In this document: piece by piece, positions 1 through 49,124 of the stretch
Numbering within the stretch: the stretch's first letter is position 1
Layout of the letters: the number at the start of each line of letters is the position of its first letter
Assembly: GCA_026710425.1 (NCBI GenBank)
Contig: JAPORB010000073.1
Span: 1-49,124, forward strand
Direction: 5' to 3'
DNA: 49,124 nucleotides
From: Gammaproteobacteria bacterium
GTDB lineage: Bacteria > Pseudomonadota > Gammaproteobacteria > Pseudomonadales > Pseudohongiellaceae
Notes under the pieces: model-generated
Told to the model about the DNA's origin: nothing
The model's database searches: none
What the model saw: the letters and a program-made list of their open reading frames with translations, nothing else
Made by a program: the position numbers and the translations under genes

Positions 1-1
1 C

Positions 2-208
2 ATGCAGTGCCAGTACCGCTACCTAAATCAGGTGCCATTGAACAAGTCACACCCCAATTTGGTGGTAAACTTTCTCGAACTCCGGGAAACCGAACCTGAT
101 GGGAAACGGCAACGCCTCTCTTGGGTCGCCGACCTCAAAATCACCACACAGAATGTGAAAAGATCATGCGGGCGGGTCGCGCTGGAAAGTGGAGAAAGCT
201 GGAAGTGA
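2..208 (+). pseudogene. Transposase C-terminal remnant, frameshifted
   Basis: The reading frame contains LSWVADLKIT followed by QNV, which resembles the late part of DDE transposases of the group whose usual text is WVTDLPVT..NVY.IMRAGRARWKIE. The frame that follows QNV is wrong for the family, but a shifted frame from about position 160 reads KIMRAGRAGKW, restoring the similarity. I therefore read this as a decayed transposase with at least one frameshift, cut by the window edge. The first ATG is not a meaningful start. The family assignment is from memory of the motif and is moderate at best. Confidence 0.5.
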
Positions 209-714
209 AACGTCCGTCAGATAGAGGAGGGGTTGCTTGCGACTGCAAGTCAAATTGAGTGGAAAATTAGCTGATGAGAACGCATTCTGACGAGTAAAAA
301 CCACAAAAAATCAGGGGGCAGACATCATTCTGGCTGAGATTACCCTCAAATCATCGGCACAAACCCACTGACGACCCTTTAGCGGGAATTGCTGATGGGC
401 TTGGCACCTGGCTTCTAACGCGGTCCGATGGTCCTGCCCACTAAAAGCATTGCAGCAGCTTACCCGCATCTTTCGGCAAGTTTGATTCTTTGGTATAGAT
501 ATATTACTCCAACAGCCTATAATACGCCGCATTCTCAACCAGTGACATAGATTGCCTGCATTCCTCAATCTTCAAGTACCAGAATGCTTGACTTTGATAG
601 CTGTCCGTTAGGGACAATGACCGACTTGGGCATTGAGGCCACGTGCTTCATCATGCTTCTGGCCTGTCTATTCACGAACCGACAGACCTACAATGGTTCC
701 GTGGTTAGATTCTG
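209..714. other. Gene-poor stretch upstream of the phosphate transporter
   Basis: I see no convincing gene here. A minus-strand open frame at 311-568 has unusual composition (many Cys, Arg and His) and no family I recognise. The stretch lies between a transposase remnant and a housekeeping transporter, so it is probably insertion-sequence debris plus the transporter's promoter. No clear Pho-box-like repeat was found upstream of 715. Confidence 0.4.
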
Positions 715-1998
715 ATGTCAGATATCCTCCTCCAACACGGCATGATGCTACTGATTTTAGCCTGCCTTTTTGGGTTTATTATGGCCTATGGTGTCGGAGC
801 CAACGACGTTGCAAATGCCATGGGTACCTCAGTAGGTGCTCGCGCCATTACCATCAAACAGGCCATTCTCATCGCCATGGTGTTTGAGTTTTCGGGAGCC
901 TACTTGGCGGGCGGCGAGGTCACCTCAACTATTCGCAGCGGCATTATTGATGTCCAAACAGCAGATTTTGAGAACAACCCCGAGCTGCTTGTTTATGGCA
1001 TGTTGTCATCCTTACTTGCCGCGGGTGTTTGGCTGCTCATTGCCTCCTGGAAGGGCTGGCCGGTTTCCACAACCCATTCGATCATTGGAGCCATTATCGG
1101 GTTTGCAGTTGTAGGGGTCACGGCAGAATCAGTTATGTGGAACCAGGTGACCTCCATTGTCGCCAGCTGGGTTTTGTCTCCGCTTATGTCTGGAATCATT
1201 GCATTTGGCATTTTTATGAGCGTTCAAACTCTGGTGCTTGATACAGATAATCCCTTTGCCAATGCAAAAAAGTTCATTCCCGGCTACATCTTTCTGGTTG
1301 GCTTCATCATTTCCATGGTAACGCTGGTGAAAGGGTTGAGTCACATTGGCATGGAAGTTTCCTTCGGGCAAGCAGCAATCTACTCTGTTGGTATAGGAAT
1401 CCTGACCATGGCTGTGGGAATCATTCTATTACGCAATATTGAAGAAGATCCCACAGCAAGCAATGAGAACAATCCTGGAGAATTTTCTTCACTGGAGCGA
1501 CTGTTTGGTGTGCTAATGATATTCACTGCCTGTTCTATGGCCTTTGCCCATGGCTCCAATGATGTCGCCAATGCCATTGGCCCGTTGGCAGCTGTCAATG
1601 GTGTGGTGAGTAGCGGTGGCATATTCACTGAGGAATCTGCTTTGCCCGTATGGATACTGCTATTGGGTGGCGGTGGCATTGTGATTGGTTTGGCCACTCT
1701 TGGTTATCGAGTCATCGCCACTATTGGACAACATATTACGGAGCTTACCCCTAGTCGTGGGTTTGCTGCCGAAATAGCAGCTGCCATTACAGTAGTCATT
1801 GCTTCCGGCACTGGCATACCGGTTTCTACCACACATACTCTCGTGGGTGCAGTTCTTGGTGTTGGCATGGCGCGAGGAGTCAGCGCATTAAATCTGCGGG
1901 TTGTCGGCAAAATTTTCCTTTCTTGGATTGTTACATTACCGGCGGGTGCCGCTCTATCCATTGCATTTTTCTTCCTGTTCCGTGCTGCATTCAGTTAG
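715..1998 (+). CDS. pit: Inorganic phosphate transporter, PiT family
   Basis: This is a 427-residue polytopic membrane protein that should import inorganic phosphate, in PiT proteins usually as a metal-phosphate complex driven by a cation gradient. The two family signature repeats are visible: GANDVANA at residues 28-35 and GSNDVANA at 280-287, with the paired PVSTTH motifs at about 116-121 and 370. Their duplication reflects the inverted-repeat fold of the family. Hydrophobic helices fill the rest, with a short hydrophilic loop at about 241-262. The ATG at 715 lacks an obvious Shine-Dalgarno sequence, but no better in-frame start is seen. No DUF47 partner gene is adjacent, although one often accompanies pit genes. 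Confidence 0.93.
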   Translation: MSDILLQHGMMLLILACLFGFIMAYGVGANDVANAMGTSVGARAITIKQAILIAMVFEFSGAYLAGGEVTSTIRSGIIDVQTADFENNPELLVYGMLSSLLAAGVWLLIASWKGWPVSTTHSIIGAIIGFAVVGVTAESVMWNQVTSIVASWVLSPLMSGIIAFGIFMSVQTLVLDTDNPFANAKKFIPGYIFLVGFIISMVTLVKGLSHIGMEVSFGQAAIYSVGIGILTMAVGIILLRNIEEDPTASNENNPGEFSSLERLFGVLMIFTACSMAFAHGSNDVANAIGPLAAVNGVVSSGGIFTEESALPVWILLLGGGGIVIGLATLGYRVIATIGQHITELTPSRGFAAEIAAAITVVIASGTGIPVSTTHTLVGAVLGVGMARGVSALNLRVVGKIFLSWIVTLPAGAALSIAFFFLFRAAFS

Positions 1999-2382
1999 GA
2001 TGCCCCGTTATCATTTTGCACACCAGCAAGTCATTTTTGTTTAGCAAGACACGCCGTCTCTCGGCTGGTCTAAAACCGGTAACTAGACCTCGATGCAGAT
2101 TAGGATAGGCATAAGATAGTCTGTGTGGCTTGCCTATGGCAATATATGGATAAAGCCCAAAACCTATTTTCGACTACCATCTGATTGCGAGTAAGGAACA
2201 GGAATTACCGATTGACTTTAAGATTACTTGATCCTCAATTGCTGGAATGAAGGTATTACTGAAGATGATCCGGAAGTTATACGGTCAGAACCCGCTAGAA
2301 CCTTGCTGAAACTTTTAACAATAAGGATAACATGATGAGTAAAGTTACTGCTAGATCAGGATGACATGTTCTTTGTTCTGTC
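1999..2382. other. Intergenic region with a possible 10-codon leader ORF
   Basis: This stretch separates the phosphate transporter from the MFS gene. Its only notable content is a short ORF at 2332-2364 described separately. I see no RNA gene or strong terminator. Confidence 0.4.
2332..2364 (+). other. Possible leader peptide ORF before the MFS gene
   Basis: The ORF reads MMSKVTARSG and stops at TGA (2362-2364). It is preceded by AAGGA at 2323-2327, a better ribosome-binding site than the one before the MFS start at 2383. Its second ATG (2335) is in the same frame as the MFS gene and begins ATGAGTAAA, as does the MFS start. Either it is a translated leader, or it is the original MFS start now cut off by a stop codon. 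No experiment-independent proof of translation is available. Confidence 0.3.
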
Positions 2383-3621
2383 ATGAGTAAAATGAATCCA
2401 GTTAAGCCTTCTGCAAATTCTTACCGACTGGTCCTGCTCAGTGCCTGTGCATTGCTGATCTTGTCATTTGGCTACCGAGCCGGGTTTGGCCTTCTTATCG
2501 TCCCAATGTCTGAGACTAGGGGCTGGGGCCGGGATGTGCTAGCAATGGCACTGGGTGTACAGAATCTGGTGTGGGGTATCAGTGCTATCATCGCCGGCGG
2601 TCTGGCAGATCGGTTTGGCAATCTGAGAGTGCTGTTGGTTGGAGTCTGTTGCTATGCCATTGGCATGCTGGCGATGTCAGTTTCAACGACTGAGTTGCAG
2701 ATCATGAGCAGTGCTGGATTGATGGTTGGTGCTGGCATTGCCGGCTCCTCATTCGGCATTGTGCTACCCTCAATCGCCCGAGCAGTTCCAGAAGAGAGGC
2801 GTGGCTGGGCCATTGGGATCGGGACAGCGGCTGGCAGCGCTGGCCAGTTTCTGGTGGTGCCAGTAGTGCAATTTGCAGTGGATTGGGTCGGCTGGATGTA
2901 TGCCCTGCAATTAATGGGTCTGTCAGGCTTTCTAATGGCCGTATTTTGTCTGCCACTTGCCAAGTATAGTGGTGTTACCGAGCAGACTGGGTCGGACATA
3001 AGTCAGCCAGGCCTGATGAGCATTGCAATAAGAGCATTTTCGGTGGAGTCCTACCGGTTGCTAATCATGGGATTCTTTGTATGCGGCTTTCATCTGGCCT
3101 TCATCACCGTTCATCTGCCAGCTTATTTGGTTGACCTTGGATTTTCTGCACAAATTGGGGCTTGGAGTATTAGTCTCATCGGACTATTCAACATTGTGGG
3201 TGCCTATTATTCGGGAATTATCAGTGGCAAGAGTTCCATGCGCAAGCTGCTGGCGTGGATTTACATCGGCCGGGCAATCACCATTACTCTTTTCATCTCT
3301 GTCCCGATCTCGCTACCATCAATAATGACTTTCAGTGCGGCCATGGGCTTTCTTTGGTTGGCCACGATCCCGCCCACCTCTGGCCTGGTCGCTGTCTTCT
3401 TTGGCACGCGTTATATGTCATTTCTGTATGGCATCGTTTTCCTTAGTCACCAACTGGGCAGTTTCGCTGGTGTGTGGCTTGGTGGCTGGTGGTATGAAGC
3501 CTATGGCAACTACCAAGGGCTTTGGATAGCTGGAATTATTCTGGCCATAACCGCTGCATTGCTGCACTGGCCCATCGTGGAGCGGGATTTTTCGGCCCGG
3601 TTGAAACCCGCTACTGCCTGA
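2383..3621 (+). CDS. Major facilitator superfamily transporter
   Basis: This is a 412-residue protein with about twelve hydrophobic segments, the normal size for a 12-helix MFS permease of the inner membrane. The loop after the second helix reads GGLADRFGNLRV, matching the MFS motif A (GxLaDrxGrkx). The overall pattern resembles monocarboxylate or organic-anion type MFS_1 members, but the substrate cannot be told from sequence alone. The start at 2383 has no good Shine-Dalgarno sequence. A short ORF with a better one lies just upstream, and both begin ATGAGTAAA, so the start is somewhat uncertain. The gene converges on the tRNA-Sec gene. Confidence 0.85.
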   Translation: MSKMNPVKPSANSYRLVLLSACALLILSFGYRAGFGLLIVPMSETRGWGRDVLAMALGVQNLVWGISAIIAGGLADRFGNLRVLLVGVCCYAIGMLAMSVSTTELQIMSSAGLMVGAGIAGSSFGIVLPSIARAVPEERRGWAIGIGTAAGSAGQFLVVPVVQFAVDWVGWMYALQLMGLSGFLMAVFCLPLAKYSGVTEQTGSDISQPGLMSIAIRAFSVESYRLLIMGFFVCGFHLAFITVHLPAYLVDLGFSAQIGAWSISLIGLFNIVGAYYSGIISGKSSMRKLLAWIYIGRAITITLFISVPISLPSIMTFSAAMGFLWLATIPPTSGLVAVFFGTRYMSFLYGIVFLSHQLGSFAGVWLGGWWYEAYGNYQGLWIAGIILAITAALLHWPIVERDFSARLKPATA

Positions 3622-3689
3622 GAGTTGCGACTTATTATGGATTCACGGTGGACAGATGAACTTTACTGGTCGGGGGGCGAATATGGTGG

Positions 3690-3785
3690 TGGCGGAAGAG
3701 GCAGGAGTCGAACCCACCAAGCCTGCTCTTAACAGACTTCACCGGGTTTGAAGTCCGGGCACCCCACCGGGGATGATACTCTTCC
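3690..3785 (-). tRNA. selC: tRNA-Sec (anticodon UCA)
   Basis: Read on the minus strand, the gene starts GGAAGAG and ends CTCTTCC-G-CCA, so the CCA tail is encoded. The anticodon loop is CTTCAAA with anticodon TCA, which decodes UGA. The hallmarks of tRNA-Sec are present: a 6-bp D stem (CATCCC with GGGGTG around a short loop), a long variable arm with a 7-bp stem (AAGTCTG with CAGGCTT), the T-loop TTCGACT, and a total length of 96 nt. The eighth acceptor pair and the pair closing the anticodon stem look mismatched (T-C and A-C). This gene gives the cell its UGA-decoding tRNA and supports reading the in-frame UGA at 13410 as selenocysteine. The selA, selB and selD genes are not in the window. 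Confidence 0.96.
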
Positions 3786-3830
3786 ATAACGAAGTTTAGC
3801 ACAACGTTTTCAATTCAAGGTAACTCAATT
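3786..3830 (-). promoter_or_regulatory. selC: Possible tRNA-Sec promoter
   Basis: Seven bases upstream of the mature tRNA 5' end the minus strand reads TGCTAAACT, an extended -10-like element. Candidate -35 sequences (TTGAAT, TTGAAA) are present, but at suboptimal spacing. This is a weak match by eye. Confidence 0.3.
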
Positions 3831-3908
3831 TTCGCAATGCAGGCAATTCAACCTCAAAATGAAGATTCATTCGCATTTTCAGTGTTCCTGTTTAGGACTG
3901 CTAACAAC

Positions 3909-4715
3909 TCAGGGTACCCGATTTAACCCCCAGTCATAATCTGTGTAGCGAATTCCCCTGCTTCCGGCCCCAAGCCGATAAACCTCATTCCTGCTCAATC
4001 CCAGCTGCTCGGAATAATGGGCTAAAAAATCCAATATGGTATGTGATTCAGAACCACTTTCCTCAAAATCCTCCCTGTACCAGTCAAAAATTGGAGAGAG
4101 GTAAAGGCGGTCTGCGCCCGGATAGTTTCTGGTTCGATCAGATAGAAAGCGTTGCGTCGCCTCTTCCAGTTGTTGCTCCAGGCGTGGGCCTATGTATGCC
4201 TCATTGCGCAACGCGGGACAGCCGATGGCGGCACAGTTTAAAGCGAAGTGAATCCTTGGCTCATAATAGCGATCCCAACCCCTAATCATGCCATGCTCAA
4301 TCTCATCAAGTGAGATCTGCTCTCCAAACAGGTTTACAAACTTTCGACGCCAGGCTGCCTTCGGAAGCAAACCAACGTCCCTGATTGAAGAGAGACCAGG
4401 CTCCTGCTGCAACACAAGTTCCACCGTCCAGGCATTATAGGCATTAATCAGGAAGGCAAGCTGATCTTCCAGACTCCAGGCATCAAAATCCCCTCTGTCC
4501 ACAGCGGACAGCTGGCCCAAGTATCTGGTCAACTGCTCGCTTTCACGGAGTACACCGGCATAATCCAGCTGGCTCGCCTGTCCATCTCGCAACACCTTGA
4601 CATGCCGCTCAAGCAACTCATCCCATGGAGAATGATCGACCTGTGCCACAGCCCAGAAACTGAACCCCCACAGGATTGCGATCGTCAACGGTATTAAAGG
4701 TTTCACTGGCATCAT
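3909..4715 (-). CDS. Exported DUF547-domain protein
   Basis: From the ATG at 4715 this is a 268-residue protein. It begins with a signal peptide (hydrophobic segment IPLTIAILWGFSF, likely cleavage after AVA), so it is probably periplasmic. The body matches DUF547: a central NAYNAWTVELVL segment, FALNCAAIGCPALRNEAY, and a C-terminal YLSPIFDWYREDF. DUF547 proteins have no settled biochemical role; some are thought to be peptidase- or transglutaminase-like. The open frame extends upstream to a TTG at 4823, but that extension would bury the signal peptide, so I prefer 4715 (or the adjacent ATG at 4712). The gene lies just upstream of tRNA-Sec on the same strand, 123 nt from it. Confidence 0.8.
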   Translation of the reverse strand: MMPVKPLIPLTIAILWGFSFWAVAQVDHSPWDELLERHVKVLRDGQASQLDYAGVLRESEQLTRYLGQLSAVDRGDFDAWSLEDQLAFLINAYNAWTVELVLQQEPGLSSIRDVGLLPKAAWRRKFVNLFGEQISLDEIEHGMIRGWDRYYEPRIHFALNCAAIGCPALRNEAYIGPRLEQQLEEATQRFLSDRTRNYPGADRLYLSPIFDWYREDFEESGSESHTILDFLAHYSEQLGLSRNEVYRLGAGSRGIRYTDYDWGLNRVP

Positions 4716-4875
4716 TTCAATTTCCAATTCTGGAATAATCTGCCCCACGCTGTACTGAATTTCCCAATACCAACTTGAATCAACTCGCAGGTTCTGCGCA
4801 AAATAAGCTGATATACTCTTCAAAAAAGAGGTAAATCCTAAGTATCATCGAACCGATATGGACTGGACCAAAAAG

Positions 4876-4896
4876 GTAACAGAAAATGTCTGTTAC
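4876..4896. repeat. Palindrome with 8-bp perfect arms between divergent genes
   Basis: GTAACAGA (4876-4883) and TCTGTTAC (4889-4896) are perfect inverted copies separated by AAATG. The site lies between the divergent DUF547 and fabH-like genes, so it could be a repressor operator serving either. There is no T-run after it, which argues against a terminator. The bound factor is unknown. Confidence 0.5.
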
Positions 4897-5132
4897 TCGA
4901 GCATCATACAGGAATTATAACTGGGAGACTCAAATTGCTTTCCTGTCGGTCTCAGAGGAAATAAAGTACTTTCCCGGCAAAGCAGAACCTGCCTGCGGAT
5001 ACTCATGGCTATTTTAACTAATGTCACTTGAAGTCTCGTGAGCTTGCTAAAGCATTATTTAATAAGGAATGGCTGGGCATCTACATATCCACCGATTGCC
5101 TTTGATATCCTGCATGATGCAGGGGAGCAAAT

Positions 5133-6209
5133 ATGCACTATGCTGAAATTACCGGCTGGGGCAAATGTGTCCCTCCCGCCATTCTAAGCAACGATGATCT
5201 ATCCACATTCCTGGAAACCTCCGACGAATGGATTACCACGCGGACGGGAATCAAGGAGCGGAGAATCTGCCACTGTAATTTTTCCGACATGGCAATTGTG
5301 GCAGCCAAACATGCACTGGCCGCAGCAGACCTGGATCCCATACAAATTGATCTGATACTGCTGGGCAGTCTGACCAATGATTCACTATGTCCCAATACAG
5401 CTTCAGTGGTCCAGGATGCACTGGGAGCCCGCAATTCAGCAGCAATCGATATCAATACCGCCTGTACCGGCTTTCTGTACGGACTGCATATCGGAACCAA
5501 TCTGATTCGCACAGGTGCCCATAATAAGATTCTGGTTATTGGAGGAGAGTTCATCTCACACTACATGAATTGGTCACTGCGTGATGTTGCCGTGCTTTTT
5601 GGCGATGCCTGTGGTGCTGTTGTGATCGAAGCTGCCGAGAGACCTACCGGGCTGTTGTCGGCTCGTATCGGATGTGAAGCAGAGGCAAATAATGCCATTC
5701 AGATCACCAATCTGGGGTCGGCCTATTCAAGGCTGAGCGAAGATTTTCTCTACAATGATTGGCATTTTGAAGGACAGGAGGTTTTCAGGCGAGCGGTTAA
5801 AAGTATGGCGCGAGCCTGTAATGCTGCTCTCACTGACTGCAAGTTAAGTGTGCAAGATATAAGCCTGGTGATACCGCATCAGGCCAACAAGCGCATACTG
5901 GATGCACTCGCAACACGTTTGAGAGTCGATACGAACAGGGTGTTTGTCAATCTCCACAAATATGGGAACACCTCAGCCGGTACCATTCCTGTTGCTTTGA
6001 CAGAGGCATTGGAAGAGGGGCGTATTCAACCTGGAGATTATTTGTTACTGACCTCCTTTGGTGCCGGTTTGACTTGGGGTGCAGCAGTAGTTTGCTGGGG
6101 CGAACGAGCCACACCTCTGGCTGTATCCGAGGCCACATTGCCACCCTGCGATCAGACTGCCCTGGAAATTCTGGGACCTCATATACAGCGGTATGCTGAG
6201 CTTCGTTAG
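5133..6209 (+). CDS. 3-oxoacyl-ACP synthase III-like protein (FabH family)
   Basis: This 358-residue thiolase-fold enzyme should condense an acyl-CoA or acyl-ACP starter with a malonyl unit. The full KAS III catalytic triad is present: Cys111 in NTACTGF, His249 in IPHQANKRI and Asn279 in KYGNTSAG, plus the C-terminal GAGLTWGA loop. The N-terminal SDEWITTRTGIKERR is also typical. The length is slightly above housekeeping FabH (about 320) because of an extra C-terminal tail of roughly 35 residues. No fab genes flank it, so it is probably a secondary paralogue for a special starter unit rather than the main fatty-acid initiator. AGGGGAGC precedes the ATG at a good distance. Confidence 0.88.
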   Translation: MHYAEITGWGKCVPPAILSNDDLSTFLETSDEWITTRTGIKERRICHCNFSDMAIVAAKHALAAADLDPIQIDLILLGSLTNDSLCPNTASVVQDALGARNSAAIDINTACTGFLYGLHIGTNLIRTGAHNKILVIGGEFISHYMNWSLRDVAVLFGDACGAVVIEAAERPTGLLSARIGCEAEANNAIQITNLGSAYSRLSEDFLYNDWHFEGQEVFRRAVKSMARACNAALTDCKLSVQDISLVIPHQANKRILDALATRLRVDTNRVFVNLHKYGNTSAGTIPVALTEALEEGRIQPGDYLLLTSFGAGLTWGAAVVCWGERATPLAVSEATLPPCDQTALEILGPHIQRYAELR

Positions 6210-6685
6210 CTTGGACTACCAAGAGAACCACCAGGAACGACTTGAAGTGCTAGATGGACTACCGATGAATTTCTGCGACTCATCCGCGCATGTCCAGACA
6301 TGTTTTAGCGGAGCATTGACGGGCTGGAATCAATAATTCAGAGTGACCCGAATTGCGCCAACTTCAAGCCGCCTGGTAATCGATAGCAGTCAAATACAGG
6401 CCAATGAAGTCGATATTGACAAGTATGAATTCTCGACTACCAGTTTGCCGTGTTCAATTGCAGATAGTTCGCAGTTGTTCCCTTTGCCGTCTTAGTTGCA
6501 GATCAAGTCTTCCAATGCCCGACCGCTGGATAAAATCCAGCGCAAATGTTTCAAAAAAGCTGGCAGAAAATAGTGCCGAGGTCAGGACATCTGAATTTAT
6601 CAAAAACCATCGATAATGAATTAAATTTCTGATTTAAGTTAATCAGCCTGAAACCAAATAGTTATCGGTAACAAGAGATAATCAC
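6210..6685. other. Intergenic region without a supported gene
   Basis: An open frame at 6404-6616 is Cys/Arg/Ser-rich and resembles no family I know, so I do not call it. The region presumably holds the promoter of the AlkB-like gene at 6686. Confidence 0.4.
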
Positions 6686-7321
6686 ATGCCCCATCAACTT
6701 GAATTTCAATTACCTCCAGAGGAATCAGCTTTGTCCGTACCATCAGACCAACTTGAGCTATTGCGCCAGGGTGAAGCTGATTACCGAACTAACTTCATTA
6801 CAGAGGAAGAAGAAGGAAATCTTATCGAAGCAATCAACCAACAGAATTGGGATAGCAGTCTACAGCGCCGAGTACAACATTACGGTTATCGCTATGACTA
6901 CAAGATGCGTAAAACAACCACTGATGAGAAGATTGGTGAACTACCCGACTGGGTATCGTTTCTGTGCGACAGATTAGTGGCGCATAATATTTTTGAGGTC
7001 CATCCGCAACAGCTAATTGTCAATGAATATGAACCTGGCCAAGGCATCGCCCCGCATGCCGACAGAGGTTGCTTCGGACCTGTTGTGGCAAGTATTTCGA
7101 TAGGTAGCAACTGCATGATGGATATTTACTGCAAGCCAATGTTGAGGACGGAGTCCTTCCAGATCGTACTTGAACGCTGTAGCCTGCTGGTGCTGAGTGG
7201 ACAATCGCGATATCACTGGCTACACGGGATACATCCAGGCAAGACTGATTTACAGAACGGGCGAAAAATACCGCGCAGTCGACGGCTTTCGCTAACCTTT
7301 CGCACCATGGTAAATCCCTGA
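6686..7321 (+). CDS. AlkB-like 2-oxoglutarate/Fe(II) dioxygenase
   Basis: This 211-residue protein carries the 2OG-Fe(II) oxygenase core. The iron ligands are His124 and Asp126 in APHADR and the distal His180 in WLHGI. The 2-oxoglutarate-binding arginine is in RSRRLSLTFR (about 200-206). The nucleotide-recognition side reads QHYGYRYDYKMR, close to ALKBH8-like and bacterial AlkB paralogues. The likely activity is oxidative demethylation of alkylated nucleic acid, though a tRNA-directed hydroxylase is possible. The ATG follows a weak AAGAGAT site. No ada or alkA gene is adjacent. Confidence 0.85.
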   Translation: MPHQLEFQLPPEESALSVPSDQLELLRQGEADYRTNFITEEEEGNLIEAINQQNWDSSLQRRVQHYGYRYDYKMRKTTTDEKIGELPDWVSFLCDRLVAHNIFEVHPQQLIVNEYEPGQGIAPHADRGCFGPVVASISIGSNCMMDIYCKPMLRTESFQIVLERCSLLVLSGQSRYHWLHGIHPGKTDLQNGRKIPRSRRLSLTFRTMVNP

Positions 7322-7541
7322 CGATCAGAAAAACAATAACGGTTACCATTGAATTATTGCGGAATACTGCTAAGGTCGAAATAAAGTCAGACAACTCGCC
7401 CCCAAAATCAGAATCTGGTGCGTTCATGATGCAATGCTAACTTGCCATCTGATAAGGCTTGCAGCGATTATACTGATCGACATGACTGCTTATCTGGCTT
7501 GCTTCCCAACTCAATTAATTGACTGTCATCGATAATCCTTC

Positions 7542-7877
7542 ATGTCATTGCTCACCTTGGCTTCGCTCACGTTGCTTGCAGCACTGATTGCTCTATGGTG
7601 GCAAAGCGATCAGGTGAAACGCAGGGCACTGCAATTGGTAAGACAGCGATGCAGTCAATTGAATCTGCAGCTACTGGATCAAACCATGGTATTGCGAGGC
7701 CTTTGGCCTGGCAGAGACTCTCAAGGAGTGCTGCGGATGCGACGCCGCTACGAATTTGAATTCACCTCAACTGGCCAGACTCGCCACACCGGTTTACTGG
7801 TGCTTGTCGGTGCTATAGTGCAGAGTCTGGAACTTGAACCACATCCCATACCTGAAGAGAGGCAAAACCTGCATTAG
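7542..7877 (+). CDS. DUF3301 small membrane-anchored protein
   Basis: This 111-residue protein has one N-terminal hydrophobic helix (about residues 4-20), followed by a basic cytoplasmic domain. The pattern LNLQLLDQTMVLRG, then RRRYEFEFTSTGQTR and GLLVLVG, fits DUF3301, a family I know mainly from gammaproteobacteria. Its function is unknown. It converges on the MATE gene with only 4 nt between stop codons. Confidence 0.8.
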   Translation: MSLLTLASLTLLAALIALWWQSDQVKRRALQLVRQRCSQLNLQLLDQTMVLRGLWPGRDSQGVLRMRRRYEFEFTSTGQTRHTGLLVLVGAIVQSLELEPHPIPEERQNLH

Positions 7878-7881
7878 GCAC

Positions 7882-9219
7882 TTACAGACCGAGCTGTGAA
7901 GTATCCGCCATGGGGAAGGACCGAAGTAATTTCGGGTAGTAGAAGAGCAGTGCCAAAGCCCGGGCCAGGACATAGATAATCATAGCCCACCATAAACCAA
8001 CCATCCCCATCCTCTCGATCAAAAACCACCAGGCTGCGAGAAAAATCAGCAGAGATGCTATCGCTGCATTACGCATTTCTCCGGTAAATGAAACGCCTAT
8101 AAAGATCCCATCAAGCTGGAAGGCCATGAAGGAACACAAGACATAAATCGCAGTCAGCCATAACAACTCACCCGCCAGTTCCTGAACATTGACCAGATCG
8201 GTGAGCAAAGCGACAAGCCCAGCACCAAAAACATAAATTCCCAGTGCCAGCAGACTCGCAGTCAGGAGGGCCAACATGGTCGTTCGCTTCACTGCCACCT
8301 TGAACGCAGCACAGTTGCCCGCGCCCATAGCCTTGCCTGCCAGTGATTCGACGACAAACGCATACCCGTCGAGAAAGAAGGCCGAGAAGGCGATCAACTG
8401 CAATAAAATGTGATTTGCAGCTAGTGCCGCATTACCGAAGCGGGCACTTTGATCAGTGAAAAAGGCGAAGGAAAAGACCAGCATTACTGTACGAATCATG
8501 ATGTCAAGGTTGGCAGTCAGCATGCCATACAGCGCATACCGATCCAGAATGCGTTGAATCGGCCATAGGCCCTTGCCTGCCCAGTCGATACGCAGTCTGG
8601 ATACAACAACAATACAAGCATAAAACATTGAAAACCACTCAGCGATCACCGTGCCCAGGGCAATTCCTCGAGCTCCCATTTCCAAATAACCGGCAAATAG
8701 AATATCCAGAATAATGTTCAATCCGTTGAGCAAAACCTGTACCCGCAACACACTACGGCTCTCACCCTGTCCAATTAGCAAACCCATGAAGGCAAAAATG
8801 GACAGCGTGGCTGGTGCGCCCCAGATCCGAATGAAAAAATACTCCTCTGCCAGAGCCTCAACACCAGCACTGGCATTTAGTAGTCCAAAAGAAAGTCTTG
8901 CGATAACTCCCTGCAAACTGATCAGAGCAATGCCCAGCATCAGGGCCAGTAGCAGGGAGCGTCCCAATGCTGCACGCACGCCCACGTCGTCACCTGCCCC
9001 GCTGGCCCGTGCCACGAAACCGGTAGTCCCCATACGCAAGAAACCCAAACTCCAGTATAGGAAAGAAAAAATAATAGAACCCAGCGCGATCGCACCTAGG
9101 TCAGTTACCTTACCAACATTGCCAATCACCGCCGTATCGACCAAACCTAGCAGTGGCACGGCGGTATTGGCCAAGATAAGCGGCCAGGCACGTTGTAAAA
9201 TTTCTCTATATCCGGTCAT
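7882..9219 (-). CDS. dinF: MATE-family multidrug exporter, DinF type
   Basis: From the ATG at 9219 the protein is 445 residues with about twelve membrane helices, the normal MATE size. The text LLGLVDTAVIGNVG near the N-terminus and GFLRMGTTGFVARASG are characteristic of the DinF branch, which exports cationic compounds using a Na+ or H+ gradient. The frame extends upstream to 9297, but the extra 26 residues are Cys-rich and hydrophilic and lack family similarity. I therefore start at MTGYREIL. No lexA gene is adjacent and I did not see an SOS box, so the dinF symbol reflects homology only. Confidence 0.85.
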   Translation of the reverse strand: MTGYREILQRAWPLILANTAVPLLGLVDTAVIGNVGKVTDLGAIALGSIIFSFLYWSLGFLRMGTTGFVARASGAGDDVGVRAALGRSLLLALMLGIALISLQGVIARLSFGLLNASAGVEALAEEYFFIRIWGAPATLSIFAFMGLLIGQGESRSVLRVQVLLNGLNIILDILFAGYLEMGARGIALGTVIAEWFSMFYACIVVVSRLRIDWAGKGLWPIQRILDRYALYGMLTANLDIMIRTVMLVFSFAFFTDQSARFGNAALAANHILLQLIAFSAFFLDGYAFVVESLAGKAMGAGNCAAFKVAVKRTTMLALLTASLLALGIYVFGAGLVALLTDLVNVQELAGELLWLTAIYVLCSFMAFQLDGIFIGVSFTGEMRNAAIASLLIFLAAWWFLIERMGMVGLWWAMIIYVLARALALLFYYPKLLRSFPMADTSQLGL

Positions 9220-9297
9220 CTGGCTGCAGGTTCGAAGAAACAGATCAACAAGGAGAATATAGCAGGAGCCACAGCAAGGTTTCTGGTGGCTTTTCAA

Positions 9298-10011
9298 ACT
9301 GGCATGAGTCAGTCAGGGATTAAATTCCATTGCCATGCCAGATGGCACATACAGTACCAAAACAAACTCTATTTTGTTACCATCCTGTTTCGCAAAGGTC
9401 ATGTCTGGAATGAGCATTATAATTGTATACCTTTTGGTTAATATACATCAGTGAATGCTGAGTGTAACTTCCGTAACATTATGCTCAAATGCATTTTCAT
9501 AAATTTTCAGTTGTGCCAGGGACACTCCCTTATTGCACATGATAGCCATTTCAAGAACTTGGTGAATTTCTGGCGAGAATTAATGCCAAAGGCACAATAA
9601 TTTCACTTACTCAGGCCAGAATAGAAAACCATGGTTATTCAAATGACCATCAGAGTTTGAAGCCTAGATTGTTAGAAAGGATACGGTACCATAGCTTATG
9701 CAAGTCTCACAGTGAATCACTGAATATTTACTACACAACAATAGCAATGTTTGTGTAATAACCACCCTCCTCGCTATCCCAATGAAAAGCTGTTTTCGCA
9801 GACATATATTGAATGCGCCCTGTTTCCCTACGATCAAATTTCTGAATGAGTGCAAAGGAGTATTCACTGGCAGAGAGTTCCAGCTGCACTTTTGCTGACA
9901 ACTAAGCCTTATCATATTCTAAATATGAGTGCTATCGACGAACTTACGATTCAATTTTAGAGTTAACCTGAATCTTCCAGTAAACTTCCTCAGCTCTGAA
10001 AATTACGAATT
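9298..10011. other. Long intergenic region, possible gene debris
   Basis: No gene is supported in this roughly 700-base stretch. Two minus-strand frames, at 9448-9582 and 9664-9915, have somewhat protein-like text but no good start and no family I recognise. The next gene downstream (10012-11031) is a pseudogene, so this may also be decaying accessory DNA. Confidence 0.35.
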
Positions 10012-11031
10012 ATGCCATTACCAAATGTAATTACCCGCTATTTGCATGCGTATATCCAAGAAGACCTCAAAAAGAAAATGGTTTTTCTTGGCTGGCCAAG
10101 ACAGGTCGGGAAAACCAATCTTGCATTTGAAATGCTGGGCACTGAGAACCGCCAACACTTCGCTTATCTTAACTGGGACAGTCCATATGCCCGCAAGCAA
10201 CTGCTTGATGGTGAAATCCTTGGCGGGCGATCGCTTCTGGTGCTGGATGATATCCACAAATTTCTTCGCTGGCGCAATCTGATAAAGAGTTTTTCCGATA
10301 TATATGGCGATCAGACTTCGTTTCTGGTAACCGCATTAGCAAGACTTGATTATTACCGCAAAGGAGGGGGTTCACTTCAGAGTCGTTATCATCATTACTG
10401 ACTACACTCCTTTTCATTACGCGAATTGTCGACCTCACTCGGCTCTGGCGACCTCGAAAAATTGCTTAGTTTTGATGGGTTCTCCCAACCGCTGCTTGCA
10501 GGCAATTCTCGCAGCTGGCGGTGCTGACAGCGGGAACGTCTATCAAGGGTCATCTATGAGTATTTACGCTATCTGAAAAACCTGCGCCAAGTCGCTTTGG
10601 TGGAGCTATTAGCAGAGACTCTGCCCGACCGAGTTGGTTCACCTCTTTCCATAAAGAGTGTGAGTGAGGACATTCAGGTCGCACACGAAACGGTGGGCAA
10701 TGGCTTGAGATTCTGGAAATCACTTTGTCTGCCAAGTCCTCAAATACTGTCATTTTCTGGACGACACGGAAGGTTATCGAATGGAGCTCCGTTTCATTCG
10801 CGAATTCGACAGACGCGAAGTAAACTTTGTTGTCCTTAAAGATCGAAAACCACTCTTTGCCATTGAATGCAAATCCAGGCAAAGAGAACCGAGTCAGAGG
10901 ATTGAATACTTCCGGTAGAAAACAGACATCCCTGAGTTCTACTAAGTTCATACCAGTGAACATGATTATGTTGCTAAAGGTATCGCATAATGACATTCAC
11001 AACATTCTGCCGGGAGCTGGGACTGCCATGA
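10012..11031 (+). pseudogene. Decayed AAA_14/DUF4143 ATPase
   Basis: The first frame (10012-10401) has a P-loop in LGWPRQVGKT, a Walker B-like LLVLDDIHKF and SFLVTALARLDYYRKGG, matching the AAA_14/DUF4143 ATPase family. After Y130 a TGA replaces the expected Arg codon, and the same frame carries on with LHSFSLREL, a family segment. A second stop and frameshifts follow. Later pieces are also recognisable: VELLAETLPDRVGSPLSI with SEDIQVAHETV from 10597, ELRFIREFDRREVNFVVLKD near 10785-10850, and the family ending FCRELGLP with its stop at 11029-11031. The gene is therefore nearly full length but has at least two nonsense changes and several frameshifts. Confidence 0.88.
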
Positions 11032-11164
11032 ACCTCAGGTTTTCGACATCGGCTCATTTTGCGACTGCATCAAGAATCGGGTTTATTGATGGACCAGAAC
11101 GGATTGACCAGCTTTCAGAAAATAATGACTTCATTTAAGATTCCAGCAACTGACAGGAGTTACC

Positions 11165-11542
11165 TTGAACTTGCCCTCTACCCAACAGAACAAGGAATCT
11201 GGAGCAGATGCGACCAGATTGGACACCGAAATGCCCGATCATAGCTCTTTTATGGGCAGATTACTGGCAGGTGATTATGGTTTTGCGCTAACTTACTGGG
11301 CACTGTACTTTATCGGTGCTGGGCTGTTTTTTGTTTTTGGCAGTCGAGCAGTGGATAGCGGTGCTTGGTTCAGCTACCTTGGCATGGGGGTAGCAATGCT
11401 TGCTTATACCTTCGTACTGATCTTGGGAATTCGATCAGCCTATCGAGGACCTCAGCTATGGAAAGTCATGTCCCGAACCTCATCGATCTTCATGATCATC
11501 AACATACTGGTCGGCATCAGTTCTCTGAGTTTCATCTATTGA
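11165..11542 (+). CDS. Small membrane protein of unknown function
   Basis: This 125-residue protein has a polar N-terminal tail of about 30 residues and three hydrophobic helices (roughly 40-60, 70-90 and 107-124). The start is a TTG preceded by AGGAGT at 11155-11160, a strong ribosome-binding site at good spacing. I do not recognise the family. It lies 119 nt upstream of the thioredoxin-fold gene of the selenium operon, on the same strand, so a functional link is possible but not shown. Confidence 0.6.
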   Translation: MNLPSTQQNKESGADATRLDTEMPDHSSFMGRLLAGDYGFALTYWALYFIGAGLFFVFGSRAVDSGAWFSYLGMGVAMLAYTFVLILGIRSAYRGPQLWKVMSRTSSIFMIINILVGISSLSFIY

Positions 11543-11661
11543 CCTACACCTAATACCACCGGAGCCCATCCGACCGACCGCTTTATGTTATCCTCCGTTT
11601 CTATCAGATACTCAGCTTAAGCCATAGAACCTCTGCCACGCGGCCAACCGGAAAACTACGT

Positions 11662-13098
11662 GTGAATGACCAAATTTCCCCTAGTTTCTCTCTGGTAGTC
11701 AAAAAAGCCTGTCCGACCTGTGAATTAATTCAGCCGGTAATCAAGCAGCTTGCCGATGCCTTGGATATTACTGTCTATGTGCAAGATGACCCTGAGTTTC
11801 TGAATAGCGTGGTGTCAACCGTTGACGACAGCGAACTAAAGTTCTCATATCACAACAATATTGAAATCGTTCCCACTTTGCTGCGACATGACCCGGAAAG
11901 TCAAGAGGAACGGCTCGTTGGCTGGGACAAATCGCAATGGGAGACTCTCACCGGGCTAAGCGAACTCGGTCAAGATATCAGCCCCTTCAAACCAGGTTGT
12001 GGTTCCATAACTCAGGATCCCGGCATGGAAGAGGTGCTTGCAGCGCGGTTTGAGAGTCAAAAATTACGGGCCAGGCTGGTCAATCTGGCAGAGGCTGAGG
12101 ATATTTTCGAGGCTGGTTATGAGCGCGGCTGGACCGATGGCTTGCCAATTATTCCACCTACTCCAACCCGGGTTATGAGGATGCTTGGGGGTACTGATCG
12201 TCTGGCAGACGAAATCATAGGCCATGTGCCTCCAGATAATGTACCGTGCCCAATAGAAAAGATTGCCATCAATGCCGTGATGGCAGGTTGTAAGCCCGAG
12301 TATTTTTCGACTGTGATTGCTGTGGTTGAAGCCGCCTTGCAGGACAAATTCTGCATGCATGGCTTGCTTTGCACCACCTACTTCTCTTCACCAGTCGTAA
12401 TTGTAAATGGCCCGAAAAGCCAACTTATTGGTATGAACTCAGGTGTCAATGCCCTCGGTCAGGGCAATCGAGCCAATGCCACCATCGGGCGCAGCCTGCA
12501 GTTGCTGATTCGCAATGTTGGCGGCGGCAAACCCGGAGGAATCGACCGGGCAGTGCTAGGTAACCCAGGTAAATACACCTATTGCTTTGCTGAGGATGAG
12601 AGTGACAGCGATTGGCCGACCCTGGCTATGGATCGGGGGTTTGACCGCAAACAATCGGTGGTCAGCCTGTTTGCTGGCGAAGGATTACAGCCTATTCTGG
12701 ATCAGTTGTCTCGATCACCAGTATCTCTGGCCAAAAGCATAGCGGCAAGCTTGCGCACTGTGGCTCATGTCAAGCGTTTTGGCATGGCCGATGCCATTTT
12801 GGTAGTGTGCCCGGAACATCGCCGGGTGTTCCGACAAGGCGGCTGGAACAAGCATGACCTGAGGCAAGCATTATATGAAGAGCTCATGACACCCGGAGCT
12901 GAGTTGCTGAGTGGTGTGGATGGTATGGCAGAAGGTATGCCTGCCAGGCTAAGGGACAAGATGCTAAACAAATTTCGGGACGATGGTCTGCATATTGTTA
13001 CAGCAGGAGGCACAGCTGGCATGTTTTCCGCTATCATCAGCGGCTGGGTCGCTTCCGGCGACAAGGGCAGCCAGCTGGTCTCGCAGCAGATTGACTAA
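11662..13098 (+). CDS. Thioredoxin-fold (CPTC) protein fused to a UGSC-associated domain
   Basis: This 478-residue protein has two parts. Residues 1 to about 105 look like a thioredoxin fold: a beta strand, then Cys17-Pro-Thr-Cys20, and a cis-proline at Pro71 in EIVPTLLR. Residues from about 145 on start with GWTDGLPIIPPTPTRVMRML and contain several conserved-looking glycine and cysteine positions (AVMAGC, PVVIVNGP, GGKPGGIDR). I recall proteins with this DGLPxxPPTP text next to UGSC-family genes, but the biochemical role is unknown. The linker holds PGCGS at 111-115. The GTG start at 11662 is the best in-frame choice, though its ribosome-binding site is weak. Its stop lies 32 nt before the selenoprotein start. 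It could be the redox partner of the selenoprotein; that is an inference. Confidence 0.72.
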   Translation: MNDQISPSFSLVVKKACPTCELIQPVIKQLADALDITVYVQDDPEFLNSVVSTVDDSELKFSYHNNIEIVPTLLRHDPESQEERLVGWDKSQWETLTGLSELGQDISPFKPGCGSITQDPGMEEVLAARFESQKLRARLVNLAEAEDIFEAGYERGWTDGLPIIPPTPTRVMRMLGGTDRLADEIIGHVPPDNVPCPIEKIAINAVMAGCKPEYFSTVIAVVEAALQDKFCMHGLLCTTYFSSPVVIVNGPKSQLIGMNSGVNALGQGNRANATIGRSLQLLIRNVGGGKPGGIDRAVLGNPGKYTYCFAEDESDSDWPTLAMDRGFDRKQSVVSLFAGEGLQPILDQLSRSPVSLAKSIAASLRTVAHVKRFGMADAILVVCPEHRRVFRQGGWNKHDLRQALYEELMTPGAELLSGVDGMAEGMPARLRDKMLNKFRDDGLHIVTAGGTAGMFSAIISGWVASGDKGSQLVSQQID

Positions 13099-13130
13099 AT
13101 AAAATATCGATCAACTAATGGAGGAGCGCA

Positions 13131-13664
13131 ATGATAAATGAAATCTTACTGGATCCCACTGCTGAATTAAGCCCGGTGCAAAAACAGTTGCAACCCAGGC
13201 TAAACAGTCTGGACGGTGCGACTATCGGTCTGCTGGACATCTCCAAACCGAGGGGCAAGGAATTTCTGGATGTAATCGAAGAATCTCTGAGGCAACTGGG
13301 AGCAACTGTAAATCGCTACATCAAGCCCACATTCGCACGCACAGCACCGCATGAATTGAATCAGAAAATCAGTATAGAGTGTGATGCGGTCATCGAAGGA
13401 CTTGCCGATTGAGGCTCATGTACCTCGTGCAGTTTGCATGACATCATGGACCTCGAAAATCGCGGTATACCCTCTGGCTTTGTAGCTTCAGCAGAGTTTA
13501 TTGAAGCGGCAGGTGCCCAGTCCAGATCTCTCGGATTCTATCCCGCAAGTGTTTTCATCCCTCACCCTATTCAGGATCGATCAGATGCAGAAATGACTGC
13601 ATTGGCCAAACAGGCCGTGGACGAGATTATCGCCATGGTCATTGATGAACAATGCATGGCGTAA
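13131..13664 (+). CDS. UGSC-family selenoprotein (in-frame UGA read as Sec)
   Basis: The gene starts at ATG 13131 after a strong GGAGGAG (13120-13126). Codon 94, at 13410-13412, is TGA; the same frame continues [13 protein letters not shown] and runs to TAA at 13662-13664, giving 177 residues. The motif is therefore U94-G-S-C97, with a second cysteine at 100. UGSC-motif proteins are a known selenoprotein family first noticed in marine metagenome surveys; Cys homologues carry CGSC at this site and the function is unsettled. Recoding is supported by a SECIS-like hairpin 18 nt after the UGA and by the tRNA-Sec gene in this window. A plain gene caller would break it into fragments at 13131-13412 and about 13434-13664. 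The family's Sec/Cys pair suggests a thiol-redox or nucleophilic role. Confidence 0.92.
13416..13449 (+). promoter_or_regulatory. Bacterial SECIS element
   Basis: Immediately downstream of the UGA, TCGTGC (13425-13430) pairs with GCATGA (13436-13441) through six base pairs, one of them G-U, closing the 5-nt apical loop AGTTT. A lower helix, TCATG (13416-13420) with CATGG (13445-13449), stacks below a small internal loop. The apical loop starts 18 nt after the UGA and has G as its second base. This fits the published bacterial SECIS model (loop 16-37 nt from UGA, G in the first two loop positions). It should recruit SelB with Sec-tRNA. The pairing was done by eye. Confidence 0.85.
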
Positions 13665-13710
13665 GACTAAGGCCACTTCCATCAGGAATGAAGAAATCAA
13701 GGAGCAATTA

Positions 13711-14895
13711 ATGACAAAAGAAGCAGTAATCGTAGCCACAGCCCGCACTCCTATCGGCAAAGCCTATCGCGGTGCCTTTAATGATACAGATGCACCTACC
13801 CTTGGTGCTCACGTGATCACAGAATCACTACGCCGGGCTGGCTTGGAATCCGCTGAAGTGGATGATGTGATCATGGGTTGTGCCATGCAGCAAGGAAGTT
13901 CTGGCTACAACATAGGGCGTACAGCGGCCTTGGCGGCGGGATTGCCTGTCAGCGTCTCCGGGATGAGCATTGATCGCCAGTGTGCCTCCGGTATGATGGC
14001 AATCTGTTCTGCCGCTAAGCAAGTGGTGTCAGACAACATGCCTGTCGTTATCGGTGGCGGCTTGGAATCCATCAGTCTGGTGCAGAACGAACATCGCAAT
14101 AGTTTTCGTGCCCAGTCCCCCCTGGTAATTGACAAATCACAACATGCTTATATGTCCATGTTGGAAACTGCCGAGGTAGTCGCTAGCCGCTATAACATCA
14201 GCCGTGAAGAGCAGGACGAATATTCCTTGCAAAGCCAGCAGCGCACAGCAGCCGCGCAACTGGCGGGTGCATTCGATGATGAAATTGCACCACTGCCATC
14301 CAAGATGGTGTATGTAGACAAAGAGACCAAAGAGCAGAGTATTCATGATATTACCCTGGACAAGGACGAGGGCAACCGACCTACGACTACGCTGGAAGGA
14401 CTGGCTGGGCTGAAAACAGTCTTTGAGGGCGGTGTGATTACCGCTGGCAATGCCAGCCAGTTATCCGATGGAGCTTCAGCCAGTGTTGTTATGGACAGCA
14501 AGCTGGCTGAGCAGAAAGGCCTGGAACCGCTGGGTGCCTATCGCGGCATGGCGGTCGCTGGAGTTGAACCGGATGAAATGGGTATCGGACCAATTAAAGC
14601 TGTTCCCAAACTGCTACAACGATTCAATCTTTCCATGGATGACATCGGTCTTTGGGAACTTAACGAAGCTTTTGCTGTGCAGGTGATTTACTGTCGCAAC
14701 GAACTGGGTATCCCCAACGAATTGCTGAATGTAAATGGTGGTTCAATCTCAATTGGACACCCTTACGGCATGAGTGGTGCCCGTATGGTCGGCCATGCCT
14801 TGATTGAAGGTCGGCGGCGCGGCGTGAAGTATGTAGTTTGCACCATGTGTGTGGGTGGTGGCATGGGAGCTGCTGGTCTGTTCGAAGTGTATTGA
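13711..14895 (+). CDS. Thiolase-family acyl-CoA acyltransferase
   Basis: From the ATG at 13711, which follows AAGGAG at the correct spacing, the protein is 394 residues, the usual thiolase size. The catalytic residues are in place: nucleophile Cys91 in DRQCASGM, the NEAFA motif, the histidine in [10 protein letters not shown], and the second cysteine in MCVGGGMG (about 380). It should cleave or form 3-ketoacyl-CoA. The frame is open back to 13642, but that would overlap the selenoprotein and lacks a ribosome-binding site. It starts 46 nt after the selenoprotein stop, so the two are probably cotranscribed. This suggests the selenoprotein acts near acyl-CoA metabolism; that is an inference from context only. 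Confidence 0.9.
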
Positions 14896-15408
14896 ACCTA
14901 GGCTGATCGGTAAGACCCAGGAATTGAACAGATTCTCTGCTCATACCAAAAGCACGAAGGCCCGCTTGTTATTAGCGTGAAGCTCGTTCTTGATTCTGTC
15001 GCAGTTGATACTGCTGCAATGTCAGTAACATGGATGGGCAAATACTAGCGTTCGGTAATCAGCAGCTCAGCCATATTGGGCTCCAAGCTAAAGCCTTCAT
15101 GTTACGAGGTTAAGATTGTTTCACTCTTGATGCATCAGAGAGTGCTGTGCGTCCAGTTAATTTTGATGAAGGTTCATTTTATGGTAATGACAGTGCTATC
15201 AGAGTTTAATAATATCACGGTCCTTGGTCTCGTCTGTCTTTTGCCCTGACATAGCCTTCATTGGATCGAATAAATGAAGGTGGTGATTGCACCTTTACGA
15301 TAGTTTTACTGCTGGGAATACTTCTGAATTTTTAGCCTCAAAAAGTTAATACCTTTACGAACTACTTATGGAGTTGAACATTCCGTCAATCAAAAGGCTA
15401 CTACTACC
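14896..15408. other. Intergenic region with a short direct repeat
   Basis: No gene is seen. The decamer ACCTTTACGA occurs at 15291-15300 and again at 15351-15360, exactly 60 nt apart, just upstream of the VOC-protein gene. Two helical-turn-phased copies could be binding sites for a regulator, but chance is possible. Confidence 0.35.
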
Positions 15409-16221
15409 ATGAAGCGATTACTCTTTTTCTTTTTCTCTCTCTGCCTGATCAATTCTGCCTGGGCGCAATTGGCAGAGCCCAATGAGGCAGGTCTGACCTT
15501 TGGTCACTTGCATCTGAACGTGGCAGATGTGGAACAGCATGCCCAACTCTGGACTGAATTTTTCGGTGGAGAACGGATAACTATTGGCTCATTGGCTGCC
15601 ATCAAGTTCCCAAACATGCTGCTGATCATGTATAACGAGGCTCCAGCCATAGACTCGCGGAACACAGTAATGGATCATTTTGGCTTCAAGGTCAGGGATA
15701 TTCAGGCTTTTCGTGACAAATGGGAAGCGGCTGGTCATAAAATGGACCCGGACTTCAGCGGAGCCGAAGGCCAAACCAATGCCTACCTGACATTACCCGG
15801 CGGTGTATATGTGGAACTACAGGAAGATCAGAGTCTCCACGTACCCATAGCTGGCTACCATGTCCATTTTCTTACGGAAGGTCACGAGGAATTACTGGAT
15901 TGGTATACTGAATTACTTGATATTCAAGTGCGGACTCGAGGGAGTATTGCAACAACCACGAACGTTCCGGGTATGAATCTCAGCTTTGGCAGATCCAGTA
16001 CTCCACGCGCAGCCACACAAGGCACAGCTATAGACCATATCGGTTTTGAGATTGAAAATCTGGAGAACTTTTGCCGCAAACTGGAAGACCGTGGAATAGT
16101 CTTTGACCGACCCTATAACATCATTGAATCAGTGGGATTGGGCAATGCCTTCCTCACCGACCCCCGAGGTGTGCGAATTGAATTTACCGAAGGGCTGGTA
16201 CGCATTTACAACGGCGAATAG
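15409..16221 (+). CDS. Exported two-domain VOC (glyoxalase-fold) protein
   Basis: This 270-residue protein starts with a clear signal peptide (MKRLLFFFFSLCL, cleavage probably after AWA). Two VOC repeats follow: the first from FGHLHLNVADVEQHAQLWTEFFGG to about residue 145, the second from GYHVHFLTEGHEELLDWYTELLD to RGVRIEFTEGL. Candidate metal ligands are the histidines in HLHLN and DHFGFKV and the glutamates in YVELQE and IEFTEG. VOC proteins include lyases, dioxygenases and resistance proteins, so the substrate is open. A periplasmic location is unusual for a glyoxalase I and argues for another reaction. Confidence 0.78.
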   Translation: MKRLLFFFFSLCLINSAWAQLAEPNEAGLTFGHLHLNVADVEQHAQLWTEFFGGERITIGSLAAIKFPNMLLIMYNEAPAIDSRNTVMDHFGFKVRDIQAFRDKWEAAGHKMDPDFSGAEGQTNAYLTLPGGVYVELQEDQSLHVPIAGYHVHFLTEGHEELLDWYTELLDIQVRTRGSIATTTNVPGMNLSFGRSSTPRAATQGTAIDHIGFEIENLENFCRKLEDRGIVFDRPYNIIESVGLGNAFLTDPRGVRIEFTEGLVRIYNGE

Positions 16222-16331
16222 GCCCAATCGGGCATTACGGCTAGCCGGTTGCGACCTGACAGCCATTGTAACTTTAATTACCGACTTTCACTTACTGGTA
16301 ATTTCGGATCGGACAGAACAGCAAATGATTT

Positions 16332-17054
16332 TCAGGGGGTCAATACATTCTCATGCCGGGCTTCCCTGGGCATCAGGGCAGCTCTAATGACGGAACCCCA
16401 AATTAGATTCCCCAGGCTGTTAAAGTGCAGATTGTCCGCTATGAAAATATCTCTCATCACCTCACCATTGTCCTGCAGAAACGGGGTAGCGGCATCAACG
16501 TAATATACTTGCGAGTCTTCCCGAGCGATCTCACGAAGCCTCTGACTGACACGCTGTGCAGCAGGCCATACATCTAACCTTGAAACGCTCGGCTTAACCG
16601 ACAGTACATAAATCCGGGTTTCTGGCAGTTCCTCATGAACCCTAGCAATGATTTGCTCGAACTGGCCCACAATAGTTTCTTCGGGTATCCCAAAATTTGT
16701 GTCATTGTCACCTTCGTATATCAATATCGCCCTGGGATTGTATCGCAAGGCAACACGGTCCAGGTGGTACAGCAAATCCCCCATTACACTGCCACCAAAA
16801 CCTCTGGGAATAACAGTCAGTGGTGCCAGAGCCGAAGCTGCCTGGTCATTCCAGCGTGCTATGCTTGAGCTGCCCGTAAGCACAATGGCATTTTCCGGTG
16901 GCGGATTCTGTCTGTCCATTATGTCGAACTGCTGCATGGCCTCTTCCCAGATTTCCGGGTTTTCGCCGCGTTGTGCTGAAGCTGGCAATACCAATAGCAG
17001 TGAGAACAGCAAAGTCAGGCCTATTGGAATTAATTTCCTCAGATTAATCATCAT
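16332..17054 (-). CDS. Exported SGNH/GDSL-type hydrolase
   Basis: This 240-residue protein carries an N-terminal signal peptide (cleavage probably after ASA, before QRGE). The SGNH blocks are visible in order: GSSSI (nucleophile Ser), GFGGS (block II Gly), YEGDND (block III, Asn) and DNLHFN (block V, Asp and His). It should be a periplasmic esterase, lipase or carbohydrate-ester hydrolase; the substrate cannot be told. AGAGGT precedes the ATG at 17054 at good spacing. It is separated from the helicase gene at 17317 by about 260 nt and transcribed on the same strand. Confidence 0.87.
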   Translation of the reverse strand: MMINLRKLIPIGLTLLFSLLLVLPASAQRGENPEIWEEAMQQFDIMDRQNPPPENAIVLTGSSSIARWNDQAASALAPLTVIPRGFGGSVMGDLLYHLDRVALRYNPRAILIYEGDNDTNFGIPEETIVGQFEQIIARVHEELPETRIYVLSVKPSVSRLDVWPAAQRVSQRLREIAREDSQVYYVDAATPFLQDNGEVMRDIFIADNLHFNSLGNLIWGSVIRAALMPREARHENVLTP

Positions 17055-17316
17055 AATTACCTCTTTTTGGCGAATGGGTCAATAACGTTAACTTTATTCT
17101 GATCGAGTGTATGCTCTGGTAGTATTAATGTAAAGATTAACCTTGGCAATTCTTGTTATGGGTTAGATTTACTGAATATATCCCCAAGATTCAAGCCAGA
17201 TATTGCACCACTGATTCTTGCTGGGACTATGAGGTGTCTATGATTGCAGCGATTGGCGAGACATGCTGCAGCCTTCACTGCATTTACTGATCCAGTCTCA
17301 CAAAACAATGGGAACT

Positions 17317-19413
17317 CTATATTTCTGCAGTTTTTAAATCGTCCAAGAACTCCGAAGCTGGATCGACACCCGTCACCAGAAGATGATCCCTCGCACGAGT
17401 GCAGGCAACATACAATAGATGTCGTTCTGTATTGTAGACCTCTTCCAAATCCGAGACATCGACTACTGTCTCGATACGCTGCTGCAGAGGAAGGACTTCA
17501 TCATCACAGGCCATTACCACAACTGCACGAAACTCCAGTCCCTTAGCAAGATGCATGGTACTGATCGACAGGTTTCGGCTTGGAATCTTTAGTTCCTCAT
17601 CAAGCACATTAAAAGGGAGCATCGCATCCTCAACAGCATCGCGAGCACGGTCGATTTCCTTATCAGAACGGACAAAAACACCCATCTCATGAGGTAACAC
17701 CCCCTGGCTACTCTGTTCAGATAACCATTGACTGACAATGTTGCGCTCAACCTCAGTGCTATCCAGAATCTGGATTTTGGGAGTTGGTCCATTGAAAACG
17801 GATATGGTACCTTGACGCTTTTCTATATTGCCATCCACATCGGAAACTTCTGAACCCAGCATTCTGTCTGCTTGCATCCTGATCTGATGTGATGTTCTAT
17901 AGTTAATATGGAGGCAGCGAGAACGGCCACGAATATCTATACCGAGTGATTTCCAAGAAAAAGGAGGCTGGAATATTCGCTGGCCAAGATCACCAGCAAA
18001 AAACAGGCTGTTTAGGCGTTGACCACCAAGTGCCGCTAGAAATTTCAATTGAGAGACACTTATATCCTGAGCCTCATCAATGAGAGTAAAGTCAAAAGGA
18101 GGGTGTTTTCGCTCTGCAAGTAATTTGGAAAGTTGACTAAACAGGTCGGGAAGTGTTTTTAGATTTCGCTTTGCCAACTGTGAGCGGACATTATCAAATA
18201 TCGACCAGAGCACCTGACGCTGTTTCTCTGGCAGACGAGTTTTTCGCCCCAATCGCCTGACATCCCTATATGCCTCCCAAGTGTCCAACTGCCACGCATC
18301 TACTACATCTTCCCACTCAGTCAATAGAAATTTCGGACTATATTTATGATCTCCTACTTCTACAGCTGCCCCCTTTACTAATCGCTGAACTATTTCGCGG
18401 GAGGCAATGCTGACAGAGCCAAAATGCAATTCATAGAGTCGGCAACCAATTGCATTAATGGAATGGACTTCTAATCGCTCACCAATATGCGGTTCGTTGC
18501 TAATCAATCGCCATAGCTTGGTTCTCAGCGAACTAGCCAGGGTGTCGGAAAATGTGGTAAGCAAAACTCGCGCATCGGGGTGGCTACGAGCAAGAAAGAC
18601 AGCCCGATGTATTGCAACGATTGTCTTTCCCGTACCCGCTGAACCCGAAACTCTTGCTGGCCCGTTATAGTCTCTTTCCACCCATTGGCGTTGTGCCGGA
18701 TGAAGAAAAATAGTCCATTTCTCCCATGGGTAATCCAGTGCACGCTCAAGTTCTTCAACATTTTTCATCACCCGAAAACGGCGCTGCGCATCCGGATGTT
18801 CGAAAGGATCAGTACTCACAGATGCTGGTTGCACAACTTGTGGAATACCGCAAGTTGCCAGTTCCAAGAGAGCTTCTGCCGCTTCTTCGGGCAGGTGATC
18901 TGCCAACTCCAGCACACTGTCTTCGTCAGCACCGCGTACATCATCCAGCCACTCGGCTGGTACCCCATAGCTCAACAAATTGTCATCAGAAACCTCTGCG
19001 AATAATAGCGGTTTTGATTGCGCGGGTTCATCATTGGGAACGTCAACCTGGGAAAAGTATTTTGGAACTGTAATTTCCCTGACACTTTCCCGGACTTCTA
19101 CTATCTGTGCTGCACCGGTCTTTGGATGGGCTTCCAGCTTGCGACACTCTGCCCATTGATATGCCTTATCGTGATGGCCCACGTAACATATTAATAGACT
19201 CTTGTCCGTCTTATGAACGATCAATCGAATATCCCGACTAACCCGAACTGACCAGAAATTCGAATCTTTGGCTCTATCAAGCTTATGAAACTGCATTCCG
19301 GGGTTCGCTGGATTCAATTGCAGGTCGAATGCTGTTGTCTTGACCTGTTTTTGTTCTTCACCAGTGAGTTTGGCGAGACTATCGGTGAAAGTACCAGCTA
19401 TACGGAAATTCAC
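17317..19413 (-). CDS. RelE/ParE-like domain fused to UvrD-family helicase
   Basis: I start at the GTG at 19413, which shares its first base with the last base of the upstream TAG stop (TAGTG). That gives 698 residues and strong translational coupling. Residues 1 to about 95 resemble a RelE/ParE-type toxin fold (LDRAKDSNFWSVRVSRDIRLIVHK, then YVGHHDKAYQWAE). The rest is a superfamily 1 helicase: Walker A GSAGTGKT at 257-264, DEAQD at 446-450, a later SISTMHLAKGLEF and the motif VI-like ERHLLYVACTRARDHL. It should unwind DNA using ATP. It is the last gene of the defence operon and may process or sense DNA for the upstream modules; that role is inferred. Related RelE-UvrD fusions exist elsewhere as stand-alone genes. 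Confidence 0.85.
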   Translation of the reverse strand: MNFRIAGTFTDSLAKLTGEEQKQVKTTAFDLQLNPANPGMQFHKLDRAKDSNFWSVRVSRDIRLIVHKTDKSLLICYVGHHDKAYQWAECRKLEAHPKTGAAQIVEVRESVREITVPKYFSQVDVPNDEPAQSKPLLFAEVSDDNLLSYGVPAEWLDDVRGADEDSVLELADHLPEEAAEALLELATCGIPQVVQPASVSTDPFEHPDAQRRFRVMKNVEELERALDYPWEKWTIFLHPAQRQWVERDYNGPARVSGSAGTGKTIVAIHRAVFLARSHPDARVLLTTFSDTLASSLRTKLWRLISNEPHIGERLEVHSINAIGCRLYELHFGSVSIASREIVQRLVKGAAVEVGDHKYSPKFLLTEWEDVVDAWQLDTWEAYRDVRRLGRKTRLPEKQRQVLWSIFDNVRSQLAKRNLKTLPDLFSQLSKLLAERKHPPFDFTLIDEAQDISVSQLKFLAALGGQRLNSLFFAGDLGQRIFQPPFSWKSLGIDIRGRSRCLHINYRTSHQIRMQADRMLGSEVSDVDGNIEKRQGTISVFNGPTPKIQILDSTEVERNIVSQWLSEQSSQGVLPHEMGVFVRSDKEIDRARDAVEDAMLPFNVLDEELKIPSRNLSISTMHLAKGLEFRAVVVMACDDEVLPLQQRIETVVDVSDLEEVYNTERHLLYVACTRARDHLLVTGVDPASEFLDDLKTAEI

Positions 19414-21935
19414 TAGATCAGACCTTTGCCCGCAATCATTATTTGGTTTTCTATCGCTGTATAAAGCTCTACATCGACCTCTGGCGCATGGATGGAGACA
19501 AGTAGCGAATAATCCGCATACTGATTGTAGCGTTCCAGCTTGCGGCGTGTCTTCCACCAACCACTGACAGGAAATACCGCCAACATGCCCCGGCTGGCCA
19601 GATCCGCTGCCGATCCTCTCCAGATATCGGAATGCAAGCTCCCCTTATGGCGGTTGCGCATTCCCAGCATCCAACTTGGATCGTTTTCACTACTGGTACT
19701 ACTGCCTTCATCTGCATCTCTTGCTTTCAAGTTGATTCGCTGACGAAATTCATCGATAGATTCATGTGAGCGTTTCACATCAAAGCGCAAGCCATGAGAC
19801 TCATAGCGATAGCGGGATTTGACCCCTCTGGCTGACGGGTTAGGCTCAATAAAGTAGGAAACTGTTACCCGCATCTCCACTTCCAATTCGCCCAATGCCT
19901 CCAGCTCCTGCATAGGCCAAGGCAATCGGTGCAGATTCATTTCTCTCAGAGTAAGCGTTCTAACGCCTTCTCTGGTAAAGGGTTGAAGACTATCTTCGCA
20001 AATTAGTGTCAGGGAATTCTCGACGCTCCACAAAGCACGCTCCAGATCCGGCTTACCAAAGCCACAGTGCCGCACCAGACTAGCCACATCCCTCTTGCTT
20101 GGATTCGATGGATCAGTAAGAAACTGGCGTCGCATCTCTGGTGTCCATTGTGCAGAATGAACCATCAATCCACGAATTGTTTCCACGCGCAGATTGGGAT
20201 AATCAGCCATCAGACGAGCTGCCATTCCAGCTGCTTGTGCTGTCGCCGCACTGGTTGCATTACTTGTTGTAAACAATCGGTCTGCAGTATCAGCATTGGT
20301 TGTCAACAAACTAAGGCTTGGCAGCCATACCGCACCAGCTGCATTTTGTGCCGCATTCCCGCCCTCAAAAACCATATCTGGCTTTAACGGCCAGTCCGGC
20401 TGCCATGTATTTGAAGTGGTACTGAACGGACTCAACTCAGCGGCTGATGCAATGGGTTGGTAGTCATTCGCATCAGGTTCCGTTATTTGAACCAACTCAG
20501 TGCTCGCACCCACAGTCAGTGCATTCCATGCCTGCCCTGGATCATGAATACCATCGGTACTGTTACTGTAAGGATATTGCAACCAGGCATTGGGGTCATC
20601 GACATTACCGCTGGAGAGAATAAACAGCCGATGCGTCTCTCCCTGATTCTCATAGTCCACGGCAAGCCGATCAATCGTAGCCGACCAAGCGGAAGGGCGC
20701 CCTCGATCCCGGGCATCCTGAGCAGTAATCGCCATGCTGAAGACACGCTTGCGATCTGGCGCAGTAATCTCAGGATAGTTGACTGCCTGTATGGTCAGAT
20801 AACCATGATACTCAGGATCGCCACTCTTGGAGTGGCTACGATTCAGTAATTTTACGGATTCAAGCCGATGATAAATCGATACCGGCTGACTAGATAACAG
20901 CACTGGTGTCAGATCGCCCAACAATGCAAGCCCTGCCATTTCAGTGCCATGACCCTGATTGTCATTTACTCCCCAACTCGGTTCGATAGTGTGTAGATCA
21001 CGACTACTCAATGCCGATTTGAGCAAAGGATGATCACTATTGATCCCGGTATCTAGTAAGCACACATAGGGCGAAACTTCTCCTTCGACAGGTATACTAA
21101 AGCGTTGTAATAGGTCATTACTCCATTCGGGTTGGTCTTCAGGCGTGAGAGAGTCGAAGAAATTCGCTGTTTCTTTTGCTCGCCGCAACTCAGCGATACT
21201 GTTCAGCGTCATCATGGAGTGCTGCATCTGCTTACGCGAACCATAGATCAGCAAGACAGTTCGCTCAGGGAACCCGACCTGCCCCGGTGCCAACCTAAGG
21301 TCGAGACTTTCCGCCAGCTGTGTAAGGCGTTGCATCTCGGTATTGCGATCCCCTCTCACCGGTAGCCATACTTCCCACCAGAGGAATTCCTTATCTGACT
21401 GAGGAAAGACCTCAGGATCATCCGTCCATAAGGCTTTAAGACTGGCAACACGTATACTTTTTATGGCATCCAGCAGTCTTTGGTTCCTAGGTTTTCTTGT
21501 ACCCTTTTCCTCGTTTATTCTGTCCTTGGTCTCATCCAGATAGGCAGCTACAAGATTTTCCAAAATATGCAGTTTTCCGTCAGGAACAAAAATTGTGGCC
21601 ATTGTCTGACTTTTTTCATGCCGCACATTGTGTAACTCAATGCCAGAACGTTCCCTGGCCAGAGACTCAAATGCCAATTCAATATCCGGGAAGGACTCGA
21701 ACTCCACTTGCAGCCCGAAACCCTCATTCATACCTGCTGATTCTTGTTGGGAATACGCCTGCTCAAATTCGGGCCTAAGTGCCTGCAGCTGCTGTAACAA
21801 TCGACCGCCATGCTGCTGACGGTCACGTGAAGGAACCTGGGTCGTGCCGCCACGACCGGATGACCGAAATGGCTCAGCATTGCCTGTATTTTTCAGAATA
21901 AAATGCGGCTTGTGTTGGACCCCTTCATTGGCCAT
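19413..21935 (-). CDS. ietS: Subtilisin-like serine protease, IetS-like
   Basis: This 840-residue protein has an N-terminal region of about 280 residues without a clear fold, then an S8 (subtilase) domain. The catalytic triad is Asp295 in LLDTGINSDHP, His329 in NQGHGTEM and Ser562 in ATSAATA. The oxyanion Asn is in SSGN (about 444). There is no signal peptide, so it acts in the cytoplasm. The protease next to a small AAA+ ATPase matches IetS of the IetAS pair, first described as a plasmid incompatibility/toxin-antitoxin-like locus and later found to defend against phage. The gene starts 18 nt after the ATPase stop. The symbol is by arrangement and domain match, not by alignment. Confidence 0.82.
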   Translation of the reverse strand: MANEGVQHKPHFILKNTGNAEPFRSSGRGGTTQVPSRDRQQHGGRLLQQLQALRPEFEQAYSQQESAGMNEGFGLQVEFESFPDIELAFESLARERSGIELHNVRHEKSQTMATIFVPDGKLHILENLVAAYLDETKDRINEEKGTRKPRNQRLLDAIKSIRVASLKALWTDDPEVFPQSDKEFLWWEVWLPVRGDRNTEMQRLTQLAESLDLRLAPGQVGFPERTVLLIYGSRKQMQHSMMTLNSIAELRRAKETANFFDSLTPEDQPEWSNDLLQRFSIPVEGEVSPYVCLLDTGINSDHPLLKSALSSRDLHTIEPSWGVNDNQGHGTEMAGLALLGDLTPVLLSSQPVSIYHRLESVKLLNRSHSKSGDPEYHGYLTIQAVNYPEITAPDRKRVFSMAITAQDARDRGRPSAWSATIDRLAVDYENQGETHRLFILSSGNVDDPNAWLQYPYSNSTDGIHDPGQAWNALTVGASTELVQITEPDANDYQPIASAAELSPFSTTSNTWQPDWPLKPDMVFEGGNAAQNAAGAVWLPSLSLLTTNADTADRLFTTSNATSAATAQAAGMAARLMADYPNLRVETIRGLMVHSAQWTPEMRRQFLTDPSNPSKRDVASLVRHCGFGKPDLERALWSVENSLTLICEDSLQPFTREGVRTLTLREMNLHRLPWPMQELEALGELEVEMRVTVSYFIEPNPSARGVKSRYRYESHGLRFDVKRSHESIDEFRQRINLKARDADEGSSTSSENDPSWMLGMRNRHKGSLHSDIWRGSAADLASRGMLAVFPVSGWWKTRRKLERYNQYADYSLLVSIHAPEVDVELYTAIENQIMIAGKGLI

Positions 21936-21953
21936 AAGAACATCGTTCCGTGT

Positions 21954-22958
21954 TTATCGAGCTTTATTCTTGAAACGGGTAGCCATCTGACATCTATCCA
22001 GAATCGCTCGGCGAATATCGGCTTCTGAAATGATCTTTCTCTCCCCCATCAACGCTTCCTTCAACGTTTCATTACAGGCGCGAACTAACTCAGCGTAACT
22101 GAGACCCTTTGCCTTGCTAGCCAAACGTTTCCAGGAAACTCCTTTAGCTGTCTTGCCGCCAAGCCTTGATTTTAAAACGGCTGCAATATGCTCATCATCC
22201 GGCGATTCATAATGCAAGATATCGTCGAACCGGCGTAATAACGCATGATCGAGAATCTCTGGATGATTAGTTGCAGCAACAATGAGGCTGTGTGACTCAT
22301 CTTGCTCAATCATTTGTAAAAAACTGTTTAGAATACGCCGCACTTCACCCACATCATTCGCCAACCCTCGCTGAGAGCCAATAGCATCAAATTCATCGAA
22401 AAAATAGACGCCTCTGGTACGGTCAGTGGCATCGAATACCAAGCGTAGCTTGGCGGCTGATTCGCCCATGTACTTGGTAATCAACCCATCCAGCCGTACC
22501 AGAAATAGTGGCAACCCCAGTTCACCGGCTAATACCGAAGCCGTCATGGTCTTTCCGGTGCCAGGCGACCCCATCAATAACATCTTGCGTCTGGGTGATA
22601 ACCCATGGGAAAGTAGTCTGGTAGCCTGTCTCTGTTCCCGAATGATGCGCTTTAGCTGATAAGCCAAAGTTTCATCTAGCACCATTTCACCAAGACGGTT
22701 TTTGGGATAATCGACGCTGAGAAGTCCAGTCAGTTCACCTCGTGGACGCCCGATGGGAACCGTCCTGGCAGCGTTTTTGGGCGGCAAGCCCCGTCGAGCC
22801 TTGGCCTGGTCCACCAGATCGCGCAGCTCTTCGGCCAATTTGCCATGACCGATTTTTGCTTCATGAGCAGCAAGCTGCAATGCTATAGAATAGAACCGTT
22901 CGTCATCCTTATCGGCGTGAGACTTTAGCAATGCTTTTAGCTGGTTAGCGATAGCCAT
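21954..22958 (-). CDS. ietA: AAA+ ATPase, IetA-like
   Basis: From the ATG at 22958 this is a 334-residue AAA+ ATPase; an in-frame TTG two codons upstream is an alternative. Counting from the TTG, Walker A is GSPGTGKT (132-139), Walker B is YFFDEFDAIG (187-196), sensor 1 is in ATNH (231-234), and the arginine finger is in LLRRFDD. An N-terminal helical region of about 80 residues precedes the ATPase core. This size and its pairing with a subtilase match IetA. The ATPase probably controls the protease, for example by presenting or restraining it; this is inferred from the known pair. It starts 24 nt after the mod stop and ends 18 nt before ietS. Confidence 0.83.
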   Translation of the reverse strand: MAIANQLKALLKSHADKDDERFYSIALQLAAHEAKIGHGKLAEELRDLVDQAKARRGLPPKNAARTVPIGRPRGELTGLLSVDYPKNRLGEMVLDETLAYQLKRIIREQRQATRLLSHGLSPRRKMLLMGSPGTGKTMTASVLAGELGLPLFLVRLDGLITKYMGESAAKLRLVFDATDRTRGVYFFDEFDAIGSQRGLANDVGEVRRILNSFLQMIEQDESHSLIVAATNHPEILDHALLRRFDDILHYESPDDEHIAAVLKSRLGGKTAKGVSWKRLASKAKGLSYAELVRACNETLKEALMGERKIISEADIRRAILDRCQMATRFKNKAR

Positions 22959-22982
22959 GAACAAAACCTATTGTTATCTTCG

Positions 22983-25778
22983 TCACACCTTGAAGACTTT
23001 CATCACTTCATCACCAAGGTGGTTGATGACCTTGACCGCTATACGTCCCGATGTCGGCCTGTTAAAGGAACGTGAGGTATCGCTGTTGAGTGTGGCCCAC
23101 GCTTCCTCATTGATCTCGGCTCTGAGAGTGGTTTTAAGTGACTTGTAGGGGTCGTTTGCACCCAGAAAATATGCATGGCGCACAAAGAAGCTTTCCTCGT
23201 TGTAATCTGTATCGATGAACCAGCAGGCAATTCCCTCTGGGCCATTACTACGAACTTCACCGGTATTGGGGTGGAATACATCGACGCCGTTGACCTTGAC
23301 CCGGATCTGCCCATCGTCAGTATTGATGATATCGATATCCGGCTCACCAAATATGACAAACAAGTTGCCTTTTCCGGTATTTTTCAAATCATCAGACATG
23401 TGCAGGTCTGCATTCATTCTGGCCTTGAGCACATTTATTCGACCGAGCTTGTTGAGCTCCGAGGAGTGAGCATCGTAGTTGAAGGCGCAGGAAATAAGCA
23501 CGTCAAAGTCTGCATCGCCCGCTTCACGGGCGGCAGCCACCAAATCGGGCCGGGATACAGTACCGAATTCCGGACCAATGAAAATAGCCGCTCGTTTCTC
23601 GGTTGCGCCGCTATCGGCTTCAGACTCACCAGTTTCGTAATAGACCCCTTCAGCGCATATCATCTCCCCTGGCCACGGAGTAATGGAGATGAAGGAGATC
23701 TTGTCTTCCTTATGAGCCTGTTGAACCCCGGCAGTCTTCAGATTTTCCAGGATCATCTGGGTAAAATCCTGTTCGCCCCCATAAGCACCCTGAGATTCGG
23801 TGACACCGTCGATCAACTCATCATGTTCATCAACTCCAAGTACACGATGAGGTGAAAGACTCTCCACCGTGAATGGCCCGGCTACACGAACAGTCTTTTT
23901 TTCCTCATAGGGTTTATCATAGAGGTATTCGAAGTCGGCTTTTGCTACTATCGAGGCATCAATCGCCTTTTGTCTTGCAATGCGTTGCTCCCACCAATCA
24001 GCATGAGACTTCTTAGCTGCTCCCGGCCACTCGTCGTCAGCTTCTCGTGGGATTTCCCATTCCTCCCATGCCATGCCCAGCACCTGGTTGAGTTGCCCGC
24101 GTAATGGTTCCAACTTTTCTTGAAACTGCTCCCAGATCACATCAATTTCAGTGTTGTTAGCAATAGATTTTAGGGTAATATGGGGAACACGCTCGTAGAC
24201 AAACCCTTGACGAATATTGTTATGAGTTGGTGACTCAGCAAGGGCTGTATGGGTGAGTTCAGCTTCTTTTTGTTGTCCTTTATGGCTGTCCGTCAGCAGA
24301 TAGTAGGGATAACGAGCACCCATAATTCTGGCACGTGCCAGTGCAAGGGCAACTCGTGAGGTATCAATGGTGATCCAGCGACGACCGAACTGTTCTGATA
24401 CATAGGCCGAGGTGCCTGATCCACATGTTGGATCGAGCACGAGGTCACCTGGATCTGTAGTCATCAAAATGCAACGTTGAACTATTTTAGTTGATGTTTG
24501 TACTACATAAGACTTGACTACCTCTGGCCCTGTATCACTCCAAGTATTATCTATCTCGGATGCCGGATAATCATCATGGTAATAGATGGAACTTAATGCA
24601 CTCTTATCCGGACTTACTCGGTCTGCAGAGAGTAATCTTCGAAATCCCGCTGGCGAATACCGCCAATGAGAAGTTGGCGGTATTCGCCAGCGGGATCCAA
24701 AAGCCACTCTAGGCTCATGGTCTCCAGTGTTCATTGAATGCAACGGTAGCTTTCTATATGCATGTGAACCAGCTGGAAGTAGATTAGTATTCTTTTTTTC
24801 TTCAGAGGTCATACTTCTTCTAAAGCCAGAGGATTCTTTGACTTGATTATACATTCCTGTTTCAATCATTCGCTTCAATAATAATCGTCTGAATTTTGAA
24901 TTTTCAGAATTCTTGGTGTACCAAACAAGATAATCCGAAATCTTTTTTATTCCGCACTCTCTTGTCGTTCCACTACTGACTCGACATGTGATCAAATTTG
25001 CAAAATTGTCTTCACCGAACACCTCATCCATCAAGACTCTTACCCGGTGTACATTCTCATCCCCAATCTGAACAAAAATACTGCCGCTATCAGCTAAAAG
25101 GTCTCGCGCAATTGTTAGCCGATCTCGTAAATAAGCTAGGTACGAATGTATTCCATCTCTCCATGTATCCCGAAACGCCCTCACCTGCTCCGGCTCGCGG
25201 GTAATGTGATTCACCAAGCCATCCCTGACATCACGGCTAGTGGTAGACCACTGGAAATTCGAATTGAATTTGATGCCGTAAGGTGGATCGATGTAAATAC
25301 ACTGCACCTTACCTCGCAGACCCTCTCTCTCGGCCAGTGAAGCCATTACCTGCAGGCTGTCACCAAGGATCATCCGATTGGCCCAGTTGGCATCATGCTG
25401 GTAGAACTCAGTCTTGGAAGCATCATCAGGCACACCATTAAAATCAGCAAAAAGGTCTGCCTGAGGTTCTGCCATTACATCATCAGCTTCGGTGCATCGC
25501 AACAGGTCATCAATCAACACCTTGGGATGAACTTTCTCCTGGATATAGAGCGGTGGCGCATGAACTATGAGATCGGACCAGTCCTGCTCATCTTTGCCGT
25601 GCCAGACTAGCTGCGGATCAAGATCGCGGTTACGACGTTCGTATGCAACGCGTATCGGGCTTTGTTCGTCCTTCTGCATTACTGAATGATATTCGGCAGT
25701 CGGAATGTTTTTGCGTGATGCTTGCTCGTGTTTGAGAGTCTCGACTTTCTTTTTGATTACTGATTTTTTTCGGGCCAT
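22983..25778 (-). CDS. mod: Type III restriction-modification DNA methyltransferase (Mod)
   Basis: This 931-residue protein is a beta-class N6-adenine methyltransferase. The catalytic motif IV is DPPYGI (164-169), and the AdoMet-binding motif I is DPTCGSGTSA (449-458); this order (IV before I) is typical of type III Mod. The target-recognition domain lies between, about residues 265-420. It is visibly AT-richer than the rest of the gene, as expected for exchanged specificity segments. A long C-terminal part (about 550-931) includes SLSPHRVLGVDEHD, found in large Mod proteins. It recognises and methylates the target site and should guide the Res subunit. A perfect 23-bp inverted repeat sits inside it (24644-24696). 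It starts 10 nt after the res stop. Confidence 0.93.
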   Translation of the reverse strand: MARKKSVIKKKVETLKHEQASRKNIPTAEYHSVMQKDEQSPIRVAYERRNRDLDPQLVWHGKDEQDWSDLIVHAPPLYIQEKVHPKVLIDDLLRCTEADDVMAEPQADLFADFNGVPDDASKTEFYQHDANWANRMILGDSLQVMASLAEREGLRGKVQCIYIDPPYGIKFNSNFQWSTTSRDVRDGLVNHITREPEQVRAFRDTWRDGIHSYLAYLRDRLTIARDLLADSGSIFVQIGDENVHRVRVLMDEVFGEDNFANLITCRVSSGTTRECGIKKISDYLVWYTKNSENSKFRRLLLKRMIETGMYNQVKESSGFRRSMTSEEKKNTNLLPAGSHAYRKLPLHSMNTGDHEPRVAFGSRWRIPPTSHWRYSPAGFRRLLSADRVSPDKSALSSIYYHDDYPASEIDNTWSDTGPEVVKSYVVQTSTKIVQRCILMTTDPGDLVLDPTCGSGTSAYVSEQFGRRWITIDTSRVALALARARIMGARYPYYLLTDSHKGQQKEAELTHTALAESPTHNNIRQGFVYERVPHITLKSIANNTEIDVIWEQFQEKLEPLRGQLNQVLGMAWEEWEIPREADDEWPGAAKKSHADWWEQRIARQKAIDASIVAKADFEYLYDKPYEEKKTVRVAGPFTVESLSPHRVLGVDEHDELIDGVTESQGAYGGEQDFTQMILENLKTAGVQQAHKEDKISFISITPWPGEMICAEGVYYETGESEADSGATEKRAAIFIGPEFGTVSRPDLVAAAREAGDADFDVLISCAFNYDAHSSELNKLGRINVLKARMNADLHMSDDLKNTGKGNLFVIFGEPDIDIINTDDGQIRVKVNGVDVFHPNTGEVRSNGPEGIACWFIDTDYNEESFFVRHAYFLGANDPYKSLKTTLRAEINEEAWATLNSDTSRSFNRPTSGRIAVKVINHLGDEVMKVFKV
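24644..24696. repeat. Perfect 23-bp inverted repeat inside mod
   Basis: Positions 24644-24666 and 24674-24696 are exact reverse complements (23 of 23), separated by TGAGAAG. The hairpin lies in the mod coding region near the end of the target-recognition segment, where the protein reads RWRIPPTSHWRYSPAG. The reading frame is intact through it. In mRNA it would form a very stable stem that could slow ribosomes; in DNA it could extrude a cruciform or mark a past recombination event. Confidence 0.95.
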
Positions 25779-25788
25779 ATGGATTTCC

Positions 25789-28700
25789 TTAATCCGCCGC
25801 CTGTAAAGTGACCGATTCGATCATTTTATTGAACTCTGCTTCAATCTTTTGATCAAAGTCCGTTTGTATCTCATAAACATCAATGAATTCAGCAAAAGCC
25901 CAGCGCCCATTCTGTTCATGATTGTTCACCCCGGGCACCCAATAGGTTTCCATGGTGGCTTTTTTCTCCTTCGCATCCTCACGCCGATAGCCCTTGATCT
26001 CGACGATCAAGTGGAGCAAGTTATCATCGCCATACCCATCATCAACTTTGACGATGAAATCGGGAATATATCTTCTTGTCTCAGAACCATAGCGGTAAGG
26101 CACTTCCAGTCCCAGGTTATGGTTCTTGACATAAGCTTTCACCTTTGGATGTGACTCGGCCATACGGCAGAATTCACCTTCCCAGTCACTATCAAGGATT
26201 GCCCAGTTGACATGGCAGCGACTAGCTTCTGTCTTCCAGCGATCAGACTTCGAAGTATTGAAGTTGACAAGAGCAGTGGAGCCGACTGGGTTATAGGGAT
26301 CAAGAACAGCCTTTATTGGTCGTTTTTCGGCAAAGGCGCGAGTGATACCGGCAGCGATGCGTTCACAAGCCATATCAGCTAATTCCTGATATAAGAGTTG
26401 AGCCGGATAGGTGTTACCTTTACAGACCAGATAGTTATCTAAATACTGTTTTGCTATTCGCTTAAGTTGACCGAATAGGTGGAGTCCTGGTTCCTCGCCT
26501 GTATCGCGCAACTTTGTATAAAGCAACCTCTGTGTGAGGTGATATAGCACGGTGGATCTACGAATGTCTTTAAGGTGCTCAAGACTCAGGTCCACATCTT
26601 CGCCTATAATGCCCGCATTCTTTGTTATTGATGGTCCGACAAGGTTCGGTGTCAGCTCCAGCACGGAATCATCATTGAACTCAGCAGTTAGGCGTTCATC
26701 GGGTAATTCAACCCGGTATCCTTCCACCCGTGGAAAGCGTATTTCCAAGGCATCGCGTTCTGGACGAATCGCTTTGACCTGAATTGTCTCTAAAGGTAGT
26801 TGCGGTGACACAACCACTGGCTTGGCGGTGAAATCAAAAGGTATTCCCAACACATCCGCGTATTCTACGCCAAACAGCCCTTCTTCATTGAGATCATAGG
26901 ATTGACGACGCAAGGCGCGGCCAATTACTTGTTCGCAGAGTAACTGGGTTCCGAAAGCCCGCACACCAAGCACATGAGTGACGGTATTGGCATCCCATCC
27001 TTCGGTAAGCATGGAAACCGAGACTACGCAACGAATGGAACCACCTAGGCGCCCTTCCTTGCCAACTGTATTCATAACCTCACGAAGCAAATCCTGCTCT
27101 GATATGCTTTCGGCTTTACTGCGGTCGCCTGTGCGCTCGACGATTTCACGACGAAACCTACCGATCTCATCAGCCGCCAAATCATGGAAGTTTTTATCCA
27201 GCGCATTGCCGGACTCGAGTTGCTCACTGTCGATTAACAGGGTGCGAGGCCGTGCAATCTGGTTTCCGTGCTCGTCATAGTTCTGAAATAGCGGCAGACG
27301 ACCATTCTCCAGAGTTGTTGACCCATCTTCGTTCTCTCTGTGAAAGCCTGAGATGAAATCGTAGACCAGCTTGGAAGTGGACGTGTTATTGCAGATAATA
27401 ATGAAGCAGGGCGGCACATGAATTCCTGCATCCTTCCATAATCCATAGGTCTTTTCATAGTGGCCATAAAGTGCTTGTAGTGCGGTTTGCAGTTCGACAG
27501 GCAAATTGAGTGGATCAAGATTCAATGCCTTACTCCTGCCCCTCTTCGGCATGCGGGTACGAATATGCTCCCAAAGATTCCTTAACTTAGGCATATCACC
27601 GCCGGGAATATTATCGGCTACTGGCACCCGTGGCAGTTTGACGATGCCGCATTCGATTGCATCCATAAGAGAAAAGTCATTCATTGTCCAGGGAAACAAG
27701 GTGCCTTCTGCATAACCGGAACCGCGAAGAAAGAATGGTGTTGCTGACAGGTCAACAACGCGAGACACACCTACTTTACGATTGACCGCTTCGATTCCGG
27801 TTATCCAGAGCCGGGCGGCCTCGTTATTCTTTTCCGCCTCTTTTCTGTCATCACCCTTGAGATCACCTTCAGCCTCATGGTCGGCTTTTTCACGATAACA
27901 ATGGTGAGCCTCATCATTGAGTACCATGATATTCTTCATGCCCATTAGGCTGAGCATTACCCTTTGCAACATTTGCCCCTCAGTTTCCTGGGTGTTCACT
28001 GCATCACCTCGACCCTGGAGCAGTGAACGTCCACCTTTCGAAAGGTTCATGCGCTCGCGCAACTTGAAAGCGTGATAGTTGGTAATGACAATCTTGGCCC
28101 GATCCAGATCAGGAAGCATATCGCTTGGAATCAGCTCACGACTCATGTAGTAACTGTCGGGATCATTGGGCTGGAGAACACGCAGGCGATCCCGAATAGT
28201 CAGGCCCGGAGCAACGATAAGGAATCCCCGAGTAAATCTTTTGCTCTGGGGTTTGCGCACTGCGTTTATGGTTTGCCAGGCTATCAGCATGGCCATGACC
28301 GTTGTCTTGCCGGCACCAGTCGCCAACTTCAGAGCTAGACGTATGATTTCTGGATTAGCATCATTGTTAGCATTCTCTAGATGTTCCAAGTAACCTTTGG
28401 CAACATTTCCGGAGTTGGGAGCAACTTCGGTCAGCCAGATGGCCGTTTCAACGGCTTCGACCTGACAAAAGAAAGGCCGGATATTGCTGAAATTATGATT
28501 TCTCCAGTGTTGAAGCAAACGTGCGGTTTCAGGCGTTACACGCCAGTCTTTTGAATTCGGTAAGGCCCGCCATTTATCGACTTGTTGGCGAACACCATTG
28601 ATGATCGCCGTATGGTCGTACTGCTGTTTGTCTGTGGATAAGCCTTTGCCTTCATCAAAGAGTAACTGAGATTGATCGGCCGAACCCTTGCGCTTTCTGG

Positions 28701-28848
28701 GTTTGGGAATGGGGGTGATGAAATCGGCGGGCCGACGGCTTTCAATAATCTGTTGGGTGGGCTGACCACTGGCATCCAGTTCCCAGTGCCGACTTGGGTA
28801 TTCGTATGGTGAATTCAGGATAGGTTGTTCAAAAAATTGATTATCCAT
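25789..28848 (-). CDS. res: Type III restriction enzyme Res subunit (helicase-nuclease)
   Basis: This 1019-residue protein has a superfamily 2 helicase core: Walker A ATGAGKT (176-182), DEAH (312-315), VDLSATPFF (motif III), and later a MLTEGWDANTV to VIGRALRRQ block covering motifs V and VI. Near the C-terminus, YIPDFIVKVDDG followed by LIVEIKGYR fits a PD-(D/E)xK nuclease. It should translocate on and cleave DNA lacking Mod methylation. GAGGAA precedes the ATG. It is the first gene of the operon, so res precedes mod, whereas type III loci usually have mod first. The promoter should lie in the region upstream of 28848. Confidence 0.93.
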   Translation of the reverse strand: MDNQFFEQPILNSPYEYPSRHWELDASGQPTQQIIESRRPADFITPIPKPRKRKGSADQSQLLFDEGKGLSTDKQQYDHTAIINGVRQQVDKWRALPNSKDWRVTPETARLLQHWRNHNFSNIRPFFCQVEAVETAIWLTEVAPNSGNVAKGYLEHLENANNDANPEIIRLALKLATGAGKTTVMAMLIAWQTINAVRKPQSKRFTRGFLIVAPGLTIRDRLRVLQPNDPDSYYMSRELIPSDMLPDLDRAKIVITNYHAFKLRERMNLSKGGRSLLQGRGDAVNTQETEGQMLQRVMLSLMGMKNIMVLNDEAHHCYREKADHEAEGDLKGDDRKEAEKNNEAARLWITGIEAVNRKVGVSRVVDLSATPFFLRGSGYAEGTLFPWTMNDFSLMDAIECGIVKLPRVPVADNIPGGDMPKLRNLWEHIRTRMPKRGRSKALNLDPLNLPVELQTALQALYGHYEKTYGLWKDAGIHVPPCFIIICNNTSTSKLVYDFISGFHRENEDGSTTLENGRLPLFQNYDEHGNQIARPRTLLIDSEQLESGNALDKNFHDLAADEIGRFRREIVERTGDRSKAESISEQDLLREVMNTVGKEGRLGGSIRCVVSVSMLTEGWDANTVTHVLGVRAFGTQLLCEQVIGRALRRQSYDLNEEGLFGVEYADVLGIPFDFTAKPVVVSPQLPLETIQVKAIRPERDALEIRFPRVEGYRVELPDERLTAEFNDDSVLELTPNLVGPSITKNAGIIGEDVDLSLEHLKDIRRSTVLYHLTQRLLYTKLRDTGEEPGLHLFGQLKRIAKQYLDNYLVCKGNTYPAQLLYQELADMACERIAAGITRAFAEKRPIKAVLDPYNPVGSTALVNFNTSKSDRWKTEASRCHVNWAILDSDWEGEFCRMAESHPKVKAYVKNHNLGLEVPYRYGSETRRYIPDFIVKVDDGYGDDNLLHLIVEIKGYRREDAKEKKATMETYWVPGVNNHEQNGRWAFAEFIDVYEIQTDFDQKIEAEFNKMIESVTLQAAD

Positions 28849-29940
28849 GTTTCCTCATTACTTGATGGGTACCACTGCGAGAGCAAGTTAAGCCTCGTAC
28901 TTCCATCTCTTCTTCAATTTTCCAAACACATATGCTCGTATTACGAACACCCCGCGCTATGCAACTCCACTCTAAACTCTGATGTTGCGGCTTACACGCA
29001 TAACTAATTTGGCCTAACGCGCAACTACCAGGGCTTCAACCGTTCGCGGTAACAAAATCAAGGACTTTTTTGCGGTGCCTTGAGCCCATCTCCTAGCTAT
29101 GTTCTTTCAACGGCTCCGCATACCTTTTTGTGCAAGATTCAATACTGAGCATATTATTCAAAATGAACACCACACCTCAAGAAAAGTAAGTCTGCTATCC
29201 GTTGGCCCCGGATACCGCACCCCAGCAACATATTTCCATAGAGGTTGCATGATAGCGGATAGTATAAAGATTGACACCTTGAATGTCATCCACGCCAATG
29301 CGACCAACCTTGGCGTTCACGAAATGCAGATTACTACAGCGACACGATCTTGCCGCCCTAGCGGGAAACTTCTACAAATGTACAACTCCTTCACCACGTC
29401 ACAGAGCGGGTTGGAACTACTGACCGACTGGCCACTCCAGCATCAAGCAGACACCGACAGCATGGATACCAACGGCACCAATCGATAGGCCCGCTTTGAT
29501 ACCTTGGACGCCGTCGTTATTGAGCTCATTCTCATCCATGCTTAACGCACTATGAAATCATGACGAGCCAGTCTAAGTGTGTTAGCTACCGTATTGCCGA
29601 ACTCTACAATGCCCTCAATATGGGATCTTCTACCTATGCCCGATACTTTCTCAAAGACTATTACTCTAATATAGAGATAATCCTAGTAAAACATCATGTG
29701 GTAGCTCATATTCAAAGATACGAAAATCAATCTGCACACCTATTAACCATAAATAACAGAGTGATAGAGCTCTAGACCAGTCGGGTTGTCTCTCTACACT
29801 TGATAATGCTAGTTAATATCGACCAATGTGACCATTTAGTCCAGTATTTTACCGCTGTTTCATTATACTTATAAACGAGGTTTCTTCCTAAACTGCCAGT
29901 ACCAAGCATAAAACTAGTGTATCATGACCACATGGAGGTT
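28849..29940. other. Gene-poor region upstream of the defence operon
   Basis: Nothing here supports a gene with confidence. Open frames at 29099-29488 and 29560-29775 have no good ribosome-binding site and no family text I recognise. A 40-codon minus-strand frame near 29420-29540 has a hydrophobic, glycine-rich stretch but is isolated. The region likely contains the defence-operon promoter. Its patchy base composition fits decayed mobile DNA at an island border. Confidence 0.35.
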
Positions 29941-29951
29941 CCCCCAACTGT

Positions 29952-30123
29952 TCAATAATGAATCCACACGTCGGCATGCAGCACGTCATCATCAAAGGCT
30001 GTAATGGTTACCATGTTTCCTGCCTCTGGCTGGAAGTAGCCAAAACCAGATTTGAAGAGCCCGAAAACTCCTGCATAAAAGACTAACAAGACGATTGTAA
30101 TTCTCAGGATATTTTTTCTTCAC
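29952..30123 (-). pseudogene. Small membrane-anchored protein, frameshifted and short
   Basis: A frame ending at 29952 reads ILRITIVLLVFYAGVFGLFK then SGFGYFQPEAGNMVTITAFDDD, which looks like a real membrane anchor followed by a soluble start. The natural start, a GTG at 30123 (MKK...), is one base out of frame with it across a run of six A residues. Removing one A restores one frame of about 57 codons. The gene may be frameshifted, or the A-run may be miscounted. It follows the DUF2237 gene by 21 nt. Its family is not clear to me. Confidence 0.4.
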
Positions 30124-30144
30124 ACAGATTATTAGCTCTTCATC

Positions 30145-30516
30145 TCAATTGATGTCCACAGCATAGTGCTTTAGCTTTTCCAGTGGCACGATATCCAATG
30201 CACTTTGGTGAGTTCGCATCAGAAAGACACGGGGTGCCATTTTGTGATCAAATGCCTCCAGCCAGCGGGCCGCACACAAGCACCAAGCATCACCTGGCTT
30301 CAGTCCCGGAAACCCATACTCTGGTACAGGCGTACTGAGATCATTCCCCCGAAGTCTGGAAAACTCAAGAAACTGTTCCGTCATCTCGGCACAGATTATA
30401 TGAGATCCAAGATCATCTTTGCTGGTATTGCAACAACCATCTCTAAAAAAACCTGTGACTGGATCAGTGCCACATGGTTGCAAGGGTTCGCCAAACACAT
30501 TCAGAGACTCATCCAC
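30145..30516 (-). CDS. DUF2237 family protein
   Basis: This 123-residue protein matches DUF2237 along its whole length: LNVFGEPLQPCGTDPVTGFFRDGCC near the start, then GNDLSTPVPEYGFPGLKPGD and WCLCAARW. It has several conserved cysteines and is soluble; the function is unknown. The start is a GTG at 30516 following AGGAGAA. It is 57 nt downstream of the LOG-family gene on the same strand, so the two may form one operon. Confidence 0.9.
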   Translation of the reverse strand: MDESLNVFGEPLQPCGTDPVTGFFRDGCCNTSKDDLGSHIICAEMTEQFLEFSRLRGNDLSTPVPEYGFPGLKPGDAWCLCAARWLEAFDHKMAPRVFLMRTHQSALDIVPLEKLKHYAVDIN

Positions 30517-30573
30517 GATCTTCTCCTGCTTTCCAAAATATATCCATAGACAATAGAAATTTCACATATGTCG

Positions 30574-31164
30574 TCAGTTGTCCAGTTCTGCCCACTTCTG
30601 CACATCAGGACGACTAAAACTTTCACAGGCATCCAATAGAACAGCTGGTTGCGAGTCAATAATCAACATCTCCCTATGCGCCGACCTGATAAATCCCTGC
30701 AATACGCTATGGTCAAGAAACTCTATCAGCTGATCATAATATCCGCTTACATTAAGCATTGCACAGGGTTTTTCATGAATCTTCAACTGCGACCAGGTGA
30801 GCATTTCCAGGAGTTCCTCAAGGGTGCCAAGACCGCCCGGAAGTGCTATAAACCCATCAGCGAGCTCAGCCATTTTAGCCTTGCGCTCATGCATTGAATC
30901 CACCAGGATCATGCGAGTGAGATTTTCATGTGGCACTTCCTTTCGAAACAGATTTTTTGGCAACACGCCGATTGCATCGCCACCAGCCTCCAATACTGTG
31001 TCAGCCACAACGCCCATGAGACCAATGCTAGCACCGCCATATACCAGACGCATATTTCTTTTAACGATCTCCCTGGATAATTCACGAGCTGCTGCAGCAT
31101 ACTGCGTATCTGCTCCTGTGGCAGACCCACAATAAATACAGATTGATCTTAATTTATCATTCAT
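30574..31164 (-). CDS. LOG family protein (nucleoside monophosphate phosphoribohydrolase-like)
   Basis: This 196-residue Rossmann-like protein begins ICIYCGSATG and carries the family signature PGGLGTLEEL (about 108-117) along with SMHERK upstream. LOG proteins cleave the base from nucleotide 5'-monophosphates; the plant and some bacterial enzymes release cytokinin bases, but in most bacteria the substrate is probably AMP or another nucleotide. It may therefore act in nucleotide salvage. The ATG follows a GGAATT site. It lies upstream of the DUF2237 gene in the same direction. Confidence 0.9.
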   Translation of the reverse strand: MNDKLRSICIYCGSATGADTQYAAAARELSREIVKRNMRLVYGGASIGLMGVVADTVLEAGGDAIGVLPKNLFRKEVPHENLTRMILVDSMHERKAKMAELADGFIALPGGLGTLEELLEMLTWSQLKIHEKPCAMLNVSGYYDQLIEFLDHSVLQGFIRSAHREMLIIDSQPAVLLDACESFSRPDVQKWAELDN

Positions 31165-31475
31165 ACAATTCCAGGGTTCACAAGCGCTATAAGTGGATGA
31201 TTGAAAATATATCCATGTATAGAATTTACATGCTAAGTTCGCATTGGAAATCCATTACATTAAATCTTACAATGGTCGATATATCATTGGAAGTTTCAAT
31301 TCTACCCTAACATATTTATCTGTTTTTCTTCTCACCATAATGACCGTTATACTCTTGTAACTTAGTCTCGTTTTGACCAATCAACCAATACGGTAATATC
31401 TCCGGGAAAATTAAAGGTTAAGTTAAAGATTACTTTTTTCCTAAACTGTACAGCTTTCCGCATCAAAAAGATCGT
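31165..31475. other. AT-rich intergenic region
   Basis: This 311-base stretch lies between the LOG-family gene and the end of the zinc metallopeptidase gene. It is AT-rich and holds no gene that I can support; it presumably carries the LOG-gene promoter. Confidence 0.4.
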
Positions 31476-32162
31476 TCACCGCCGCAGCAACAAAAACCAT
31501 CTCCCTATATTGAGTACATTGGCAAGTGCGGCAGAAAAATAGGTCAGAGCAGCCGCTCTGAGAATTTTTCTGACCACCGGAAGTTCTTCACCCCGCACAT
31601 ATTCTCCCTCAATCAGGATTGGTAATGCCTTGTTAAAACTGGCATCCCACTCCTCAGGTAGAATAATCAGGTAGGACAGTGCTCCGGCAATTTGCAATAA
31701 CAGACTGAGACCAATCACCATGCCAACGGCAAACGGGGATCTCAGAAGAAACCCTATCACCGGCAATGCCCACATGATGGCAATCCCGGCACGGGAAAGT
31801 GCCTGCGCCAAAGGCATATATCTGCTTCGTAGCTCGAAGATCCTCTCCTGACGATGAAACTGAATGGCATGTCCCACCTCGTGGGCCGCCACCGCTACCG
31901 CGGTAAGTGATTTGCCATTGAAATTAGCGGGACTCAACCTGATCATTTTGTGCTTGGGATCGAAGTGATCCCGGAACGGCCCAGTCTCTTCGACTTCAAT
32001 ACCTTCCAACTCAAACCTCTGGATTAAATGCTGCGCCAGTTCTCCACCGGTCCCAGGCATATCGGTTCGATCTCGGGCATGGACACGCATAACACGTCTT
32101 ACCCAGAAAGAGGGGAAAAGTACCAGCAGGGCTAGCATAAGACCAAGAATTGCGAGCAACAT
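31476..32162 (-). CDS. Neutral zinc metallopeptidase, membrane-bound
   Basis: This 228-residue protein belongs to the zinc metallopeptidase family with one N-terminal helix and two or three C-terminal ones. The HExxH motif is present as HEVGH (about 94-98) in VAAHEVGHAIQFH. The C-terminal PEEWDASFNKALPIL is typical. A third zinc ligand is likely further on, but I could not place it. It should cleave peptides at the inner membrane; the target is unknown. Confidence 0.85.
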   Translation of the reverse strand: MLLAILGLMLALLVLFPSFWVRRVMRVHARDRTDMPGTGGELAQHLIQRFELEGIEVEETGPFRDHFDPKHKMIRLSPANFNGKSLTAVAVAAHEVGHAIQFHRQERIFELRSRYMPLAQALSRAGIAIMWALPVIGFLLRSPFAVGMVIGLSLLLQIAGALSYLIILPEEWDASFNKALPILIEGEYVRGEELPVVRKILRAAALTYFSAALANVLNIGRWFLLLRR

Positions 32163-32369
32163 TATGTGTAATCAACAGTTAAAATGCACAATACGGACAT
32201 AGGCAGAACTTGCCGAAATCGATAATTGAGCAGTTAACTTGATTGGTTACGGACGTGGCTGCTCTGTTGAACCGAGTTTATCGCCCAGCTAAGTTCAGGC
32301 TAAGGTTAACAGAATCTGGCGACTATAATGAATGCAGATTGATGTTGATGGCGACTATTATCCCTCAAC

Positions 32370-33518
32370 TCAGAACTGGTTCAGTGTGGCGTAACGGTCC
32401 CGGTGAAAACTGGCATCACCAAGAAACTGCTGAGCAACCCGTGCCCGTTTCAGAAAGAACCCGATGTCAAACTCATCGGTCATACCGATCCCGCCATGCA
32501 TCTGCACCCCTTCATTACTGACCAGCTCGGCGGTCTCACTCAGCTTCGCCTTGCTGATGCTGGCTAATCTTGCAATGTCGTTTGCGGATCGTTGCGGATC
32601 GTCCAGTGCTGCCAAGGCAGCAAGCACGGCTGAACGACAAAGCTCCAGTTCACTATACATAATTGCTGCCCGGTGTTGCAGAGCCTGAAACGAACCAATT
32701 AATACACCAAACTGTTCCCGCTGCTTCAAATAATCCACCGTTCTCTCAAAAACCTCAAGGGCACTGCCGAGCATTTCTGCGCTGAGGCCAATGCGTGCCG
32801 TATCCAGGACCAGATCCAAATCCTGCGGGGAGATTTCAGCCCCACCCAGTTGTGATTCCTGTCCAACCACCACATTTTTCAGAACCACATTGGCACAGTT
32901 TCTGGAATCCACCATCTGAGTACGGTGTACTGATACACCTGACTGATCAGCATGAATCACAAACACACTGCGGCCGCAGAGTTCATCGGTTGCACCGGAT
33001 GTCCGCGCTACTACTAGAATCTTCTGCGCCATATGCCCGTCCAGAACAAAACACTTACGACCTTCGAGCACATAGTGTTCAGCCTGACGGTTAGCCGTGG
33101 TCGCAATAGTTCCGGGTCTGTGCACTGGACCCTCATCATGGGCGAAAGCCAGTATCAGTTCTCCGGAAACAATTTTTGGCAACAGTTCTTTTTTTTGTGC
33201 TGATGTACCAAGCCTGTTAATGGCAGCGGCCCCCAGCAGCACACTGGCAATCAGAGGTGAACTCAGCAATGTGCGTCCGCATTCTTCCAGCACAATGCCA
33301 AGACCGCTATAACCAAAATCAAATCCGCCAAAGGTCTCGGATATTGCCATACCCGGCCAACCCAGCTCGACCATTTGTTGCCAAAGAGCCTGATCGTAAC
33401 CCACCGAATCTGCACTATCACGCAAGTGGCGCAACACACTGACTGGTGCATGCTGCGTGCAAAAATTTTTCGCCGCATCCCGCAGCAATTGTTGCTCCTG
33501 TGTCAGCACAAGACCCAT
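32370..33518 (-). CDS. Acyl-CoA dehydrogenase, likely non-catalytic-type partner subunit
   Basis: This 382-residue protein has the three ACAD domains: an alpha-helical start, a middle beta domain and a C-terminal four-helix bundle with MHGGIGMTDEF. In the C-terminal region where many ACADs carry the catalytic Glu (in Y/IEGTxxIQ), this protein reads RVAQQFLGDASFHRDRY instead. Such subunits usually pair with a catalytic ACAD. The adjacent gene, 24 nt upstream, encodes an ACAD that has the Glu, so an alpha2beta2 complex like those acting on steroid or other bulky acyl-CoAs is likely. This pairing is inferred from the gene order. Confidence 0.85.
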   Translation of the reverse strand: MGLVLTQEQQLLRDAAKNFCTQHAPVSVLRHLRDSADSVGYDQALWQQMVELGWPGMAISETFGGFDFGYSGLGIVLEECGRTLLSSPLIASVLLGAAAINRLGTSAQKKELLPKIVSGELILAFAHDEGPVHRPGTIATTANRQAEHYVLEGRKCFVLDGHMAQKILVVARTSGATDELCGRSVFVIHADQSGVSVHRTQMVDSRNCANVVLKNVVVGQESQLGGAEISPQDLDLVLDTARIGLSAEMLGSALEVFERTVDYLKQREQFGVLIGSFQALQHRAAIMYSELELCRSAVLAALAALDDPQRSANDIARLASISKAKLSETAELVSNEGVQMHGGIGMTDEFDIGFFLKRARVAQQFLGDASFHRDRYATLNQF

Positions 33519-33542
33519 GGCCTATACCTTGCCGTTTCCCAT

Positions 33543-34772
33543 TTACTTATTGAGCAGGCTCAATATGTCCGGCAAACCCAGAACACGCTTAGCGACAATG
33601 TTCAGTTGCACCTCGGCAGTGCCTCCTTCAATTGAATTTGCTTTGGAGCGCAGCCATTCTCTGGCAATCCGCAGTTCATCGTCATTAAATCCCTCGCCCT
33701 CCCAGCCCAGGCTCTGGCTGCCAATAGCCTGCAACAGAAGTTCATAACGCCGCTTGTTCAATTCGCAACCATAGTATTTGAGCATAGATGATGTGGTATT
33801 CGGCCCTTGTGCCTGTTTGGACTCCTCGACCGCACGATGGGAGGTTAGGCTAAATGCCTCGCTGTCAATCTTGAATCGGGCAATATGGTCTCTCAGCACT
33901 GGATCGGACAGCTTCTCCCGATCTCCCCTATACTTCATGGCGGCCTTTTCCGGAGAAGCCAGTACACTGGTGGTGCCACCTCGGTCAGCTTGACTATCAG
34001 CCAGTCCAAACCCAGAGATCATGGTGCGCTCATGCTGAAGCAAGCGTTTGGCAATGGTCCAGCCATCATTCAACTGACCAACCAGATTGCTGACTGGAAC
34101 TCGAACATTGTCAAAAAAGGTTTCGCAAAATGGCGAGGAACCGCTGATCAGCTGGATGGGTCTGGTTGTAATTCCCTCCGAAGCCATGTCAAACAAAATA
34201 AAGCTGATACCGCTGTGTTTTGGGACATCAAGGTCAGTTCGTACCAGACAGAATATCCAGTCGGCCTTGTCTGCATAGGAGGTCCATACCTTGGATCCAT
34301 TGATCAAGTAATGATCTCCCTGTCTCTCTGCCCTGGTTTTCAGACTGGCCAGATCAGAACCCGATCCAGGTTCAGAATAGCCCTGGCACCAACGGATCTC
34401 ACCACGCACGATCTTTGGAATATGCTCTGCCTTTTGCTGGTCGTTGCCGTACTGTAGCAGCACCGGGCCAAGCATACTGACCCCAAAACTGGTCAGAGCT
34501 GGTCGTGCACCAATGCGGGCCATTTCCTGACCCAATACCATGGCCTGGTCAACAGACAGACCGCCACCACCGTAATCGCTGGGCCAGGTCGGGCAGGTCC
34601 AGCCTTTTGCCGCCATACGTTGCAACCACAGCTTGCTGTCCGGATTTTTGAATTGTGCCTGTCGACCACCCCAGACTATTTCATCCTGAACCATCGGCGT
34701 TCGCATGGATGGAGGACAATTCACTTCCAGCCATTCACGGGCTGTTTCACGAAAACTTTGCAGTGCACTCAT
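33543..34772 (-). CDS. Acyl-CoA dehydrogenase, catalytic subunit type
   Basis: This 409-residue flavoprotein oxidises acyl-CoA to trans-2-enoyl-CoA. The FAD-binding QGYSEPGSGSDLASL is present in the middle domain, and the C-terminal NSIEGGTAEVQLNIVAKRVLG includes the likely catalytic Glu. The N-terminal REWLEVNCPP with WPSDYGGGG fits ACADs active on branched or ring-containing substrates. It is followed 24 nt later by the second ACAD gene. An ATG at 34772 is the best start, though its ribosome-binding site is weak. Confidence 0.9.
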   Translation of the reverse strand: MSALQSFRETAREWLEVNCPPSMRTPMVQDEIVWGGRQAQFKNPDSKLWLQRMAAKGWTCPTWPSDYGGGGLSVDQAMVLGQEMARIGARPALTSFGVSMLGPVLLQYGNDQQKAEHIPKIVRGEIRWCQGYSEPGSGSDLASLKTRAERQGDHYLINGSKVWTSYADKADWIFCLVRTDLDVPKHSGISFILFDMASEGITTRPIQLISGSSPFCETFFDNVRVPVSNLVGQLNDGWTIAKRLLQHERTMISGFGLADSQADRGGTTSVLASPEKAAMKYRGDREKLSDPVLRDHIARFKIDSEAFSLTSHRAVEESKQAQGPNTTSSMLKYYGCELNKRRYELLLQAIGSQSLGWEGEGFNDDELRIAREWLRSKANSIEGGTAEVQLNIVAKRVLGLPDILSLLNK

Positions 34773-34801
34773 GCTGAGTTTCTATTTCAGATTGTGAATA
34801 T

Positions 34802-35010
34802 TATTTCAGGTTGCTAGAGCAGTTGACGATCAAAGGAAGACCAGTACTTGCCGCCACTAGTATCAATGGTGCCATCATACAGGTGAATATTCGAGTGGCA
34901 GACCCACAGACCAACTTCTCAATCAGCAGCTCGGTGCCGACAGGCACAGAATCGCGAGTTTTAACTTTAACCAGCGGCGCACCAAGTTCCGCTGTTTGCC
35001 AGGAAAGCAT
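34802..35010 (-). pseudogene. Zinc alcohol dehydrogenase N-terminal remnant
   Basis: The frame begins [20 protein letters not shown], then VGTELLIEKLVCG, matching the first 40 residues of NAD-dependent zinc alcohol dehydrogenases. At that point the frame is lost; the next frame continues CHSNIHLYDGTIDTSGGKYW, the expected GVCHSDIHLYDG zinc-site text. The coding trace then ends, so most of the gene is deleted as well as frameshifted. Its ATG overlaps the stop of the hydratase/dehydrogenase gene as TGATG, showing it was a coupled member of the operon. Confidence 0.85.
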
Positions 35011-37118
35011 CAGCCATTCCTTTCCGCATCCCATTGGGCAAAGGTTTTGCCCTCACCCGCCAAACGCTCTAGCAATGGTGCTGGTTGCCAGTAATCCGCC
35101 CCATAACGATCACGAAACTCGCAAATACTTGCATAGACCCGGTCTAGGCCAATCTGATCAGCATAATACATTGGTCCGCCCTTAGCGGCTGGAAAGGCAT
35201 AGCCAAACACATAGACTGTATCGATGTCGCTTGGGCGCTGGGCAATTCCTTCCTCAAGTATTCTTGCACCCTCATTGATCAGCGGAAAGAAGCAACGGGC
35301 ATGTATTTCCTCATCACTGACTTCACGTTGCTGCACTTCGAACTTTTCAGCCTCTCTCCTGATCATTGTATCAACTTCGGGGTCTGGCATACGACGTCGG
35401 GTTTCTGGATCATACTTGTAAAAGCCTGAGCCAGTTTTCTGCCCATAGCGACCCATCTCAACAAGTCGAGTACCCATACGAAACAGTTTGGGGTCATCAG
35501 TCAGTTCCTTGCGAGCCTGACGAGCTTTGTAGCCGACATCAAGACCAGCCAAATCTCCCATAGCTAGTGGCCCCATCGCCATACCGAATCTTTCCAGAGC
35601 CGAATCCACCTGTTGTGGTGTACAGCCATCAAGTAATAGCATCTGGGCTTCTCGGGCGTAACCGCCCAGCATGCGATTTCCAATAAACCCGTAACACACT
35701 CGCGACAGTGCACAGACCTTACCTATCTTCTTACCGATGCGCATGGTAGTGGCCAGCACATCATCGGCACTCTTTTCACCGCGAACCACTTCAAGCAATC
35801 TCATAACATTGGCCGGGCTGAAGAAATGCATGCCAACCACATCTTGGGGTCGCGAAGTGGCTGCCGCAATGGCATCCACATCCTGATAGGAGGTATTGGT
35901 GGCGAGGATCGCACCCGGTTTACAGTTACTATCAAGTTTTGCAAAGATTTCTTTTTTGAGTTCCAGGTTCTCAAACACTGCCTCAATGACCAAATCCACT
36001 TCGGCAATATCGGCATAGTCGGTACTGCCACTGATGAGTGCCAGGCGTTGTGCCATTTTGTCCTCGGTCAGTTTGCCTTTTTGCATTGTGATGTTGTAGT
36101 TCTTGCGGATGATGCCCAGGCCGCGCTGCAGAGACTCATCATCAATCTCCACTAGCACCACCGGAATGCCTACATTGGCAAAACACATGGCAATGCCGCC
36201 ACCCATGGTGCCGCCACCGATGATGGCAACGCTGTTGATGTTGCGAGTCGGAGTATCCTTGGGCAAATCCTTGATTTTGGCGGCCTGACGCTCAGCAAAG
36301 AAGATGTGGCGCATGGCAGCCGATTCAGGCGATTGCATAAGCTCTATGAACAGCTCCCGTTCTCGCAGCAACCCTTCATCCATAGGCATGGCGACGGCCG
36401 CCTCAATGCAGGATACGATGCGGTCGGGTGCAATCTGGCCGCGTGCCCTCGCTGCTAGTTTTTTGCGGGCTTCTTCAAAAAATCCTGGCTCCACGGATTG
36501 CGGATCTACCGATAGATCGCGGATTCGTTTCATGGGGGCACCTGACTCCACCAATTGCTTTGCGTAAGCCATAGCTCCCACCAGCAGATCCTTGTCCTCA
36601 ATAATGGCATCCAGCAGACCCACTTCTCTGGCCCTAACAGCGGCAACCGGATTGCCTGAAGCGATCATATCCAGCGCGAACTTCACACCAGACAGCCGCG
36701 GGGTGCGCTGGGTTCCTCCGGCACCTGGCAGCAGTCCCAGCTTCACCTCTGGCAAGCCGACCTGAGCCGAAGCCAAGGCGCAGCGGTAATGGCAGGCAAG
36801 TGATACCTCAAAACCACCGCCGAAAGCTGTGCCATGGATAGCAGCCACTACCAGCTTGCTTGAGTTTTCCAGGGCATCCAGTACTTGCGGCAACATAGGT
36901 TCCCGGCGTGGCTTGCCAAACTCGGTGATGTCTGCGCCAGCAATGAAGGTACGTCCCTCACAACTTAGCACCACCGCATCGGAGGCATCTGCCTGTGCCG
37001 TCGTGATAGCATCCAGAAGTCCTTGACGGACCGCCTGTGAGAGTGCATTGACTGGCGGGCTATTGACCCGGATTATGCCAATGTTTCCCTGAAGTTCATA
37101 CGTAACGATATCGGACAT
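35010..37118 (-). CDS. Fused enoyl-CoA hydratase / 3-hydroxyacyl-CoA dehydrogenase (FadJ/FadB-like)
   Basis: This 702-residue protein carries two steps of beta-oxidation. The N-terminal crotonase domain (about 1-200) has the oxyanion-hole text [12 protein letters not shown] and [12 protein letters not shown]. The dehydrogenase starts at about 295 with the NAD-binding [14 protein letters not shown], followed by HFFSPANVM and a C-terminal pair of helical domains. It should hydrate enoyl-CoA and oxidise the 3-hydroxy product. AGGAATT precedes the ATG. A zinc alcohol dehydrogenase remnant starts at its stop codon, and a thiolase lies 257 nt upstream on the same strand. Confidence 0.93.
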
Positions 37119-37375
37119 TTTTAATTCCTGGTTGGTGTCTTCTATGAAAACGGACTGAACGGTTGTTAATGAAAATGGATATTGATTCAGACCGGTGAGT
37201 GATAAAGACTGATGGCTCTTCGAAAAGTTGAATACAAAACTTTACTTGAGGGGTTTAAATGAATTCCGTATTAACTGGAACAAAGATCGACAATAGGTAT
37301 CCGGTGAGAGCATTGATTTTACCTTATAAATGCTGGATTAATGACATGCCGCATCTAGCTTTCGCTTTTTGGCAG

Positions 37376-38596
37376 TTAGTCCATGCGCTCAAGTATTGCA
37401 GCCAATCCCTGGCCGATACCAATACACAAACTGATGGCCGCATATCGCCCGCCTTCGCGTTCCAGCTGTCGGGTGGCTGTCAAAGCTATTCGAGCACCGG
37501 AAGCACCTAGCGGGTGACCAACGGCAATGGCACCACCATTAGGGTTCACGCGCGAATCGGAATAATCCACTCCCAGCATTTTCAGGCAGCCCAGCACCTG
37601 GGTAGCAAAAGCTTCATTGATTTCTATGATGTCCATATCTGCGAGGCTCAGCCCGGCCCGATCCAATGCCTTGCGGATGGCAAAAACTGGCCCCAGACCC
37701 ATCACCCTTGGCTCGACTCCTGCCACTGCTCCAGCCAGTATTCGAGCACGCGGCTTCACTCCATGCTGCTCACCACTCTCTCTGTTACCTACAATTAGGG
37801 CTGCAGCACCATCGTTAATGCCGGAGGCATTACCGGCGGTCACTGTGCCTTTGGGAAATAGATTTCTGAGTCCGCCTAGCACTTCCAGCGTGCTGCCGGG
37901 TCGCGGGTGCTCATCTGTTGTCACAGTCATTGGTGGTTTTTTCTTACCCTGAGGTACCTCTATGGGAATGATTTCATCGTCAAAAAATCTGTCTGCACGC
38001 GCCGCTTCATACTTTGTCTGGGAGGAGGCGGCAAAGATATCGCTATCTTCGCGGGAGATTTCCAGTTCAATGGCAATGTTGTCTGCGGTCTGCGGCATGC
38101 TGTCATGACCGAACACATCGCCATAAATCGGATTGGTAAATCGTGCACCGAGGGTTGAATCTGCAATCTGCTGGCCACGATCAAATGCCGAGTGAGCCTT
38201 GGAAAGTACAAGGGGTGCCCGACTCATAGATTCCACACCACCAGCCACAAACAGGTTTCCTTCACCGATCTTAACGGTATTAGCGGCGGTGAGGATGGCC
38301 GCCAAGCCTGAGGCACAAAGTCGGTTCACTGTCAGCCCTCCGACTTCTACCGGCATACCGGAAATTAGCGAGGCAAAGCGAGCCACATTACGGCAGTCCT
38401 CTCCGGCTTGATTTGTGTTGCCCGCAATAACATCTTCGAAAGCTTCTTTAGGAAAATGATTGCGCTCCACCACATGCTTGATGGTGTGGGCCAGTAGATC
38501 ATCTGGACGGACTGAAGACAGCACGCCCCCATGGCGACCAAAGGCGGTGCGGCCGCCGTCATAGATAAATGCTTCCTTGATATCAGGTGTTGTCAT
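37376..38596 (-). CDS. Acetyl-CoA/3-ketoacyl-CoA thiolase
   Basis: This 406-residue thiolase has nucleophile Cys94 in NRLCASGLA, the NEAFATQ motif, the histidine in AVGHPLGASGAR and the second cysteine in SLCIGIGQG (about 391). It should cleave 3-ketoacyl-CoA in the last step of the beta-oxidation block encoded downstream. It is clearly different from the thiolase at 13711 (GHPLG rather than GHPYG). A divergent ACAD gene starts about 260 nt away, so both promoters lie in 38597-38855. Confidence 0.92.
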   Translation of the reverse strand: MTTPDIKEAFIYDGGRTAFGRHGGVLSSVRPDDLLAHTIKHVVERNHFPKEAFEDVIAGNTNQAGEDCRNVARFASLISGMPVEVGGLTVNRLCASGLAAILTAANTVKIGEGNLFVAGGVESMSRAPLVLSKAHSAFDRGQQIADSTLGARFTNPIYGDVFGHDSMPQTADNIAIELEISREDSDIFAASSQTKYEAARADRFFDDEIIPIEVPQGKKKPPMTVTTDEHPRPGSTLEVLGGLRNLFPKGTVTAGNASGINDGAAALIVGNRESGEQHGVKPRARILAGAVAGVEPRVMGLGPVFAIRKALDRAGLSLADMDIIEINEAFATQVLGCLKMLGVDYSDSRVNPNGGAIAVGHPLGASGARIALTATRQLEREGGRYAAISLCIGIGQGLAAILERMD

Positions 38597-38855
38597 GGCC
38601 AGCTCTTGAGTTCTTCTCGTGAGAACAGTGGAATCTTCTTGTGTCGGTAAGTTTCAGCATGCCTCGGTGGAGATTATTTTCCTACATTCACCGCAGACAT
38701 TTTTTGTAATCCCGGCATCATTGGCGGCGGTCATTCTAGCATAGACAAAGACCCCTGCAAGATGATGATAACTGATGATATGGTAGTCGAGTCGCCAGAA
38801 GTCGCATCAATACGATGGTTGTGATAGCTTGGGGATTGCCAAACAGGAGGCAAAA

Positions 38856-40004
38856 ATGATCAGAGACCAACAAACCATCAGCCAGCTCATTGATCTGATA
38901 GAACGCTTTGTCAGAGAGCGTCTGATCCCGCATGAAGACAGCATGGCTGAGAATGGCAAATTGCCAGACGACATTTTGGCTGAGATGAAAGCCCTTGGAC
39001 TGTTTGGACTCACCATCCCGGAACCCTATGGTGGTCTTGGACTGACCATGGAGGAAGAGATCCTCGTGTCCATAGCACTTGGCCGCACTTCTCCCGCCTT
39101 TAGGTCCATCATGGGCACCAATAACGGCATCGGCTCTGCCGCCATTGTATTTAATGGCACAGAGGAACAAAAAGCCCGTTACCTGCCAAAGTATGCCTCG
39201 GGGGAATGGATCAGCTGCTTTTGCCTGACTGAACCGGATGCCGGGTCTGATGCCGCATCCCTGAGAACCACCGCTGTTCGTGACGGTGACCACTATGTTA
39301 TTAATGGCACCAAACGATATATTACCAACGCCAAGGTAGCCCACACCTTTAATGTCATGGCTCGCACCAATCCCGACATCAAGGGTGCCCATGGTATTTC
39401 CTCATTTATTGTTGAGCGCGATACACCAGGAATAACCCTTGGTCCAGTGGACCGCAAGATGGGTCAATCGGGTTCCATGACTTGTGATGTGATCTTCGAA
39501 AACTGTCATGTGCCTGCGGAAAATCTGATCGGAGAGGAAGGCGAGGGCTTTATCACTGCCATGAAAGTGCTGGACCGTGGTCGGCTGCATATCTCTGGTG
39601 TCAGTGTCGGCGTGGCTGAACGTTTGATCGCCGATGCCCTTGACTACGCCATACAGAGAAAACAATTCGGCAAGCCCATTGCCGAACAACAGTTGATACA
39701 GGCCATGCTGGCGGATTCTCAGACGGAAACCTATGCTGCCAAATGCATGACTCTTGAAACAGCCCGCAAAAGGGACAATGGAGACAATGTCAGCACCGAG
39801 TCATCGGCCTGCAAACTGTTTGCCACCGAGATGGTGGGTCGGGTGGCCGACCGGGCGGTGCAGATTCATGGGGGTGCCGGGTATATGTCTGAATATGCGG
39901 TGGAACGCTTCTACCGAGACGTGCGACTGTTCCGGCTCTATGAAGGGACCAGTCAAATCCAGCAGATCATCATCGCCCGCAACATGATCAGGGAAGCAAG
40001 CTGA
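38856..40004 (+). CDS. Acyl-CoA dehydrogenase
   Basis: From the ATG at 38856, which follows AGGAGG (38845-38850) at ideal spacing, the protein is 382 residues. The FAD-site text CLTEPDAGSDAASL is in the middle domain. The C-terminal RLYEGTSQIQQIIIARNMI holds the catalytic Glu and is typical of short- to medium-chain ACADs. A TTG nine codons upstream is open but has no ribosome-binding site. It is divergent from the thiolase and belongs to the same degradation block. Confidence 0.93.
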   Translation: MIRDQQTISQLIDLIERFVRERLIPHEDSMAENGKLPDDILAEMKALGLFGLTIPEPYGGLGLTMEEEILVSIALGRTSPAFRSIMGTNNGIGSAAIVFNGTEEQKARYLPKYASGEWISCFCLTEPDAGSDAASLRTTAVRDGDHYVINGTKRYITNAKVAHTFNVMARTNPDIKGAHGISSFIVERDTPGITLGPVDRKMGQSGSMTCDVIFENCHVPAENLIGEEGEGFITAMKVLDRGRLHISGVSVGVAERLIADALDYAIQRKQFGKPIAEQQLIQAMLADSQTETYAAKCMTLETARKRDNGDNVSTESSACKLFATEMVGRVADRAVQIHGGAGYMSEYAVERFYRDVRLFRLYEGTSQIQQIIIARNMIREAS

Positions 40005-40023
40005 GCGAAACCCACTGGTGAGG

Positions 40024-40053
40024 CCAACCCCGTCGACGAAGCACTTGGGTTGG
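40024..40053. terminator. Weak hairpin between convergent genes
   Basis: CCAACCC (40024-40030) and GGGTTGG (40047-40053) pair perfectly around a 16-nt loop, between the ends of the ACAD and universal-stress genes. The loop is long and no T-run follows, so a bidirectional terminator is only possible. Confidence 0.25.
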
Positions 40054-40074
40054 TCATCTTGGGCATACACCAGT

Positions 40075-40980
40075 TCAATTGCTGTCCGGCTTGATAATCA
40101 GAATATCGGTCTTAATGTAATCCAGCACGCTTTCTGCGGTACTGCCCACCAAGGCTTCCCGCAGGCGTGAACGGGAGATGGCACCCATAATCACCATATC
40201 GGAGTTAATTTTTTCACCATAAAACTTAAGCGCATCCACTGGAGATTCATCAATAAGGTGCTTATGAGCAGCATCAAAGTCATAATTGGCCATAAGTTCG
40301 TTGAAGGCAATTTCATGCTCTTCCTTGATCTTACCAGCCGCTGCAAACGGGCGTGCCGACTCCGCGTAGGCATGAACGATGTGGGCATCTCCTCCGGTTA
40401 CACTAGCAATGGTCTGGGCCGCTGCAATCAGTTGATCATCAAGATGTAAAGGCTTGTTGCGGCTGTGCAGGGGATCGATTGCCGCCATCAATACCACCTC
40501 TTCGCCCCAGTCGCAGTCCTTGACCAGTAGCAATGGAACCGGACAGTGGCGCACCAGCTCCCAACTATCGTGAGTGAGGTGCAGATTTCTTACCGTACCT
40601 GTGGCCCGGCAGTGCTGGATCAGTAAATCAGCACCAAAGTTTTGGGTCATATCAACTATTAGCTCATAGCGGGGATGGGCCCAACCCACTTCACAGGAAA
40701 TGTTATAGCCGTCAGCACAGAGGTCAGCCACCAATTCCTCCATAGTTTTGGTTAACCTGTCGATATATTCCTGACGCAGTTTGGTGTAATCGTAGCCAAT
40801 ACTGCGAAAGTCATTGGAAAGATAACGCTCATATCCGACGCTAATCAGCTTGATTTCTGCCGTCTCTTTATTCGGGGCAAGGCGCAGGGCCTTGCGCAGT
40901 TCAATTGGCAGGCCGTCGGGTGCATCAGAGAAATCTTCATTGGCATCAATTACCACCATTATCTTGTTAATGGACTTCAT
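40075..40980 (-). CDS. Tandem-domain universal stress protein (UspE-like)
   Basis: From the ATG at 40980 the protein has 301 residues and two Usp domains. The first ends near VPLLLVKD, the second carries MVIMGAISRSRLREALVGSTAE, close to the G-2x-G-9x-G-S/T ATP-binding pattern. Such two-domain Usp proteins help cells survive starvation and oxygen limitation. A GTG six codons upstream is an alternative start. It lies near a second, single-domain Usp gene on the other strand and a decayed copy of itself, in the neighbourhood of an Fnr homologue. Confidence 0.87.
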   Translation of the reverse strand: MKSINKIMVVIDANEDFSDAPDGLPIELRKALRLAPNKETAEIKLISVGYERYLSNDFRSIGYDYTKLRQEYIDRLTKTMEELVADLCADGYNISCEVGWAHPRYELIVDMTQNFGADLLIQHCRATGTVRNLHLTHDSWELVRHCPVPLLLVKDCDWGEEVVLMAAIDPLHSRNKPLHLDDQLIAAAQTIASVTGGDAHIVHAYAESARPFAAAGKIKEEHEIAFNELMANYDFDAAHKHLIDESPVDALKFYGEKINSDMVIMGAISRSRLREALVGSTAESVLDYIKTDILIIKPDSN

Positions 40981-40998
40981 TTTTTCCAGTTCCTCCAC

Positions 40999-41377
40999 GG
41001 GCAGACAATAGTATTAAGCTCATTATTGCAGGATGGGACGGTGGTTTCAATCCCGAAGACCATGCCCGTTGTAAAATCCGGATTAAGTTAAACCGACTCC
41101 CTGCATCTGGTACCATGTTGTATGTTAACTTTCCCTTGTGAACCATTACTCAATACCAAAAATATCCGGAATTAACAGATGCTCTGCCACTACCAACCAG
41201 AACAGGAAGTTATTGCTGGAAATCTTTTTCCTGCCAATAAATTACAGGACTGACGCTTTGGACATTTTATTTAATATACTCAGTGAGTCTTGACAGACAT
41301 CCACTAGCTGATTAACGATTATAGATTGATCACAAAAGTTTTTGTCCCACTCAACATTTCTGTCAAGGGGGTTAGCC
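40999..41377. promoter_or_regulatory. Divergent promoter region of two universal stress genes
   Basis: This region separates the two divergent Usp genes and should hold both promoters. It has an Fnr-box-like site at 41290-41303, described separately, and TATAGAT at 41320-41326, a plausible -10 element for the plus-strand Usp gene. No RNA gene was seen. Confidence 0.4.
41290..41303 (+). promoter_or_regulatory. Candidate Fnr/Anr box
   Basis: TTGACAGACATCCA differs from the Fnr consensus TTGAT-N4-ATCAA at two half-site bases. It lies about 35-40 bases before the likely start of transcription of the Usp gene at 41378. Anaerobic regulation of usp genes by Fnr or Anr is known in other gammaproteobacteria. 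The match is by eye. Confidence 0.35.
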
Positions 41378-41812
41378 ATGTACACCACCGTTCTTGTTGC
41401 CGTCGACCTTTCGGAAGATTCCAAAAAGGTCATAGAAACCGCCCGTAAAATTGCTGGCGAGTCCAGCAAGCTGCATCTGGTTCATGTGGTAGAACCAGTG
41501 ACCGCAGCATACAGCATGGATATTTATGCAATCAATGTCAGCGAGATGCAACAGGAAGCTATCAAATTTGCTGAGGAGAAACTGTTGGAAATCGGCCAGC
41601 AACTGACCATTGATGCCGACAGAGTCCACACTTTACTGGGTGCTCCAGCTCCGGAAATTCGGAATCTGGCTAATGAGATTGGTGCTGATGCCATTGTGAT
41701 AGGCAGTCACGGTCATTCGGGTTGGAAGATTCTGCTCGGTTCTACCGCCATCAAAGTACTGCACGGATCAACATGTGATGTTATGACAGTCCATGTGGGT
41801 AAAAACGACTAA
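41378..41812 (+). CDS. Universal stress protein, single UspA domain
   Basis: From the ATG at 41378, which follows AAGGGGG, this is a 144-residue UspA-type protein. The first strand is TTVLVAVDLSEDS, and the nucleotide-binding loop is GSHGHSGWKILLGSTAIKVL, the full G-2x-G-9x-G-S/T motif of the ATP-binding class. The frame is open to 41342, but the added residues lack similarity. A candidate Fnr box lies upstream. Confidence 0.9.
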   Translation: MYTTVLVAVDLSEDSKKVIETARKIAGESSKLHLVHVVEPVTAAYSMDIYAINVSEMQQEAIKFAEEKLLEIGQQLTIDADRVHTLLGAPAPEIRNLANEIGADAIVIGSHGHSGWKILLGSTAIKVLHGSTCDVMTVHVGKND

Positions 41813-41838
41813 ATCTTGTACTATGCACGGCGGCGGCT

Positions 41839-42355
41839 CTAGGGATGGTGCAGCAGTACATCGCACTCAAGGCTATCCAACACCCGCTCGGCTGTATTGC
41901 CCACCAACAGCTCATCAATGCGAGAATGTGAAATTGCACCCATTACTATCAGCTCGGCTCCGAGCTTTTCCACTGTGACAGGCAAAGATGTAATGAATGT
42001 TCTGTGCAGACAGATGGCAGTTATCAGAGGGCAAACAGCCAGATTCTGCCAACCTGTGCAGCAATTAGGCATCCGATTGCTAGTTCCGTGTTATGGCGTC
42101 AACGCTTGAGAGTGAAGGCGCCCAGTTGGAATGAAACAGATGCGCCTCGCCTCCAGTTAAGCCAGACAGAAACTTCGACCCAGCAATCAGCTTGTTGTCC
42201 AATGAAGCAGACTGCCAGTGGTTGGTTTTCACCAGCAACAGGAGAGAGCTACAGTGGCGGATCAATTCCCAATCAGCATTGAACAGCAGCAACCTGACCA
42301 TTTTACTGAGGTTACTCTGATAAGCCCAATACTCAGACTCAGACCTGTCAATCAC
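41839..42355 (-). pseudogene. Degenerate two-domain universal stress protein
   Basis: One minus-strand frame (42080-42355) has NADWELIRHCSSLLLLVKTNHW and LTGGEAHLFHS, which aligns with the end of domain 1 and start of domain 2 of the Usp at 40075-40980. Another frame (41839-42072) has LIVMGAISHSRIDELLVGNTAERVLDSLECDVLL, the Usp C-terminal end. The two are out of register, the N-terminal part is absent, and about 20 residues after TNHW are missing. It is therefore a decayed paralogue of the neighbouring gene. Confidence 0.87.
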
Positions 42356-43473
42356 ACTGAGTTACATATTTTCAGGATCGATTAATTACAAGCCAGGATA
42401 AATGTAATCTCCATCAATCGCCATCTTTTCCAGATGCGAAATATTTGTACTCCATTGAAATATCCATTTGAATATTGTTTCCTTGCAATAACGGTTTCGG
42501 TTTCTGAGATCTCAACTGCTAACTCTGCATCATTAAAGTAATGATCATAGACATTCAGGTGAGCTGATATTATTTCTCAAATAGTAGTTTCAAATTCGTC
42601 CGGCAGTTTTCTCGGGAAATAAGTCAAATGAGTTGAAACCGCCTGAGATTCAGCATCATATTCTCACCATTGGTTTTATCGGGCATAGTGAGAAATATAT
42701 GCATCAGCCTTTCGAATCGTCTGTTTATGTAATTTGGGAATCAGAATATGGATATGATAAAAGTCCTTAATAAAGATCGGATCATACGGGTGTGCGGCCT
42801 CATGCATATAAAGTTCTTCGATAGATTCAGCAACATCTCGGCTATTTCGTTTGATTTCATCTTTGAATATAGGAGTCCATATATGATTTTCATATCTTCA
42901 AATGCGTTATGGATATACAAAATTCTTTCGTTTAACATTTTCAGAAGCTCTATGGCAATTACCTATTCCACAATTCAATCCTTTTTATTTCTTAGTGCTT
43001 TGATTTACCCTTCAAAGACTCCAGCCTGCTCTTTATCTGATTCACTATCTGAATAATAGATTTTCGTGGCATACAATCACTCAACCATACTGCCCAGCAT
43101 GTCTTAGTTTTACAAGCTGGCACCTGTATCTGATTCCAGGCCAATAGGCACTTGCTTTATTGATTTTTAAACCACCGGTACATTAGATATGTTAATGCTG
43201 TAATCTCACAGTATTTAATTCGAAAATGCAGTAGCCTTCAGGACGGTTTTGCCAGTAAAGCTCTGTGGCAAAATGAGACTGCAGCTGGCTACCACTTCAG
43301 ACACCTACTTGCCTCTGTGAGACAAGTGGCCGAATAGTCTCATTCAAATAACACATTGGGCTGATTCACTTCGTCACCTTTCCTGTTACATTGTACGCCT
43401 GCCAAATGTGTGGCAAACTGGCTATTGACTGACCAAAGCTCATAAGTTCCAGTAAAATACAGGACACCTGAAC
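42356..43473. other. Gene-poor AT-rich region upstream of the Fnr-like gene
   Basis: No gene is supported with confidence. A minus-strand frame ending at 42676 reads FKDEIKRNSRDVAESIEEL, then HPYDPIFIKDFYHIHILIP, and looks protein-like over about 70 codons. It lacks an upstream start and may be a remnant of an unidentified gene. The two longer frames at 42741-43056 overlap it and are less protein-like. The last 100 bases should include the Fnr-gene promoter. Confidence 0.35.
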
Positions 43474-44277
43474 ATGACAGGGTCGCAAAGCAAGGCTATG
43501 GCAACTGAGGGACTGATGCCGGAATTCCGCAGCGGATCAGCACTAGGGGAAAATTGCCGTAACCAGGCTGAAATCTCCTGCGGCAACTGTCGGCTCAGCG
43601 AATTATGCCTGCCAATCGGACTGAAAAAATCAGAAATCCACCAGTTGGATAATATCATTGAACGAAATCGCCCATTGCATAAAGGAGATCATCTGTATCG
43701 GCAAAATGATGCCTTTAGCACCGTATTTGCAGTTCGATCTGGCAGCTTCAAAACCTATGTGCTAACTGATTCCGGTGTAGGTCGGGTAACTGGCTTTTAC
43801 CTACCTGGCGAGATCATTGGCATGGACGGCATCGCCAGCCACCGCTACAACTGTTCTGCCCAGTCGCTGGAACATTCTTCGATTTGTGAAATTCCCTTCT
43901 CGCAACTTGAAGATCTCAGTCAACAGCTGCCAGTTCTGCAACATCAATTTTTCGCCATGATGGGAAGCGAAATCGCCAAAGATCATCAGGTACATACTCT
44001 GTTGAGCAGTTACAGTGCTGAGCAACGCATTGCATCATTTTTGCTGGGACTATCAGCCCGCTACGCCAGGGTCTCCCTTTCGGCGACTCGCTTCGTCCTG
44101 CCCATGAGGCGAGGTGATATTGGTGAATACTTGGGATTAACTCTGGAAACAGTCAGCCGCGTCCTGGGCTTGCTGCAAAGGAAGGAATTGATTGTAGTCA
44201 GCAACCGCGAAATCACTTTGCTCGACCTTGCTGCCTTGCGTATGGTGGTTGAAACAGACCCGTCACAGCCAGTCTGA
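43474..44277 (+). CDS. fnr: Crp/Fnr-family regulator with Fnr-type cysteines
   Basis: This 267-residue regulator has the oxygen-sensing cluster ligands of Fnr: Cys36, Cys39 and Cys45 in SCGNCRLSELC, and Cys127 in RYNCSAQ. The spacing equals that of E. coli Fnr (20, 23, 29, 122). A cyclic-nucleotide-like beta-roll follows, then a helix-turn-helix with LTLETVSRVL, whose Glu, Ser and Arg contact TTGAT half-sites in Fnr. It should bind a [4Fe-4S] cluster and switch genes on low oxygen. The ATG at 43474 follows AGGA. The N-terminus is somewhat longer than in E. coli Fnr. A candidate target box lies upstream of the nearby Usp gene. Confidence 0.92.
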   Translation: MTGSQSKAMATEGLMPEFRSGSALGENCRNQAEISCGNCRLSELCLPIGLKKSEIHQLDNIIERNRPLHKGDHLYRQNDAFSTVFAVRSGSFKTYVLTDSGVGRVTGFYLPGEIIGMDGIASHRYNCSAQSLEHSSICEIPFSQLEDLSQQLPVLQHQFFAMMGSEIAKDHQVHTLLSSYSAEQRIASFLLGLSARYARVSLSATRFVLPMRRGDIGEYLGLTLETVSRVLGLLQRKELIVVSNREITLLDLAALRMVVETDPSQPV

Positions 44278-44572
44278 ACTACAAAGGTAGAACTTACCAT
44301 GCGCCAGCCCCTCATGCATCTCAATAGTTTTACTCACTGTTGAATCCTACCCGAGTCAATTGTCAAAGAGATTAACCCAGTCCGGGAGTTAGCTTAAGCC
44401 AATCTGCTGCAAAAGCCCTCCCTTGAGCGAAATCTTGACCGTAATGAGGTCGCTACATTCAAGAAATGCCTATGGGCAAATCTGAATCGTTTCCGTAAGG
44501 TGGCATGGGAGTTGGCTTGGCATAGTCCGCCTCACCATGCAGGCACATGAGAATCTTTACAGCGCAAATCCA

Positions 44573-46531
44573 TCAAAGTAAACCGCACTTCTCAGATTTT
44601 AGGAAATTTTCGATCAGTATCAAAGTTTGTCTTTGCCACTCCGGCCACCAAGGTAATTGGTGCCACATCTGATCAATCTCGGTATATTCAATGTCCGCTC
44701 CGACCCGGTTCATTGCCCGGTAAAACTCCCTCGAATGGTAGGTATCCGCCTGTCGGTCATGGGTGCCGTGATAAAGCATGATGGGTATGCTTGCCTTATC
44801 TACATTGTCTATTGGATCCATACCGGTTACGGTATGCCCTTGGAATTTTTGCTGCAGCCGGTTGCCACTCCACAAATTGCCAAGTTTGGACAAGTTGGAA
44901 ACACCAGCTCCGGCTATGGCGCACTGATAAGGGCTGTTCTCGCGGACGCTGGCTGCAATTGCAGCGAAACCTCCATAGGAGTAGCCAAAAATACCAATTC
45001 GTTCGGAATCGGCTATGCCCTGTTCAATAAGCCATTGCGCCCCATCGTCCTTGTCATCCTGCATTCTTAAGCCCCACTGATTGTCTCCAGCCTTCCACAG
45101 TTTCTGACCGAGGCCCTCAGAGCCGCGATATTGTGGCTGCAACACAGCAATACCACGCGAGGTAAGGAATGGTATCCAGCCGCTGGCATCCCAGCCGATG
45201 TAATCGCGGGCCCAGGGACCCCCGTGGGGATGAATAATGGCAGGGACTGGTTTGCCCTGCTCAAAACCTATCGGCAAAGATAGGATAGCAGGGATATCAA
45301 GGCCATCACGAGCCTGGTAGGTTACCCATTTTGATTGGGAGAGCGCATCCCGGTCTATCCAGGGTCGGCTCTTGCCCAGTGACTTCAGTGTGCCATCATC
45401 GTAAAGGTAGTATTCAGGTGGTCGGGTCGAACTGGAAACTACCATTATAGCCATGGGACGATCGGTACCGACTCCCCGGCGATCATAAAGGGACACACTC
45501 TCACCCGGGAATTGCGCTTTGAGTTGCTCCAGTACGCCACCCCAATAGGGGTGCAAACTGAAGGTTTCCAGACTGGGTCCACCTACAGTAACTCCCGCCA
45601 CCTGATGAAACCCGTCAACTTCCCTGTTCTCAGTTGCCACCACATCAAAATTGGGGACACTAAACAGTGGATCTTTCTCCCAGGTTTCACTGGCAATGTT
45701 GTAAATACGGGCTTCGGCAAAATTGGTCTCCTTATTGGTAATGACCACCAGTCGGTCTGCATTTTGATCGAAACCGGCAATGTCAAGCAATGTGCGATTC
45801 CTAAGGTCATAGGTCAGCTCGGGATGAGCCTTCCATGGTGAATCCTTGTCCTGGCGGGTAGAGATTACTACAAAGGAATGGCCGTCCCTGTTTTCGATCT
45901 CCTGTCGCACCAGCAAGTCCCCGGAGACCGGGTTGACACCTCCGGGCAAAAAGGCGGCGGTCTCACTGGCTTCGGCCACTACTCTGCGACGCCCAGTGGT
46001 GTGGTCCAACTCATAAATCAACTGGCTAGAGTCAGTGTAGGCTTCAATATAGATCTTGTCGGAATCAATAAATCCTTCGTAGAAAATTCTGAAACTATAG
46101 TTGCGTGATCGGCTCTTGTCGGTTCCTCGTTGACGCAATGGTTCATCGTAATTACCGCCATCCAGGTCAGCGGTATAGAGCCTTCGTTGCAGTGATTTTG
46201 TGCCTGCAAAAACGCCGGGACCCTGTGCAATCCAGATTAACTTATCATTACCGAAAAAGCCCACGGTCAGGTACATCATCTCCTCGGTTGGCACCCAAAT
46301 AGGGCGCTCATCCATTGCCTCTGTTTTCCATACCGAAATAACCGGCCACTGATGGCCCGGAGCGGCCACCAGACCAACGATATGTTTTCCATCAGGAGAA
46401 AGGGAAACTCGTTCTATGGCAGGAAATTGAGCAAGTGCTTCAATGTCGACAGGCTTTGCCGTCACCGAATTTAGAGTCATTACTACCCCGGTTAGGGCTG
46501 TTGCAATCCACATGGCTTTATTTTTAATCAT
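44573..46531 (-). CDS. S9-family peptidase (prolyl oligopeptidase-like), exported
   Basis: From the ATG at 46531, which has GGGGA upstream, the protein has 652 residues and a signal peptide ending near SVTA. The N-terminal half is a beta-propeller-like region with repeated PDG-type turns. The C-terminal half is an alpha/beta hydrolase: HPHGGPWARD, nucleophile Ser (about 518) in GYSYGGFAA, Asp in GTHDRQADTY, and His in MWHQLPWWP. It should cleave short peptides, often next to proline, in the periplasm. An upstream ATG at 46543 is possible but would give a less typical signal sequence. Confidence 0.9.
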   Translation of the reverse strand: MIKNKAMWIATALTGVVMTLNSVTAKPVDIEALAQFPAIERVSLSPDGKHIVGLVAAPGHQWPVISVWKTEAMDERPIWVPTEEMMYLTVGFFGNDKLIWIAQGPGVFAGTKSLQRRLYTADLDGGNYDEPLRQRGTDKSRSRNYSFRIFYEGFIDSDKIYIEAYTDSSQLIYELDHTTGRRRVVAEASETAAFLPGGVNPVSGDLLVRQEIENRDGHSFVVISTRQDKDSPWKAHPELTYDLRNRTLLDIAGFDQNADRLVVITNKETNFAEARIYNIASETWEKDPLFSVPNFDVVATENREVDGFHQVAGVTVGGPSLETFSLHPYWGGVLEQLKAQFPGESVSLYDRRGVGTDRPMAIMVVSSSTRPPEYYLYDDGTLKSLGKSRPWIDRDALSQSKWVTYQARDGLDIPAILSLPIGFEQGKPVPAIIHPHGGPWARDYIGWDASGWIPFLTSRGIAVLQPQYRGSEGLGQKLWKAGDNQWGLRMQDDKDDGAQWLIEQGIADSERIGIFGYSYGGFAAIAASVRENSPYQCAIAGAGVSNLSKLGNLWSGNRLQQKFQGHTVTGMDPIDNVDKASIPIMLYHGTHDRQADTYHSREFYRAMNRVGADIEYTEIDQMWHQLPWWPEWQRQTLILIENFLKSEKCGLL

Positions 46532-46696
46532 TAAATTCCCCATGCTCTGGTGAGATTTTGTTATATTGTAGTTATTTTTCTTATCCGTCTGGATGCTACG
46601 CAGTTAAACGAGGCTTGATATTAAATCCAGCCAGAGTTTCCAACATTGAACATAACACCAAAAAATAGAACATACGCATACAAGTTAGTATTATCG

Positions 46697-47170
46697 TTAC
46701 TTGAAATAGCTTGCCCATAAACTATCCATAATAATTCTATATGAATCATTTAGTATCGGGATTTTAGCATTAGGATATGCGGAGCTAATCGCAGGTATAT
46801 CCCCAACAACCAAGCCTCTTCTTCAATAGCGATACAAAAGCTAATCACAGGTGCGGGATTACAATCACTCAATACGCTATCGAGTTCCTGTCGAAATTTC
46901 TACAGACACTTATCATCAAGATCGCATAGCACTATTACTACAGCATCAATTCTTTTTTCTGCATAGGTAACGCCATATGCACGGAGTAATCGTGGTAGCT
47001 GATTCAGTAATTGTTGATGATGTCGATGTCCGACTGAAGATTTCACGGTAAATGGCTTAAGCCCTTGTATACATGTATTCCATATATGTGCTGTTTTACA
47101 AGAATTTTGGTAGCAGGATATCAAGCATTTCCTCATATGAACGATCCTCAACCAGTATTTCGAAATGCAT
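46697..47170 (-). pseudogene. DUF4276 gene, broken by frameshifts and a stop
   Basis: From ATG 47170 the frame reads MHFEILVEDRSYEEMLDILLP, a DUF4276-like start, and then hits a stop. A second frame reads PFTVKSSVGHRHHQQLLNQLPRL, then VVIVLCDLDDKCL, meets a TAG, and continues KFRQELDSVLSDCNP and FCIAIEEEAWLLG. A third frame then carries DIPAISSAYPNAKIPILNDSY to a stop at 46697. The start lies 3 nt after the stop of the ATPase gene, so the two were coupled. At least two frameshifts and a nonsense codon have disabled it. Confidence 0.85.
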
Positions 47171-47173
47171 TCA

Positions 47174-48460
47174 TCACCTGTCATCCAAATCGTCACTATG
47201 CCAGAGGTCTCCAAGGGGTATTCCTTCTGCAACCAGATTTTTGACTAAATCAATATCACTTGCCCTTCGAATTTTTGCATAGCTATCATATCCTTTTTCA
47301 AGGATCCAGACTTCTTCCGGCTCAAGTGCATTTATGAAGTATGGTTGGTGTGTTGTAATAAACACTTGTGAATCAGTTGCTTTTTCTGTGGTATGTGACC
47401 GAAATTCATACGCTAAGCCCTCAAGTAGTTTATGATACAATCCGTTTTCAGGTTCTTCTATACAGAGAAAAGGTGGGGGTGTTGGATCTTCAAGCAGTAA
47501 AAGATACGCGAAATATTTCAATGTACCGTCTGACATCTGTTGAGCAAAAAAAGGATCCTCAAATCTTTTGTCATTGAATCGAAGAAGCAACCTGCCATCA
47601 TTAGTTTTTTCCGTATCAATATTTTCAATTCCTGGAATCTTTTCAGTAATTTTTTCCAATATATTTCTGAATCTTCTTGGATACTCATGTTCCATATACT
47701 GCACTACATTCCCTAAATTATCCCTTCGCACATTTAGGCGAGATTGTGGGCCCGCCAAAGGAAGATCACGGGCTGCATCTGGAGAAAAGTAGCTTAAGTA
47801 CCAATCTTCAATAAATCGACGAAAAGTAGCAATCCTGGGATATTGCTTTAATGTTCCTAATATTGCGATTCCTAGTTTTCTATTATCATCAAGTTCAATA
47901 ATCTCGGTTCTATTGGATTCCTCCTTTGTGTTTGACTGAATATATCTGAGTAAATCCTGAATTTCGGCATATTCATTTTCCTCATCTATTTGTCTTCCCT
48001 CTTCACCTTTCCAAGCCAGTCCTGAACCTCGATTTAAATGCAGGAACGAGAATGGACGACCACGGCCTTGCCCTTTTCTCCTCTGCCTTAATCGTTCCTT
48101 TAAGACAAAGGGTCGCCCTGATTCATCCAAATCAATGTAAAGTTCATAGGTTATGGGTCTGGCATTCCCATTTTGTTTATAGTAAATTTCAAATTCTATG
48201 GGACCACTTTGGCCTTCTGATAATATTTTCTGAAATCCACCGCGGCCGTTAAGGTCGCAGGCTACTTCAACCCCAAATTTCAGGCAATCAGCTAAAAACC
48301 CAAAGGCATCTAATAGTGTACTTTTTCCAGCACCGTTCTTTCCAATGACAGCTGTCATTGGTGTTAAAGGTTTAACATGACGCTGGTTCCAAAGACGACC
48401 GAATGTAACTCGACTTAATACACCGAAGTTTTTAAGCCTGAAACCTTCGATTTTAGCCAC
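47174..48460 (-). CDS. ATP-binding AAA_21/SMC-like ATPase of a two-gene defence-type module
   Basis: This 428-residue ATPase has the ABC/SMC-like layout: Walker A GKNGAGKS (40-47) near the N-terminus, the signature MSDGTLKYFAYLLLL, Walker B FLCIEEPENGLY and a following ITTHQPYF histidine loop. It lacks membrane helices. Such ATPases paired with DUF4276 or RloB-like proteins are common in abortive-infection-type loci (related in organisation to AbiL/RloAB). Here the partner is a pseudogene, so the module is probably inactive. The start is a GTG at 48460 after GGGAGAC. Low GC and codon bias differ from the metabolic genes, consistent with transfer. Confidence 0.85.
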   Translation of the reverse strand: MAKIEGFRLKNFGVLSRVTFGRLWNQRHVKPLTPMTAVIGKNGAGKSTLLDAFGFLADCLKFGVEVACDLNGRGGFQKILSEGQSGPIEFEIYYKQNGNARPITYELYIDLDESGRPFVLKERLRQRRKGQGRGRPFSFLHLNRGSGLAWKGEEGRQIDEENEYAEIQDLLRYIQSNTKEESNRTEIIELDDNRKLGIAILGTLKQYPRIATFRRFIEDWYLSYFSPDAARDLPLAGPQSRLNVRRDNLGNVVQYMEHEYPRRFRNILEKITEKIPGIENIDTEKTNDGRLLLRFNDKRFEDPFFAQQMSDGTLKYFAYLLLLEDPTPPPFLCIEEPENGLYHKLLEGLAYEFRSHTTEKATDSQVFITTHQPYFINALEPEEVWILEKGYDSYAKIRRASDIDLVKNLVAEGIPLGDLWHSDDLDDR

Positions 48461-49051
48461 GCCTTGTCTCCCGCCTGTTTTGGAAATACTTGTTCACCTT
48501 TACGGTTCACTTTTCTGTGATAAGTACTTCTGTATTTTCTTTATTGATTGCTTTAAATATTCTGCTTGATTCTCTTGTTTTGATTCAAGTTCCGCAGTTT
48601 ACGAGTGTTATGCCTTTAGCTATCGGCAGTGAATTCCCATGGACTCTGAAGTTGCCTGCTTCCATCGTCAAAAACCACGCATAATTATGCTTGGTATGAT
48701 ATGATAATTAGCTTTCTAACTATTTGGGCGATAAGGAATAGTAATTCATCATTTTGATGATTCTTCAGAATTTCGAACGAACTACGATAGTAAAGTAACA
48801 CTCACATTACCAATAAAATCATAACATTATCGTCCGTATTTATTCCCTCAGGGACTTAGATTCTGAAAAAGATTCCACAGTTTTGGTGGCCTCATGGTCT
48901 TGATAGGGGAAAATCCACACAGATAATTTCACGCAACTCATTGAAAATAATAAAAATTAATTAAAAATAAGATGCCAGCTAGTGGCACTATTGATAATCT
49001 ATCGGATGGACACACTTGACATCGGATTCTACTTGATGTTTAATGCCCGGC
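48461..49051. other. AT-rich region with a small upstream-gene remnant
   Basis: A minus-strand frame ending at 48500 reads AELESKQENQAEYLKQSIKKI, then QKYLSQKSEP, which looks like the coiled-coil end of a larger protein and stops about 40 nt before the ATPase start. Upstream of it the frame is closed, so only a remnant remains. The rest is AT-rich and has no gene that I can support. Confidence 0.4.
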
Positions 49052-49124
49052 ATGAAGATCGGGCTACGCACAATCAGCGACCAAGCCATTCAGTGGTTCA
49101 GTCAGGAAGTTCAGTCGGGTGAGC
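49052..49124 (+). mobile_element. Start of a DUF4338-type transposase (partial)
   Basis: The last 73 bases encode MKIGLRTISDQAIQWFSQEV and four more residues, and then the window ends. I recall this text as the N-terminus of transposases that carry a DUF4338 domain. With only 24 codons the identification is tentative. Confidence 0.4.

Follow-up and report, generated by a model that had tools for sequence, protein, structure and literature searches.

The window analysed here is a whole contig (C69, 49124 bases) of a genome of 3.8 Mb in 258 contigs, listed as 99.95% complete. Its plus strand carries a gene for a selenoprotein of the UGSC family, preceded by the gene for a partner protein and followed by a thiolase gene; the minus strand carries a gene for tRNA-Sec (Table 1).

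Table 1. Positions of the UGSC gene, its signals and its neighbours in the window.
Feature	Position	Strand	Remarks
tRNA-Sec gene	3691..3786	-	ARAGORN; Rfam RF01852
Small gene upstream of partner gene	11165..11542	+	membrane protein by eye; no Pfam hit; start codon uncertain; in 18 of 21 type-A loci
Partner protein gene	11662..13098	+	478 aa; N-terminal thioredoxin-like part, CPTC at 11710-11721; C-terminal domain at about 12052-13095, of no curated family
Ribosome-binding site of UGSC gene	13120..13126	+	GGAGGAG, shortly 5' of ATG
UGSC-family selenoprotein gene	13131..13664	+	177 aa, Sec is residue 94; read-through ORF, family profiles
SECIS-like hairpin	13409..13456	+	apical stem 13425-13431 with 13435-13441, loop 13432-13434; folding, conservation of codons and pairing
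In-frame UGA decoded as selenocysteine	13410..13412	+	codon 94
Thiolase (acetyl-CoA C-acyltransferase) gene	13711..14895	+	directly after UGSC gene; profile hits; in 20 of 21 type-A loci

The UGSC reading frame contains a single TGA, at codon 94, and when this is read through it ends at a TAA. The residues around the site are DUGSCTSC (U is selenocysteine), with the UGSC motif at residues 94-97. An earlier, sequence-only reading had proposed a complete selenoprotein at this position, with a strong ribosome-binding site and an in-frame TGA followed by GSCTSC and a normal stop. The TGA and its continuation can be read directly from the DNA, the ribosome-binding site is a good one, and the translated product exceeds the cut-offs of both family profiles: 139.8 bits against a cut-off of 125 for NCBIfam NF041046, and 136.5 bits against 25 for Pfam PF24696. 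On alignment with other members of the family, columns 94 (Sec) and 97 (Cys) are invariant in all 44 proteins. Promoter-like sites (2, against a mean of 5.4 in shuffles) and terminator-like sites (5, against 4.2) do not stand out above shuffled sequences.

With its profile match, UGSC motif and UGA at the Sec column, the window protein differs in nothing essential from the 'UGSC-containing protein' of the Global Ocean Sampling survey (PF24696, NF041046); it is a member of an already published family, and the selenoprotein itself is not new. That the family is known but functionally obscure, as the sequence-only reading also stated, agrees with the literature. It has been in print since 2008, when Table 2 of the survey gave 255 sequences and placed UGSC among the most frequent selenoproteins (PMC2398784), and the relevant passage of a 2026 review still counts it among selenoproteins whose functions are largely uncharacterised (PMC13188914).

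The Selenocysteine Machinery

The tRNA-Sec gene scores 66.9 bits against Rfam model RF01852 (cut-off 47), in agreement with the sequence-only reading, which had noticed a tRNA-Sec gene in the window and had made recoding hang on the presence of selA, selB and selD in the genome. All three are there, each above its cut-off: selA on contig C11 (573.8 bits), selB on C25 (375 bits) and selD on C137 (291.4 bits). The selD match (27418-28329 on the minus strand of C137) lies inside an open frame of 760 aa, more than twice the length of the model, and possibly belongs to a fused SelD. A DUF547 gene (3909-4823, minus strand of the window) adjoins the tRNA-Sec gene. A further selenoprotein candidate of the same genome is a PrdB-like protein with a UGA at UPVC (C185:4074-4463, minus strand; locus L131). 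Another read-through frame of the window (38736-40070, minus strand; 445 codons, two TGAs) was rejected; it overlaps a plus-strand ORF of 391 aa (38829-40004) and is probably an antisense shadow.

The occurrence of selA was surveyed in a hand-picked set of 28 genomes: 23 with Sec forms of UGSC, two with Cys forms and three of the same genus without UGSC. A selA gene above the cut-off is present in 20 of the 23 Sec-form genomes (the exceptions are G392, G135 and G717) and in one of the three without UGSC. The two Cys forms, CGSC in G585 (locus L139) and CGLC in G337 (L077), both come from genomes without a selA match, of which G337 is only 75% complete.

A Conserved Hairpin 3' of the UGA

The sequence-only reading had also placed a SECIS-like hairpin at the right distance after the UGA, and folding bears this out. 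The RNA from 13404 to 13460 forms one long hairpin (-20.5 kcal/mol, z -3.23; equalled by two of 200 shuffles), and the apical loop lies about 20 nt 3' of the UGA. Twenty-three read-through candidates in the window have at least 50 codons on each side of the stop; when the 50 nt from the UGA on are folded, that of the UGSC gene gives the most stable structure (-19.2, the next being -17.4).

Comparison with relatives indicates that the hairpin is under selection at the RNA level. Among 21 type-A orthologues, the mean codon entropy of the 12 codons 3' of the UGA is 0.24 bits, as against 1.44 elsewhere; the six lowest-entropy stretches of 12 codons (out of 133) begin at codons 92-97, and codons 99-104 (TCG TGC AGT TTG CAT GAC, for S-C-S-L-H-D) are identical in every one. 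In the type-B paralogues (11 loci, L079 being left out of the codon counts), the corresponding values are 0.62 after the UGA and 1.29 elsewhere. For the pairing itself, an alignment (A2) of 33 of the 44 aligned UGSC loci was used, comprising 21 of type A and 12 of type B; on account of their differing hairpins, L078, L081 and nine fused forms were not included. The fused forms have a different hairpin, with GGTC at the apex, by eye, in eight of nine.

Over 31 distinct sequences, the apical stem of eight pairs is 93.1% paired, while versions slid along the alignment reach at most 55.6%, and its covariation measures were reached by none of 500 shuffles. The covariation is nevertheless slight: five of the eight pairs are constant, 17 of the 31 sequences leave the outermost pair open, and changes on both sides are confined to two pairs, in a single sequence each. 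Slid stems match or exceed the true stem on some of these measures; the one slid by +3 has two double-changed pairs, and the one slid by +2 scores 0.067 as compared with 0.042. It is therefore the frozen codons that carry the argument for RNA-level selection, and not the covariation.

UGSC Proteins in Related Genomes

Counting the own genome each time, PF24696 has matches in six of the 369 genomes searched in the class, in 59 of the 97 close relatives and in five of the 319 searched in the phylum. Exactly one TGA is present in 87 of the 92 UGSC matches in the 97 related genomes; the other five, one with a TAG, are fragments that stop short of the Sec column. A single TGA is likewise found in 15 of the 16 matches in the class, the sixteenth being the CGLC form, and in six of eight in the phylum, where the remainder are the CGSC form and a fragment. 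All 46 non-Cys loci that were read base by base (two of them probable duplicates) have TGA at the UxxC site. Forty-seven UGSC loci were available in all, 44 of which were aligned (A1); L077, as a divergent Cys form, was left out, and so were L022 and L023, whose contigs equal G384:C4 and G414:C11 in length and which were treated as copies of L094 and L098. The possibility raised by the sequence-only reading, that homologues might all stop at this position, is not realised: they continue with UGA or have Cys.

The nearest named records are metagenome-assembled genomes, four bearing the label Gammaproteobacteria or OM182 bacterium MED-G28 and one the label Proteobacteria, with 72-79% identity in the best segment. 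The genome of the window has a second UGSC gene, of type B, with one UGA and its own partner gene (C116:22036-22539, minus strand; L016); its product is 30-34% identical to the window UGSC.

Taken with the complete machinery and the downstream hairpin, this distribution makes the gene almost certainly a true selenoprotein gene, in which UGA codon 94 is decoded as Sec by SelA, SelB, SelD and tRNA-Sec. The alternative, a true stop followed by a decayed remnant or an assembly artefact, can appeal to the standard code, under which the mechanical ORF list gives a frame of 93 aa, but it is rejected as very improbable in view of the protein similarity on both sides of the UGA, the recurrence of a single UGA at this codon in orthologues that are 52-73% identical, the TGA counts and base-by-base loci above, the frozen hairpin codons and the full Sec machinery of the genome.

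The Partner Protein

The gene just upstream of UGSC was missed by the sequence-only reading. Its product has an N-terminal part with weak thioredoxin-like hits, all below the cut-offs of Pfam (in the window protein TraF, 0.0015, and Thioredoxin_2, 0.014), and a C-terminal domain of about 350 residues. Residues invariant among the partners include R277, N285 and E311, numbered as in the window protein. Among 36 aligned partners, 15 of which have the N-terminal part, Thioredoxin_2 is matched in five, at best with 8.9e-5.

A profile of the partner domain (A5, 22 sequences) finds it in the same genomes as UGSC: the two sets are identical in the class (6/369), among the close relatives (59/97, set difference empty) and in the phylum (5/319). 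In the 97 related genomes, 85 of the 92 UGSC matches have a same-strand partner within 1 kb, and three have it 2.3 to 9.2 kb upstream; the four without a same-strand partner on the contig are all partial matches. In the split loci of G390, G386 and G425, ORFs lie between partner and UGSC. After removal of duplicates, 44 of the fetched loci had a hit to the partner; it lies upstream of UGSC in 31 of them, while the other 13, including ten fused chains, have it downstream. Nine chains, of which G332 supplies eight and G135 one, combine the two proteins in one frame of 497-578 residues with a single UGA, and G337 has a Cys-form fusion of the two. G332, a genome of the same class, has nine UGSC copies; the eight loci checked (L068-L075) are all fused to the partner domain with one UGA each, and seven of these eight have GGTC, by eye, at the hairpin apex.

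A UGSC fusion has been described before. Both the text and the legend of Figure S1A in PMC2398784 mention a UGSC/Unknown_1 fusion, in which UGSC is joined to an uncharacterised conserved domain; the fused chains found here are alike in this respect, and Unknown_1 may be the partner domain.

No NCBIfam or Pfam family matches more than one of the 22 partner domains at E up to 1, and none of these rare matches is to GrdE or PrdA. Sequence searches of solved structures with the partner gave best E-values of 0.15 and 0.56. In a fold search with a model of a fused chain, the rows mostly cover residues 21-184, the UGSC half. That UGSC and partner are relatives of each other was considered and rejected (hhalign probability 2.8).

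The placement of CxxC motifs differs between types. CPTC occurs near the N-terminus in all 15 type-A partners aligned (A3, 15 of 21 loci), and CxDC at the C-terminus in all nine type-B partners aligned; the partner part of the nine fused forms has no CxxC. The partners of L078, L079 and L081 fit none of these groups. A CxxC relay is thus not universal.

Gene Neighbourhood

Small gene, partner, UGSC and thiolase form a cluster that is conserved in the genus. The partner is present in all 21 type-A loci, the thiolase is missing only in L080, and the small gene is missing in L024 and L104, both cut short upstream, and in L080 (another family). A branched-chain-type ABC transporter is encoded further downstream in 15 of the 21 loci and is absent in the window, and the glyoxalase-like gene of the window is common to two other type-A loci. 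The neighbouring thiolase suggests that in type A the product enters acyl-CoA metabolism.

No same-strand thiolase of the type-A kind was found within 8 kb in 24 type-B and other loci. Neighbours were scanned in two sets, one of 79 genes near 13 type-B and other loci, the other of 45 of the 47 genes near the eight G332 loci (two very long ones were dropped). Among the families listed, enoyl-CoA hydratases (7/79) and PQQ dehydrogenases (5/79) are the most frequent nameable neighbours in the first set, and PQQ dehydrogenases account for 2/45 in the second. With no thiolase and varied neighbours, these loci do not show a common pathway; the variety suggests more than one substrate.

Predicted Fold and Weak Similarities of UGSC

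In a structural model of UGSC (pLDDT 92.6, pTM 0.85), the chain runs through five strand-helix units in regular order; Sec94 and Cys97 sit where one of the helices begins, and no strand hairpin comes after that helix. A fold search with the model gives matches, none of them close, to three-layer folds like those of flavodoxin, response regulators and lumazine synthase. The predicted fold is thus flavodoxin-like, not thioredoxin-like as suggested in print. Solved structures gave no match at E up to 10 in a sequence search with the single UGSC protein, and a best E of 0.017 over 37 positions against the UGSC profile.

GrdB, the selenoprotein B of glycine/betaine/sarcosine reductase, and PrdB of D-proline reductase (TIGR01917, TIGR01918, TIGR04483, NF040794, NF040795) give weak but repeated profile matches around the Sec site of UGSC. 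TIGR01917 has hits in 23 of 44 UGSC proteins with E-values of at most 0.1, the best being 4.3e-6; further matches are to GrdF (17), TIGR01918 (10), GrdH (7) and PrdB (3). In an hhalign comparison with 13 PrdB-like proteins (P 5.5e-5, probability 66), two of which have a UGA at the [C/U]PVC column, Sec94 falls on the Cys/Sec of this motif; both families thus have [Sec/Cys]-x-x-Cys at the aligned position. The scores are far below the GrdB-type cut-offs (19.4 against 602.2 bits for TIGR01917, 13.4 against 65.45 for TIGR01918), and Pfam gives no GrdB-type hit for UGSC. In 398 genomes of the phylum, no GrdB-type match exceeds its cut-off; 16 lie below.

There are also differences in architecture. 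The reductases of which GrdB and PrdB are part have a partner proprotein with a pyruvoyl group (GrdE or PrdA). Unlike GrdB and PrdB, UGSC forms a separate module of some 175 residues with a different partner domain, and among the 22 partner domains searched none is recognisably of the GrdE/PrdA type. Since no curated family is detectably similar to the partner domain, it is at most a putative stand-in for the pyruvoyl subunits.

Proposed Function

In PrdB/GrdB-type reductases, as proposed, Sec attacks the substrate and Cys resolves the adduct as a Sec-Cys bridge. By analogy, UGSC is best read as the Sec-bearing half of a thiol-driven reductase with two components, of the GrdB/PrdB type, in which the partner would supply the substrate site and a CxxC relay; we regard the chances of this reading as about even. 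That UGSC and partner constantly occur together, are fused in places and have CxxC in either of two positions suggests a single enzyme with two parts. Where Sec lies, and the link to GrdB/PrdB, favour a reductive attack by this residue, with Cys97 resolving. Observed are the signs of recoding, the pairing of the two proteins, the pattern of CxxC and a weak resemblance to GrdB/PrdB; beyond them, we infer a UGSC-partner complex, its chemistry and the direction of electron flow. In such an enzyme, the large domain of the adjacent partner would bind the substrate, and Sec94 would attack one of its electrophilic atoms, a carbon or another. Cys97 would resolve the adduct as a Sec-Cys bridge, which the CPTC motif in the thioredoxin-like N-terminal part of the partner could then reduce; in type A, the product would enter acyl-CoA metabolism.

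A different function follows from the 2008 survey, whose passage on UGSC suggested a thioredoxin-like fold (PMC2398784). UGSC would then be a thioredoxin-fold thiol oxidoreductase or a peroxidase-like protein, and the partner its disulfide substrate or reductant. UxxC is indeed a redox motif, and the type-A partner has a thioredoxin-like part with CPTC; yet the modelled five strand-helix units without a strand hairpin after the Sec helix speak against a thioredoxin fold, the fold and profile matches point to flavodoxin-like three-layer and GrdB-type proteins, and the nine fused forms have no CxxC in their partner part. This function is therefore unlikely. Less probable still is that UGSC and partner form a carrier or assembly pair for a cofactor or metal cluster, with Sec and Cys as ligands, in the manner of the McrC-like parts of the methyl-coenzyme M reductase activation complex. 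The McrC-like domain of that complex (8s7v chain H) is 16% identical to UGSC with no shared ligand pattern shown, and the two may have a common fold only.

If the two-component reductase is taken one step further, UGSC and partner could represent an unrecognised class of selenium-dependent reductases, a bolder and somewhat doubtful proposal. This class would be distant kin of the Sec module of glycine and proline reductase, with a substrate subunit of no known family and, in the type of the window, a built-in thioredoxin-like relay; it would occur in marine bacteria outside the anaerobic amino-acid fermenters, and would cleave an organic substrate reductively and feed it to the thiolase.

Meaning for the UGSC Family

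What is new here is the context of the protein, namely a partner that constantly accompanies it, the superfamily to which it probably belongs, the conserved cluster around its gene and the pattern of Cys and Sec. Neither the UGSC-partner pairing across genomes nor the similarity to GrdB-type proteins is mentioned in the passages of PMC2398784, PMC13188914, PMC9312934 and PMC7539508 that deal with the subject, most subscription journals being outside the search; nor do the passages on UGSC link it to GrdB or PrdB, even where both are named.

A marine bacterium thus has a selenium protein of a known but uncharacterised family that appears to work with a neighbouring, unnamed partner. What was an anonymous motif becomes a system of two proteins, open to joint expression and assay. 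If the proposed reductase is real, it would place chemistry of the glycine/proline-reductase type outside its known setting.
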